A DNA stretch of 64,000 nt from positions 7,706,643 to 7,770,642 of the forward strand of contig CM057140.1 of the NCBI GenBank assembly GCA_029964075.1. The letters run 5' to 3'. Below, in pieces: positions 1 through 64,000 of this stretch. Made by a program: the position numbers and the translations under genes. The stretch's first letter is position 1, and each line of letters opens with the position of its first letter. The notes under the pieces were generated by a model, which saw only the letters and a list, made by a program, of their open reading frames with translations, had not been told where the DNA came from and did no database searches. Source of the stretch: Patiria pectinifera (Eukaryota; Echinodermata; Asteroidea; Valvatida; Asterinidae).

Positions 1-1052
1 CTAATGCCTTAATTGTGCAACGTGCGACATGTGACTGGTTTTGTGCTGGAGGGTCACATATATCCTGGTTAAGTCTGTTTAATGTCAAAGGTGGCACTGA
101 GAATGAAACATGTACAAAGTGTAAGGGATTTGGGATAGAAGAAAAAAAACAAACACTGGACGTATACTGTCTAAAGACAGATCACACCAGAGTTTTTCCG
201 ATACGTAGAACACCTTTAACCCTAACCGCCCTGAATTCTTCAAAATCCCCTTTGCCAAAATGGAGGAATTTGTAGGATTGAGGTTACATGGCAAAAGTGC
301 GTTACTGATTTCGTAGGATGCACTTTGTCAAGGTCTTGGGCCAGACCTTGTTGTTTTTGCTCAGCCATGCATACATTTAGGCCTAGATTTCGCTTGAAAT
401 CCTCCGTTCTGCTCCAGGATGTCACTGGCCAAGCCTCAACATATTGACAGTCACTGCCGCAGGATTTTGCAGGATTCAGGCAGTGACAACCACTCCACAG
501 ACCATATTCAAGAAATAATGGAGGAATTTGCAGGATTGAGGCTATATGCTATTTTTCCATGAGGCCAATTGGAGGCTTTTGCAGGATTGAGGCTACATCC
601 AAGCAAAAAGGCCTAGGGAGTTAAATTTAATTAAGATGATGTAATATGACACCTGATGACATCATCATGACATCATACTTTGTGGACAATCTTCAGTAAA
701 GGGTCTGTGTTCATCAACACATGAGCTTCAGAAGTGACAAAGTGTCACCAAACAAGTCTATGGACTCTTGGTGCAAGGAAAACAAATCTAAACAAGAAAT
801 AAGGCTTTACTGCAAATTATGCAGAAAAGAAAAAAGGGGAGGGGGAACAAAAACAAAGGCTTTTCTGAAACACTCCCGAAAAGCCAAAACAAAACTAAAA
901 TAAACAAAATAAACAAAAACTTATAAAAAATATTCATATAATAAAAATTAATATATCTAAAAATTAGGCAAACAATTAGTTTAGATATTGTGAGATGTAA
1001 GCCAACCATGCCACTTCCTGACATTATGATCTTCAGAAGTAGTGTCACATAC
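1..1052. other. ARID1 intron (partial), with a dispersed repeat
   Basis: This is the intron downstream of the ARID1 exon at 1053-1266; the next exon is outside the window. Bases about 190-620 hold a copy of a dispersed repeat (called R1 here) that starts near an AACCCTAACC end and repeats TGCAGGATTGAGGCT-like phrases. The same sequence occurs at 30370-30770, there interrupted by a SINE. Bases 620-1050 are AT-rich, with no coding signal seen. Confidence 0.7.
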
Positions 1053-1266
1053 CTGGTACACTCGCAGGAGAAAGTGATGAACGTGACATGTGACTAGCCG
1101 GAGAGCCTACTGGTGAGGGGGACGGTCTTAATGCAGATACCGTAGGATGCATGTGGGGGGACTGCGATGATTGCGAGTAGGAATCAGTGCTCTGGGAACT
1201 TGTAGCAACATTATTCTGAGAGAAATCGGCTCCAGTTGGCAAGTCATCCAAGGAACCAGAGAGATC
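1053..1266 (-). CDS. ARID1: ARID1 (BAF250/Osa), fifth coding exon in the window
   Basis: This exon encodes a serine/proline-rich part of the N-terminal region of the SWI/SNF (BAF) subunit ARID1. It begins DLSGSLDDLPTGADF and ends with RPSPSPVGSPASHMSRSSLS followed by PASVPG. Both blocks match the vertebrate ARID1A layout, where a DLSGS-DDLP block is followed by a PSPSPVGSPAS block; this pair is the strongest ground for naming the gene. The acceptor is CTCCCAG before GATCTC, and the donor is CCAG before GTATGTG. It enters in phase 0 and leaves in phase 1 (214 nt, 71 codons plus one base). The ARID DNA-binding domain and the C-terminal domain lie in later exons outside the window. The choice between ARID1A and ARID1B does not apply if the animal has a single ARID1. 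Confidence 0.93.
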
Positions 1267-2957
1267 CTGGGAGGGAGAAGCAGAGATAATCAAAAGGGAA
1301 ATGAAGGAAATCTGGTGACTTGGCAAGTCGCTATCACAGCAAGGGAATTGCCGAGTAAAGATAGATTGAATGCGGCTGACTGAGTGGAATGAATCAAGCA
1401 AGAGGCTCACACCAAACAGCACTGACTGCCCCAGCAAAAGACAAAATCAAAAACTGCAGGCAGCAAAATTGGTATGTTCCTGTTGGGGAAGGGTGACTCA
1501 GACAGCTTGATGAAGCTATAAATTGCTGCCTGTATTTGCAATACCTGCTATGGGGCCTACTGCACAGACTGTATCAGCCAAGCTGGCCATTGCTCCATGC
1601 TGACATGCAATGCACACGCTGTTAGGATACCAGTCTGTGCCTTTCTGGGAAAATGCTGGGGTTTCTTCCTCCCCAAATGTGTTGACAAGTTGTCAGAATA
1701 GGGTTCTATAAAACTTGTATGCCCATGTCCCACGAGAATACATCATGAATGAAGAAAAGATGGTGTGGCTAACAGAATAAAGACAACCAGAAATAGTCAA
1801 TAGATACGTGTCTGAAGATGTCCCCAAAGCAGAAAACACAATTAACAGTATTTTCAAAGTTACTCATTAAGAATTACAATATTATTTTTGACAGAAATAA
1901 ACAAAACCTATGTGTGTGAAGGTGATGCTCAACATGGATTTGTAAAACATTCAGAAGTACATGTGCTTATCAAGTGTGAATATTTCAGATACAGCTTCAA
2001 CTGACAGTCAGGGAAGGAAGTATCATTACTTTGAAATTAAAACAAATTCAATAACAAAGTTCTTGAGATAACACAGCTACATCCTCAGTTCCCACCAAAT
2101 TGTACACGTTCTAAAAAAATTGGTAAGCCCAAATTCTTACTTTTTCCAATATTTGTGCCTATGCATCACTCTAATTTATTGCCATATCAGTTGATATCAG
2201 GAGGGAAAATATCGCCCACAACAAACATCAGTAGAGCCAACGCAAGAGGACACTAAAGTGAATGAAAAGTGACTTTAAAGAACTCCATCATATTTAGGTA
2301 CCAAACATGTACTGCACTATTCTCGAATAGTGCTTTTAAAAATAGATACGCCTACATTTTGTTAATTCTTGTTTTTTTAGTATACAAAAATTATTCACTT
2401 TTGAATGAAAAAAATCTTCCCATGTTTACTTAATGAATGATTACATTGCAAGTTTGCATTATTTGCAGCCCAAAAATAATTCAGTTTCCACAGGTAGACT
2501 GGTTCCCTCCCCCGCATCAGAAGGAATAAGGTGGGGACCAGGAACAAGTCTACTTGCAGGGTGCATAACAGTGCATTTTGTTTGTTTGTGGGTTTTCATT
2601 TTTTTAAATAAACAATGTGAAAATACATTGGGAGCAAAAAAGAAAAGAAAAAGGAAATAGTACATTTTATAATTTAAATAGAATTTACGTGTTTCACTAT
2701 GGAAATACTACTTCTGTAAGTGCCCCTAGAAAAAAACAAAATTGGGACTGATACAGTTAATAGATGATGCATGCGCTGCCTCAGAGTTTGGTATAAATCT
2801 GTATGATGTCTGAAATGACATCAATTTGCCAGAACGAATTCCAAGATTCATGTAGCTGATGGTGACCAACTTTGCACATGTCAGTTCAGTCCTAATCACA
2901 TTTTTTTAAAACTCAAAACGCTTCTCAGTTACATACATGGTTGCTAGTTCCATATTA

Positions 2958-3612
2958 GGCCGGGGAAAAAAAATTCTGTTTCCGATTACATGCCTTTCAA
3001 AAATAAGGTCGGTCGGTCGGAATTTTTTTTTATGCAGATTGAATGGAGTATTCAGTTATATGCGAAGTTTTAGCCTGAACTACCGGTATTTCCATTGCAC
3101 AACGAAAGCTATAGGCCCTACACAAAATGGCCACACAAAATGTGAATAAAACGTACCTTAATTATTGTCAATATAAATGATCTGATACACCGTGCCCTCT
3201 GGAGACGTGCACACAATAGGGAACAAAAGATTGTATACGTCTCCACAGGACAATTTCAATAGATGAATACGTCTCCACAAGATTTTCACGAAATAGATAT
3301 ATGGATTTTACTCAAAAACTAAGAATTTCCAAGGTGGGTTGATCGTCGCAAATGGAAGAGTTTTAGAAAAGGGATATTAAGTCCAAATTTTAGCCAAGGA
3401 AATTAATTCTGGTTAAAATAAGAGCATTTTGAAACATCACTTTCAAACTCGAAAACTCTACTACATGAGAACAAAGAAATGTCTCCACAAGAATACAAAT
3501 TTCAATATGTGTGTGTATTTACGTTCGATAATTCTTAAAAAATAATGGAAAATTCAGGTCGTTTGCACCATATGCACAACACTAGTCGGGACGGGAAGTT
3601 GGCCAAAACTCC
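2958..3612 (+). repeat. Harbinger-like dispersed repeat, longer copy
   Basis: The left end is GGCC after a TTA, followed by an A-run and TTCTGTTTCCGATTACATGC. The body (CAGATTGAATGGAGTATTC onward) matches the reverse complement of 10803-11126, which lacks about 345 internal bases. Related ends (GGCC next to TTA or TAA, then a GCTTCCG-type motif) occur near 4330, 9040, 20378 and 28290. A GGCC terminus beside TTA/TAA is typical of PIF/Harbinger MITEs; the right end is not sharply defined. Confidence 0.65.
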
Positions 3613-5525
3613 GAGGTGTGTGATGCACTGTGCATGTGTGGCGCGCGGGGTCGACCATGGCCCGACAGACCTCGTATTTACGGTCGAAAATTTCGGGAAA
3701 CACGAAGCATGTATCACTCCAAATACGAGAAGAGCGATCTCAAAATGAACTCTTGAACACGGAAAATACATACACAGACAAGCTAGATCAATTCTGTGAG
3801 TTAACTTGCAAAAATATTCTTTCTCCATCAGTGTTTTCTTGGCATTTTTATGATGACGAATCCGACCAGTGGACAGTGCATCGGCCTGCAATGCATATTG
3901 CTGGCGCTATTGATCACATAGCCATGGACTGGTTACCGCATTTTCATCATGTCTTCTAAATTGGCCCCTGCGCGGTGCGGCGGGAACCAGTCGTCACTGC
4001 ATTGAGCTAGGTTTACACACGTGATTATAGTCACCGTGACATCGAATTGCGAAGTAATAGGCCTATATCACGAAGCGAATTTGTGAAAATAACGGAGGTT
4101 TCTTTTGAAAAAAAAAGCGAATGTAAGTAAGAAAACAAATAAACATTTTTTGAGGCAAAAGGGTTGTTGAATGGTATTTTGTGAAGACAGAAAAGACAAC
4201 AAGATTTTATTTGTATTTATTCAATCATTATTTTTTAATTTTCTTTTTTGGAATTGCCAATGTTTAGGGTCCCAGCCTAAAAATAGGGTCGGTCGGGTAA
4301 CCGGAAGCAGAAATATATATTTTTTTGGCCTTAGGCCAAAGGGGTGGGGGGGGGGGGGGGGGATGTGTAGATGGGTAACCCCAACCACCAGGTATATTTG
4401 TGTGGTAAAATTGCCTACCATAAACTTTGTATTGCCACATTTGATCCAAATCGTATACTGTCGTGTGCCCGGCAGAAGGGCATATAAGCGTATACCCTTA
4501 TGCAATAGCGGGTAATCAACAAAATGTTCCCAGCAAAAGGGCATATATGCAGAAAACTGTCTCTATTTTAATGACATTTTTACTTTTTTCGTCAAAAATT
4601 AATACAAGTTGTTCCAAAACTCATGATTGATATGTGTGACATCACAAATGTCAAAATCGTACAATTTATAATACGGCTTTATAATACGGCTGGGAGAACA
4701 TTGGATTCATAATACATGTGGGGGAACTATAGAACCTTTCAGAGCAGTTTTTTTTTATTTTTTTTTTACGATTTTTGCTTCAGAACGCTCATATGCCCTT
4801 CTGCAGGGCACCCGACGATACTATGATGGCTTCCTTAAAATGGTAATTAAACAGTCACATTGGTTAAACAGTTACATTGGTTAATTAGAAACAACTAAAT
4901 AAACAGAATAACATTCAACTAAAAAAAAAAACTAAGTTAGTATAAAAGAACAACACACAAACATTAAAAAAGTTACTCAATAAAGCAGTTTTCCATCCTA
5001 CCTTAAATGTAAGCTCAATAATTTTCAGGACGTTACCATAATCACATTTTTTTTATTGGGCTTTGGTACTGGTACATGTTTTATGCACAGGACAACATCA
5101 TCACACACAAAAATCCAAAAGCAAAAAGAAAGAAAAATCAGACGACGTATGGTAAACATAAGCAATACCGGTGGAGGTACAATGTAAATGTGCCATCGAT
5201 TTTAAAGAGGATCCCTTTAGCTTCTTCTACCTTCCTCCTTTTATCTATCAGTGGGTTATCCTGCTTTACAGTTACACCCATAGTACAAACCCAGGCCTGA
5301 GTTGTTTCATAACACAGTATGAATACACCATCCTAGACATCTATCTGATAAAGTGTTATGATTAAGAGAGTCAGCTGGTCATTCACCTAATGCCCTATAT
5401 ATGCTCAAGTCCCCTTGATTTGAATCAATCTTCTTCAGACCATCTCAAAGAGCACTTAGCAAAACAAAACACTGCTGTTGCCTTTACATGCATGAATGCA
5501 CTGTACCAGTAGTCATGGCCTTTAA

Positions 5526-6005
5526 AGCCCGAGTCCATCATTTGCAGCTTTCCAAAAAAGTAACTGGCGTAATTATTGTTGAAAAACATACTGGTTGAAA
5601 GATAGTAAGGGGACTAAACTCCCTGTGAAATTATTCTTTCTGGCAAGCTCTCATTTTGAAGAAATCAACGAAAGAAGGCATTTCCAACAATGCGTCTTAA
5701 GAAGCACCGTAGGAAAATTTAAATTAGTAATTCGTTTCGTTATTCGGCGCAGCGCGCACAAGCATTGGAACAATGCACAGGTGCGCGCAGTTGCTATAAA
5801 GCTGCAATTCAAAACAATTTGAAACATGATTTAGCAACTTTTGATTTGAAATTGAGATCCTAGAATGTGTTTTTCTCGGAATATAAAGCTGAAGCTGAGC
5901 TGAAACTTCATCAGGTTAGTTGTTCAGCACCCTTCATTAGATTTTGAACACTTTTGTTGCTTCAAACGAACAAAATGCACTAATTACAAATGATGGACTA
6001 TAGCT
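5526..6005 (+). mobile_element. MITE flanked by TTAA
   Basis: The ends AGCCCGAGTCCATCATTTG and CAAATGATGGACTATAGCT are inverted repeats with a few mismatches, each flanked by TTAA (5522-5525 and 6006-6009). Its right half matches the reverse complement of sequence starting at 44705. There is no transposase ORF. TTAA duplications are the piggyBac pattern, but these ends lack the usual CCC start, so I leave the superfamily open. Confidence 0.7.
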
Positions 6006-9000
6006 TTAAAGCAAGCCTACTGATGTTATACTTAAAACTAAATCCAACAAATTTACAATCAATTAAATTTTGTTTTTATAGCAAATTCAATTCTTATAAT
6101 TAGCACTCATGTTACCTCAATTAATCCTAAACGTGACTGGTTTCAGTGCCAAATTTCAGTGCCATTTTGTTTGGGTTTTTTTTTGGGGGGGGGGCTGTCT
6201 GATCTTGAAAATGCTACGACTGATTTTTATGAAATTTCCCGCAATGAAAATTTAATACTGCACATCAATGCTCTGTCCAATTTTTATGAAATTTGTGTTA
6301 AAACATCTGAAAGACATCAGTCGATAATCTTAGAGGCTCGGCATAACAAGATTGGGACAAAATATGCAGCCCTGGGAGATTTCTCCAAACAGCTCTTTTA
6401 GTGCTAAATCCCAGCATAACTGCTTTCTCAGTAACTTAAACATACCTATAGTACATGTATATATGTGAAACTGTCATTGTTTCTACAATATTGAGTGGCC
6501 ACAATTAGCCACTCTGGGAAAACATAAGGGAAAATGAGATATTATGATACAATGAACTGGTAAGTACTGCTGTATCTGAATTATTAGTCTATTGGTAGTA
6601 GATTTAGCTGCTCACATAGGCACTTGCAGTAGTTGCCGGTTGTAACCAAGTAATTTAGAACTAGTCCAAGACTCGTTTTTAAGAAATTGCTGATTCTATG
6701 AAACCCAACTTCATGTCTTCATTTTACAGGGTTCATGGAATGATTTTAAACTTTTGTTCACACGTTGCATTATCCATGTTGTTTCATAACAAAGACACTG
6801 TTGCTGTGTTGTCACTTTAGAAACACACTCTTATGCTCAGGGCTTTTCTACACAAGTTATGAACCTAAAATGTAGCTGGATTGAATATTTTGATTTGTGC
6901 ATTAAACAGTGCAAAGCTAACTTCTGGCAACTTTGATGCTGAAGCAGTTACACAGGTTTTTGCCTCAAATGACTGTTTTGCTTACGAATATGGCATGAAA
7001 AGTACTGGAAACCACTGAATAGATGTATGCATGTCATTATGAAGACTGAAAATGAAGCTTCTAGTAATTGAGGTAAAAGCTGCATGTAAGGAATTCCATT
7101 TTAGGAATTAATTTAACATTAATAACAAAAAGATTCAAGAGAAAATAAATTCATGCAACAATTCTCAAAAAGTATCTTTTTTGAAAAGAAAGGGAAAAAA
7201 CACAAAAAACCTAAAGCAAAATTCACTTACACACCACCCCAAACCCGCTAACAAAATTAAACATCCTCCAAAACAAAACAAAAACTGAGAAAAAAAACTT
7301 GAGTCACGCACAGCAATCCAGGAAATCAGCCAGGTAGCAGTGGTAGCAGCATTAGCATAACATGGGTTGCCACCCGGGAGAGACCAGCTGAATAATGCAA
7401 GTCTAGCAGTGGATTACAATCTAGAACTACCAAGGTACCACAGAATACCCCTTTTGAAAAATAGGAAAATAGAGTCCAATATTTTGCCATTTATTTCACT
7501 TGAAAACTGAAGGTTATGAGCCATTCAAATTTACAGGATCTGAAGAGCTAGAGGTTACAAAAACATAGAGATGGGCTTTTTCAGCTCGTCCCTTAAGGTC
7601 CAATTAAAAGGCTGTTTTTTGCCTGCATGCATACACAGTGCATATATGCCTTCCCTTCCCAGGAGGTGCACTACATGCATGCAATGCACTCAGTTCACAT
7701 TATGCAGCGCCATTGTGCCCAGCAGCCTGTGTATGTACATGTACGTGTGTGCCTGCTGAATGACTAATGGCTTATTTATGAGGGCGCAGATCATTTGCAT
7801 CTGAAAGTAGTTCCGGCCTTGCTGGCAGGTTTCAACAATATACAGTGCATCGGCGATAGAATCTCTCTGGTTGTGTGGACTGTTAGTAGACTCTTATTTC
7901 AGCCTTTGCTGTCAATAGTTAGCGGGTGTATGAATTCTGCCTAAAGTGCAACAGCAGTAACCCGTCTTGCATTACCCATCTATCAAGGCAGCAGTGTAGC
8001 AAGTGACCTTTGGCAATCTATGCAAATAAAATGAAGGCTACTTTTGTTCTGTTTAATAGTATCAATTCATAATCAGAGTGACAAGGAATCAAATATCCCT
8101 AGATATATCTGTTATGATTTACTGGTAAAGTAAAAAATATTCCAAATGTAGAGGAAACATAATTGCCATTCATTGTCTTAAACATCTGGGGTTTAGCGAA
8201 GAGATGTTTTCTGAAAGTATTCTTGAATTTAACTAATTTTGAATGAAACGGAAAAAGTTATTTAAATTTCGAACAATTCAAATTTTCTTTTGTGTCAATC
8301 TTTCATCATGCAGACACTGTGAGAAATAGTCTATCGAACATACATGTCCACATAAATAATTCAATAATACTTTTTAAATTGTGCTCACAATGCTTCATAC
8401 TCACAACTACAACACTTAGGCATAAAATGTGGATATGATCCCTGACTGTATCTCTCACTGTGCCATTGTGTGAAGGTTGAGTTAGGTTTTATCAGCATAC
8501 TGGGCTCAAAGGGCACAGCTTGTGTAGCTCAATGCATGCTTAGTGTAAGCCTACAGTTTTCACCACATGCAGAGGTCAGTTGTGTGACCTTATGGGATCT
8601 CGTCAACAATACCAACTACACACACTGTATTTCTAAAAAACTTGTAGTTGTATCAACTCAGGCAAATTCCGAGAAACTATTGTTTATTTATAAGCAGTTG
8701 CTGCTGTCCACGGCATTGGCTGTTATTACATGTTCGTTAAAACAGAAATTTCTACCATTATAGAAAGTAAATCATAAAATGATATGATTAAAGTTGTCAT
8801 TGCCAATAGTTTATTTGTATCGCTTGTACAGTATACATGTGAGTGTACACGCACATGTTCTACAAATTTCAGCAGGATTACAAGAGATGACAATCCTGTA
8901 CATCGTGTCAGTCATGATTTATATTTTTCAACAATTAGGTATTCATTAAAAGACTTAAAACAACATGGAGATTCAGCCATGCCTTTCAGAATTCTCATTC

Positions 9001-9036
9001 CCTGGAAACTATAGACCAATCCTGGCAAACTAGGGA

Positions 9037-9300
9037 AAAAAATACTTCTGCTTCTGATTACTTGGCATTCGAAAATAGGGTACCGGAAGGTACATGTAGG
9101 AAGGTAAAAAAAAAATTTGGCCATTTTTTTGTGTACGATCATATGGAGGCGTCTGTGTGTAGTCAAGGGATAAATTGATGGTTTTGGGTGTTTTTTCCCC
9201 TCATTTTTCCCATTAAAAAATTAGGGTAGGTGCTGTCAGAATAGGGTAGTAGGTAGGGAAACCGGAAGCAGAACTATGGGTTTTTTTCCCTATCACTTCT
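9037..9300 (+). repeat. Dispersed repeat with GCTTCCG-type ends
   Basis: It begins near CTTCTGCTTCTGATTACTTG and ends GGAAACCGGAAGCAGAACTA, so the ends are inverted. The interior (GTGTACGATCATATGGAGGC) matches the reverse complement of 28270-28560. No protein is encoded. Confidence 0.6.
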
Positions 9301-10802
9301 ATCAGGGAGGCCTCCTTAAATGGTGTAAGCTATTGTTCAGATAATCCATCTCGAGGCAGTTGCTTCGTACTATAGTGTGCACAATGGTTTCTGCACTAAA
9401 GGAGGCCTCGTGATCGTACAGTGATCAGGTGCCCAACTTCGTTCACACTACAAAGCCACAAATCACAGTGAAAAGTTATGATAAACTTCATGTATTTCAT
9501 AGACAACAGAATAAAAAATGAACAAATAAAATCTTTCTACACTAGGCTACCAGATCCATTTGACAGAGTTTGATTTCAGAGGGTGAAGATAATTCCTACA
9601 ATCCCACAATCAATGCTCTATTACTTTATGCATGTTTTATGGAGACTGCCTGAAGTTTGGTTCTTTGTGGTGTTTTTTTTCGGGGGGGGGGGGGAATTTG
9701 TTTTGTTGTTTTTGTTGGGTGGGTTTTGGGGTTATTTGTATGTTTGTTAGTTGGGTTGTTTGTCTGTTTGTTTGGTTTTGTTTGGGTTTGTTTTGCTCTG
9801 AACCTGGAAAAACCTCCTGTCCGACTCAACCAGGCCCTAACATCAATGAAAATTTTGGCCCTGATTTAGTCCCAACCTGATAATACTGGTACATGTTCTC
9901 TCCCTGGACCATTCCAGCCCGATAGTAGTAGCCCAGGAGCAGACCGACCCCATAATACCAGCCCCAGACTTGACCGACCTGATAATAATGGAGCTAGCAT
10001 CACAAGGTACATGTTTGGCCTCACCACTAGCCAGATAAAATTCTTGCAGTAAAATGGATGGGAATGACCAGCACTTTTGTGATATTGAGCATGTGTGTAC
10101 TGCTTAATACAGGGCATGCAGCTCTAATTCATTCATGAGTGAGTTCACTGTAGGACAAGAGAATTGCCATGAGCTAGGCAGACTTCTTAGAGCACACAAG
10201 GCTCCACGTTGTCTGTGGCTATGTTTACCTCCCTAGAGTCAATGACCTCCACAGCTCCTGCGCTCCTTTCTCTTTTACTGTGGCTTAAAACTGATGGTGG
10301 CTCAGAGCAAATTGCATATGTGTGATCACTGTAAAGTTTCAACAGCACTGTGAAGGACGCTTGATAAATCATTAATTTCATAAGACTTGCCATTGAGGGC
10401 GCAGTGTACGCCTCGCCTTGACAATGCACTTGTTTCTCAAAACAATGTACTCACTTTTTTTCTATTAAAAAGGTTGACATTTTACTTGAAATTCTCCAAT
10501 AAATTGTTTCATTTAGTCACCCAATGCTACTTAAATAGGCCACATTAGTATGATCTATAATTTAAGAAAATGATATTAGGAATAAAATGAAACTGCATAT
10601 CTGCTAAATGAACATCAATTCAGCCCATGTTTTCTAACATTGGCTTTCGTTATCCGAAAGACTTTAAGTAGGCAGTTTGACAGTGTGGGATGTTCATATT
10701 GGATAATTCATCAGTGTGCAAAATAAAACTTATAGTCTGAAGAAATGTATCAGTTAGCTACTACAATGATTTCAAAAGAGATTATTCATCCAACATTTTT
10801 TG

Positions 10803-11126
10803 CCAGAGTTTTGGCCAGCTCCCCTTCTTGACTAGCGTTGTGCCTATGGTGCGAACGACCTGAATTTTCCACAATTTTTTTTACGAATTATCCAACGTAA
10901 ATACATTGACAATAATTAAGGTAGGTTTTATTCACTTTTTGTGGCCATTTTGTGTATAGCTTTTGTAGTGCAATGGAAATAGTTCAGGCTAAAACTTCGC
11001 ATATAATTGAATACCCCATTCAATCTGCATAAAAAAAAATTGGCCAAAAAAAAAAAAATTCCGACCAACCGACCCTATTTTTGAAGGGCATGTAATCGGA
11101 AGCAGAACTATTCTTTTTTTTTGGCC
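10803..11126 (-). repeat. Internally deleted copy of the 2958-3612 repeat
   Basis: The reverse complement aligns with 2958-3170 and then 3518-3612, skipping about 345 bp in the middle. The terminus is GGCC followed by TTA (11127-11129). The break falls between CGTAAATAC and ATTGACAATAATT. Confidence 0.65.
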
Positions 11127-11349
11127 TTAGGATTTGTTGACGTTTTTTCATTGAGGTTCATTTCCCTCCCAGAGGACTCCCCATACTCTCCCTTTGTAAC
11201 TAATGATATGAGGGGATACTTGCGCACAGATCCCAAAAAGGCATTCTTCCTACTAATTGTTTTTATCTTATCCTATTCTACATTACCATTTTTTGAAACT
11301 GTGAGGCCATAACACACACTTCACTTATAGAACTTCATACATGTCTTGA

Positions 11350-11590
11350 CCATAACCCTTCTCAATCCTTCAAAGTCCTCCGGGCAATTTTGGATAGTGG
11401 AGGATTGAGGGCACATGGACATTCAGTATCGGATGATTTTGAATCATTGAGGATCAATGGTGTTTAAAGAAGAGGAGGCTTTTGGAGGATTGATGATGAA
11501 TGCATTTTGAGAGGCAGGACTGTTAGAGAATTGTGAAGGATCGAGGCAGTGGATATCCTTCATTTGAACCATTCAGGGGCGAGATTGGGG
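11350..11590. repeat. R1 dispersed repeat copy
   Basis: It starts near ATAACCCTTCTCAATCCTTC and contains repeated GGATTGAGG / CCTCCAAA phrases like those at 190-620, 32880-33180 and 30370-30770. The borders are approximate. Confidence 0.5.
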
Positions 11591-11799
11591 AAAATAAAAA
11601 ATCCATGAAATAGTCCGCAGATGGTTTGTGGGTCACAGATCACGAGGCTCCGGGATTGAAGCAACATATGGTCCATGGCACAATGTACATGTATATGTTT
11701 TCATTTGCCTAAAGGCACCCTGCAAAATACCCATAAAATTTGTTCTACATTATACATAAATTTTTAGAGGTAAAAATCAGTGGCGGCGCCAGACTCTAA

Positions 11800-12010
11800 A
11801 TGTAGTGTGAATTTAGGACTATGAAATACTGACATCATGGTAGTATTACGCATACCTTCATGTACGTGAGAATTGTGAATGTTCAACCAACAAAACGGTG
11901 CTGGTACCAGATTTCATAGGAGTCAAAATTTCATGCGACACTAGAAAAGTGTTTATCAACAGTTTACAACCGGCCACATGACGGGCTCTCGACCAATAGG
12001 AATGGGTAAA
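11800..12010 (+). repeat. H dispersed repeat, uninterrupted copy
   Basis: It starts at about GTAGTGTGAATTTAGGACTA and runs through AGATTTCATAGGAGTC to TCTCGACCAATAGGAAT. The same sequence occurs at 16582-17340, interrupted by a TTAA element, and at 40317-41000, interrupted by the palindromic 21-bp array element. This copy has neither insertion and so shows the uninterrupted target. Confidence 0.75.
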
Positions 12011-12214
12011 CTGTCTTAGGTATTTATGAATATGGCTTAAAACATTAGGGTATGTTTAACCACAAATTTAAAATTATGCATCAGAGCAGAATGGTATCAA
12101 TTTGTAATTAACATTATTTAATTGCTTTTATTTCTACTCGCAAGTTCCAAAAATGAACATTTTACCTTGCTTTCAATTTAATATGGCAGACTCATGAATA
12201 AAGCCTTATATCAG

Positions 12215-12400
12215 TGATGGATGGAAGATTTTGAAGGATTAAGGCAGTGGTCACCCCTCCACTGAAGAAATTCAATAAATAATGGATGATTTTGGATAGA
12301 GGCTGTTTCCAATTTTTGCATGCAGCCAGTTAGAGGATTTTTAGTTAGATTTTGAAGGGGTGAGGGTGCATCAGGACTAGCAAAAAGGCCTACAAACTTA
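12215..12400. repeat. R1 dispersed repeat fragment
   Basis: GGCAGTGGTCACCCCTCCAC followed by AATAATGGATGATTTTGG and AGCAAAAAGGCCTA matches parts of 460-610 and 30670-30740. It is diverged, and the borders are approximate. Confidence 0.5.
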
Positions 12401-12466
12401 AAAGCAAACAAATTAGATATCATGCAAAAATGACAAATGGTAGGTTGATTAAGATGACAAACTTAC

Positions 12467-12616
12467 AGGCAGACTTGGTGGTCTGTTAGCAACACTCACT
12501 TCATCGGTGGTGGTTCCAGATTTGTTGTTATTGGATGTGGTCTGTTGTCCCCCTCTACTGTAGGTTGATGTGGGCTGTTGAGTCTGCTGGTAACCTGATG
12601 ATGATGGGGGTTGATG
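12467..12616 (-). CDS. ARID1: ARID1 (BAF250/Osa), fourth coding exon
   Basis: This 50-codon exon begins HQPPSSSGYQQTQQPTSTYS and ends SVANRPPSLP. The PPSLP end joins directly to DLSGSLDDLP of the next exon, reproducing the known ARID1 order of a PSSLP-type block before DLSGS. The acceptor is TTGTAG before CATCAACC, and the donor is CTGCCT before GTAAGTTTG; it is phase 0 at both ends. Its length is a multiple of three, so it could be skipped without a frameshift. An internal GTGAGTGTT could act as an alternative donor. The protein is low-complexity, rich in Q, S, T and P, with no folded domain. Confidence 0.88.
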
Positions 12617-13962
12617 CTACAATAATGACAACAAATCATCTTCATGATTATCTTTGACAAGAAATATTCTTCATAAATAAAACAAACACAAACAGAACTC
12701 TTCTAGATGACAAGAATTTGAAGTGAATGTAGTGCTTGCTCTCGTCTGTTGCAATCATATGGTATGCTTATGCCCAATGTGTATGGCCAGCTACTACTTT
12801 GAAATTTCATTGCCATAATGTAATGTTGACAGAACTGATGCGTGCACAAACAGGTACACGTACATGTATGTACATGTACAGTACATGTACAGCAAATAAA
12901 ATGGCTACTTCTATATTTAACTGGCCTGATTATTAATAAGTCAGTAACTCTTAATTTCCTCAACGTGGGAGGAAATGTTCTAAAACGAACATGTAAATGT
13001 CTGCCTTATAAGTTTGTCCTTTGAGCTATGCCCAAGTTCACAGCTCATCAAATTCAAGTCCAATACTAATAGCCTTAAGCTCCTTTCCATTCAATTGTCT
13101 AAGTAAAACAATTCACATGTACTGGTGCAGGTCTCTGACCAGCCACATTTTGTCAAGTATAACTCTGTGTAACATATGAAGCGTTTTAAGACATTGGTAT
13201 AAATGTGCCACGTACATGTTAGCACCACATTGTTTTTATTATTTTATAATATTATCATTAAGATCAGTTAAAATACATCTGTGAAATGCAATTGTGTGGG
13301 GTTTTTTTTTTTGGGGGGGGAGGGTTAATATAATAACGAGCCTCCAGTCTTAATTGTTTCTTTTTTTTTCCTCAGTCATTAACAGATCATGTTCTTCAAG
13401 TGTCACTTTGACAAACATAGGCTGAAAATGCACAAAGTATATTTGGTATCGAGGTACCGGTAGATCAAATGATCAAGTGTATTGTACAAAAAAAACAGCA
13501 AGAGTTATTTTCAAGGAATGTTTGTAAATAGTCAAAGGTATGTATAAAGGTATTCTGGTAATGTCAGCTGTCATGGACCAAGCTGTCAAACAATAGCAAG
13601 GTGTCCTTGAACAAAGATTAACGACAACACTTTTTTTCATGTAGATCCAACAACCATCACATTGTTATAAAATTGAAAGTTAAAAATTAGCAGCAATGGG
13701 CAGTTAGTCCTGTAAAATCGTTATTAAACATGATTTCATTATACATGTAATACAATTATTCCTTTTAACAAGATTTTATTCAGACACTTATCCCCATCTT
13801 TTTGTCACCTGATGTCTTCACAACCTTCAAAAAAAAGCTATTACCGGTAGGTGAAATACCATTCTCAAGTACACTAAACAACGTTACGTTGTTACATTTA
13901 GTCAAATGAACAACAAAAACAACAACTCTTTTATTTAACAAGAAAATTGTTTTAAATGATTT

Positions 13963-15249
13963 TAGTGCTGCAGCTGAACCGCCGAACCGAGCTACCAAGC
14001 TAAAAATAGCTGAACTTGGCCTTCCGAACCGAACCCGAACCGAACTGAACCCAAATTTCGGTTCGGAAAGTTCGGCAGGTATTTGTTGATAGCACTAAGA
14101 ATGCTAATGCTTGCAATGAAAGGGCAAAAATAAAACGCACGGGTGATTGAATTAACTGTGTTGAAAAGTCACTGCATTCATCTTCATTATTTGCAGTGTT
14201 CTGGCCTGGCAAACAAATCAGATATCGGGCCGATACGCTTTGAAAAAAATCCTACGCGCCTTGCGTTTTTCTCAATGAAAAGCGATGCTCTTTACATTCA
14301 TATCCAGCGTGCGTGGTCAGTATCATGCCCTGCGAAATGCTGCGCCGTGTTCCAGCGTGCGTGACGTAGTACGTTTGGACCAAACCAATTGCAGTGAAGG
14401 GTGTGCTTTCCTCGGCAGAATTCACCAGCATTTTCATTTTTTTCACCGTATCAAAATTTAAAAAAAATTTTTATGGAGTCTGAAACCTTTCCCATGTTCA
14501 GAATAAGTTCGTAATTTTCGCAATATATTTTTTTTCCGTAAAGAATGAATACGAAAAAACGATGTAATCGCCCAAAAGAGGGTGAAACACCCCTTTACAA
14601 AATGGATCCATCCACAGTTTTCCACAGCTGAATGAGAATTCATCATGGAGTTGCGAATCGAAAAGTTATTATTTTTTACGGTAGCTACTTGTCAGCTTGT
14701 TGCTAAAATTAATCATGATTTCATAAGTTGGGCGCAGTATTAAATGACCTGTTTGTTCTTAGGACAAAACTAATCAGCAATTACTGCCACGAGACAAGTT
14801 TTTAGTGCTCATCACGGCATGCTTGGACGGGACGGAACTCGTCGGGAAAACACATGTGGGAAAATACCATTTTTATGGCGATCGTGTAGCGTAGGGCCCC
14901 AGTTTTGTCCAGGAACCGGGCCGGATAGGGCTGCGATACAGGTAACATTTGTCAACGTCATCAAGTCAAATTATAATGGAATTTTGTTTACACACCAAAA
15001 ATAAGATTCAGCCTTCAACTTGTGTTGAATAGCATGTGGAAATTGCGGTGCTTATTTCTGTCAGACGTGCACGGTGCGCACGTGTTTGTTCATTGTAGCC
15101 CAATACATGTCATATGGACATGTACATTACGTATGGACATGTACATTACGTATGCACTTCCGAAGCCGAACCGTTCGGAGAAAAAAATATCGAACTGCAA
15201 CCGAACCAAACCAAACCAAACCGAACTTTGAGGATCAGTTGCAGCACTA
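13963..15249 (+). mobile_element. Non-autonomous hAT-like transposon, 1287 bp
   Basis: The ends are TAGTGCTGCAGCTGAACC and, inverted, a right end finishing TTGCAGCACTA. The 8-bp target duplication AATGATTT is exact (13955-13962 and 15250-15257), the hAT hallmark. The subterminal DNA is rich in GAACCGAA repeats. The body at about 14390-14640 is similar to the reverse complement of 22200-22450 inside another hAT-like element with different ends. No intact transposase is seen. A partial relative lies at about 30833-31010. Confidence 0.87.
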
Positions 15250-15747
15250 AATGATTTTTACATTTTCGAATACACAATTTTACCAATAAAATACAAACCT
15301 CAAGTTTTTATGTTCAAGTTATGGTAGTTAATCTTTGTGGGTAACATTTTAAAGCTAAAAACCATTATACTTATAGGAAAAGCACAAATGAAAATCAGTT
15401 TGAGCACTCTACACTAATCATCAGGGTGTATTGACATCAGCAATTAATCATAACATTCACATCAAAATGTCACATAACATACAACAGATGAAGTTCATAA
15501 TGAAATATTGAGAGAACGTGTTGTGTTGTTGCCTCCGTAACACCATGACATCCAACATACCGGGTAGTTTTCATCTAACATGTAAACAGTGCATTCTTTG
15601 CAAGTGCCCTGAATTGGGACTGCAATCTCCATTTTACATGGAATTAAAAGTGCCAGTTGTACCAGTGTTTGATTTTTTTTATATTTGGAAGGGTTGGGGT
15701 AAATACCGTTTTAAGTATATTTGGGGGGGAGGGGTGTGGCTTTTGAG

Positions 15748-15800
15748 GAAATTCTCCACAGTAATGCATGCAGGGAATTCTCCACAGTAATGCATGCAGG
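15748..15800 (+). repeat. 26-bp direct duplication
   Basis: AATTCTCCACAGTAATGCAT occurs twice in tandem with a 26-bp period, almost identically. It is a simple local duplication. Confidence 0.8.
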
Positions 15801-16337
15801 CAATGTATCATGCAGTATTATGCTCATTCATACCAAGCACTTAAGTGATGACAGCCCTTAATAAACTCAACTTGCAAATTTTCAATGCGAAACTACACTT
15901 GATTACATGTAAAACATTTCTTTCATCTGATTAAATTGACTTTCCACTGACAGTGAATTCCAAGCAAATGAGGCACAAGCACTTTCTTAAACATGTATGA
16001 ACAATGACAGTTTCTTACACTAAAGTTAGTTTTTGCAATTATGAAACTTGCAAAATTCTTGCATTTCTATTCCTATAAAGACACGTTTTGATAAACTTTT
16101 ATAAGTCCATGTACATTCATAAAGAATTATTCTCAATTGACCTGATTTATTTTTCCTTTCAATATACTGCATGGACCAAGAGCAAAGCTGACAATACTTT
16201 AGGGTACATACATGTATTTGGATCAAATTAATTTGTACAAACTATGAAATGGAGCCGAGTATGTGCTTAACTAATGCATTCTACCAAATTGTCAACGCTT
16301 CCCTTGCTTTAAATAATAAATGAGTTCTTGGCCGGTT

Positions 16338-16459
16338 TTAAACAAGTCCGTGTTTGACTGGCTGGGGGAATGGATGCTGATAATAGCCCGAGCTAAAGGC
16401 GAGGGATATTATTGGCGACCAGGCCCCCAGCCGGTCCATAGATAATGGACTTGTTTATT
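16338..16459. repeat. Small foldback element
   Basis: AAACAAGTCC near the left end and GGACTTGTTT near the right end are inverted, as are GGCTGGGGG and CCCCCAGCC inside. The total length is about 120 bp. No clear target duplication was identified. Confidence 0.55.
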
Positions 16460-16581
16460 ACCAGCAAAAAAATATACATTTCCAATGATTTTGTTCACCA
16501 ATATTACTTAATGTTTTTTAAACACCCCTCTAACTATGTGCACACTGCGAGACGTTGTGCAGAGTGCCGCTGTGCTGGTGT

Positions 16582-17340
16582 GTAGTGTGAATTTAGGACT
16601 ACATGTATGAAATACTGACTCGTTGGTAGTACTGCGCATGCGTAAGTGAGGATTGTGAACGTTCAACCAATAAAAGGGTGAAAGGGACCAGATTACATAG
16701 GAGTCCAAATTTCATGGGACACTGGAAAAGTGTTTAAAGGGAATATACAACATTTGCTTTTGCTGTAATTTTCAGAAATGGATGGATTTGGGGAATCAAT
16801 ATGTTATAGCACATATTGTTACACCGACTTGTTTGAAGTTTTGTGTTCGTAGATGCTGGAAAAACCAAGAAAAAAATCATGTTCCTGTGGTCTGGTTCCA
16901 TGACCCCACTTAAATTGAAATGGAGCAATTAATAGACGTCGGGGAACCTGTCTAGAAGGCTTGTACCTGTTCATAGATGTGTAATCGATTGTAACCAAAT
17001 TCAGACTAAACATTGGTAACTAAATATGGTAAATTGGGGGCATTATCTGAAAAAAAACCCATTTTTTTTCAAACGCTGGTCGGCCGACCAGTTTTTGAAA
17101 TTGAAACAAACATACCACATTTTTTTAAAATGACAGCACACCAGGTGCCATGATTTTACAGGATGCTTTAGACTGTCATTCCCTAACAGTCCAGTAGGTA
17201 TTTCATAATAATTTGGTAGTTTTGATTTTTGATGTTTGCAAATGTTGTATATTCCCTTTAAGAACAGCCAGCCAGTGTTTTACCAACTGTTTAAGACTGG
17301 CCACGTGATGGGTTCTCGACCAATAGGAATTAGTAGTCAG
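16582..17340 (+). repeat. H dispersed repeat interrupted by a TTAA element
   Basis: The left part (16582-16737) and the right part (17258-17340) match 11800-12010, including CATAGGAGTC and TCTCGACCAATAGGAAT. The element at 16738-17257 sits between them. Confidence 0.7.
16738..17257 (+). mobile_element. TTAA-flanked MITE, 520 bp
   Basis: Perfect 20-bp inverted ends AGGGAATATACAACATTTGC are flanked by TTAA at 16734-16737 and 17258-17261. It is inserted into an H repeat. It encodes no transposase. Confidence 0.82.
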
Positions 17341-17797
17341 CTTGCACTCAGTGTAAGCTTGCATTTCAACTTTGCTCAAATATGGATATATTGGAATTGC
17401 TATAATGAATAGCAGCTACATGTACATGTATAACGAATAATCTTTTGTAGACCCCATGTTTGTTGCAGTAATGTTCTACTGTGTAGTATGTGGCATTTCA
17501 CTATAAATTTCAGAGAGGAAAGTGTACATCTTATTCTTAATTCCAAATGCAAGGTGGTCTACATGTACATGTACACAATGGCAATAACTCAAAGTGTTCC
17601 ATACTAAATAATGTCTAATGCAGGCACACTGAAAAACTTTGAAAAAGAATAAATTTTTAACCCAAGAAAGTCCAGCTTCAGATCCTATCAGCAGACTGAT
17701 GTTACGTATTTAAACGTGTGATACACATACAAGACCAAGAGTGTTAGTGAGTGTAGCAGTTTTCATGTACATTATCTGGTAAGCATTGCTGCTATAC

Positions 17798-17959
17798 CTG
17801 AGATGATGGTGAAGAGTTAGTCCACATCTGTTGGTTTGACTGCATGTCTTGTTGATGTTGGTGCCATGATGGTGGTGCTTGTTGCTGCCATGACTGCTGC
17901 CATAATTGTTGCTGATTGTACTCCATGCCCTGGCCTTGCTGACCAAATTGTGAGGGCAT
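17798..17959 (-). CDS. ARID1: ARID1 (BAF250/Osa), third coding exon
   Basis: This 54-codon exon is very rich in Q, W, H and S. It begins MPSQFGQQGQGMEYNQQQLW and ends MWTNSSPSSQ. The acceptor is GAACAG before ATGCCC, and the donor is TCTCAG before GTATAGC; it is phase 0 at both ends. The W/Q-rich low-complexity character fits the prion-like N-terminal half of ARID1 proteins, which is poorly conserved. The exon is placed in the gene by open frame, splice sites, phase and composition rather than by a unique motif. Confidence 0.82.
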
Positions 17960-18734
17960 CTGTTCATATTCAAGTAACAGTCACACTAATTAGTCTTTGA
18001 TTATATTAGGCTGCATTTTGAAAAAGAGCTTGTCTTTATTTAATCACTGGAAGTATAGTGTTCTGGCGATAGGGTAGTTTAGGAAACCTCCATCAGTTTA
18101 GTTCTTGAGTGATTTTAATCATTCAAAAAGACTCTTGCAATTGATATTGGCTTTTGTTTTTCAAATAAAGCCTTTTTTTTTTTAAATACGTGGTTTACAG
18201 ATTTGTTTTGGTCCCGGGAAGGGCGGCAAGTGAGAAATAAAAAAATTAAATAATTTTTTTTTTAAATCCGCAAATGTGGGGACGCCCTTCAACGCCCATA
18301 ATGGTGCACCCAGTATTCGGACACTGTATTCGGACATGAAAGTGCTCAAACGAAATGTCGTCATTCAGTTTTACTGCCCGAAACTTATCAAAATTTGCTC
18401 GGGTAAAGTTATCAAACTTTAAAAATTAAAGGTAACAACTATATTGAGCTCTCTTTATTGGGGGGTAGACTCCAGTATAAAAGTGAATCAAAAGCTTGTG
18501 ATTTCTACTTGGAAGGCAAAAATTGTTTGTTTGTTTGTTTCTTTTGGGGGGGGCGTGTCATCAAATGTGAAATTGTTGGGCGACTATTTTTTTTATTTTT
18601 TTTTTCGATTTCTGAATTTTTTTTTCGGCGGCAATTCCGTAATCCAAGTAATTTTATAAAATGGCCTAAACCACATAGGGAAATTGACTAGGTGCATTAT
18701 AATAATTTTAGAAGTTGAACAAGAAATTGGTGTT

Positions 18735-18800
18735 AAGTTTGAGCCTGCAACCTCCGGATGCTGTACCAGTACTCAACTCACTGAGATATCCAGCCCTTAA
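18735..18800 (-). repeat. tRNA-derived SINE head
   Basis: The reverse complement reads like a Pol III internal promoter: an A-box-like GATATCTCAGTGAG, then CATCCGGAGGTTGCAGGCTC and a degenerate B box. It cannot fold as a complete tRNA cloverleaf, so it is a SINE relic rather than a tRNA gene. Confidence 0.5.
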
Positions 18801-19593
18801 TTTACATCATAGTGATATGTTGGAGCAAGATGCAACTTTCTTGCCTGATTATCCAGTTGGTACCCTGTGCATCAACGCATTTTGTACATTCAAGGTGCAT
18901 TATGGTCCAATAAAACATTACAGCAATTTTTGGTCTTTTATACCGGTAGAGGCAGAGTCCTTAACTAAACTACCGCCACACTGATTATTTTCTTAGAAAA
19001 GTTTGAAAAGTTAGAATAAGAATGGAAGGTTTGCAAGGTGAAGCAAACAATAAGAATAAGTTTGCGGTTGCACCATGTGATGAGAAATTTCTCTTTGTAA
19101 GTTTGTGTGGTTCAAGAAAGAACCTGGGGACACTCAACGTTTCGCAAAGTACCGGTATGCCTCGCCGGTCGTCAGGAGACTACCAAAGAGCAGTCTACTG
19201 ATGGCATACTATCTGAAACATTCAGTTCCCTCGGTTCGTTTCAGATCCAAACAAACTCACACACAAACCAAAGATTTTTTTGCCACATGGTGCAACCGTA
19301 AACTTATTCTCACTGGAAAAGTCTAGTACGTGTATTGTACTCTGGTCATTTAATCACAGGCACAGGAGCCTCTAACCATCATCCCCACTCCTGTACACAA
19401 ATAAATGGAGTTTGTGTTTCCACACAAAAAATTTAAAAAATTAAGGTTTGATACAAACTTAGTATGAAAATTGAAAAGAGTGGGAATTGATCGTGATAAA
19501 TGAAGCACACTATGAAAAATGAAATCTTGAAAATATTTACAGATCACTGAATATTTTCAAATTTTCCCATGGGTAGACTCTGAGATTTAGTCA

Positions 19594-19763
19594 TTAACCC
19601 TAACCTTCCCAACTCCATCAAAATCCATCCCCCATTTTGGGGAATTTTGGCAGGTAAGCCATGTGTACCAAGTCCATCAAAATCCACCAGCCCAGTGATG
19701 GATTTTGATGGATTTGGTCCTCTACTCAATACATTGCAAAAATAAGTAGAAAGTTAGGGTTAA
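19594..19763. repeat. Short element with inverted TTAACCCTAAC ends
   Basis: ATTAACCCTAACC at the left faces GTTAGGGTTAAT at the right. The interior repeats TCCATCAAAATCCA phrases, as at 21315-21620. It is a member or relative of the R1 group. Confidence 0.55.
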
Positions 19764-20264
19764 TGGAAACCAACCACACAGATCAGTCACTCTAATGTGG
19801 CAAACATTGACTAATTTTGACGATTATACAACATGTATATTTGAAACAATCTACAACATTGAAAACTAAATAAGGGAGTTTCAGTCACACAATAAATGTT
19901 AAGAAGCTGCCTCTTCTAATTTGGGCTCTCTTTCCTGTGTACATGTATGTTCTGTTTTCATGTATTTATTTCAAGGTCTTACTGCTCGTACTTAATAGCA
20001 TGTTTTCCGAAGTTTCCACTGCCAGTACACATGGCAGTCCATGCACACTGATACCACGTGATACAGACCATGCTGGCCAGTTCCCTTCATGACAAAATAA
20101 TGTTGTGCAAACTGGTTTGCACAACTTAAATTCTGTATTATTTTGAAGTACCGCTGACCCTAGATGTTTTCCTCTTTAACTAGGGCAAACTTTTATCATT
20201 TGTCAGGAGCCAGTTTTGATAGATTTCATGGCACAAAATAATTCGGGTTGAAAATATGGCGTTA

Positions 20265-20378
20265 ATACTCCATTTAATCAGCACCAAAAAAATTAGCTAT
20301 TAAACAAATTTTCCAATCTACCAACCCTATTTTGAAAAGGCGAATAATCGGAACCACACAATATATATTTTTTTGGCC
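20265..20378 (-). repeat. Harbinger-like repeat end
   Basis: It contains CCAACCCTATTTTGAAAAGG and CGGAACC, then a T-run ending GGCC followed by TAA. This is the same terminal arrangement as at 11126 and 4330. Confidence 0.5.
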
Positions 20379-21314
20379 TAACTGCACCTGAATAACCCCC
20401 ACTCTCGGCCCAGTTTTGAAAAGTCCTGTGGAGAACCCTGATTGAGTCAACCCCACTCAAATTGATGGCATGACACTGGTTTGTTTCTTTATTTTATTAA
20501 AAAGTGTTTCTCCTACTCATCCAAAAGCAAAGAGGTTTTAGAAAGGGGACCAATATTAACCATCCTAGTCTTCTGCACTTCACAACACTTCAAGATTTGC
20601 AAAACTACTTTTGCCCATTGCGTTAGCACCCACACGTCTAATTCCATTAAACCTCCTATGCAAACATACATTCTATGCCAAGTTGTCCTTTCAGTCAAAA
20701 TTAATCAAGTGCCTGTTTTCAACAGTTAAGATTCCCAGCCCACATAAAGCAGGATTGACTGACTGCACATGACTGTTTATGCAACTTGATACAGCTTTGC
20801 TTTGACTGTTGGTAATTGATAAGCCAGCTGTGCAAACAACTTGCCTGCTTTGTCTGTTCATGGTCTGTTGACTGAGTTTGACTGGTCACAGTGCTTGCTT
20901 AACATATGATCTGACTGCTGTTGACTAGCCTGTGCTAAAAGTATAGCAGGGGAAGTGGATGGAAAGTTTGATGTCTGTGACTGTTTGTCTATGACTGTTT
21001 AAATAGCAGGAGGGTTAAGGTGATCTTCTGTAGAATATACACTTCAAATCCCTGCACAATTATTTTCTATAGTTAAGTTCAGGAGGTAGATTCGTTCACG
21101 TTTCATTGCTCGCCACAGTGCTGTTTTTTGTGCATTGACTTTCTGTGTGACCATGGTGTGACACAGTTACTTTTATACTTTATATCCCTTCACCAGGCAT
21201 GCCGGTCAAATTGGAATGGGAAGCACAAAGCCAATACGGCGTGTGTCCGGAAAAGTTGGAATTCTAGATGCTCTCTGGTGCATTTTGTGCAGTTTATGAC
21301 CACTTGAATTGAAA

Positions 21315-21620
21315 TTTTAACCCTAACCCCTTGAGCACTTTTACTAGAAAGTATCCTAAATCCACCAAAATCCACCTATTTTGTCATGCCACAAAATGTT
21401 GGTGTCCTGAGTTCATCAGAATCCACTAGTGAGTCCATCAGAATCCACCAGTGTCCCTCAACTGCTCAATATGGAGGTATCCTGAATCCATCAAAATTCT
21501 GCAGTACCACTAGGCTTACTGTCCTGAATCCATCAAAATCCCCCAACATTTTCAACATGGAGGTATCGTGAATCCGCCGAAATCCTCCAAAACAGGGGTG
21601 TGCATTTTGATGGATTCCAG
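21315..21620. repeat. R1-like repeat
   Basis: It starts near TTTTAACCCTAACCCC and repeats TGAATCCATCAAAATCC-type phrases with period variation. It is diverged, and the borders are approximate. Confidence 0.5.
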
Positions 21621-21848
21621 TACTTTCCAGTGCATTCAATGGTCAGTGTTCTTCTGATTAGGCCTTAATAGTACATGTATGCCATTATGCTTGCCATGCA
21701 TGTGTCTGTATCCCGACGCATTCATGCATGTGAACAAATGACGGAATCAGGCTAATAGTCCAGAGTAGATAGAGGGCGCTATAGCGACACGCTCATTCAT
21801 AAAAAAGGCCAAACTGTATGCTGGGAAATGCGCATGGAGTCTGCGTTC

Positions 21849-22831
21849 TAAGCCTGTTCGATATCAATATTTCACGATATTTCGATTTAATTTTCATATC
21901 GGAAATCGTATCGATCTCTTAAACAAAATCGGCACATCATGGAATTCGATATGCCGAAAAATATCGCGATATTCTTTTGTAGTACCGCTTTTGTAACCAT
22001 TAAAGTCCGGTGAGCTAGATCAAATTTTTCTGCACGTATTTTCCTGACTCGTTCCGTCTCTTCCGTGGTTGTTCCCAGGCACTTAACACTTGCTTAGTGC
22101 CAAAACTGTGCCAAACTTGTGAAATCAGTTCATATTTTCAGCACCAAAAAATGTCGAAAACCAACCGTTCAATCGTGACTTTGGTTCAAAAAAATTCATT
22201 ACTTGAAATTGGACGGATCCATTAATTTTGTAAAGGGCTGCTTGGAGTTAACATCGTTCTTCGAATAAATTCTTTACAAAAAAAATTATTTTGTGAGTTT
22301 GTAACGATGAAGAACTTTTTCTGAACAAGGAAATATTTCGGACTCCATAAAATAAACCTGTCATTTGTTATTTTGAAAAGGTGGAAATACTGGTACATTG
22401 TTTTCAAGGAAGCACACCCTTGACCGCAAATGGTGTGGGCTGTACACAGTCTTACCATGCGTGCATGTGGCATCAATGCCGCGTGCATTGCGTGCTATTG
22501 CTTCGTTCTTTCCTCGTGAGATATTTCTATTTTCACATTTTTATCTAACATTTCAAGTTAATTTTTTCGATATTTGAATGTGGAATTTGTTTTCTACTTA
22601 ATTGGCAAAGTAAATGAGACTAGTAGTCAAATAAAATTGACGATTTTGTTCCAGACATATTCGGACCATTGGGTTATTTTTCACGGCAGTGGATGGTGAC
22701 TTCAGTCATGGTTTTTTTTGTTATTCCATTGTTCCATGAATGGAAAAATGACGTCATCACGATAATATCGCGATATTAGATTTTTTTCACGATATTCCAA
22801 TTTAAAAATAAATGGATATCGAGCAGCCTTA
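21849..22831 (+). mobile_element. Non-autonomous hAT-like transposon, 983 bp
   Basis: The ends TAAGCCTGTTCGATATC and GATATCGAGCAGCCTTA are inverted with two mismatches. Flanking 8-mers CTGCGTTC (21841-21848) and CTGTGTTC (22832-22839) form an 8-bp duplication with one mismatch. The subterminal DNA is rich in ATATCGNNATAT. Its interior resembles part of the element at 13963-15249 in reverse. No intact ORF. Confidence 0.8.
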
Positions 22832-23998
22832 CTGTGTTCTGCATTTTTTCATGCCTTTAAAAATGCAGAGCCAGGCAATTTGTATGCTAGCGATATCGGC
22901 GCAAGATTCCGCAGCGTCACGGCATGAAACAAGCCGGGTGCGCAGTAATATCACATGTAAACATTTCAGGGACAAAATAGTCCCTGCTTTTAATCCACTA
23001 GTACATTGCATAGGATATCACATTTTGTAATAAGTATGCCAACTTTGAGATGAGCTAGAAACCAAACAAAAAAATATTATAACTCCAGTTTTTTTATATG
23101 TTGTAGAAAACATGTTAGGGTATAATTTCCATCCAAGTTCATCTCAATTTCATGTGATCCACAAGGTCAAAGTAAAGGTTAAAAGGTCATCATTCTTCAA
23201 ACTGCTCCGAAATGAAAATAATGGTAAATTTGGATTTCTTATGATATAACCTTTCCAAAGAAACCAAGATGAAAACTGGTGGCCACACCCATTTTGACCA
23301 AAATTTCCAAAAATGGCTGGCGGGATCACGAAAACCGTTGGTTTGATGGCGCTAAAACCTCACATTTCAAATTTCATTTTTTTGAATGAATTGACATGGA
23401 ATGACCCAAGAAGAAAACTGCTGTCGCTGTCAATTTATGTGTTTGAGATATTGATGCCTTGCTTGCTAAACATGGACCGTGTGGTAACAGTTACATACAT
23501 TCAGTTCTATGCGGTTTGCTAGTTGCACATGTATGTCACCAGAGGTGGTGTCTTATTACTAGACATTTGGCCCAGCCACAGTAAAGACTTGTATGGAAAA
23601 ATTATGCTTCCCATTTCAAACCTTGGAATAAATACAACATTCAGCCACAAAAGTTTTCTCAAAACGATTTATATCAAGAAATAGAACAACTTCTATTTCC
23701 ATGTAGATGTGTCTCAAATAAAGAATGTCAAAGCACTCTCTCAAGACATTGTAACACCAAAAAACATGGATTCATGCAGCGAGTGTAATACAATCACTGT
23801 TCCTCAGAGGGACATAATCATGTAAATATACACACACAGATTGGAAATCGCGCTTTACAGATTTCAGGCAGCTTAGGCACATAGAGCAAATGGGTTTTTT
23901 CCTCAAAATTTCGTATTTATTTTATGCATGTAATGTACTAATTAAATTAGTTGATGGCCAAGATTTTAAATCCTGAATGACTTCCTCTCTAAGCCTAC

Positions 23999-24211
23999 CT
24001 GTTGAGGGAATGGTGTACTGTTTGAAGTCATATTAGCCATGCCCCCTTGACTCTGCACATTGTGAGTCCTAGATCCTGCCATATGACTTCCAGTATATTG
24101 AGACATGCCTGGATACTGTCTACTTCCTAGCTGGCTCTGCTGCTGGTAGGGAACCCCTGGGAAAGGACGTTTGAGTACAGGGCTGGGGCCACTGTCTGCA
24201 ACACCTCCCAT
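23999..24211 (-). CDS. ARID1: ARID1 (BAF250/Osa), second coding exon
   Basis: This 71-codon exon begins MGGVADSGPSPVLKRPFPGV and ends MTSNSTPFPQQ. The acceptor is TAATTAG before ATGGGA, and the donor is CAACAG before GTAGGC; it is phase 0 at both ends. It joins exon 1 (ending MGRNQ) in frame. The content (PYQQQSQ, RQYPGMSQYTG) resembles the PYSQQQ / QRYPM region of vertebrate ARID1A in composition and order. The ATG at its first codon is probably internal to the transcript, although an alternative start here cannot be ruled out. Confidence 0.88.
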
Positions 24212-24728
24212 CTAATTACAAAACAACAAATCAATGCAAAAATTAATTATTGCAATAAAATTTACTAGGCTTGTGACGGTATTGCATTTACTATATACCG
24301 CGGTATCCAGTGACAAAAAAACGCTATTCACTAAAACCACGGTATTACGTTAAGTGGGGTATTACGTCATTATCAAGGAAAAAAAAACCAAGAAACCACT
24401 AACCACCAGGCACCACGTGCCCATTTGATAAGCCACTGGTGCAGCATAAATCACGCAAATGCTTCACGCCGCAAATTTCCAACACTAAAGTGTTATGGTT
24501 TCATTATCAGTCCATTTGTTTTTTAAAAATATGTCATTGTAATAGATTATTAAAAATAAAAAGCTTACTTTTTGTGGTATTGTATTATTCGAATTTGTAA
24601 GTCATTGACATAACAAGGTCCACCAAAAGATAATGCAGATCATTCTAATAATCATCACATGTTACGCATGCGCAATTGTGGAGGCTGAAATATGAAGTTG
24701 TCAGTGCTGCCACTTTCATAACGAACAG

Positions 24729-25190
24729 ACCAATCATACCCAAACATGAATGGAAAATGTTTTGAGCGCCATTTTAGATGGCCAATCAGCTCGATCCATT
24801 CAGTGCGTGGGAAAAAGCATGTGTCACAACATGTGCTTGTGGACCCAGCAGGACAGCGTAGGGGGCAGGGGGCTTCTGTAATGTGTGATCGTACAGGTTT
24901 TTTTCCCACGATGAGAAATCATGGCTTTGATATTACGCTTTCTTTTGGAGTATTTTCTTTTCTCGATTTTTATTTGGACGGCTCAGCATCGTATGATTCA
25001 GGTGAGTCCCTTCCCTTTGCACGTCGGTACCGATAAATAATCAACGGACCAATCATACCAAAACATGAATGAAAAATATGTTCCGAGCACGGCTTTAGAT
25101 GGTCAATCAGAATCTTTTAAAAAGGGTGTTTTAGATCGATGAATGCAGTGCATGGGGGAAAAGCATGTGTTTCAACTCTCTCTGTGCTGA
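24729..25190 (+). repeat. Diverged tandem duplication, about 320-bp period
   Basis: CAATCATACCCAAACATGAA at 24731 recurs as CAATCATACCAAAACATGAA near 25051. The following TTTAGATGGNCAATCAG and AAAGCATGTGT blocks recur in the same order. Confidence 0.65.
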
Positions 25191-25394
25191 TCCAGCGTGG
25201 AATCGCAGGTATGCGTATCATGCACTGACATATACAGCCACGCACATGACACAGGTGTATTCGGGGGCTTTCATAAACATCGTAAGTGTACGCTTCTAGA
25301 TCGTACAAGAGTTTTCCCCGATTTTCATACGACACCGGCCACAGCCACGTACAGGCGCAGCACGGTGCGTTGTGGCCGGCCGGGCCAGGCGGGT

Positions 25395-25800
25395 GGGAAA
25401 CACCATTGTCACGTGGCCGGCGGGCGGGGATCGCTACGAGATCACGGGCAAGCCCGTTCCAGATCCAGGGTGTGCAAAGTGCTGCTGGGCAAACGGTAAG
25501 GGTGAATTCAGCTGCAGGTCATAGGAACGCATGGAGAAACAATTATGTGACCAATAAACTTTACTATTCGAAACGAACCAAGCTGCATTTGAAGCGGAGA
25601 TAGCTTTTTATTTTTATCTCGGAAACAGGGCGCCGCCATCTTTGATTGAAGGGAGTCTCCAGTGCATTATTATTTTTTTTCATGCAATATCCTCCCAAAT
25701 TCGGGACCTCCGAAAAAGTCCGCACACGTGTACGGATGTCGGGAGCTGGCCATGCAGGCGCTGAATGACGGACATTTCGCACATGTCAGGTTCGCGGTGA
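25395..25800 (+). repeat. D dispersed repeat, uninterrupted copy
   Basis: It matches 58690-58943 and then 59411-59575. The shared blocks are GCCCGTTCCAG, GACCAATAAACTTTACTATT, TCTCGGAAACAG, TCTTTGATTGAAGGGAG and GACGTCGGGAGCTGGCC. Here AGGGCGCCGCCATCTTTGAT is continuous, which marks the site that is interrupted in the second copy. Confidence 0.72.
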
Positions 25801-26060
25801 CTAACGATGCGGATGACTGCCGGGGAAATTGAAAACGTAATCAGAATAATTTGCGCTATAATGTTTTTATGAATGACATGAAGTGGCTGGTACTTGGCGA
25901 TCAAACGCGAATGTAGTGGTAAATCATTTACCAGCGATCTCGGCCGTGATTACGTGACCATCAAAATTGAAAGCATGTGGAGAAGTTTGATTATTCCGAT
26001 ACGATTATTGCTCTGCAAATAAAGAGTTGATCGTACATAAAAAAAAATATATGGAACTAA

Positions 26061-26426
26061 GGCCAAAAAAAAAGTCTCTGGTTTCTGGTATGCGCACGCG
26101 TTGCCGTAGCCATGCGCGTCGGCAAAATGAAAAAGTTTTTTTTCAATGAAAGATGATGTCTCAAAACCGCCAAACTCACTGGTTTGACTGGAATCCTTCT
26201 GCGGCACAATTTTAACGTGTTTTTAGATTGGGTTATGGTCGAGAATAAGCTTTATGTGGCCTCTCTGGACTCCCATATAATTTGCACTAAGTTTAGTCGG
26301 GCACCATTTGCAGTCATCAGCCGACATTTGAGGCAAAAAATCAAGTAAAAAAAAAAAAAAGCCGCGTCGCCGCACCACTTTTTGGGCAAGCTCCATACCA
26401 GAAACCAGAGACTTTTTTTTTTGGCC
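26061..26426 (+). mobile_element. Harbinger-like MITE, copy 1
   Basis: The left end is GGCC, an A-run, then GTCTCTGGTTTCTGGTATG; the right end is its inverse. It is flanked by TAA (26058-26060 and 26427-26429). A 3-bp TAA duplication with GGCC termini is the PIF/Harbinger pattern. Two more copies lie at 41253-41631 (reversed) and 55254-55620. It encodes no protein. Confidence 0.87.
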
Positions 26427-26764
26427 TAAGGGACAGCAACAGTATTATGTTAAGCAACCATTTCGATGGAAAATGCCAGTTTTTCAGTGAACTTTCCTCA
26501 TTATTTTCAACTGTTTTAGTTGATAGCACCCAACTAAGGTCAGCTCTGATTTTAATCTTCCGTGTTTTCCGCAGGGCGAGAGAATAAAAAGTTGTGGAAC
26601 ACGGAACATTATATTTTGTTGTGTCCCCTGCCCAAAATGTGAATTTTATATTATTTGCTAATAATAATAATAATTATAATAATTTGGGAGGCTAATCATC
26701 CTTACTCGCAGTTGGTATGCTGAATCGCGAAGGACGCGGCTACAGCGTGGTCGGACCGCTGGCA

Positions 26765-26998
26765 CATAAAGGCGCCTATGGCTGCCGGCCACATCGACCC
26801 ATATATGACCACGGAGCACAGCCTGAGATCAAAAGTGTTTGATTTTTCCGGAGGGAGGAAAACCGGAGGGCCCGGAGAAAAACCCACGTGGCACAGGAGA
26901 GAACCAACGCACAACTCTACTCACATGCGATCCGCGGCCAGGATTCGAACCGTGGTCACCTTGGTGAGAAGCGAGCGCTTTACGCACAAGCCACCCTA
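26765..26998 (-). mobile_element. tRNA-derived SINE, copy 1
   Basis: Read on the minus strand, it starts with a tRNA-like head (GGTGGCTTGTGCGTAAAGCG, then ACGGTTCGAATCCTGG as B box). The body contains CACGTGGGTTTTTCTCCGGG and ends near GCCATAGGCGCC. It is nearly identical to 30415-30650. The head cannot form a functional tRNA. Confidence 0.8.
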
Positions 26999-28269
26999 TA
27001 ATATAAGAGAGCGATTACACCGCATCTAAAGTGACCTCGTTATTAGCGGGTTTGATTTTAATGTTTTTGTTTCTTTTTTTATTATGTAATCAATTTCTTT
27101 TTTCTTTTTTTTTGCATGACCAATTATTTAAAATCACATTGTCTGAGAAAATCAGGAAAGTACATTTGTCATTTTACTTGTGAAAAGTTACAAACAGAAA
27201 TTACAAAAAAATTATCCACAGTTCTGATAAGCGCACATGGTGATCTGTTCGGCATTCAAACATGCTGCACTGCCGGATACACTTACCATACCAATCTATT
27301 ATATACATGTAATGCACTTATGTCCATATATAGGGCATGTACATTTTAGGTACCGTAATTTCTGTAATGTTTGCAAATTTTGTCGCTTCAGTAAAGAAAA
27401 CAAATGGGGAAAAATTAGGAAAAACATGGGTGGTCATTAAATATATAATCCATACGTGATTGATTCAATAATGTCTTTTTCTGTGTGTGATGTTATTACT
27501 TTTGCATGTTAGCACTTTTGCAGAGAGAAAGAAATGATTCACACAAAAAATGTTATTAACGTCAATGCTAAGTTGCTATACTAATCTTACTTAAAAACTT
27601 ACTTAAAAACTCCCAGGCTTCCAAACTGATTTTCATCCACAGTGACACTTTATTACCAGTTCTTCCAACCATTCTACCTCCATGTTCCAACCATAGACCA
27701 TACTCTTAAATTTCTTCATCAAAATCTCGCACTGCTGATGGGTCTCATCGCGGCAATATTACACCAATGTGTTTGTGAATTGCTAGCTCACGATCGTCAC
27801 TGCACTGCACTGCACATTACATGCACAATACACACACACAGCCACACGCGATATACAGACACGAGGTGCAAACCCATTGAAAGTAATTTTTAGTCTGGTC
27901 CTTAAGTACTCCACTGCGCACACTGCATTGATGTCTATCAGGTTTTTGACCGCATTGCTTATTAGACTTGTCACCATAGTCCATCCATTATCCTTGTAAA
28001 CAAATCTACATGTACATTGTACATACATGTACCTTTCACAAACACTATGTGTTCATCAACTAAAATACATGCATACTGTATTATGTTATGTTATAAAGAT
28101 TGATGCAACACTTAAATTCAATGCAAAACAAGGAAGTGAATGCTTAAAAATACAGTCTGGCAGTGCATATTGTACAATGTACTTGAGCAGATTTACAGTT
28201 GTACAGGTGACATTATGTTGTTTAACACTCTATAGTGTAGGTCACGTCTGATTGGAAGAAATTTTTTCC

Positions 28270-28560
28270 AAACATATTTTTAACAAGGCAAAAAAAAAAC
28301 AATTCTGCTTCCAGTTACCCTACCTACCCTATTTTGACAGCCCCTACCCTAATTTTATATTGGAAAAATGAGAGAAAACTCCGAAAACCATCAATTACAT
28401 GTAGCGCCTACTACCTTTTACCCTTTACTACACGCAGACATCTCCATACGATCGTACACACACAAAAAATGACCCCCCAAAAAATGCCCCCAAAAAATCC
28501 CTACCCTACCGTACGTATCCTACTTTCAAATATCATGTACCTGAGGCAGAATATTTTTTT
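28270..28560 (-). repeat. Dispersed repeat with GCTTCCAG-type ends
   Basis: It is a reverse-complement relative of 9037-9300: CAATTCTGCTTCCAGTTACC near the left end, GATCGTACACACAC inside, and a T-run at the right followed by a G-run. Confidence 0.6.
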
Positions 28561-30369
28561 TGGGGGGGGGGGGGAATTAATGCATGGCTCTGTCAGGAAC
28601 TATACCTCCGTACATAAATTTAATAACAGAAGAATTCAACATGAGATTGTCAAGAACATAAAACCAATCAATTTGTATGATTCATAATTTGTATGGCTCA
28701 TATTTAAAATTAAGTAGATTTTACTTCCCATGTACTTCATGAATTGCTTCTCATACTATCAATGTGTTTATTTTGATATTTTCACGGCAAATGGATGCAT
28801 GTTCCATTACATGTAAATCAACCTGAATCGGGACATCACTACACCACAAGCATTTAACTGAATAAATATGTGTACCACTCCAAAAAATCACGTGTATGTT
28901 ATATGAATCAACACGCAGAAATCTTCTTTCCAACTACACTACTTTCCAGTCTACCACAAGGCAAAACTTGCTTAAAAGAAAGAAATACACGTAGACAGAC
29001 AATACAGGTTTCCAATCCAATTAACTAACTGTGACAAAGGCAAAAATGGAAACACAGACAGCATAAATGTTTTTTTGATGTCCAAAGGCTGATTGGAAGT
29101 GTTTTGGCCGAGACAGATGTGCATTTTCTTTTAACACTTTTAAGATTTCGCAATAAAAAAAGTGTAAGCCAAACTGAAAAAAATATGGTCGATACATACA
29201 TGTACTGAAAATCACAACATTGTTTTGTTTACAATACCAAATGACAGACATATGAATAACACAATCAAAGCATCATGTCAAATCTTGTGGCTCCAACAAA
29301 CACTGGTTCAAAACCTTGTGCTTATTACATGTATCCTCTCTCCCCCTGAGTGATACCACTCACTCATAAGGATCTTCCATTTTACAGCTGACAAAGGGAA
29401 ACCCCATCATTACCATAATAATGATAAGCAGTATGAATCAAAAGGGCAATCCCAACATAAGACTGTGTTTACTCAAGCAGTTCACTTTGGCAGTATGCAA
29501 CTCAAAACCTGCTGCCCTGCAAATTCATCTGGGGCACTGTTCTAAAAATAGTCCAGACTATTATCTTCAAATACAGTCCTGCACAATGGGGAAAGCCTGA
29601 ATTATTTAATGCCCAAGTGTAAACAGAAAATCTGTAGAGTACAGGTCACATGACTGAGGCTGGATTGTGGGGTAATCCCCTTGTGGCTGACCTCTACTGT
29701 GACTCAGACCAGGTGGCATTTACATTCCACACATTCCAATCAACCACATGGCCTTCATTCATAGATTTCCCCTCATATAGGACAGGGGTAATGTTCTGAT
29801 TATATGACTATCATCAGCACACAATCTATTATGATCATGACGATGTATCCACAATGTTACCTGTAGGGGAGGGGGGTGCCTGTATATGTCTACTATCTGA
29901 CAGTCCATACATGTACATGTACACGTAAATGTAGCTACACATATCATTTGATTGTTTGTGAAACAGGGCAACACCAAACTGCTTTGCATCTTTTTGTTTT
30001 GTACAGGCATGTAAAACGATCAATTAATTTTCCATGTCAAAAAATGTAAACAGAAAAATGGCCTTCAAAATTATTTCTCAGTTAAAGGTAAACTACTGTT
30101 TTCTAGTCAACGTTGGCATTTTGTAATACAATGACTAAGAATCAATGCTCAGCTGCTTCTGATCTTCAACAGCACTCTTTGTACACATTGTATGCAAAGC
30201 AGCTATTTCAACAAACAGTTTCTCAAAGTTTCTCATTTTATAGTTTTTCAAAGTTTCTCATTTACAAAATAAGACTTACAAAATGTTAACACATATAGTT
30301 GAACGTGCGCTTTGTAGGCGATCACGTGCGAAACTTGTGAACAAACACACACGTATACTCTTTGCGCTT

Positions 30370-30770
30370 TAACCCTAACCCCCCTGAATCCTTCAAAATC
30401 CTCTTTGCCAAAGTGGAGGCGCCTATGGCTGCCGTCCACATCGACCCATATATGACCACGGAGCACAGCCTGAGATCGAAAGTGTTTGATTTTTCCGGAG
30501 GGAGGAAAACTGGAAGGCCCGGAGAAAAACCCACGTGGCACAGGAGAGAACCAACGCACAACTCTACTCACATGCGATCCGCGGCCAGGATTCGAACCGT
30601 GGTCACCTTGGTGAGAGGCGAGCGCTTTACGCACAAGCCACCCATGCCACCCATGACAGTCAATGCCGCAGGATTTTGCAGGATTCAGGCAGTGGTCACC
30701 CCTCCACGGACCATATTCAAGAAATAATGGAGGAATTTTCAGGATTGAGGCTATATATATGCTATTTTAA
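30370..30770 (+). repeat. R1 dispersed repeat interrupted by a SINE
   Basis: The left part (AACCCTAACCCCCCTGAATC) matches about 220, and the right part (GCCGCAGGATTTTGCAGGAT) matches about 455. The SINE at 30415-30650 sits between them. Confidence 0.7.
30415..30650 (-). mobile_element. tRNA-derived SINE, copy 2
   Basis: It is very similar to 26765-26998 over its full length, including the B box ACGGTTCGAATCCTGG and the GGAGGGAGGAAAAC block (plus strand). It is nested in an R1 repeat. The high similarity suggests recent activity. Confidence 0.8.
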
Positions 30771-30832
30771 TATTTTAAGTAATAATACATTTATCTGCTG
30801 ACATCATTTTGTTAGGAAATTGAGAAAAATGT

Positions 30833-31010
30833 AGTGCTGCAAGTGAGCCCTCAAGTTCAGTCAGGGTTCGGTTCAGGCTCGATAACAAATTGGAATGTCA
30901 AAACGAGTTGCTGCAGGAGTACTGCTGCAGCCAAACTGCCGAACCAAACTGAAATTCGCCGAACATAGCACTCCAAACCGAACCGAACTGAATTGTTCAG
31001 TTCGGATATT
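30833..31010 (+). repeat. Fragment of the 13963-15249 hAT family
   Basis: TAGTGCTGCAAGTGAGCC is followed by GGTTCGGTTCAGG and CCGAACCAAACTGAAATTCG, recalling the termini of the full element. The right end was not identified. Confidence 0.55.
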
Positions 31011-31984
31011 TGGAAACACGATTCTTAGCAAAAATAACCAAATAACCAAATTTTACACCATAAAATTATCAAATTTTACTTCTAATCAGAAGAAAACAAT
31101 ATTTTAGGTCAACAGTACTGACTTAAAATGAGAATGATTATTGTTCAATAGTGTTGCTAATAAATAAAGATGCAAATTTCTTAAGATATTTCAAAAGTTG
31201 GTCTTCCTGTGCATAAATTAGCACATATTTTAATTACAAAATGTTACACACACGTGACCGATCAAAATGTCACACACGTGACCACAGAAAATTCCCATTT
31301 GGTAAAACTAAAGCAGAGGCTGTACATTTTACGCATTCTTATATCACAAAAGTACTGTGATTTATCTCGTACAAAACCTTCTTTTGAACAATGTTTGCGT
31401 GACATTTTTACGATCCAACCCCAAAATCCAACCCAATTACCATGTGGGTAATGTAAGCCGTGTACACCCAGTGCTGTAGACCATTCTTGGCCTGTGGCTA
31501 TTATAGCAATAGGAACCAGTCGACCATTACTGCAAGCAGCATGTGCTTCTGTTTCACTACTGCGACGAAAAAGAAGATTCCTGCGAATTAGCGATTGTAA
31601 AGAAGCAAACGATGATTACGGGCTGCAGAAATGTTATAAGCATTTTTTTTTACGCAAAAAAGCTTTTTGAGAGGCAATTTCAGAAAGACAGAATGGACAA
31701 CACAAATGCAATTTATAACTTTTTTACATAGTTTTTTTTAAACTTGCCACTAAAAAGTGTAGGGTCAATTGGTAAAATAGGGTTGGTCAGGCACCTGGTT
31801 GCAAAAGTAAAAATTTTTAGGGCTTAACAATTAGTTTCCAGAACTGAATGTTTTACAAACCATACAGAAAGGCTATGAAGTTGCTATGGCAGAAAATTGT
31901 AAATTTTGTTTGTAATTCACTCTCGTATTAATTTTGGCCCCAGTATTTATCATCATTAACATGTAGTAGGTACCCAAGCACTGA

Positions 31985-32595
31985 TTCAAAATCCCTAAAA
32001 TGTCATACAAAATGGTGAAATTTACGAGAATTTCGCTTACAAGATCACATGAATGTCCACTTGGCTGCCATCGTTGGCTGTTGACTGGACTGAGGGCGCC
32101 TCAACTCCCCTGACCAACCACAGCAAGGCTTTCAATTAATTGCATGAGGGGAAAGAAACTCTAGTTAGATGTCTACGCAGGAAAGTCATTGCAGAAACTG
32201 TTACTCTCACCGTGCATGCAGAGGGGATTGTGGTGGCCTCAAAGTGACAAATGTTACAGTAAAATTACTTGATTACTAAACGTCAATTAACAATGATAGC
32301 AATGGAGCCATTTAACAATAACAGTTGTCACTTTGAGGCCACCACAGTGACCACACTCTCCTCTGAAGGCACGAACAGGAAAAGTTTCTCCGACAACTGT
32401 TTCCTGTGTGAACATCCAACAAGTGTTTCTTTCCCTCACGTGATCAATTGAAAGCCACGCTGTTGTTGGTCAAGTGTGTTAAGGCGCCATCAGTCGACAG
32501 CCAACGATGACATGGCGGCTGGGTATTCCTGTGATCTCGGAAAGTGAAATTCTCGTGAATTTCACCATTTTGTGTGACATTTCAGGGACTTTGAA
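31985..32595. repeat. 611-bp foldback (long inverted repeat)
   Basis: The left arm (31985-32259) and right arm (about 32320-32595) are inverted over nearly their full length, with an AT-rich loop of about 60 bp. Matching pairs include AAATGGTGAAATTTACGAGA with TCTCGTGAATTTCACCATTT, and GTGGTGGCCTCAAAGTGACA with TGTCACTTTGAGGCCACCAC. The arms are clearly diverged from each other. On an ARID1 intron transcript this would form a long hairpin. Confidence 0.82.
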
Positions 32596-32704
32596 CCACC
32601 TGGCCATATCAAGATAATAACTGGAGGCTTGTGTTTTTGTTTGTAACAAACGCAGGGTGATGGGCGAGGGTGCCGAACTAACTTATTTGACATTGTATAA
32701 CTCT

Positions 32705-32880
32705 GGTGTGGAGCGCTGTGGCCCAATGGTCATGCTGTGGCCCAATGGTTACGGTGTTCGTATCATGTGCTATGGTACGAGTGTTCAAACCCTTTGGCGG
32801 AACATGGTGCTTGTGTTCCTGGGCAACACACTGAACTACAATTGCCTCTTTCCAACCAGGAGTATAAACTTTTGCTAGGA
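32705..32880 (+). mobile_element. tRNA-derived SINE, second family
   Basis: It has an A-box-like TGGCCCAATGGTTACGGTGT and a B-box-like GAGTGTTCAAACCC. The body is GTTCCTGGGCAACACACTG, ending near CCAGGAGTATAAAC. A 20-bp stretch containing TGTGGCCCAATGGT is duplicated at its start. Confidence 0.6.
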
Positions 32881-33180
32881 AAATCCTCACTCCTCCAAAA
32901 TCCTTCAAAATATTGCACTTAAATGTTCAAATGAAGGATACGCACTACTTCAATTCTTTAAAATCCTTGAACAGCCCTGCCTCTCAAAATGCATTCAGCC
33001 TAAATCCTCCAAAATCCTCCTCTTCTTCAAACACCATTCAGCCTCATTCCTTAAAAATCAACCGATACTGAATGTCCATGTGCCCTCAATCCTCCACAAT
33101 CCTCCAAAATTGTTGCATTCAGCCTCAATCCTTCAAATCCGCCCGGAGGACTTTGGAGGATTGAGGAAGGTCAGGGTTAA
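32880..33180. repeat. R1 dispersed repeat copy
   Basis: It is dense in CCTCCAAAATCCT and CAGCCTCAATCC phrases and ends near GGTCAGGGTTAAT. It lies directly after a SINE. Confidence 0.6.
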
Positions 33181-34247
33181 TACAGCGGGAACCATTCTAG
33201 TATTAATTTACGGCAAATTACAGTATGCCGTATGTGCTTTCAGGAAAGCTTGCTGATCAGGTGAAAACAAAAGGTCCATTGACCAGAGCTATTACTGGAT
33301 AAATATATGATGTGTAACTAGTCCCGCCTAGTCGCGACTTTTTTTTCGCAACTACTGAAATTCACTAGTCACCCACGCCTAAGCACAAGTAATTTTTTGG
33401 GGCCTGTAGTGTTGGCACCTTACAATGATCCTTTCACTATCTGGTTTTTGCCTCATCCTACCATATATAATTTCCTGCGAAGTAAATGGGTAATGCTTTC
33501 ACTGGACAGTTGCATCATTCCACATGTATGCATGGGGGATTCGTATGCATGTATGTGTACATTTTGTATGAATGACATCTTAAAGTTGTTAATGCTTCCA
33601 ACACAACTTTTTAGCAGGCAGTACAAGTTCAACTAAATTTCCGAATATTGGAACATTTTTATAAAGGCTCAGTGCCCCCTCTTGGTCCTGTATCCACTGC
33701 AATATGTCTCTCTTAAAGGATGTCATTTCCTACAGACCAGCCACGTGCATCGGCATTTTGAGCGGCAACTTGCATAACGTGCATCAAACACATTTCAAGC
33801 AACAAGTGCACGTGTTTGGAACAATTTCAACACTGCGCAATGCGTGCTTGATTGCGTAAGACACGCAGTTGCAGTTCTACAGAGATGGCCGTCTTTGAGA
33901 GAGACCTACAAGTACGTGCATTATCTCGTATTCGTAACTACATACATGAATGTACATGCTGCACTTGCACACATGATTCATATCGACCATGTTGACTGCT
34001 GCACATGTGCAGTTAACGCCGGACACTTCTGGTACAACCATGACGACAATCAACCCTTGCTCTATGAATCAACTGACAAATAAGAGCATCATGAATACAA
34101 TTCATCCACACACACAAAATCAAAATTGCCTAAATTTTGCAGGAAAAAAGCAATAAAATATGGATTTATATCTGCCACCAGTCATGCCAGTGCCAGCTGG
34201 TACTCCTAGGCCTACCAAGGGAAGAACAAATGCTGACATTTTCTAAC

Positions 34248-35306
34248 CTGGTTTCTGCCCATGTTTTGGCCATAGCCGCTTCCACTCGTCGACTGTGGGT
34301 GAACTTGGGGCATACCGCTGCTTCTTTGTCCCCAATTTTGAGGCGACTGGTGGAATGTCCCTGACCCTTGGTTTGACATCATTCCAATTGATCCTCCTCC
34401 ATCTGACCCTTTGCCCATACTATCCCCGGGACTGGGATAACTGCTTGAATAGTTTGGCACATGTTTTTGGCCTTGAAGAAGTTGAGAGAGGGTTGGAGCA
34501 GAATTCGAAATTCGATCGCCGCCGTACGATCTCTGTTGCTGTTGGTGTGATGATCCGTAACTGGGTGGCATGGACGGGGCATTTGGACCCGACCTAACGT
34601 TAACGTTAGACCCCATTACCATTGGGGAATATCCCTGCCTGGATCCGATGTGCCCATCATATTGGTTATACGGACTGTTGGTCATGTTTTGATTCTGATT
34701 TGGACCTAGGCCTAGATTCATGTTTAATGCAGAGTTCGGCGGTCCGTTTCCTGTCTGATGTCCGCCATGTTGGTTTTGCATGCCGTATCCAGTATTTCGA
34801 TTCCCATAATAACCACCGTTGTAGCCCTCACTACCCGTCGTGTTTTGAGCAGACTTCAGACCAGAGTTTTCCACTAATTGGTTGTGCACACTGCTATTAC
34901 TAGTGTTGCTCTGAAATGTTCCTCCTGGCCCCGCATATGGGTCTAAACTTCGATTTTGTGAGGGATGATGGCCCGAAGTCATACCACTTTGTCCGACATG
35001 ATGGCCATCTTGCAGAATAGCAGAGTTCGAACCAGGCATGCCAGTTCCAACACTGCTAGCAGTCTTTGTTCCGATCTCAGTCCCAATATTTCCTGGCGGT
35101 TGGCCAGCCGAACTCATGGCATTATTCATACCAGTTCCTTGACTGTCAGTAGGCCCATTCGCCCCCTCCCCACCGGTGTTGTTACGGGATGAGGGCCTAA
35201 AGTCTGGTACGGTGTTGTCCATTGTGTTGTTTGCTGCTTGCTGGCCCTGCGGTCGAGAGTTAATTTCTTGATCGCAATTGACATTTCCAGCGACTTTAGC
35301 TGCCAT
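34248..35306 (-). CDS. ARID1: ARID1 (BAF250/Osa), first coding exon
   Basis: This is the N-terminal 353 codons of an ARID1 subunit of the SWI/SNF (BAF) nucleosome-remodelling complex, a nuclear protein. It starts MAAKVAGNVNCDQEINSRPQ, is rich in N, G, S, Q and P, and has no folded domain, as expected for the disordered ARID1 N-terminus. Residues 268-280 (NSAPTLSQLLQGQ) match the conserved SAPTL-QLL block of vertebrate ARID1A and contain an LxxLL motif (273-277). The donor is AACCAG before GTTAGA, phase 0. I chose the ATG at 35306 because it opens the longest frame. CTAATTTGTTCCCAG lies just upstream and could be a splice acceptor, so the 5' leader may come from another exon. Whether the animal has other ARID1 genes cannot be seen here. 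Confidence 0.93.
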
Positions 35307-36250
35307 ACTGGGAACAAATTAGCCCCAGTATTCCTTCCTCCGAATAAGTGGCAGCGCGGCCGGTGCTAGTCCACAACGTATCATAGATAACCGCCTTGCG
35401 TATCTTCTGTCCGACACACGTGTTTTTTTCGAAGAGTGATTTGGAGAATAACACCGAATCTTCGTGAATCGTCGGAAAGACTTCATCACACGTATTTCTT
35501 ATGGCGCACATTCTGCATGGCTGAAATGCTAGCAAAATAAAAAGGCGACATTACAAATATTTAGACCGAGAAATCCATGCGCCTGGCAAGGCGAAAAACA
35601 CCCCAAAAATGTCCACCCGACACTTTTTTATCGTCCTCATAATTTTTTGACTCAATTTCAAAACTAACCCAAGTTTCCCAGGTGATAATGGGCGCGCAGG
35701 AATTACCTATTCTTCATTTATTTGAGGACTAATTCATGCTGCCTCGGTAGGACACTACATTCCTGGGCGGTGGACTGTCCCTAGCATTCTTTTCATGCTG
35801 CTTTCGATAAGGCTTTCTCATAGGCCCTCTGCGCAGACGAGAAAATGGTTACTCGGATACTTTGATTTCAGCAATAAACTACAAAAGAATAGAAATTTAA
35901 TGACAATAAACATATAAGTACAATAATTTACAAAACCAGTTTTGATAATGAGTCGTTTTAAACACAAACGTGGCAAAAAACAAGTAGGTATCGTGCGAGA
36001 ACAGAGGGAGTGAGCACACTGCCCTCAGTTCTCGAATTACCGGGCCGTAATTGAAGAGTGACGTCAGGCGAGGCTGTATTCCATTTGGCCTTTTGTTTGC
36101 AGTGGAGGCGCAGGCTAGGCAGGCACGTTTCACGGCTGGATTGAAGTTTTATCTGTTTTTTTTTTTCATTTTCGCGGGCAAACCGTGGCGAGGTTTTTGA
36201 CGGACTTGAGAGTTATCTCCCTGCCCTCCTGCGACGGACCGGATTCATGC
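35307..36250 (-). promoter_or_regulatory. Probable ARID1 promoter / 5' leader region
   Basis: The DNA upstream of the ARID1 start is richer in CpG than its surroundings (for example GGCAGCGCGGCCGGTGC, GGGCGCGCAG, GGCGAGGTTTTTGACGG). It contains a TGACGTCAGG (CRE-like) site near 36059 and a minus-strand ORF at 35296-35535 that overlaps the ARID1 start codon in another frame. This placement rests on position and composition; no transcription start can be read directly. Confidence 0.45.
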
Positions 36251-37170
36251 CGGTTGCAACGCTTTTTATTCTGTTAAAAGAAGTTAAATTTTAGTTTGGG
36301 AAATAGAATCAATTTTATTTGTAATGTTTTGTGTATACTTGTTTCATGGAGGAATAAGTTCTTATTCCTCCATGCTTGTTTAAAGTTGTTTTTTTTTAAT
36401 ATAAAAACAAACTTTTTCCACTTGAAAATCAACAAAAAATTAATGCAGTTGTTTCCTTTATATACATCTAAAACGTAGTGTGAGTAGGGTAGGGTGCAGG
36501 GGTACTGTTGTGCAGGGTTTGGTTTTTAATATGTTCTCGCTCCTCTCTTCCAGTCTGCATAGGTATATTTACTAAATAACTGGTTTGAAATACTTGTTTT
36601 CTTAATTTCCTTTGAATATCCTTATTCTTTCTTTCTTTTTAAATGTATTTACTTTATAGTCATGACAAACTTAAATTTAATAATAAGTGTAATAATAATT
36701 GAATATTTGTTATCTTTCGTAATTATTTAAATTTTTGTTTTCCTGTCAATTTTCCCTTCACTTCACATTTTAAATGGGCAGACTGTACCTTCGGGTTATG
36801 GAAATTGGTTGCCTCCACTGTCTTGCCGTCTCCACACGACCACATCTATTCTTTCTTGTGCTTATTTGTGTGGGTTTGTAACGTTATTGTATCTATTCAT
36901 GTGGAGAGAAATAAAATATTAATAATAATGTATTTGGGCAATTCCAAGCAAACAGGGACATGGCCCAAAAAATCAAATTCATGGCTTATAAAATGTACTA
37001 CTTTATGTGCATTATCATTATTTTGTTTGCATATTTTTCTTGGAAAAGCATTAGTCACAAACTTATTATGCAATTTAGTAGTATGACTTTATATCTTAAA
37101 AACAATAAAATAAAAAACTGCCCACGACTTTTCTTGAAGACATGTAGGTGCACAGGTGTGGACGCTTAGC
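36251..37170. other. AT-rich intergenic DNA
   Basis: I see no gene, repeat or regulatory element here. A short perfect inversion (GGAGGAATAAG facing CTTATTCCTCC) lies at about 36347-36373. Confidence 0.5.
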
Positions 37171-37175
37171 CGTAT

Positions 37176-38375
37176 GAAATGCGAGTGACGAAAAGATCCC
37201 TTTTTTATTATTATTTTAAACTGGTAGTGATTACATTGCTGACAATTGATAATTTGCTTCTCCCACCAAAACCAAGTATAAACGCAACAAGTATTAAAAC
37301 CAAAAACCCAGCACATTATAATAGAGAGCCCTTGAAATTTGAATGCGAGTGACAAATGAAATGCGACTGACGATATCACTTTCTATTATTAAGAATGCAC
37401 AGAGAAACCCTTAGATGGTAATATTGAGGGAAGTGCATAGTATGCACTAAGTATGCATATTGTCTTAGACCTTTAAAAGGCAGGCATCATTTATGGTACC
37501 CATGATGCATTGTATCTCCATAGGAACAGTTCCAAGTTTTATTTCTATATGAACAGTCTGACCCTACACAAATAAAACTTGTAAGTTAACTGTTGAAAGT
37601 CAATTTTGGTCAAATAATTCATGCTCCTGCTCCTAAGGTTGTGAGTTCATTCAAAAAGTACATGAATGGATGAACACAATTCATTTTCAAACAACTTAAG
37701 CATGGGACTGCAGAAAGTAGAGAGCTAGTGCCTTTGCGGCTGTGGATTATTAAAAGCTTCATTTTGTTCACAACTTTATTAATTGACAAACTGAAAGGCG
37801 AGTGACGGAAATGCGAGTGACGACATTTTCCCCCTTCACATTAAAATACTTTTTTTCATGGTAATTAGTATTTTGAGCACACTGAAACGGTTTATAAAGG
37901 TTGTTTAAAAAGAATTAGCTAAGACTTGATAAGAATTGTGGAGGAAAAGCTTCATTTTGTTCATAACTTAATGAACGGACAAACTGAAATGCGAGTGACG
38001 GAAATGCGAGTGACGGCACTTTTCCCCTCTAACTTAAATACAGTTATATTGTTGAAGATATTTCTTACCCTCATTTATACCTCAGTATGGTAGGTATAAC
38101 CATTTGGTTGTGGTACATTTGGTTTGAGGAGACGTTTCAATTAAAACCAAGACAATTTTTGGCATGTCCTTTTCACAAAATGCGAGTGACGGTTTTTCCC
38201 AACAGTGCCATGCTCATATTTAGTATCATTAAATTTTCATAATTCCATAGGGTTAAAGCCTTATATAGGCTAATTGAGTATTTTCAAACCAAAAAAGAAA
38301 GAGTAGTTCTCATTTTTGTAAGAAGTACACCACTAAGATTGAAAGAGGATGCAAAAAAGTGAAATGCGAGTGACG
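37176..38375 (+). repeat. Periodic GAAATGCGAGTGACG motif array
   Basis: The 15-mer GAAATGCGAGTGACG or a close variant starts at 37176, 37341 (shortened), 37358, 37793, 37808, 37986, 38001, 38177 and 38361. It is doubled head-to-tail at 37793/37808 and 37986/38001. Spacing between clusters is about 165, 435, 193, 176 and 184 bp. Most spacers share little beyond a following TTTTCCC, but 37755-37822 and 37948-38015 share a longer block (AAGCTTCATTTTGTTCA). No protein is apparent. Confidence 0.8.
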
Positions 38376-39090
38376 CTGGAATCGCCCATTTGTATGTTTT
38401 GCTGTGATTTCCCACTTACCTATTTTTAAAGTATTTTAATATAGGCCTACTTCATGGGTAGTTACACACGTAATTACAACAGTAGAAAATCAACTACACA
38501 TATACCGTCGTTTACCCTGCCCAACCAGTGTGTTCCACTCTGTCATATCCTCTCCTTCTCCCATTACCATCAATCCTACCCGTTCTCTAGTTACTTAATG
38601 CACTGTACTTTCAAGGTTCAGTCAAAAACAAAATGACAGACTTATGCAAAAAATATTTTAAAAAATATGAGGCTTGCTCCATCCATTTCACAAAAAATAT
38701 TATAGGGATAAAGTACATGTTATTGACTATATAGTATAACTGTGAAAATGTCACGTAATATGCATGCTATTCCCAAGTTATGATTATTTTAATAAAAAGA
38801 TCACAAAATTCAGTTGTCCACCACTGATCAATTACCGTTTCTACAAACTGATGAATACCCATTAATTACTATGAAACATGGATGTTTTCCCACCTCAATG
38901 AATGAACGAAAACTTGCATAGGAAAACAGACACTTGAAAATCGCCATCAATATTGTAGCGGAAAAGAGTTGACTTCTTCCTAATATTCAATCAAAACGCA
39001 ACTGTCCATCTGAGCTGACAGTAAAAAGAATGTTTCAGTTTTGACTCAAATAATTAAAATCTCATTCATATTTGAATGCCTGTTTATAAG
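38376..39090. other. AT-rich intergenic DNA
   Basis: No gene or repeat structure recognised. Confidence 0.5.
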
Positions 39091-39095
39091 GCCGA

Positions 39096-39405
39096 ATAAA
39101 AAAACATGTTTCTCGTCCGGGTTAAAAAAAAAAGGAGGACTAGGAGGGGCTTTTTTTTTTCAAGATGGTCGCCATTTAAAACTTTTCTGCAACCGTTGGT
39201 GCTTCCACTGTTCAAGGACACTTTTAAAATGAAAGACAAGTTGGACAAGAAAACTGAACATACGGTCATTTAGAGTTGTATCGGTCACATATTTCGCAAG
39301 TATTTATTTTCCGATGAATTTGTGGACTTTTTCGGTGTGTTTTACTGCATTTTTTCAAAAAAAAGGAAGCGGGTGGGGACGAGAAACATGTGGGTTTTTT
39401 TTTAC
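39096..39405. mobile_element. MITE with ACATGTTTCTCGTCC ends
   Basis: ACATGTTTCTCGTCC at about 39104-39118 faces GGACGAGAAACATGT at about 39377-39391, each bordered outside by an A-run or T-run. Total length is about 310 bp. Target duplications are not clear because of the homopolymers. Confidence 0.65.
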
Positions 39406-39792
39406 TTCGCCTAATCTTTATTTCTCACTCAGTGCAACATTTTCCATGGAAAGCTATAAAAATAGGTTCTTTTAGTAAAATTGGCGCGCTGCTTAGGTCA
39501 GAGGTCACAATAGTCATACACAATGCTGCATGTTGCGGTTCGACTCACATAAAATTTACTTTTTTTTTTCTTTTCCCCCAGAAGTGATTTTTTTTTCCGA
39601 AATATTGTGTTTAATTAAGTCCTACTAAGCAAGTCCTACTGACAGATGAAATCAAAATCACTTTTGTCTGATTAATGGCTCCGGAGGATTTTTTTGAAGG
39701 GAAGTATAATGACCGTACCAAGCACCATTCCGTTACCAATTGACCTATCGCCGTTTGCGAGTAAGCCACTCCCAGCTACGGAAGTGTATTTA

Positions 39793-40062
39793 TACGGAAG
39801 CGTATTTAGGACATGACCAAAAAAAGAAAAATCCGGCCCTCTATTTCGCCCGGGCGGATTACTAATTCGCCCGGGCGGATAACTAATTCGCCCGGGCGAA
39901 TTACTATTTCGCCCGGGCGGATTACTATTTCGCCCGGACGGATCACTAATTTTCCCGGGCGAGTTAGTAGTTTGCCCGGGCGAATTAGTAATCCGCCCGG
40001 GCGGAATAGTAATCCGCCGCGAAATAGTAATCTGCCCGGGCGAAATAGTAATCCGCCCGCCG
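39793..40062 (+). mobile_element. Palindromic 21-bp array element, truncated copy
   Basis: The left end TACGGAAGCGTATTTAGGAC is identical to the start of the element at 40419. About eleven 21-bp units around GCCCGGGC follow; orientation switches from GGATTACTA-type to TTAGTAAT-type after about five units. The right terminal repeat is missing, so this copy is truncated or rearranged. Confidence 0.8.
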
Positions 40063-40316
40063 TGTTCACTTGTTCCGACCGTACTTAAGCTAACTCATTC
40101 GGCTCTCGCAGTGCTGGTTCGTCATACTGTGCACAAAATGAAATTCCATTTTCAGAGGGTTGCAAATGGGAATAATCCGAATAAAGTAAATTGAAAATTC
40201 GTTGGAATTAGAAGAAACAAATCAAAATTTTGAAGAGCACGATGTATGCATTTTAACGTGAACAATGCTATGCGGTGTAACGTGAAATGTTGACGCTAAA
40301 AAATACAAACTCATTG

Positions 40317-41000
40317 GTTATACATGGTATTACGCATGCCTAGGTGACGATAATGAGAACAGTGACAGTTCACGTTTAAGGGTACGGGTAAGGTAAAACA
40401 AACACCAGATTTCATAGGTACGGAAGCGTATTTAGGACATGACTGAAAATATATTTTAGGCCCACTTCTTCGCCCGAGCGGATTACTATTTCGCCCGGGA
40501 GAATTACTATTGCGCCCAGGCGGATTACTATTTCGCCCGGGTGGATTACTATTTCGCCCGGGCGGATTAGCATTTCGCCCGGGCAGATTACTATTTCGCC
40601 CGGGCGGATTACTATTCCGCTTGGGCGGATTACTAATTCGCCCGGGCAGATTACTAATTCTCCCGGCCAAGCAGACTACTAATTCGCCTGGGCGAATTAA
40701 TAATCCGTCCGGGCGAAATAGTAATTCGCCTGGGCGAATTAGTAATCCGCCCGGGCGAAATAGTAATCCGCCCGGGCGAATTAGTAATCCGCCCGGGCGA
40801 AATAATAATTCGCCCAGGCGAATTAGTAATCCGCCCGGGCGAAATAATAATTCGCCCGGGCGAATTAGTAATCCGCCCGGGTGAAATAGTAATCCGCCCG
40901 GGCGAAATAGAGGGCCGGAACATTTTTTTTGGGTCATGTCCTAAATACACTTCCGTACATAGGAGTCCAAACTTCCGTACGACACCGGTATTGTAGTTCA
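40317..41000 (+). repeat. H dispersed repeat interrupted by the palindromic array
   Basis: TGGTATTACGCATGCCTAGG, then CAGATTTCATAGG on the left of the insertion, and CATAGGAGTCCAAA on its right, match the uninterrupted copies at 11800-12010 and 16582-16735. Confidence 0.72.
40419..40957 (+). mobile_element. Palindromic 21-bp array element, complete, 539 bp
   Basis: The 25-bp inverted ends (TACGGAAGCGTATTTAGGAC and its inverse, one mismatch) are flanked by CATAGG on both sides (40413-40418 and 40958-40963). Inside are about 21 units of 21 bp, each centred on CGCCCGGGCG. About ten units read GGATTACTA and about eleven read TTAGTAAT, switching at about 40670, so the element is a near-complete palindrome made of palindromic units. 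Because 21 is a multiple of three, several frames stay open on both strands, giving artefactual RPGGLLF repeat ORFs. The 6-bp duplication fits no superfamily I can name with confidence. Confidence 0.88.
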
Positions 41001-41124
41001 TTGCATGGTGGTCACGAAGCGCCATCCACATTATTCATGCACTGAATCCAGTTCCATACCAAGTTTACACATAGGATGTACTCATTTATAACGTATAGGT
41101 CTACCAGCACTCATTTACCCCATT

Positions 41125-41200
41125 ATAACAGTCCCGAATCCTCCAATTTTGATAGGATTTTGTTCCCACACATGCCAAGGAGTCAGGATTAATTAAACGG
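41125..41200. repeat. R1-like fragment
   Basis: GTCCCGAATCCTCCAATTTT followed by AGTCAGGATTAAT; a short, diverged relative of R1. Confidence 0.4.
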
Positions 41201-41252
41201 CTTCATTATAAATATCATAACGCGTACGCGTACCGACGGCCAATAGGCCTAA

Positions 41253-41631
41253 GGCCAAAAAAAAAAAAGTCTCCGGTTTCTGGTATGGAGCTTGCCTCAA
41301 AAGTGGTGCGGCGACGCGGCTTTTTTTTTTTTTTACCCGTTTTTTTTTTTTTTTTTGGCTTCAAATGTCGGCTGATGACTGCAAATGGTGCCCGACTAAA
41401 CTTAGTGCAAATATATGGGAGTCCAGAGAGGCCACATAAATCTTATTCTCGATCATAACCCCATCTAAAAACACGTTAAAATTGTGCAGCAGCAGAATTC
41501 CAGTCAAACCAGTGAGTTTGGCGGTTTTGAAACATCATCTTGTATTGAAAAAAAACTTTTTCATTTTGCCAACGCGCATGGCTACGGCGACGCGCGCGCA
41601 TACCAGAAACCGGAGACTTTTTTTTTGGGCC
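41253..41631 (-). mobile_element. Harbinger-like MITE, copy 2
   Basis: It is the reverse of copies 1 and 3. GGCC ends with A/T runs and CTCCGGTTTCTGGTATG are flanked by TAA (41250-41252 and 41632-41634). The longer internal T-runs account for its 379-bp length. Confidence 0.87.
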
Positions 41632-41843
41632 TAATAAAATCAACTCACACTCACATCTTACACTCACATCTGTTGCATGCTTCGTACGTTCTGTACTAAA
41701 ATAATCGGCAGATGTGATCAATGTGGCGGCTATTAATTTGCATATTTAAAATCGATGGGCTTATATAGTTGAAAATGAAGCGTGTCATCACGAGTAATGA
41801 CTGAATGAGTCGATTCCGTGGAAAGAAGAAACATGCATGACTA

Positions 41844-41972
41844 ATGGCGTTATCTCGAATCATTTGTGGGTGTCTTCTGTTGTTGTTTGTGGGATTAATC
41901 TGGATACCAATTTTGTTCGTCCACAATTCTGAAAATGACGTGGACATCACAGTGCTGGCTGCTGACGTAGTT
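41844..41972 (+). CDS. Unrecognised membrane protein gene, exon 1
   Basis: This exon encodes 43 residues starting MALSRIICGCLLLLFVGLIW; the hydrophobic segment (about residues 4-25) looks like a signal peptide or signal anchor. The exon ends at GTAGTT before GTGAGTAT, phase 0, matching the phase-0 acceptor of the exon at 50497. Three tiny upstream ORFs lie in the 40 bases before the ATG. I do not recognise the family. Linking this exon to those at 50.5-51.4 kb is an inference from strand, phase and membrane character; another exon could lie between. Confidence 0.55.
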
Positions 41973-42090
41973 GTGAGTATATTATGATTGTCGCGCCTCA
42001 ATACCGGCAGTGTAGAACCGGTAACCGAAGGTTTGTTCAACGGTGGAATATTTTAATGGATAAACAAATCGTCACACAGTGACAAATTAA

Positions 42091-42597
42091 AGGGACACTA
42101 GGTCCTGGAACAGCCCAATTGGGCTACAAAACGCGCTTTGAACGAGATACTGTTAATCGGAAATAACATTTAAAAGTAGGATATAAACATCCACACAACT
42201 ATCCTTTCAAAACTGGGCGTTTCTGTGTTATTCCTGTATTATGCGTGCGAGAACGAATTTCGGGGTCCACTTTTTTGGACCCCGTAAATTCGAGCTGTTT
42301 GGACGCTAGTTGTGATTTCATTAGTAAAGTAAGCGTTTGCCTTTTGCGGACGTTGAAGAAACCACTATTTTTGCATTGATGGTGATTGGTCACCGCTCTT
42401 CCTGAGACACACGTGTATATCGTACACTGAGAATTAGAACGACACGAAAAACGTATTCGTAAACAAGCGTTTTTTCCCCGTCTTTTCTCGGGAACGGAAG
42501 ACATTAGGTTGGTTTCCTTTCAACCAGATGTTTGAAATAGGCTAAGTAAACAATCCAAAACATGAAATTTTCGGTGATTTCAGGACCAAGTGCCCCT
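42091..42597 (+). mobile_element. TTAA-flanked MITE, 507 bp
   Basis: The ends AGGGACACTAGGTCCTG and CAGGACCAAGTGCCCCT are inverted with two mismatches, flanked by TTAA (42087-42090 and 42598-42601). An internal stretch recurs inverted at 47461-47575. No transposase. Confidence 0.82.
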
Positions 42598-43432
42598 TTA
42601 AGTTGTTTGCGTAGTTCTACTTGCGCGTTGCATGTAGAGTACACTTTCAAAATTCAATCCATCTAATTTCATTTTGTTCTACAAACACGCACATGATTTC
42701 AAAATGTCTGCGCCCGGGACGGCTTCAAACATAGATATAGAACAAAAAGACTAGATCGGCAGCGCGTCCACACGCGCCTATTCACTGTGCGATAAATCTC
42801 CGCCAATTTTGTTGTCTCTCGTGGACGCGCAACAAATCCAGCCTCGACTCTAGACTTGACTCAAGTCGGAATTGCCTTAAGTCGGTATAGTAAAAAAAAA
42901 AAAAAGTAGTAAAAATCCTTTACGTTTACGTCTTTCCAGAAGCTCGACAAAAGGTATACTTCATAACTCAGCGCGCGTTCCACTTCAGTGCCGTATAACA
43001 ATGCGCACACACTGTACATTGTACAAAACGCGTACTCTACGTACACATGTGTGTGCATGTATTGCAGAGCATGTGCATACATGTACATGTGGTGCAAAAG
43101 TTAGCATCACATGAAAATAACATGTACATGTGCGTTTTTAACATGATGGTCCGGATCCGACGCATGAGGGCGCGCGTTATGTACCGTATGCGCTGTGCGT
43201 GGATTCGTAAGTGACTTCGTCATGCACGCGCACGCACCACTGATTACGAGCGCCCATTGGCTAAACACTCAAGTTGCGTTAACTTCCGGTTCCATTGGTG
43301 CCATGCTAGACCATGTACAGTAAGTTGAGATGACGTCACACTTACGAACCGGATAGGCACAGACCGAGCGCAACCCAAGACTTGGCCAAGTCTACCTCGA
43401 CTCCAGAGGGGCGCGTGCTCGTTCCTTACACT

Positions 43433-43799
43433 CATAGATATAGAATAAAAAGACTAGATCGGCAGAGCGTCCACACGCGCGGACTTTCATGGAGGGTCAC
43501 GTGCTGGAGGAAAGATACAACTAATGCGCGAAAACGTGACGAACGCAACGCCGTTTACGCACACAGTGTACCATTATCGCTAACGCGTGGGCGCATCGCG
43601 TAAATACTCGGTGCGCATTTCGGGCTTCGCGCGCGTTGAGCTTGGTCACGTGCTGGAGGAAAGATACATTTAGCTCTATTACTTTACGTTAATTAGTTGC
43701 GCGTCCACGAGGGACAACAAAAATGGCGTAGATTTATCGCACAGTGAATGGGCGCGTGTTGACGCGCTGCTGATCTAGTCTTTTTATTCTATATCTATG
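43433..43799 (+). mobile_element. hAT-like MITE (inner), 367 bp
   Basis: It belongs to the same family as the outer element: CATAGATATAGAATAAAAAG at the left and its inverse at the right. The 8-bp duplication CTTACACT is exact (43425-43432 and 43800-43807). The flanking repeat occurs without this insertion at about 45249 and 47999, where AGTGTAAGGAACGAGCACGC is continuous. Confidence 0.9.
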
Positions 43800-44113
43800 C
43801 TTACACTAATGATCGCGCAAGGCATGATGGGAAACAACATGGCGCTGCAAGATCGTACCCACGGGGCACGAGGTTGCAACAAATCAACGTAAAGTAATGG
43901 AGCTAAATGTATCTTTCCTCCAGCACGTGACCTAGCTCAACTCGCGCGAAGCTAGAAATGCGCACCGAGTATTTACGCGTGCCGCTTTTCATTTTGGCTA
44001 TGGGATAATCAGTTTATTTTCTGCAAAATAAATCTGTTTTAAGACAATTTAAGCTAAGTAGACCCTAGTCATAATCATAAGCATTCATGTTCAAGAGATA
44101 CTGATTGCATAAG

Positions 44114-44398
44114 CATGGGCGTCGCCAGGATTTTTTCTAGAGGGGGGCAAAAAAAAAATTGGCCAAAAAATGCTTGTATTTCTCAACACATTCTCGATTT
44201 ATCAGTTTTAGAGGGGGGCAGGGACATTTTGCCCCCCCTCCCCAACTCATTAAATTTACACCACTTTGTCTTCGCGCCTTTTTTTTCTTCTTTTCTTTTT
44301 CTTCCTTTTTTCTTTTCTTTTTCTTCCTTTTTTTTTGGGGGGGGGGCTTTTCCAGGGGGGGGGGGGCCCTTGCCCCCCCCCCCTTCGCGACGCCCATG
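44114..44398 (+). mobile_element. Second hAT-like MITE, 285 bp
   Basis: CATGGGCGTCGCC at the left faces GCGACGCCCATG at the right. The 8-bp duplication TGCATAAG is exact (44106-44113 and 44399-44406). The interior has long pyrimidine and G runs. It is nested in the outer element. Confidence 0.87.
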
Positions 44399-44704
44399 TG
44401 CATAAGCAACAAGGGTAGATTGGTGTTTCAACGTTATGGGAACGGTGTCATCTTATCTATTGTGTTTTTATTAGCATTGAAGGTCTCAAGTACAGTAACA
44501 GAAATAAACCGTCGCATTGTGCGCGTCAACGGCGTTGCGTTTGTCACGTCTAGCGCGCAATTTGTATCTTTCCTCCTGCACGTGACCCTCCATACAAGAC
44601 AGTCTGTGCGTGTGGACGCGCTGCCGATCTAGTCTTTTTATTCTATATCTATGGCTTCAAAGCGTCTCCGCGCGCAGCGAGGAGTTAGCGCTCTAGTAAT
44701 TTAA

Positions 44705-45300
44705 AGATATAGTCCATCATTTGTAATTTGTGCATTTTGTTCGTTTGAAGCAACAAAAGTGTTCAAAATCTAATGAAGGATACTGAACAACTAATCTGAT
44801 GAACTTTCAGCTCAGCTTCAGCTGTATATTCCGAGAAAAACAGCATTCTAGGATCTCAATTTCAAATCAAAAGATGCTGAATCATGTTTTGAATTGTTTT
44901 GATTATTGCAGCTATACGCGATGTCGCGCACTGATCCGACGAATTATAGCAACCGCGCGCGCCTGTGTGTCGTGCCAATGCTTGCGCGAGCGCATTATGG
45001 GCGCGCCCGGCGTGCAATCTTTGAAATGCCCGCGCAGTATGCTGTGAATAGACCGCTTGCAGACGCGATCGATAATTGACGCGCGAAGGTGCACGACGCC
45101 ATGTTATGGGACAAAATGTGCATGGATAGATATATACGCCTGTCCCACAACATGGCGCCGCGCGCCTTCGCGCGTCGATTATCGAACGCATCTGCAAGCG
45201 TTCTATAGCCATTCAGCGTCATTTACGTCATCATCACAGCCAGGGGTTAGTGTAAGGAACGAGCACGCGCCCCTGGAGTCGAGGCTGGGACGTATGCGAT
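44705..45300 (-). repeat. Composite CpG-rich repeat with a TTAA-type end
   Basis: AGATATAGTCCATCATTTG follows a TTAA (44701-44704). The next 220 bp match the reverse complement of the MITE at 5526-6005. The rest (CGCCCGGCGTGCAATCTTTG onward to ACGAGCACGCGCC) matches 47914-48040. A small foldback is inserted at 45052. Confidence 0.65.
45052..45204. mobile_element. 153-bp foldback insertion
   Basis: CCGCTTGCAGACGCGATCGA at the left faces TCGAACGCATCTGCAAGCG at the right, with a near-palindromic core. It is flanked by ATAG (45048-45051 and 45205-45208). The related repeat at 47941-47980 reads GCTGTGAATAGCCATTCAGC without the insert, which gives an uninterrupted reference site. Confidence 0.82.
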
Positions 45301-45534
45301 ATACGCTAGTGATGTGACGGCTTTTAATCCGCCGAAACTATGTAATAACGCCCTCTGCCGTCCAATTTCTAGTTTCGTTAACGCATTTACAAATTCGGCG
45401 ATGCTCAGATCAGCGCACCCAGCTGGCTGCAGCCAAGTAGACTTGCTTAAGTCTGGGTTTCGCTTGGTCAGTGCGGGAAACGCACGCTGTAGGTTGCGTA
45501 TTTGTATGGCCGTAAAAAATTAAAGTAACATTGA

Positions 45535-45605
45535 TTAACCCTAGTAGGGGGTGTGCAAAATCATATTGAAATTGGAGGATTCAGGACTGTTAGGGCTATT
45601 CAGTA
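45535..45605. repeat. R1-like fragment
   Basis: TTAACCCTAGTAGGG followed by ATTGGAGGATTCAGGACTGT; a short relative of R1. Confidence 0.4.
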
Positions 45606-46462
45606 TCAGATACTTATAAATTGTATTATGCAAAATTTAATACTTTGTTATGCATATTCGTGTCGAAGTTTGCTATTATTTTCTCCTCTTTTTTAATTAC
45701 AAATGCTTGTGTGCGTTGCTAAAAATAAATACAATGTATCGTGCTTATCTCAGTACAAAAAAATAAGCAATACTACATTGTACAAATACGTAGACGTTAA
45801 AAACTATTTTAAAGATATAGTTCATGGTAATGTTAAATGTTTGAATGGAGGACTTGCGAGATTTGTGTTACGATATTGTTCTTTTTATGGAGGAGAATAA
45901 TTTAGTTGGAGTACCTTTTACATGTACAGCTATAATAATGACAAGAATAATAATTTTTCCTCACGAAATTTTAAGATGTGTTTAAAGAATGACGTCAGTT
46001 ATTGCACTGTCGGATTTTTTTTTGAAGGGGGATGGGGTGGGTACGGACACGCGGTTGTGATGGAGGCGGTGGTTTTATTTCGAAAAGCATTGACGCTAAC
46101 ATCAGGTGGCGGGGGGGGGGAGGGTAGATTGCAACGGGATGGACTGATTTTAAAAGCGAAATCTAAAAGCTAATAAAAGCAAAATTGAAGTGTAGAAAAA
46201 TATTCAAACGGGAAGAAAATTTGATTTTGCAACAGGCAAACAAAACCATTATGGGTAAACAGTGGGATCTCAATCGCTCGATTTATAAACTGTTACCTCC
46301 CCCACTTTATTTAGATCTCCCATGCATGCCGCTTCAACATTTGAGATTCTGGCGCCGTTTTGAAGAGTTTGAGTTATTAGTGTTATATAGTTTTGTATTA
46401 TTAAAAAATAGGTAAATTGTAAGCGATTTTTTTTTTAGAATCACCTGCCTTTAAAAAAAAAA

Positions 46463-47060
46463 AATGTTTCACTCAGGGTCTTGACAGTGTATGGAACGAA
46501 ATTAGTAATTTCTAGTGTTTTTCAAAGAATTTCTATCACGGCCCACATTTTCTAATGGTTTATTCAGGGTCTTGATAGTGTATGAAAAAAAAACATTGGC
46601 GGCAGTGTTTTATTTAATGACGCAAATGGGGATATTGGTAGTTTCGTTGCAACGAAATTAGGAATTTCTAGTGTTTTTCAAAGAGTTTCTATCATGGCCC
46701 ACATTTTCAGATGTTTCACTCAGGGTCTTGACAGTGTATGAAAAACATTGGCAGTATAGTGTGTTATTTAATGACGCAAATGGGGATATTAGTAGTTGTT
46801 GCAACGAAATTAGGAATTTCTAGTGTTTTTTTTTAAAGAATTTCTCATCACGGCCAACATTTTCAAATGTTTCACTCATTTTCAAATGGGGATATAGTGT
46901 GTTATTATGACGCGAAATTAATGGGGATATTAGTTGTTTCTTTGCAACAGAATTAGGAATTTCCATTGTTTTTCTTAAAATTTATCACGCCTATATTTTC
47001 ACATTAATGTCTTGACGTTGTATACAAACATTGTCAGAAGTGTGTTAAGGATGTTAAGAA
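46463..47060 (+). repeat. Diverged tandem repeat, about 155-bp period
   Basis: CACTCAGGGTCTTGACAGTG recurs at about 46470, 46560, 46717 and, decayed, near 46872 and 47003. It alternates with GAATTTCTAGTGTTTTTCAA and GACGCAAATGGGGATATT. The first unit is shortened, and similarity falls toward the right. Confidence 0.72.
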
Positions 47061-47460
47061 CTGTTATTTTTTTAACGTAATTTCTTTTAACGTATATAAT
47101 TTGTCATAGAAAATGACAAAAAAATGAACTGTGTTGTACTTAGGGTTTCCCATTCTGGCTCACGTTCAAACGTAATACTCTGCGGGTTCTTGACATTGCA
47201 TTGGCAGTAATAGGGCACAAACAGGGCAATTTGTTGCAATGAAATTGCCGCAGAATTCATTCTTTTCCTTTGAAAAATGTTCAAGTTCACTCGTGGTCTA
47301 GCGTTGTAGTCAACTATACCAAGGAAGTTACCGGTAGTGGATTATATCGTAGAAGAAATAACAAGTATATTGTTAATTTTGGAATACCCGTTAGAATTAC
47401 GCTGGTGTTTTTCTTCACATTGTCTATAACTGCTTGCTGAAAAAAAACAGGTAAATTTCA

Positions 47461-47575
47461 CGGAATAACACAAAAACGCCCAGTTTTTAAAGGATAGTTG
47501 TGTGGATGTTTATAGCCTACTTTTAAATATTCTTTCCGATTAACATCATTTCGTTCAAAGCGCGTTTTTTTCGAG
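47461..47575 (-). repeat. Fragment of the 42091-42597 MITE
   Basis: The reverse complement of 42120-42230 recurs here (AACACAAAAACGCCCAGTTT, then GGATAGTTGTGTGGATGTTT). Neither terminus is present. Confidence 0.65.
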
Positions 47576-47650
47576 CACTGGCGTTGCCTAGTGGTTAGGC
47601 ATGCTGGCTAATGATCGGAGGTCTCGAGTTCGATTCCTCGCTCTACCCAC
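47576..47650 (+). repeat. tRNA-like SINE head
   Basis: TTGCCTAGTGGTTAGGC (A box) and GAGTTCGATTCCTC (B box) are spaced as in a tRNA. The 5' and 3' ends cannot pair as an acceptor stem, so this is a SINE head or pseudo-tRNA rather than a tRNA gene. Confidence 0.55.
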
Positions 47651-47913
47651 AAAGATTTTGCTCTTTTTTCAACAATTTAAGGTTGTATCTTAAAAACGTT
47701 ATTTTTCAGTCGGATACTACTTGTATAGCAGCAAATTCCTTTTTCTTTTCCTGATCTGAGGCTCTGGAGGATTTTTTTAAAAAGGGAAATAAAGTCCGAA
47801 ATCCGTACTAAGTTGAAAAATAGTAGCCTCCACTCAAGCCTGGTTATAAAAACCACGCCCCATAGGAAAGCGCACAAAGTACCCCAGATAGTTGTGTAAA
47901 AGAAAATATCGCC

Positions 47914-48040
47914 GCCCGGCGTGCAATCTTCGAAATGCCCGCGCAGTACGCTGTGAATAGCCATTCAGCGTCATTTACGTCATCATCACAGCCAGGGGTT
48001 AGTGTAAGGAACGAGCACGCGCCACTGGAGTCGAGGCTGC
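47914..48040 (-). repeat. Composite repeat fragment, uninterrupted copy
   Basis: GCCCGGCGTGCAATCTTCGA through GAGTCGAGGCTG matches 45005-45290 but lacks the 153-bp foldback. It also carries the intact target of the 43433-43799 hAT insertion. Confidence 0.7.
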
Positions 48041-49334
48041 TGTGTCTCAGACTCTCCCATTACCTATAAACGAGGTTGAAAATTTAGTAAGCCCTGCATG
48101 GGGACGAGGTTGGTGTCTCAGACCATTTCCATCGTCCGCTGTATATGATGTTGAGGCTGTCTTGTCAGTGGGCTTGTGCGGGCCCATACTCATTTTTGTG
48201 TCGCCTAAACGAAGTTTTTGGGGGACAAAACTACCAGTCCTAAATGACCATATTGCTATCTCTGAGTAACCGTATATGTTAAAGTTTAGGTTAAGTTTCT
48301 TGAAAAAAAAGGTATAACTTCTACATTCTTTCATGGGATTCTGATGAAACTTGGATGCAGCAGGCCAAAGATCATGTAGGGATCATTGAAGGTCATTGTT
48401 CAAATATGCTTCAAATATTTCATTGTCTACAGAATGTGATGGATTTTAATGTAACTTGGATGGAGTGATCCTTGGGTGTATGTTTATGAAAATTTCTGAA
48501 ATGTGTTGTGGTCATTAGGGCCTAGGTGAAGAAAGAGAAATAGAAGACCAAGATTTTTGCAGGGTTTTCAAACTGTGTGAAAAAAAAGACTCAACCATAT
48601 GTACGGGGGAAAAAAGGGCTGCGCAAGCCGTAGCTTTTGACTGCCTGGATGAGAAATAAATCCTAATTTGTGCGGCTGGCTGTAAACCACCATAGGCGAA
48701 CATTAAACAAATGGAAATTATGTCAGGGTTACACTGCCTAAAATTGCAAAACAAAAACAAAGAAAATTCATCAGGCCTCATAAGTGCCCCTCTTTGTCAA
48801 TATAGTTTTTGTTTAAAAGAGGTTCTGAAAATCAAAATACATGTAAAGGTTTTTAAAGGTGTTCCAAAAGCCAAAATATAATAGCATTACTTAATAGGTT
48901 TTTACTACGGGTCGGGGTGCCATATCTAGTCCGAGTATCACCCGTTATCCACGGAGCCAAGTTCTACATAGACTATATTTCAGCATGAGGTAGCAGAAAT
49001 ACAGTGAATGATACTCGTCTCAAATTCTCCACACTCGATAAAGTAAAACCAATTTGCAGGACTCCATGCAAACTGCCTAATTTTGAAACACTTGCACCAA
49101 AATTACTTTTAAAAATTTTCATTTATTTTTCTTTAAATGTATACTGGATGAAAAAAACACTCTTTATGGGCTACATAGGTTACTTAAAACATAGGTTCCC
49201 AAGTTGAAATATAGGTTTTATATGTTTTGAGGCCTGCATTAGGTAAAGTTAAAAAAAAACTTCGGGGTACATTCGGGCCAAAAATAAAATAACGTTTTCA
49301 ACTCGATATTGTGGCTTTACACACAGGCCCTATG

Positions 49335-49504
49335 AAGCCCGGTTCATACTTCATGCGAAAGCGAATGCGAAGCGAAGTTGACGTCATGAAACATTCGCTG
49401 CGAAATTCGTCGAGTTGAAATGTGTTCAACTTTTGCGAATTCGCAGCGCGAATACTTGCCATGTCGTCACAAATTCGCGTTCGCGCCGAGTATGAACCGG
49501 GCTT
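49335..49504. mobile_element. 170-bp foldback element
   Basis: AAGCCCGGTTCATACT at the left faces AGTATGAACCGGGCTT at the right, with an interior of alternating GCGAA/TTCGC words. A related half lies at about 49640-49815, ending GCACGAAGTATGAG. Confidence 0.75.
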
Positions 49505-50496
49505 TTTTGTTTGTCTGCTACATTCCTACATACCTTAACTTGGTCGATCTTCCGATTGGAACAAGGTAACGAAGCCTCTCCAGATGTCTCTTGCCGGCAT
49601 CACTGTGCGCATCTCTGATGACGTCTTCAGACCAGTGTCTCTTTGAAGATCAATGAACGTGGTGGCCTGCTCGGTGCGAAAGCAAATGTGAATTTGTGAC
49701 GTTCTGAGCGCAAGTTCTCGCACTGCGAATACGCAGAAGTTTAACACATTTCAACTCCGGCGAATTTCTCAGCAAATGCTTCGCGACGGTCAAATCGTAT
49801 TGCACGAAGTATGAGTTCTTCAACTTTCTATGGACAAGAATATAGTCAATCTGTGTTTTTTTGCCATATCGGAGATGAAAGTTCATGCTTTTCCGTCACG
49901 GTTTTTTTTCTTCTGGAAAGTTGTGTTAGTTAAGCTGGATCCATCTTTGGAGCCTTTTATGGCTCTGAAGTGTTATTATAACAGCTACTACCATTTCTTT
50001 GAGTGTTTATCAGGGATTTTGTCTCTTTAAGTCCTTATTGGATGGCCTGCGTAGACCCTGTATACAGCTGTATGGGGCTAGTTGTTTTGAAAGGCCTAAT
50101 AAGCTCCAAGATTAATCAGTGTGACACAAATTTCCACCCGTAATTTTCCACTAGGGATTTTGTCGCATAAGCATCAAATGCAAGCTACATCGAAGGTGAT
50201 TGCTCCACAGACTTATTCAGAGTCTGCCGTGTTTTTATAACTGGAACTTTATATTTATTTAGCACGTTAACCACACTGTACTCATGCGGACTGACGTTGT
50301 ATTTTATTTCCTTATCTATAATAAGTTTCAATTGCAAAAAAAAGTTCATGTTCTATCAGTTTATCCTAATAATGATTAGGTCTGCATTTGAATTGTTTTT
50401 CCTTCATGACAATTGATAAATGAAAGAATCCGGTCCCATTTTCACATTCAGTAGCATAAAGGGATATTCATTCATCAATTTGCTGTTATTGCACAG

Positions 50497-50814
50497 GACA
50501 TACGAACACTTTCAACACCAGGGGAAGGAAACTACAATCTGGAGCGTTCTGGGAAGATCTCAAAGATCCTGAAAACATTACACGAAAGAAAGGACAAAGG
50601 TATCATCACCACAGACATTATAGCAACAAACACACTTGAGACAGACCAGCCTATGAATGTGGTGGATGCATCAACTACGTGGATAAATGAGGAGTGGTCA
50701 GCACGCGACTCAGATGTTCAGCATATCGTTACAGCCAGGAGTAACCAGAGTAATGCTGAGTGGATCGAGCAGGTTGGCTACACCATGCTAAGCACGCACA
50801 ATGGGACCACAACA
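50497..50814 (+). CDS. Unrecognised membrane protein gene, exon 2
   Basis: This exon has 106 codons and is open throughout, starting DIRTLSTPGEGNYNLERSGK and ending MLSTHNGTTT. The acceptor is TTGCACAG before GACATA, and the donor is ACAACA before GTGAGTAC; it is phase 0 at both ends. The content is hydrophilic and charged, with two potential N-glycosylation sites (NQS and NGT, about residues 126 and 145 of the joined protein), consistent with a luminal or extracellular segment between two membrane segments. I recognise no domain. Confidence 0.7.
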
Positions 50815-51123
50815 GTGAGTACAACCAACTGTAGTAGAATGCAAGAAAGAATGTTGCAACCTGACACCATTTTTTTCTTCATATATCATCTCAATGAAGG
50901 TCATTCATTGCAAAAAAGATAACAAGACATGAATCTGGGACTGAGAAACATTTCCAATTTTGTTAGGAAATACTTAGAAAATTTTCTTGACTCTCCATAG
51001 ACTTTGTACACAATCGCGGAAGTGGTGCGGTTGCAACATTCTTTCCGAATGGAAAATGTGTATGTTGGAAATTGCTTGGCAGACGGGTATTTACATCCAA
51101 ATTATTTCCCCCCTCTATTACAG
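50815..51123. other. Intron 2 of the plus-strand gene (309 bp)
   Basis: It runs from GTGAGTAC to a pyrimidine-rich tract and CTATTACAG. No other feature is seen. Confidence 0.7.
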
Positions 51124-51360
51124 AGCACCTGCAACCAAATGGCATACCTTCGCAAAACAACCTTTCGCTGGATCAAAGTATTGTGTGAAGTGTTGAAAAG
51201 ACAACCACCTGTTGTCAGAGTGGGTCTCCTGGCTATGGTGGTGTTAACTAGTTTAATTCTTACCATCATTGGTTATAAGTTGATGTGTCCTGGAGTGCAC
51301 CACAGGGAAGGAATAGAGAGACATTACGACATGGAGGATAGTTGGCTTATGTTTGCCTAA
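51124..51360 (+). CDS. Unrecognised membrane protein gene, last exon
   Basis: This exon encodes 78 residues plus TAA, starting STCNQMAYLRKTTFRWIKVL. It contains a clear membrane segment (VGLLAMVVLTSLILTIIGY, about residues 182-200 of the joined protein), followed by a short tail ending MEDSWLMFA. The acceptor is TATTACAG, phase 0. Together the three exons give 227 residues with an N-terminal hydrophobic segment and one C-terminal transmembrane helix. I do not recognise the family. Confidence 0.72.
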   Translation, partial: STCNQMAYLRKTTFRWIKVLCEVLKRQPPVVRVGLLAMVVLTSLILTIIGYKLMCPGVHHREGIERHYDMEDSWLMFA

Positions 51361-52011
51361 CATGAGTAATTCAAACAGCTACCAAACCTGCAGGAAGATT
51401 CAATTAATACTCTCATTCCTCTCCTTTATGTGGTAAAATAGTCGTTTATACATACATGTGTTAACATACAATCCATGTTTAAATGATCCACTTCTTAGTA
51501 CTTATTACATGTAAACTTGAGACTTGGCCATTAAATTGGTGCGTGACATTCAAAACCATTGTCAACATTTTCCTACCACCACCCTTTCCTAATCATTCGC
51601 AGAACGATTGTAGGTAGACCAAATTACAATGCAATTATATATCCACTTCTCCTCTGCTCCCTGCCGTCATTGTCATAATCATTGTCAAGGTTTGACTCTG
51701 CTGTCCAAATAACCAAGCTAATATAGTTGTCTTTAGCGTTACACGCATTTGAAAACGTTGCTATTTGAGAATATTGGTATAAATAGAACAAAATTAAGTG
51801 GAAATGGATAGACCAAAAGGCAAACATGTTCAGTTTTAATCCTTTATAGTTTATTACACTTATAACACATGATCAAACTAATTTAATGCGGATAATAATC
51901 CATTAATAATTATTTAAATGCAGAAAGGCTAGGACCAAGCTTTGTTCTTTCAAACTTTCCATAGTCATAGCAAAGGTGATTTGTGACATCAGAATTTGAA
52001 GTGTTTATTAA

Positions 52012-52017
52012 AATAAA
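52012..52017 (+). terminator. Poly(A) signal AATAAA of the plus-strand gene
   Basis: AATAAA lies 652 bases after the stop codon and is followed after about 15 bases by a GT-rich stretch (TTGGTGGTGTGTATGG), the usual downstream element. It predicts cleavage near 52030. Confidence 0.6.
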
Positions 52018-53603
52018 TAACAAACAAAAATCTTGGTGGTGTGTATGGCTGACAGTCATTCAATAACTCCTGCCTAGGCTAAGGCAAGGATTCCAATAAT
52101 TGAACACACACAAGGACACTACAAATGATATCATTTCACAGTTTTACACTTACTAAAAACAAAAACACTTTCTTCATGTCTTCTTGAATAAAGGTGGATA
52201 TGTGGAGGGGGTGGGGGCGCAACAGGGACCACACCCCCAACCCCCCCCCCCCCCAAAAAAAAATGGATATGAAAAGTGCCCTCTACCATCAAATACACCA
52301 AACACTTTCATATACATACATGTAAGATAAATTTTAAGACAACAGTAAAGTAATAAAAATGTATGTAAGGCCATGCCACGAAAATGTGAGATGACCCACA
52401 TTACGTGTAAAACATACAGCTATTATGCTTACAGTGTAGATCAGGCTTATCAAGATCATATTCTGTCATTAAAAACAGTACATCAACATAAGTGAGGCAA
52501 TTTTGAACTTTGTGAGGTGAAGAAAAATAAAGTGATAACACTGCTGTCAATACAGGATTGAAAAGATAAATAACAATAAATACTCTCTGCAAAAGCAGTA
52601 CTTTCTTCAGCTCAATTAAATTAGCAGATATACATGTATACAGTACAGCTATCATAATAACAACTTGCTGTACCATGTGAAGCATGTTTGATGCATTCAT
52701 GTTTGTGCATGATATACAGAAAACTCAAAATATTGTATACCTTACATACGACTGTTTGCATACATTTGTATATCTGCTTGGAAATTTGATAAATGATGCA
52801 TTAATAATTAATGAGGGAATGAGGAGTTGACACTCTAATAATAAACAAATAATGAATGTTTATGAGTGCAATGGTGAGAATATTTTCATGAGTTGAAAGA
52901 TTGAATGTTCCATTCAACGAGGCGAAAACATTCATTATTTGTTTTATATAACATCCAAGTAGATCTTTGTCATTCGACTGGAGGATAAAACTTTAAGAAC
53001 TAACAAACTTTACAAATTGTATTATATCCACTACTTTTTGTTCAGCTTGTTCAAGGCTAACAATGGTTTAAAAGTCAAACCATTAACGGTATGAAAGTTA
53101 ATATTGTAAGTTCTAAAACAATGCAAAAAGAAAAATCAGCAAGGCAAGTTCAGTCCATAACTGCATCCATTTCAAAGGCCAGTTTTGTACTGCTGTATAA
53201 AACGATGATGTGTTCTATATAGCACAAAGATTGTATAGTGTCACTTCACGTCTTTGCACGGCACTACGTGGTCTAGCGTGTGCGTGCAATAGATCAAAAG
53301 GGATGGAACTAAAATGTACGGTGAACGGAACCAAAAATGCATGGTTATGACGTAGGCTGTGCAATGGTTTGATTAATGAATGCTGCGTGACCAACAATCC
53401 TCCAATCACATGACAAGGATTTACTTGGGTGTTATATAAATTAATATCGGCTTGACAATAACCAACAGATTGACCTGAAACTGACGTGCATTGATCTGCT
53501 GTAGACCCTTTGAATGTTGCAGCCATCGTGCACCTCAACAATGGCTTCAGTGCAAGGGATCTATAGACCTAACTTGTGCAAAAATGGGCAAAGCAATATC
53601 ACA
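52018..53603. other. Convergent intergenic region / 3' UTRs
   Basis: It lies between the plus-strand gene and the SMARCAD1 stop, and probably holds the SMARCAD1 3' UTR. A C-run/A-run junction lies near 52243. No gene is seen; minus-strand ORFs at 52401 and 53215 look like chance. Confidence 0.5.
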
Positions 53604-53665
53604 TCAAAGCTCCAATGCTTCTTTCATCAGCCTTGCAATATCTGTAGCATTCTTGGCATCTCCAT
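53604..53665 (-). CDS. SMARCAD1: SMARCAD1, terminal coding exon
   Basis: This 62-nt coding part encodes, after the split Asp codon, GDAKNATDIARLMKEALEL and a TGA stop. It matches in position and pattern the C-terminus of vertebrate SMARCAD1, which ends with an acidic linker and a short DIA-LLK-type helix. The acceptor is TGTTTTAAG before ATGGAG; entry in phase 1 fits the donor at 60915. The joined tail reads MTTNDGS-DGDAKNATDIAR. It is too short for ordinary ORF finding and was placed by phase and family pattern. Confidence 0.85.
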
Positions 53666-55008
53666 CTTAAAACAAAACAAGCAAATACATATATCTCAAA
53701 CAAGCTGATTACCTGATCATGATGTATTTGTGTTGGGGTTGAAAATGTGCGGGGTAATTTAAATGGGGGATTTAGTTGAGAAAACATGCAAAAGACAGAA
53801 ATGCAAAAGATAGAAAACAAGAAAGTAATTAGCTGATGAGGCAAAGAGATGATCAATATCATGTAACAGTAATTCAAATTTGATTCAAAGCTTCAGAAAT
53901 TCACTTCAAAGCTTTGTTGGGAAGTGTAAATATCTGTGGAGATTGGTTTTGGAAAAGTGACTGGTGTTAAACATGAAATCTCAAGAAATGAAATAGCCCC
54001 CCCCCCCAAAGAAATAAACTGTTACCACATGAAAATAATACTTATGGACCATGGCATGTATAGCTCTCTGTAAATGTTCCTGTTGGTGTGTTAAATTGGC
54101 ATTTGAGGCAGTCGCATTTGTGGGAAAACGTAGTTGAAAGATTTACCATAGTACACAGGCGAAGGCTGATTGTACAGTTTTGACAATTAATGAAATAACA
54201 TGTGAAGGCACCTTGCTCTTGCTAACTTGTCATTTGCTCTGAAAATGTTCAGTGTTACCATAAAATTACAAAGTCTGAATCATGGAGGAATTGGTCATAA
54301 TTAAGTTACAGTATTGGACTCTTCAACAAACTTGAACTTCTTACAACTTTGCCAGACCTGCGAGAAAAAAGTTGATTCAACTTTTATTCAAGTCGGTTCA
54401 ACCATAATAAAGCAAGGCCAAACAGCGTTACTGATGTCCGTAGTGATCGTCGTCATTTTCTTCCAACAACCGCCAATGGATGTTATGTAAAGGATAATGC
54501 CCGAGATACGCGACATTCGTGGTAAGACTTCACCCTCGGGCCATTCTTACCCACGAATGGCGCATTACCGAGCGGCATTATCCGACTTAAACTCCACCCA
54601 TGACGTCCCCCTATTGTTTCTAGCGCTCCATTATTTTGCACGAATGGAGCGACTTTGTTTCATACAAAGACACAAGCTTTTTTCTTGTTGTAACTTTAAA
54701 ATGCATTCCTTTGTATATTAAAATGGAATTGTACTGAGCAACTATTCAATTGCACTGCGCATAGTTTGCTAACATGTGTTCTTATGTAACCAAAACAATG
54801 CCAAATTCTGGGTGTGCTTGGTATAAACGTTAAACCCCGCCTAGGCATCATGCATTCGTTGTTTGGGCTAGCGTGCTGATGACATGGCGTTCGTTCTCAA
54901 GACTTTGATGAATATCACTATGATGATGCCCTGATACACTGAAATTTACACCTTGCGAAATGGAATTATAGCGTGCCAGGGAACTGTCTGTGATACAACA
55001 CTAGCTCC

Positions 55009-55117
55009 ATGGATACATCGGGTGATAGTTTACTGGCTGCTTCACTGTCCCTGGATATATACTACCATTTCAACACACCAAAGGAATATGAAGACTGCAT
55101 GTATGAGTACAAGAAAG
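55009..55117 (+). CDS. Possible microprotein, exon 1 (inside the TTAA element)
   Basis: ATG in a CTCCATGG context opens a frame of 36 codons, MDTSGDSLLAASLSLDIYYH then FNTPKEYEDCMYEYKK, ending at AAGAAAG before GTAAGAAG (phase 1). The amino-acid mix looks coding. I recognise no family. It lies antisense in a SMARCAD1 intron within a transposon-like element, so it may be a chance ORF or transposon-derived. Confidence 0.33.
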
Positions 55118-55253
55118 GTAAGAAGTACCCTTTTTGTCCAGTAGAAATGACAGGCTAGTAAATCACAAAATAAAATTGCATTATTTTTCACAAACCGCAA
55201 TATCGAGCACTAAAACTTAAAAAGTACGATATTTTCGATAAAATTTAATGTAA

Positions 55254-55620
55254 GGCCAAAAAAAAAAGTCTCCGGTTTCTGGTATGCGCGCGTCGCCGTA
55301 GCCATGCGCGTCGGCAAAATGAAAAAGTTTTTTTTTCAATGAAAGATGATGTCTCAAAACCGCCAAACTCACTGGTTTGACTGGAATCTTGCTGCTGCAC
55401 AATTTTAACGTGTTTTTAGATTGGGTTATGGTCGAGAATAAGCTTTATGTGGCCTCTCTGAACTCCCATATATTTGCACTAAGTTTAGTCGGGCACCATT
55501 TGCAGTCATCAGCCGACATTTGAAGCAAACAAATCAGGTAAAAAAAAAAAAAAACCGCGTCGCCGCACCACTTTTTGGGCAAGCTCCATACCAGAAACCG
55601 GAGACTTTTTTTTTTTGGCC
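55254..55620 (+). mobile_element. Harbinger-like MITE, copy 3
   Basis: It has GGCC ends with A/T runs and GTCTCCGGTTTCTGGTATG, flanked by TAA (55251-55253 and 55621-55623). It is very similar to copy 1 over 366 bp. It lies in the putative intron of the candidate microprotein. Confidence 0.87.
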
Positions 55621-55866
55621 TAAGATAAGCTTTATTCTTTAATTTGTTGTCCGATATAGTTTACTCAGACATCGTTTTTGCATGAAAACTGTTCTAATTC
55701 GAAGCCTTGTGTGTTGTCACTTTGCAATTGTCAAAGCTGGCCCGTGCCTTTTACGTCGTTTTTTTAAATTTGAGTAGATTTACAGAAATATGAACGTATG
55801 CTTCCGTCTGATTTGTTGACCCAAAAAAATAATTTTCTGAGATACATTTTCATATTCTGTTTACAG

Positions 55867-55886
55867 ACTTGTGGACAGTATCATGA
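55867..55886 (+). CDS. Possible microprotein, exon 2
   Basis: The acceptor CTGTTTACAG precedes ACTTGTGGACAGTATCATGA. Joined in phase 1, it adds DLWTVS and a stop, giving 42 residues in total. The splice sites are good, but the second exon is too short to judge as coding. An mRNA or a homologue is needed to raise this above a candidate. Confidence 0.25.
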
Positions 55887-57112
55887 AGAGGGTCAAAACT
55901 CGCGGGCAATCTCCAGTCGGACTACTTCGTCAACGGCATAGCCAACGCAACTCGAGACTATAACTACCCGTCATTAGAACAAGGAAAGACAAGCTAAAAC
56001 CACTCAAAATTGCAACGACTTTCTTCAGGATGTTGAGTTCTTGCCGATCAAGAATTTCTGTGACTGTATGCTGGCATTGAAACATCGGAACAAGATTGAG
56101 ATATTATTTGTACTGCGAACTTTGTCAAAATGTTTGCTTTAACTGTGTGAAAACATGTATATTGTTAAAAACATTTATATTGTTACATGTAATCACGTGC
56201 AAACTTTCTACATAAGACAAAAATGGTACTTGATTTTCACCTAAACAACTTTCACCTGAACAATTCCATTTGAGAAACGGTGTAGCATGCTGTATAAAAC
56301 AAATGGTTCTTGACTTTCACGTAAACGTACGAACATGTATAAGAAAATGCATAAAATGTCAATTGAGAAACGGTGTAGTAAAGTAGCAAATTTGCAAAAG
56401 TAATTGTGTCAATTTTGGTGTTTCTTTAATCCCCACTTCATTATTTTGTAGGAATGGAGTGATGGAGGCATTATTACCCTCCCAAAGAATGGAGAGGTTT
56501 ATCGCCTCCAACGCTCCATTCGTGCAAAATAATGGAGCGCCAGGACAATAGGGTGACGTCACGGGTGGAGTTTAATATTTATGCACTCTTCGTTATTCCA
56601 ACCCAACGTAGTTCAAAGATCGCGATATTTGAAGCAATGCATCGGTCCTTCGTTGATCGCAAAACAGGCCCCAAAAATAACGCGACACTGAATTGTACGT
56701 GGCAGGCAGCGAACTCACAACATCAGCCAGTACCCCCTCTATGCGCTCTGTTCATTTTGGGGGTCGTCTTATTGAATGACTAGTACTGCAGTCAATGCGT
56801 GCGTGGTATATACCGGACCACGCGCGCATTTATTTTCGTTACTGTGCACGTACATACATGTATGGATCGTGGTCTCCACTATCAATACCCCAAACGTGAT
56901 GATACAATTCGAGGATTAATTTGCTGGATTTAACTCAAGCATTAAGGAGATAATCCACGGTAAATCAAAGCCAATTAGTGCAATAAATCATGTGTGCAAA
57001 AGACCATTCATGTAAGTCGGCAAAATGACGACTTACAGCAGATATCGGCATTCGCGTAAGTCGTCACAAATTCTCGGGTCCCGAGAGTGCCGGTTTAGCC
57101 GGAGTTTACTGT

Positions 57113-57690
57113 AAATGGTTTCCGGATGATAACTTGAGTTAGAAATGAGATTTTGGTGTCTAACTTTGGTAGGGGGTTGCCCTTGGGTACAGGCAAGTTG
57201 GGATTGGTTTGGGGGTCAAAAGGTCAAGGTCACCGTGGTGAGTTCAAGATAAATGGTTTCCGGATGATAACTTGAGTTAGAAATGAGATTTTGGTGTCTA
57301 ACTTTGGTAGGGGGTTGCCCTTGGGAGTAGGGAAGTTGGGATTGGTTTGGGGGTCAAAAGGTCAAGGTCACCGTGGTGAGTTCAAGATAAATGGTTTCCG
57401 GATGATAACTTCAGTTAGAAATGAGATTTTGGTGTCTAACTTTGGTAGGGGGTTGCCCTTGGGAGTAGGGAAGTTGGGATTGGTTTTGGGGTCACAAGGT
57501 CAAAGGTCATCGTTGTGAGGTAAAGGTAAATGGTTTCCGGATGATAACTTGAGTTAGAAATGAGATTTTGGTGTCTAACTCCAGCAGGGGGTTGTCCTTT
57601 GGTACAGGCAAGTTGGGATCGGTTTTGGGGTCAAAAGGTCAAAGTCACCGTGGTGAGTTCAAGGTAAATGGTTTCCGGATGATAACTTGA
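57113..57690 (+). repeat. 138-bp tandem repeat, about 4.2 units
   Basis: Units start AAATGGTTTCCGGATGATAA at 57113, 57251, 57389, 57528 and 57666 (periods 138, 138, 139, 138). Identity between units is high, lowest in the fourth. Each unit carries an AGGTCA-type pair: AGGTCAAGGTCA (57221 and 57359), AGGTCAAAGGTCA (57497) and AGGTCAAAGTCA (57636). Confidence 0.92.
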
Positions 57691-58636
57691 CTCTGGCTGA
57701 GGGGTTTCAACAGCAATGCTGTTATTTTATATCAATGACTGCTTTTCGGTAGCGCAGCATTCCCGACAAGAAGGATAAACCACTAGATTCCACTACATCC
57801 CGCACATAAAACATCACATGATCGGGCCATGGAAAGACTTGCCAATCAATTGACAGTACGGCCCTTCAGCACAGTCAGCACGTGTTTAAGGGAATTCCCG
57901 GAGATGAGAAATAGCTCAAACCACGTGACGGCTCAGTACATGTGCTGAAGGGCTCAGTACATGTGGGCACAGGATTTTTCCCTCACAAACGCTCGTCTGG
58001 TGTTTTATAAACAATTGGTTTTAGGCATGAAATATTTAATCATGTGGCGCTTTGTAGTTAATAATTCAGATATTTAATCCTGGAATTTGTTTTTCGAAAC
58101 TAGCCGATGATTCATCGCCACATGCCTTTGTTTTAGAACAACGTAAGTGCAGGATCAATGACTGTATTGGTTTTTGATGGGAATGACAATAATCAGAGAC
58201 AAACTGTTTGAAAGATGATTCTGAAAGTTTTCACAATTTTTTTAATGGATTTTACAAAAACCTCAAATTTCCAGGAGCTGCATGTCGTTTCCAATCGCTG
58301 TTAAAATTCCTATACGATGATAGGAAAGCTGATTCGCACAGACAAATCAGATGTTACGTCAATAACAAAATGTTTTCGTGAAAAAATTTGCAAAGCGGCG
58401 TGCCGGCAATGTGGACAAAAATGCCGGCGCAGCAGTGTTTTTTAATTATTTAAAACCGTGCTAGAAAACTATTAAAATCACTGCAAATATGTTTAATTCT
58501 CTTGTCCAGTATATGTCTGTTTCATTTTTGTGTCTTTGAACAGTGTAAAAACCAACAGTTTTCGGAAATTAAAAAAATGAATGGCAGCCATCTTGAAAAT
58601 AAAAAATAAAAAGCACCGCCTCTTCCCTTGTTTCCT

Positions 58637-59126
58637 GAGTTGGACCAAATCGCAAACAGACGTGCGTAAGCTCCCCATTCACAAGCTTGGCCAGGCGGGG
58701 ATATCGTGACATGGCCGGGCCGGGATCGCTACAGGAGCCCGTTCCAGGTAGTGCAAAGGTAAGTGTCGATGGAGGGACGTACGGTAAGGGTGCATTCAGC
58801 CGCAGGTCATGGGAATGCATGGAGAAAGAATTACGCGACCAATAAACTTTACTATTTGAAATGAACCAAGCTGGATTTGAAGCTGAGAAAACTTCTTGAG
58901 GGGCCAAAATTAAAAATAAAAATCTCGGAAACAGAGCGCCGCCACCGTACCCCTTACCGTACGTCCCTCCATCGACACTTACCTTTGCACTACCTGGAAC
59001 GGGCTTACTACCTGTAGCGACCCCGGCCCGGCCATGTCACGATATCCACGCCTGGCCAAGCTTGTGAATGGGGAGCTTACGCACGTCTGAACGCGCATCA
59101 CGTGTTTGCGATTTGGTCCAACTCAG
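58637..59126. repeat. D repeat with a large inverted duplication
   Basis: The arms 58637-58800 and 58951-59126 are inverted (GAGTTGGACCAAATCGCAAA facing TTTGCGATTTGGTCCAACTC; GTGTCGATGGAGGGACGTAC facing GTACGTCCCTCCATCGACAC). They are separated by about 150 bp of D repeat. Compared with 25395-25800, about 465 bp (58944-59410) containing the right arm have been inserted into the D sequence. Confidence 0.82.
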
Positions 59127-60379
59127 CTTAATGATACTCCTGTTTGTTTGTTTGTCTGTCATTGTCCTTAGTTCGTACTTAATTGTCCGCAGTCTGTAAG
59201 TGTCCAACGGGTCAGGGAACAAAAGCAATCGCTTCACCCTATCCCCGTGTTGTTATGTGGATTATGCATATATTTTCATTATGTTAATAACGGTGTTGTG
59301 TAAAATTACTTCGTATTATATTTTGTATGCTTAAATGTTAACATAACGATTTAATATTTTTAGTGACATAACAACGTTGAAATAAATGTTCAGCAATTGT
59401 TAATTGTTGTTAATCTTTGATTGAAGGGAGACTCTAGTGCGTTTTTTTACGCTATTCTTTCGGCAACTTCGGGACCAAAAAGTCCGTGTATGGACGTCGG
59501 GAGCTGGCCTTGCAGCACAGGGATCACTGAATGACGGACATTTTGCACATGTCAGGTTTGGTGACTAACGAGGCTGCCGTGGTTATGTTCCGGGAAATTA
59601 AAAACGTAATCAGAATTATCTGTACTATGAAGATCGCTATTTATATGTAAATTAACGCGACATTTTGATCAGTTTCTAATTTGTTGACGATTTATCGCCA
59701 TATCGCCGATATTGCGGGGAAAAAATATCGACTACGAAAAAAAGAGAAGCCAACACAGAGGGCGGCCAGGCAATCAACGTGAAAGCGCACACGATGGCCA
59801 TTCCTGTTAAGAAACTGCAGTTACGAAATATCAACAAAACGGATCGCCCGTCCGGATGTGAAAATTAGGACGACCCAAAGTCTCCAAACCGGCGAAAGAC
59901 AGCCTCCACATTTTTCTACGGAGCGATTTTAGCGTCGCGGGAGCCAGCGGTCTCAGATCCTTTTGGGAGCAAACATTTCTCCGAGGCTGGGTAAAACTTC
60001 CTCTTATATATATAGATTAAACAAATAAAGCATGTGAAGCAACAATAGACAGGACATCCAAAAAGATCATACATTGCCTGTGCATACCGTGCCTTCACAG
60101 CGTGACCTTTAAGCACTGCACAGCTTTCCTATGCTGCTTTACTGACATGCACTGTTTGCATTGGTCTCTTTATTAATGGAAATTTAACTTGGTTATTTAA
60201 TTGAGCAGGGTTGACCTGTGTCAGTATTGGAGTTTTTGGGGAAAACTCAGAGAGATAATGACCACTTTTGCCATTTTAAGTCCCGTGCAAACTCTGGCCC
60301 AGGAAAATTCCCTCTTGGTTACTTTTACCGGCAAAAATTTGGTCAGTAAAAGTTTCCTAGGCATGAAACAAATGAGACT

Positions 60380-60562
60380 ATTTCTATCACCCCTGGATGG
60401 GATGCCAGTCCATCGCAGGTTACTCCCAAGCTAATGCCGGTACCCAGGAATATAAATGGGTAAGTAGGGGTGAAGTGGCTTTCCCAAGGACACAGCTGGA
60501 TTTGAACCCCTGACCCTCTGATCACGAGTCACAAACCCTAACCACTAGGCCAGACTCTACCT
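60380..60562 (-). mobile_element. tRNA-derived SINE, third family
   Basis: On the minus strand it reads GTCTGGCCTAGTGGTTAGGG (A box), GGGGTTCAAATCCAGC (B box), TGTCCTTGGGAAAGCCACTT and GCGATGGACTGGCATCCC. A tRNA head followed by a TGTCCTTGGG-AAG-CACTT body is a common animal SINE layout. Confidence 0.75.
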
Positions 60563-60914
60563 GGACACCATTAGACAGTTCAATATACCATGTGACAAGG
60601 CATTATTCACCGGCATTAACAAATGTTCCATAATGTCAGATGTCATAACGAATAAGGATGTAGGACTGCTGATCGCATGATACAAATGAGTGTTTATTCC
60701 CAGCTTGGTTACTTTAACAACAGTCCCAGTTAAAAATTCCAGAGTCAAAAGTCCAAGTGTAGAATTGGTAAAGATTTCACCCATTCAAAGTTTGGACTGG
60801 ACTCAAAATGGGAAAAATAACCATCATCCCGCGCGGTGAGTTTTACCAAAAAAGTCCAATGCGAATATGGTTTAAAGAAATGTCGTTATTTGGATAGTTT
60901 GCTATCTCTCTTAC

Positions 60915-61027
60915 CTGAGCCATCATTAGTTGTCATTTGTTGCTCTAGTTGTAGTTTGTACTGCGCACATCTTAGCATGCCTTCCTCAATAGAGTTACTG
61001 CTGATTAGTTTAGTCACTGTTACATCC
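60915..61027 (-). CDS. SMARCAD1: SMARCAD1, exon after helicase motif VI
   Basis: It encodes, after completing a split Arg codon, DVTVTKLISSNSIEEGMLRC then AQYKLQLEQQMTTNDGS. The family pattern in SMARCAD1/Fun30 (V--KLI---(S/T)IEE-ML-----K--LEQ-MTT) is clear. This is the end of the second RecA-like lobe and the bracing helix that follows it. The acceptor is ATCTGCAG before GGATGT, and the donor is GCTCAG before GTAAGAG. It enters in phase 2 and leaves in phase 1 (113 nt). Confidence 0.93.
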
Positions 61028-63842
61028 CTGCAGATTAAAGCACAAATGACGCCTTTCTGGTTTACAAGTTCAAAACAATCCAAGAACCTTGAGTCAATTT
61101 CAAGGAGCATACCTGAATTAGCCATAACCCCCAACAGGCTTTCTTAAGGAACCCTGGCAAATACAACAAAACACAACTTGGCTGAAGTAAGAACCCTGCT
61201 AAATGGAACCAAATGCAACAGTGGATACTCCTGTATCGCCTTGGCAGTTGGCACTATGGGCAGTTACCCTGCTAAATGCAACAGAATGCAACAGAATGCA
61301 ACAGAGCACAGGGACATGAGTTGGCTGCTAAATGCAACAGTATGCAACAACTTTTTACCTTTGTTGCTTTCTGTTGCATCGAGCAGGATTAGGGTTAAGT
61401 AAACTGATTGAAATTGGTTTGGTCCAGACCACATACAGATCTTACATGTGGGTCCGATTACTGGAGGGTTGAGATTTTGCTGAAAGAAGAAATAAATCTT
61501 TCCAAATTATAGTAGGAAAAGTGTGCCAACTTCAAATGTACTTATAGCCTAAACTACATGTACATACATGGAAGCTGCAAACATCGCATCATGTTTTTCA
61601 AACAAATTGTGCTGCCATGTTAGCATGCTTTTTGCCAAACTTACTGCTTACGATCTCTATGAAATGAAGGATAACTACATTATCTTACTAATGAGTTGAA
61701 TGCTTGCTGCTGACATTCCATACTATTTTAAGCCCACTGTTCAAACACAGCTACTATCTGCTGCACACTAGTTGACATTAGTTAATATGGTTGGCCAACC
61801 TGAATAGGCCAACCTATGACCTCAAAGTTAGGTATAGATCCCAATGATACTATTGGGGATGCACATTCTCAGTCAATTCTGAGAAAATTTAACAACTTGA
61901 AGTACTAATCTCCTCCCAAGTCATCAGAATAAGACTCACGTAGAAGAACACTAAGAGCTGTTCCCAAGTATCTATCTCCCCTTTATAACCCAATTCTTCA
62001 CTTGAATTTTCACAATATTATTTCCCACCATGTAATTGTTAAAAAAAATCACAATATTTCTCATACGGTGATTCCTCATGCATTCATCCCTCATGCGGTC
62101 ATCCCTCACTGTATAAAAAATATGTATCAAGGAGTTGTCCCTTTTAAGGACAACTTGATAATATTATGGCAAATGGAAACAATCCATTGATGTGCTGTTA
62201 GGGGCCACGCTGTGAGGTAGTGATGTCATCACATGCCTTTCAAAACTTTGGCACCATCTCAATAAAACTTCATTGGCAAAGCATGAAACATTTTTCTAGT
62301 ATAGTTGAGTCCCCTAATGTGGCGCACTTTTAGTTTCCCCCAACTTTCTTCATTCAGTGTTGCGAAACCTCTTTGTTACTGCGCACTTCAAAATGCCAAA
62401 GTGAGATTTCTCTTTTAACTTCGTAACAGGTAGGTAAACTGAAAGTTAAATAACAAGGATATTTAGAGCTTGATGAAATTTGAGGTAAAACTTTGCTCTA
62501 GCAAGGCACTAGAGGTGCAAAATCAAAGTGCGTCACATTAGGGGCTGCACCATGTTAGGGGGCATCAACACTACAGTGATGTATGTACATGTACCTCTGT
62601 TAAGTATTAAAATATATCTACAATATCTCCCCAGCACAGATGCCAGAATACAATGTACATATGCGGCTACAAACAGCAAACAATGTGCATGTCTAATCAA
62701 TACCTTATCCTCTAGCAATATTTCACAGCAACATATTGATTTCTATGAAATAAAGCAAAACAACAATTTTCTGCCTGTTTTGCCCTCAAAATATTGATCA
62801 TTTAAGTGGCTTTTGAAGGTCTGGCATCTGTCCACATGTAGTAGCTCTATACCTTGACATGCTTATAATCAATGAGCCAGTTCAGTATTCCAGCTGTACT
62901 GTGCATGTGCATGTGCACATCAACATTTAACAAGTTTCCTTTGGGACTCAACAATTTAAAGTGCACGTGGAAACTTTTAGAGGTTACATGTACATGTACC
63001 AACAAAACTGAAGGCAATTCTCGGGATGTTTTTATTTTTGGTACTATTACAATATAAACTTACAATGCAAATTGGTTGAAAATTTTCAGTTTTTTCAAGT
63101 TCAGCTTGAATTAAAAAATTTACTGATAAAGTTGGTGTTTGGAAATTGGGCATAACATAGGGAAATTTCTCGCATACTAAAATTGGTGCATCTGAACAAA
63201 TATTGAATTATTCTCAACCATTATTTTCCCTTTTGCATGTCAAAAGTTCAAGTCAGGAAATGGTCTTATTACATAGGGATTACAATACAAATTTGGAAAC
63301 AGTGTCCTCTCAACATTTCATGTGCACCTTTGCAATGGGTTAGTCAATTCATAAGCGACATTCTGAACTCCCAAGAGTTTTACTTTCCTGATAAATCTAC
63401 TCCTCAAACAAGATGTTTCAATGACAGTGCAGCACACTAGGTAAAGCATTACGAGGTAGACTCCATTAAATGTGCGTGGCTCCGAGTCCAGACCAGAACC
63501 CCATTTCATGGCGCTGCTTAACAGTTCGCAGAAAAGTGCTAACAATAGCAGAAAAGTTGTGCTAACCTTAAGCACTATTTCAAGGCGAGTATATCCTTAC
63601 GGTTGCGCATGCATGGAGATTCCTATTGTTATGTCACTAATTTAAGCAACATTTTCCTCCGAGGTAAGCGTGCCTTTTGCTAAGCTTACTGCTTACGGTC
63701 TCCGAGAAATAGACGGAGGCTCTGTTAGCAGAAAAACATGTGCTTAGCAGTGCCATGATATTTCGCCCTGGTGAGCCGATGCGTTAATCCACTACTGAAG
63801 CCAACATAAGCTGTGTGAGGCAGAAGAAACACTTGTACATAC
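61028..63842. other. SMARCAD1 intron (2.8 kb)
   Basis: It contains a short region with repeated AATGCAACAG words (about 61185-61390) whose right end is near GATTAGGGTTAAG. It also has a pair of related stretches (61625-61680 and 63655-63720, GCTTACTGCTTACG). No gene is recognised. Confidence 0.65.
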
Positions 63843-64000
63843 CTCTTCTGTCCCACACGATGACATCTATCCTCAGCCTGTTTGTCATTGTAGGGATTGT
63901 AATCAATATCATGAAGGATGACATGATTGGCAGAGGTCAAGTTGATACCCAGACCACCAGCTCGTGTCGTCAGAAGAAAGACAAATATATCCTCATTGCT
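63843..64000 (-). CDS. SMARCAD1: SMARCAD1 (Fun30/Etl1), helicase C-terminal exon, partial
   Basis: This exon belongs to the SNF2-family ATPase SMARCAD1, a nuclear chromatin remodeller. The frame reads [20 protein letters not shown] then [20 protein letters not shown] and [13 protein letters not shown]. It contains helicase motif V ([11 protein letters not shown]) and motif VI ([11 protein letters not shown], including the arginine fingers). [20 protein letters not shown] is distinctive of SMARCAD1 among SNF2 proteins. It is open to the window edge in frame; the donor is AAGAG before GTATGT, with a split Arg codon. The ATPase lobe 1 and CUE domains would be encoded beyond base 64000. Confidence 0.95.

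Follow-up and report, generated by a model that had tools for sequence, protein, structure and literature searches.

The element at 40419–40957 and its insertion site

The window analysed here, a 64,000-nucleotide stretch of the Patiria pectinifera genome, carries at positions 40419–40957 an element of 539 bp, bounded by 25-bp terminal inverted repeats with one mismatch between them and flanked by the 6-bp duplication CATAGG. Reading along the plus strand, we see the left duplication (40413–40418), the left terminal inverted repeat (40419–40443; a ‘C-type’ end, TACGGAAGCG...), a subterminal stretch rich in A/T that separates this repeat from the array (40444–40471), and then a left arm of 10 cores at 21-bp spacing, whose spacers run forwards (40472–40668). 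A 17-bp centre spacer at the turn (40669–40685, plus strand) makes the single 25-bp core-to-core step of the element, from the core starting at 40661 to that starting at 40686; beyond it, the right arm holds 11 cores, again spaced at 21 bp, with its spacers reversed (40686–40903, minus strand). The right terminal inverted repeat (40933–40957, minus strand; a ‘T-type’ end, TACGGAAGTG...) and the right duplication (40958–40963, plus strand) complete the structure. All 21 cores of the body lie within two mismatches of GCCCGGGC, and the initial annotation—a 539-bp element with 25-bp ends and a CATAGG duplication, built of about 21 units of 21 bp that flip orientation at the midpoint—is borne out on each of these points.

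A second copy (39793–40060, plus strand) retains its left end, at 39793, and an array of 9 cores reaching to about 40060, its right end having been lost; the truncated copy previously placed at 39793–40062 is therefore real.

Other features of the window include an open frame of 364 amino acids on the minus strand (34212–35306) that gives no Pfam match, for which a 78% identical protein exists and whose sequence resembles the N-terminal exon of a chromatin gene of the ARID1 type, and two tandem arrays, at 46495–46878 (156-bp unit, 2.5 copies) and 57112–57690 (138-bp unit, 4.2 copies). An unclassified host repeat occurs as diverged copies at about 11800–11957, 16569–16735 and 40275–41000, the first two being identical at 222 of 341 aligned columns.

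Uninterrupted versions of this host repeat had been reported to exist in the window, and we recover two counterparts of the empty site, each in a diverged copy: one at 11906–11924 (ACCAGATTTCATAGGAGTC, plus strand) and a second at 16687–16709 (ACCAGATTACATAGGAGTCCAAA, plus strand). When the flanks of the element are joined over one CATAGG, they align to these two sites with scores of 79 and 83, respectively, against at most 47 for 300 other segments of the window (host-repeat copies excluded); the 539-bp element is thus an insertion accompanied by a 6-bp target duplication. Just beyond the right duplication, positions 40970–40979 read AACTTCCGTA, which resembles the element's own end; the other two copies of the host repeat differ at this position, and the likeness may reflect either chance or conversion.

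An open frame of 208 amino acids runs over the array. It is without a Pfam match, so that the element carries no transposase detectable by a Pfam search of this frame, and we read it as a by-product of the 21-bp period, which keeps frames in register.

A genome-wide family of non-coding elements

Within the window's own assembly (613.5 Mb, 1020 contigs), a DNA search returned 443 first-look candidates, 40 of which were scored, whilst the end pattern TACGGWAGYGTATTTAGGACATG, allowing at most one mismatch, gave 319 matches (156 forward, 163 reverse); the reversed pattern, used as a control, gave none. From 69 loci—the 39 best matches to the window copy plus the first 30 pattern matches, and so a non-random sample—we read 57 distinct copies with both ends present and at least 8 cores each. 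They range from 266 to 878 bp in length; the nearest to the window copy is 97.0% identical to it, and across all pairs the median identity is 91.8%. A lone fragment (TACGGAAGCGTATT) was also seen at L024:1427–1449, a complete copy lying 48 bp upstream of it.

A perfect 6-bp target duplication flanks 38 of the 57 copies and a longer one flanks none; a further 5 match at five of the six bases, and the remaining 14 at four or fewer. When the strands are collapsed, the 38 perfect duplications comprise 32 different sequences, the other 6 being further occurrences of one of these 32, in part because of segmental duplication. C or G is favoured at the outer positions of the duplicated site and A or T in its middle. 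With respect to their ends, 49 of the 57 copies pair one C-type with one T-type end (5 have two T-type and 3 two C-type ends), and this pairing points to a fixed polarity.

Together with the empty sites, these duplications confirm the proposal of a transposable element with a real 6-bp target duplication: the element is a real, multi-copy, non-coding transposable DNA element. Its body is mostly tandem array, as would be that of a dispersed minisatellite or an assembly artefact that happens to resemble a transposon, but we find such an explanation scarcely credible given that the ends are defined, that unrelated sites carry target duplications, that empty sites exist and that matches fall on 20 contigs; as a general explanation, an assembly artefact is made unlikely by the 38 copies, at many loci, that each have a perfect 6-bp duplication of their own.

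The length of the duplication would also suit a derivative of hAT6 or of Dada, the latter being described with 6–7 bp. In the portions of the literature available to us, however, the Dada elements whose ends can be defined are inserted in small RNA genes, and terminal inverted repeats are described as absent from Dada-U6 and Dada-U1; the present element, by contrast, has a terminal repeat of 25 bp, and its copies have 32 different target sequences. Neither tRNAs nor Rfam families were found in the window, and an insertion of Dada type into a small RNA gene was accordingly not encountered there. For hAT6, the ends of the element presumably fall outside the hAT end consensus. We consider a derivative of either kind very unlikely.

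Relatives may also exist outside this genome. A profile search of proteins gave 19 matches, 13 of which carry the terminal repeat as an in-frame trace (AYLGH, VYLGH, AYLGG, YGGLFRTW; 9 of 11 in the subset with E < 0.001), a count to be read in the knowledge that the profile itself contained such a trace; an earlier query with the array frame, devoid of the trace, gave 6 matches, of which the two that carry it (P0006 and P0010) are included in the 19. The proteins are hypothetical, are translated through arrays similar to the present one and lie on other ENA contigs, 13 of the 19 on contigs longer than 1 megabase. Some of them have other spacers, and P0012 shows a 25-bp step between cores. The in-frame traces show that relatives are present on other records. 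Exact matches to the terminal-repeat pattern numbered 0 in viral contigs and 0 in prokaryote genome contigs, and blastn of the element against phages gave no match.

Array structure, unit turnover and nesting

Across the 57 copies, 997 of 1084 spacings between adjacent cores are exactly 21 bp. Precisely one 25-bp spacing is present in 48 copies (none in the other 9), located at the turn, or within about one unit of it, in nearly all of the 48; it is to these 48 that our analyses of arm length and spacers refer. Left arms contain 2–23 units and right arms 1–29, the two numbers coinciding in 4 of the 48 copies. Spacers resemble their neighbours along the arm, with resemblance exceeding the arm mean at a lag of one unit in 79% of 73 arms and at a lag of two in 83% of 69; with a lag of three units the share is 56% of 63 arms and, with four, 38% of 58.

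The consensus 21-bp unit, which contains three CpGs, is self-complementary around the centre of its core at 8 of 10 positions; for the 13-bp spacer, taken about its own centre, the figure is 4 of 6. Modelled as single-stranded DNA, the window element is predicted to fold almost end to end at –230.8 kcal/mol (mean of 100 shuffled sequences, –92.1 kcal/mol; z = –31), with imperfect pairing that runs on past the 25-bp terminal inverted repeats and through both arms; on this prediction, hairpin formation by the element is possible.

It might be supposed from this near-complete folding of a strand upon itself that the palindrome is a growth device, the arms being made and kept alike by hairpin-templated copying; the comparison of mirrored spacers can be cited in the same sense, since with anchoring at the ends 21 of 29 copies fall below the all-pairs mean (8 of 29 with anchoring at the centre). 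Arm lengths, however, are barely correlated (r = 0.22), and a permutation test applied to the 24 of the 48 copies that have uninterrupted runs with at least four spacers per arm gave a significant mirror match (p < 0.05) in 0 of 24, with either the centre or the ends as the starting point (median p 0.505 and 0.69). The likeness is found instead between neighbouring spacers along each arm and, in the window element, two spacer types alternate over most of the right arm whereas the left arm shows no alternation. We thus find no support for one arm being copied into the other, and regard this account of how the arms arose as unlikely.

Pairs of copies occupying the same site provide a more direct view of how arms change, and in 2 of 5 such pairs the change is by whole units, as the initial annotation had supposed. 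The pair at L025 (duplication AATATG) has identical flanks (400 + 400 bp), and an alignment of its two elements shows one base difference and two gaps, separate from each other, of 21 bp each. Between the elements of the pair L066/L068 there are gaps of 105 and 3 bp; here the left flanks are 98% identical over 391 bp, whereas the right flanks, past the nearest bases, align only partly. Whole-unit change is absent from the same-site pairs L033/L034, L027/L036 and L008/L013. Taken with the likeness of neighbouring spacers and the outcome of the mirror test, these pairs establish that whole units are in some cases gained or lost, arm by arm.

Among 693 units, column conservation is 91–98% in the core and 63–100% in the spacer, the high value for the core being in part a matter of selection, since units were found through their similarity to GCCCGGGC. 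No excess decay of CpG was found in the same units: transitions amount to 4.7% at CpG and 4.9% at other C/G positions, near-equal rates that speak either against the arrays being heavily methylated in the germline or for their steady homogenisation, which could mask such decay. Our best guess is that the 21-bp units are putative repeated protein-binding sites, because a spacing of two helical turns is kept in so large a share of intervals and because Galileo offers a precedent (see below); alternatively, slippage that shifts whole units could keep the same spacing. A unit this regular, 21 bp long, nearly palindromic and with three CpGs, makes testable the idea that foldback arms are transposase-binding sites in multiplied form.

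Copies of the family also appear to enter one another. At locus L007, one element interrupts another within its right terminal repeat, and this repeat continues on the far side of the inner element; the outer duplication is GGTTTT and the inner, AAATAC, lies inside the outer end. Directly before the second copy of the window there are 16 bp of further terminal repeat (TACGGAAGTGTATTTA; 39777–39792, plus strand), a feature absent from the initial annotation, and the junction is the same as in L014, where TACGGAAGTGTATTTA likewise precedes the left end; we read it as a probable self-insertion. In L032, a version of TACGGAAGTGTATTTA ending in GTATTT stands before the left end. The copy at L042 is flanked on each outer side by GCTTTC, with AAATACACTTCCGTA following its right end, and is best read as the probable product of nesting followed by loss between arrays. 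L014, L032 and L042 are all among the 14 copies whose duplications match at four bases or fewer.

In total, 5 of 58 copies (the 57 plus the second copy of the window) appear to sit at one spot of another's terminal repeat, namely bases 10–15 or 11–16, against about 0.0007 such cases expected of random insertion under a uniform model, a comparison drawn from a non-random sample. Nesting is fully demonstrated in one of the five, L007; the other four have left one side only or a collapsed remnant, and for L014, L032 and the second copy of the window a local duplication of 15–16 bp is possible instead. The rearrangements seen are confined to gain and loss of units and to the one nesting-and-loss copy, L042. 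The L025 pair and the repeated insertion at one position of the terminal repeat offer handles on how the arms grow.

One further reading, tentative and in our view doubtful, would make the family an array of binding sites that targets and extends itself: the two-turn 21-bp palindromes would line up transposase or cofactor molecules along a single face of the helix, this platform would steer new insertions to one fixed place (bases 10–16) in the terminal repeats of existing copies, and nesting with exchange between arrays would then rebuild the lengths of the arms; if it were true, one machine would drive both spread and growth.

Class, mobilisation and comparison with known systems

In its architecture, though not as a statement of phylogenetic family, the element works like a foldback element: long inverted arms of short tandem units surround a centre, and the number of units varies between arms and between copies. 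IS3EU, a superfamily of DNA transposons in Repbase, is related to GingerRoot. Fungal IS3EU families are described with 6-bp target duplications, TAYGG..CCRTA ends and terminal inverted repeats longer than 30 bp (PMC12730594); more generally, the ends of IS3EU families are TA..TA and their duplications usually of 6 bp, and in May 2022 Repbase held 45 families, 17 of them autonomous, with non-autonomous ones known (PMC10045372). The ends of the window copy, TACGG..CCGTA, fit the TAYGG..CCRTA form, and other copies have the same with a few point changes; the duplication, too, has the IS3EU length of 6 bp. With the foldback architecture, the ends and the duplication length all matching, the earlier view that no known class fits is not supported. 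The element differs from an autonomous IS3EU transposon in lacking a transposase, and its IS3EU membership can only be inferred, as no transposase is tied to these ends.

For such a partner, we examined the element's own genome. A search with NF033577 gave 68 scored matches, none of them above the family cut-off, and many lie in long open frames that we take to be LTR retrotransposons. Among the loci read in this genome, no transposase was found between ends of the TACGGAAGYGTATTTAGGACATG type, and the 20 transposase loci (L083–L102; 3.5–3.8 kb each) contain no element end within 6 mismatches. Two of these, L096 (C14:17109236–17112859) and L097, which are 99.4% identical to each other over 3.6 kb, encode an IS3-like integrase: rve and OTU score above the Pfam cut-offs, HTH_21 and rve_3 below, and in L097 the OTU (a cysteine-protease domain) shares an open frame with the integrase. 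The surrounding 8.5 kb (C14:17106800–17115300) are without an element end within 8 mismatches, and this partner is consequently not tied to the element. The autonomous relative with shared ends that the initial annotation proposed to look for was found neither at L083–L102 nor in the 8.5 kb around L096. A lone end on contig C10, followed for 3 kb, leads into an ordinary array with no other end in that stretch, the next one listed being 12.8 kb away.

A second foldback-like family, seen at L008:2105–2971 with relatives at L070–L081, has a closely similar end (TATGGAAGTGTAGATAGGACATG) and 1368 first-look candidates genome-wide, and 8 of the 12 copies read have a 6-bp duplication. It differs from the present family in having plain inverted repeats, of 244–295 bp in 7 of the 12 copies and 32–206 bp in the other 5, and CCCGGG cores in none of the 12. 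Such a picture is to be expected if one kind of transposase carries several passengers.

The explanation that we favour as a whole, with a probability of roughly 0.8, is of a non-autonomous foldback element moved by an IS3EU-type transposase, with gain and loss of units, putative binding arrays and nesting. The transposase, acting in trans, would cut at the TACGG..CCGTA ends seen here and link them to the two target strands at positions 6 bp apart, consistent with the duplications observed. The ends enclose two inverted arrays of the 21-bp near-palindrome around one 25-bp centre, and units are gained and lost independently in each arm, a pattern observed here that would arise through slippage or unequal exchange. 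The 21-bp spacing, equal to two helical turns, most likely keeps repeated binding sites aligned along a single face of the helix; the protein bound would, as a best guess, be the transposase or its partner, as for Galileo. Some insertions would land in another copy's terminal repeat at bases 10–16, as in the one case seen in full, and nesting with loss between arrays could then yield chimeric copies and partial duplications of ends.

The architecture has several precedents, at least as far as the accessible parts of their descriptions go. Tm1 of root-knot nematodes (Mutator/Foldback) has end motifs followed by arms of variable 13–15-bp tandem units, along with MITE-like members and empty sites, but its duplications are mostly of 9 bp, its 7-bp end motifs are asymmetric and, in that description, its unit is not called palindromic (PMC3169594). 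Tetris of Drosophila virilis resembles our element in its long terminal repeats with a variable number of tandem units, although the units are of about 220 bp (PMC4079207); Galileo, a P-type foldback element, shares the variable tandem units of long terminal repeats but has duplications of 7–8 bp (PMC4168063), and its arm repeats hold binding sites for the transposase THAP domain (PMC3688188). The arms of Rehavkus-1_TC are of similar tandem-unit design, in an element of 9.5 kb with a 164-bp unit (PMC10218199). Such shared architecture, with tandem units in both arms, is what would recommend a foldback element of Mutator type (Tm1, Rehavkus) or P type (Galileo) (PMC3169594, PMC10218199). Neither the mostly 9-bp duplication of the former, as in Tm1, nor the 7–8 bp of the latter is seen among our 57 copies, which show exactly 6 bp in 38 and nothing longer, and the TACGG ends have the IS3EU form; we hold an origin of either type to be decidedly unlikely.

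Foldback arms of a 21-bp palindrome occur in none of the IS3EU passages seen, and among the open-access matches listed, represented by titles and abstract openings, no IS3EU element has foldback arms or a 21-bp palindromic unit. Set against the open literature, what appears to be new here is the joining of foldback architecture to IS3EU-type ends; because the same architecture is here coupled to ends of this type, it looks like one that very different transposases could favour.
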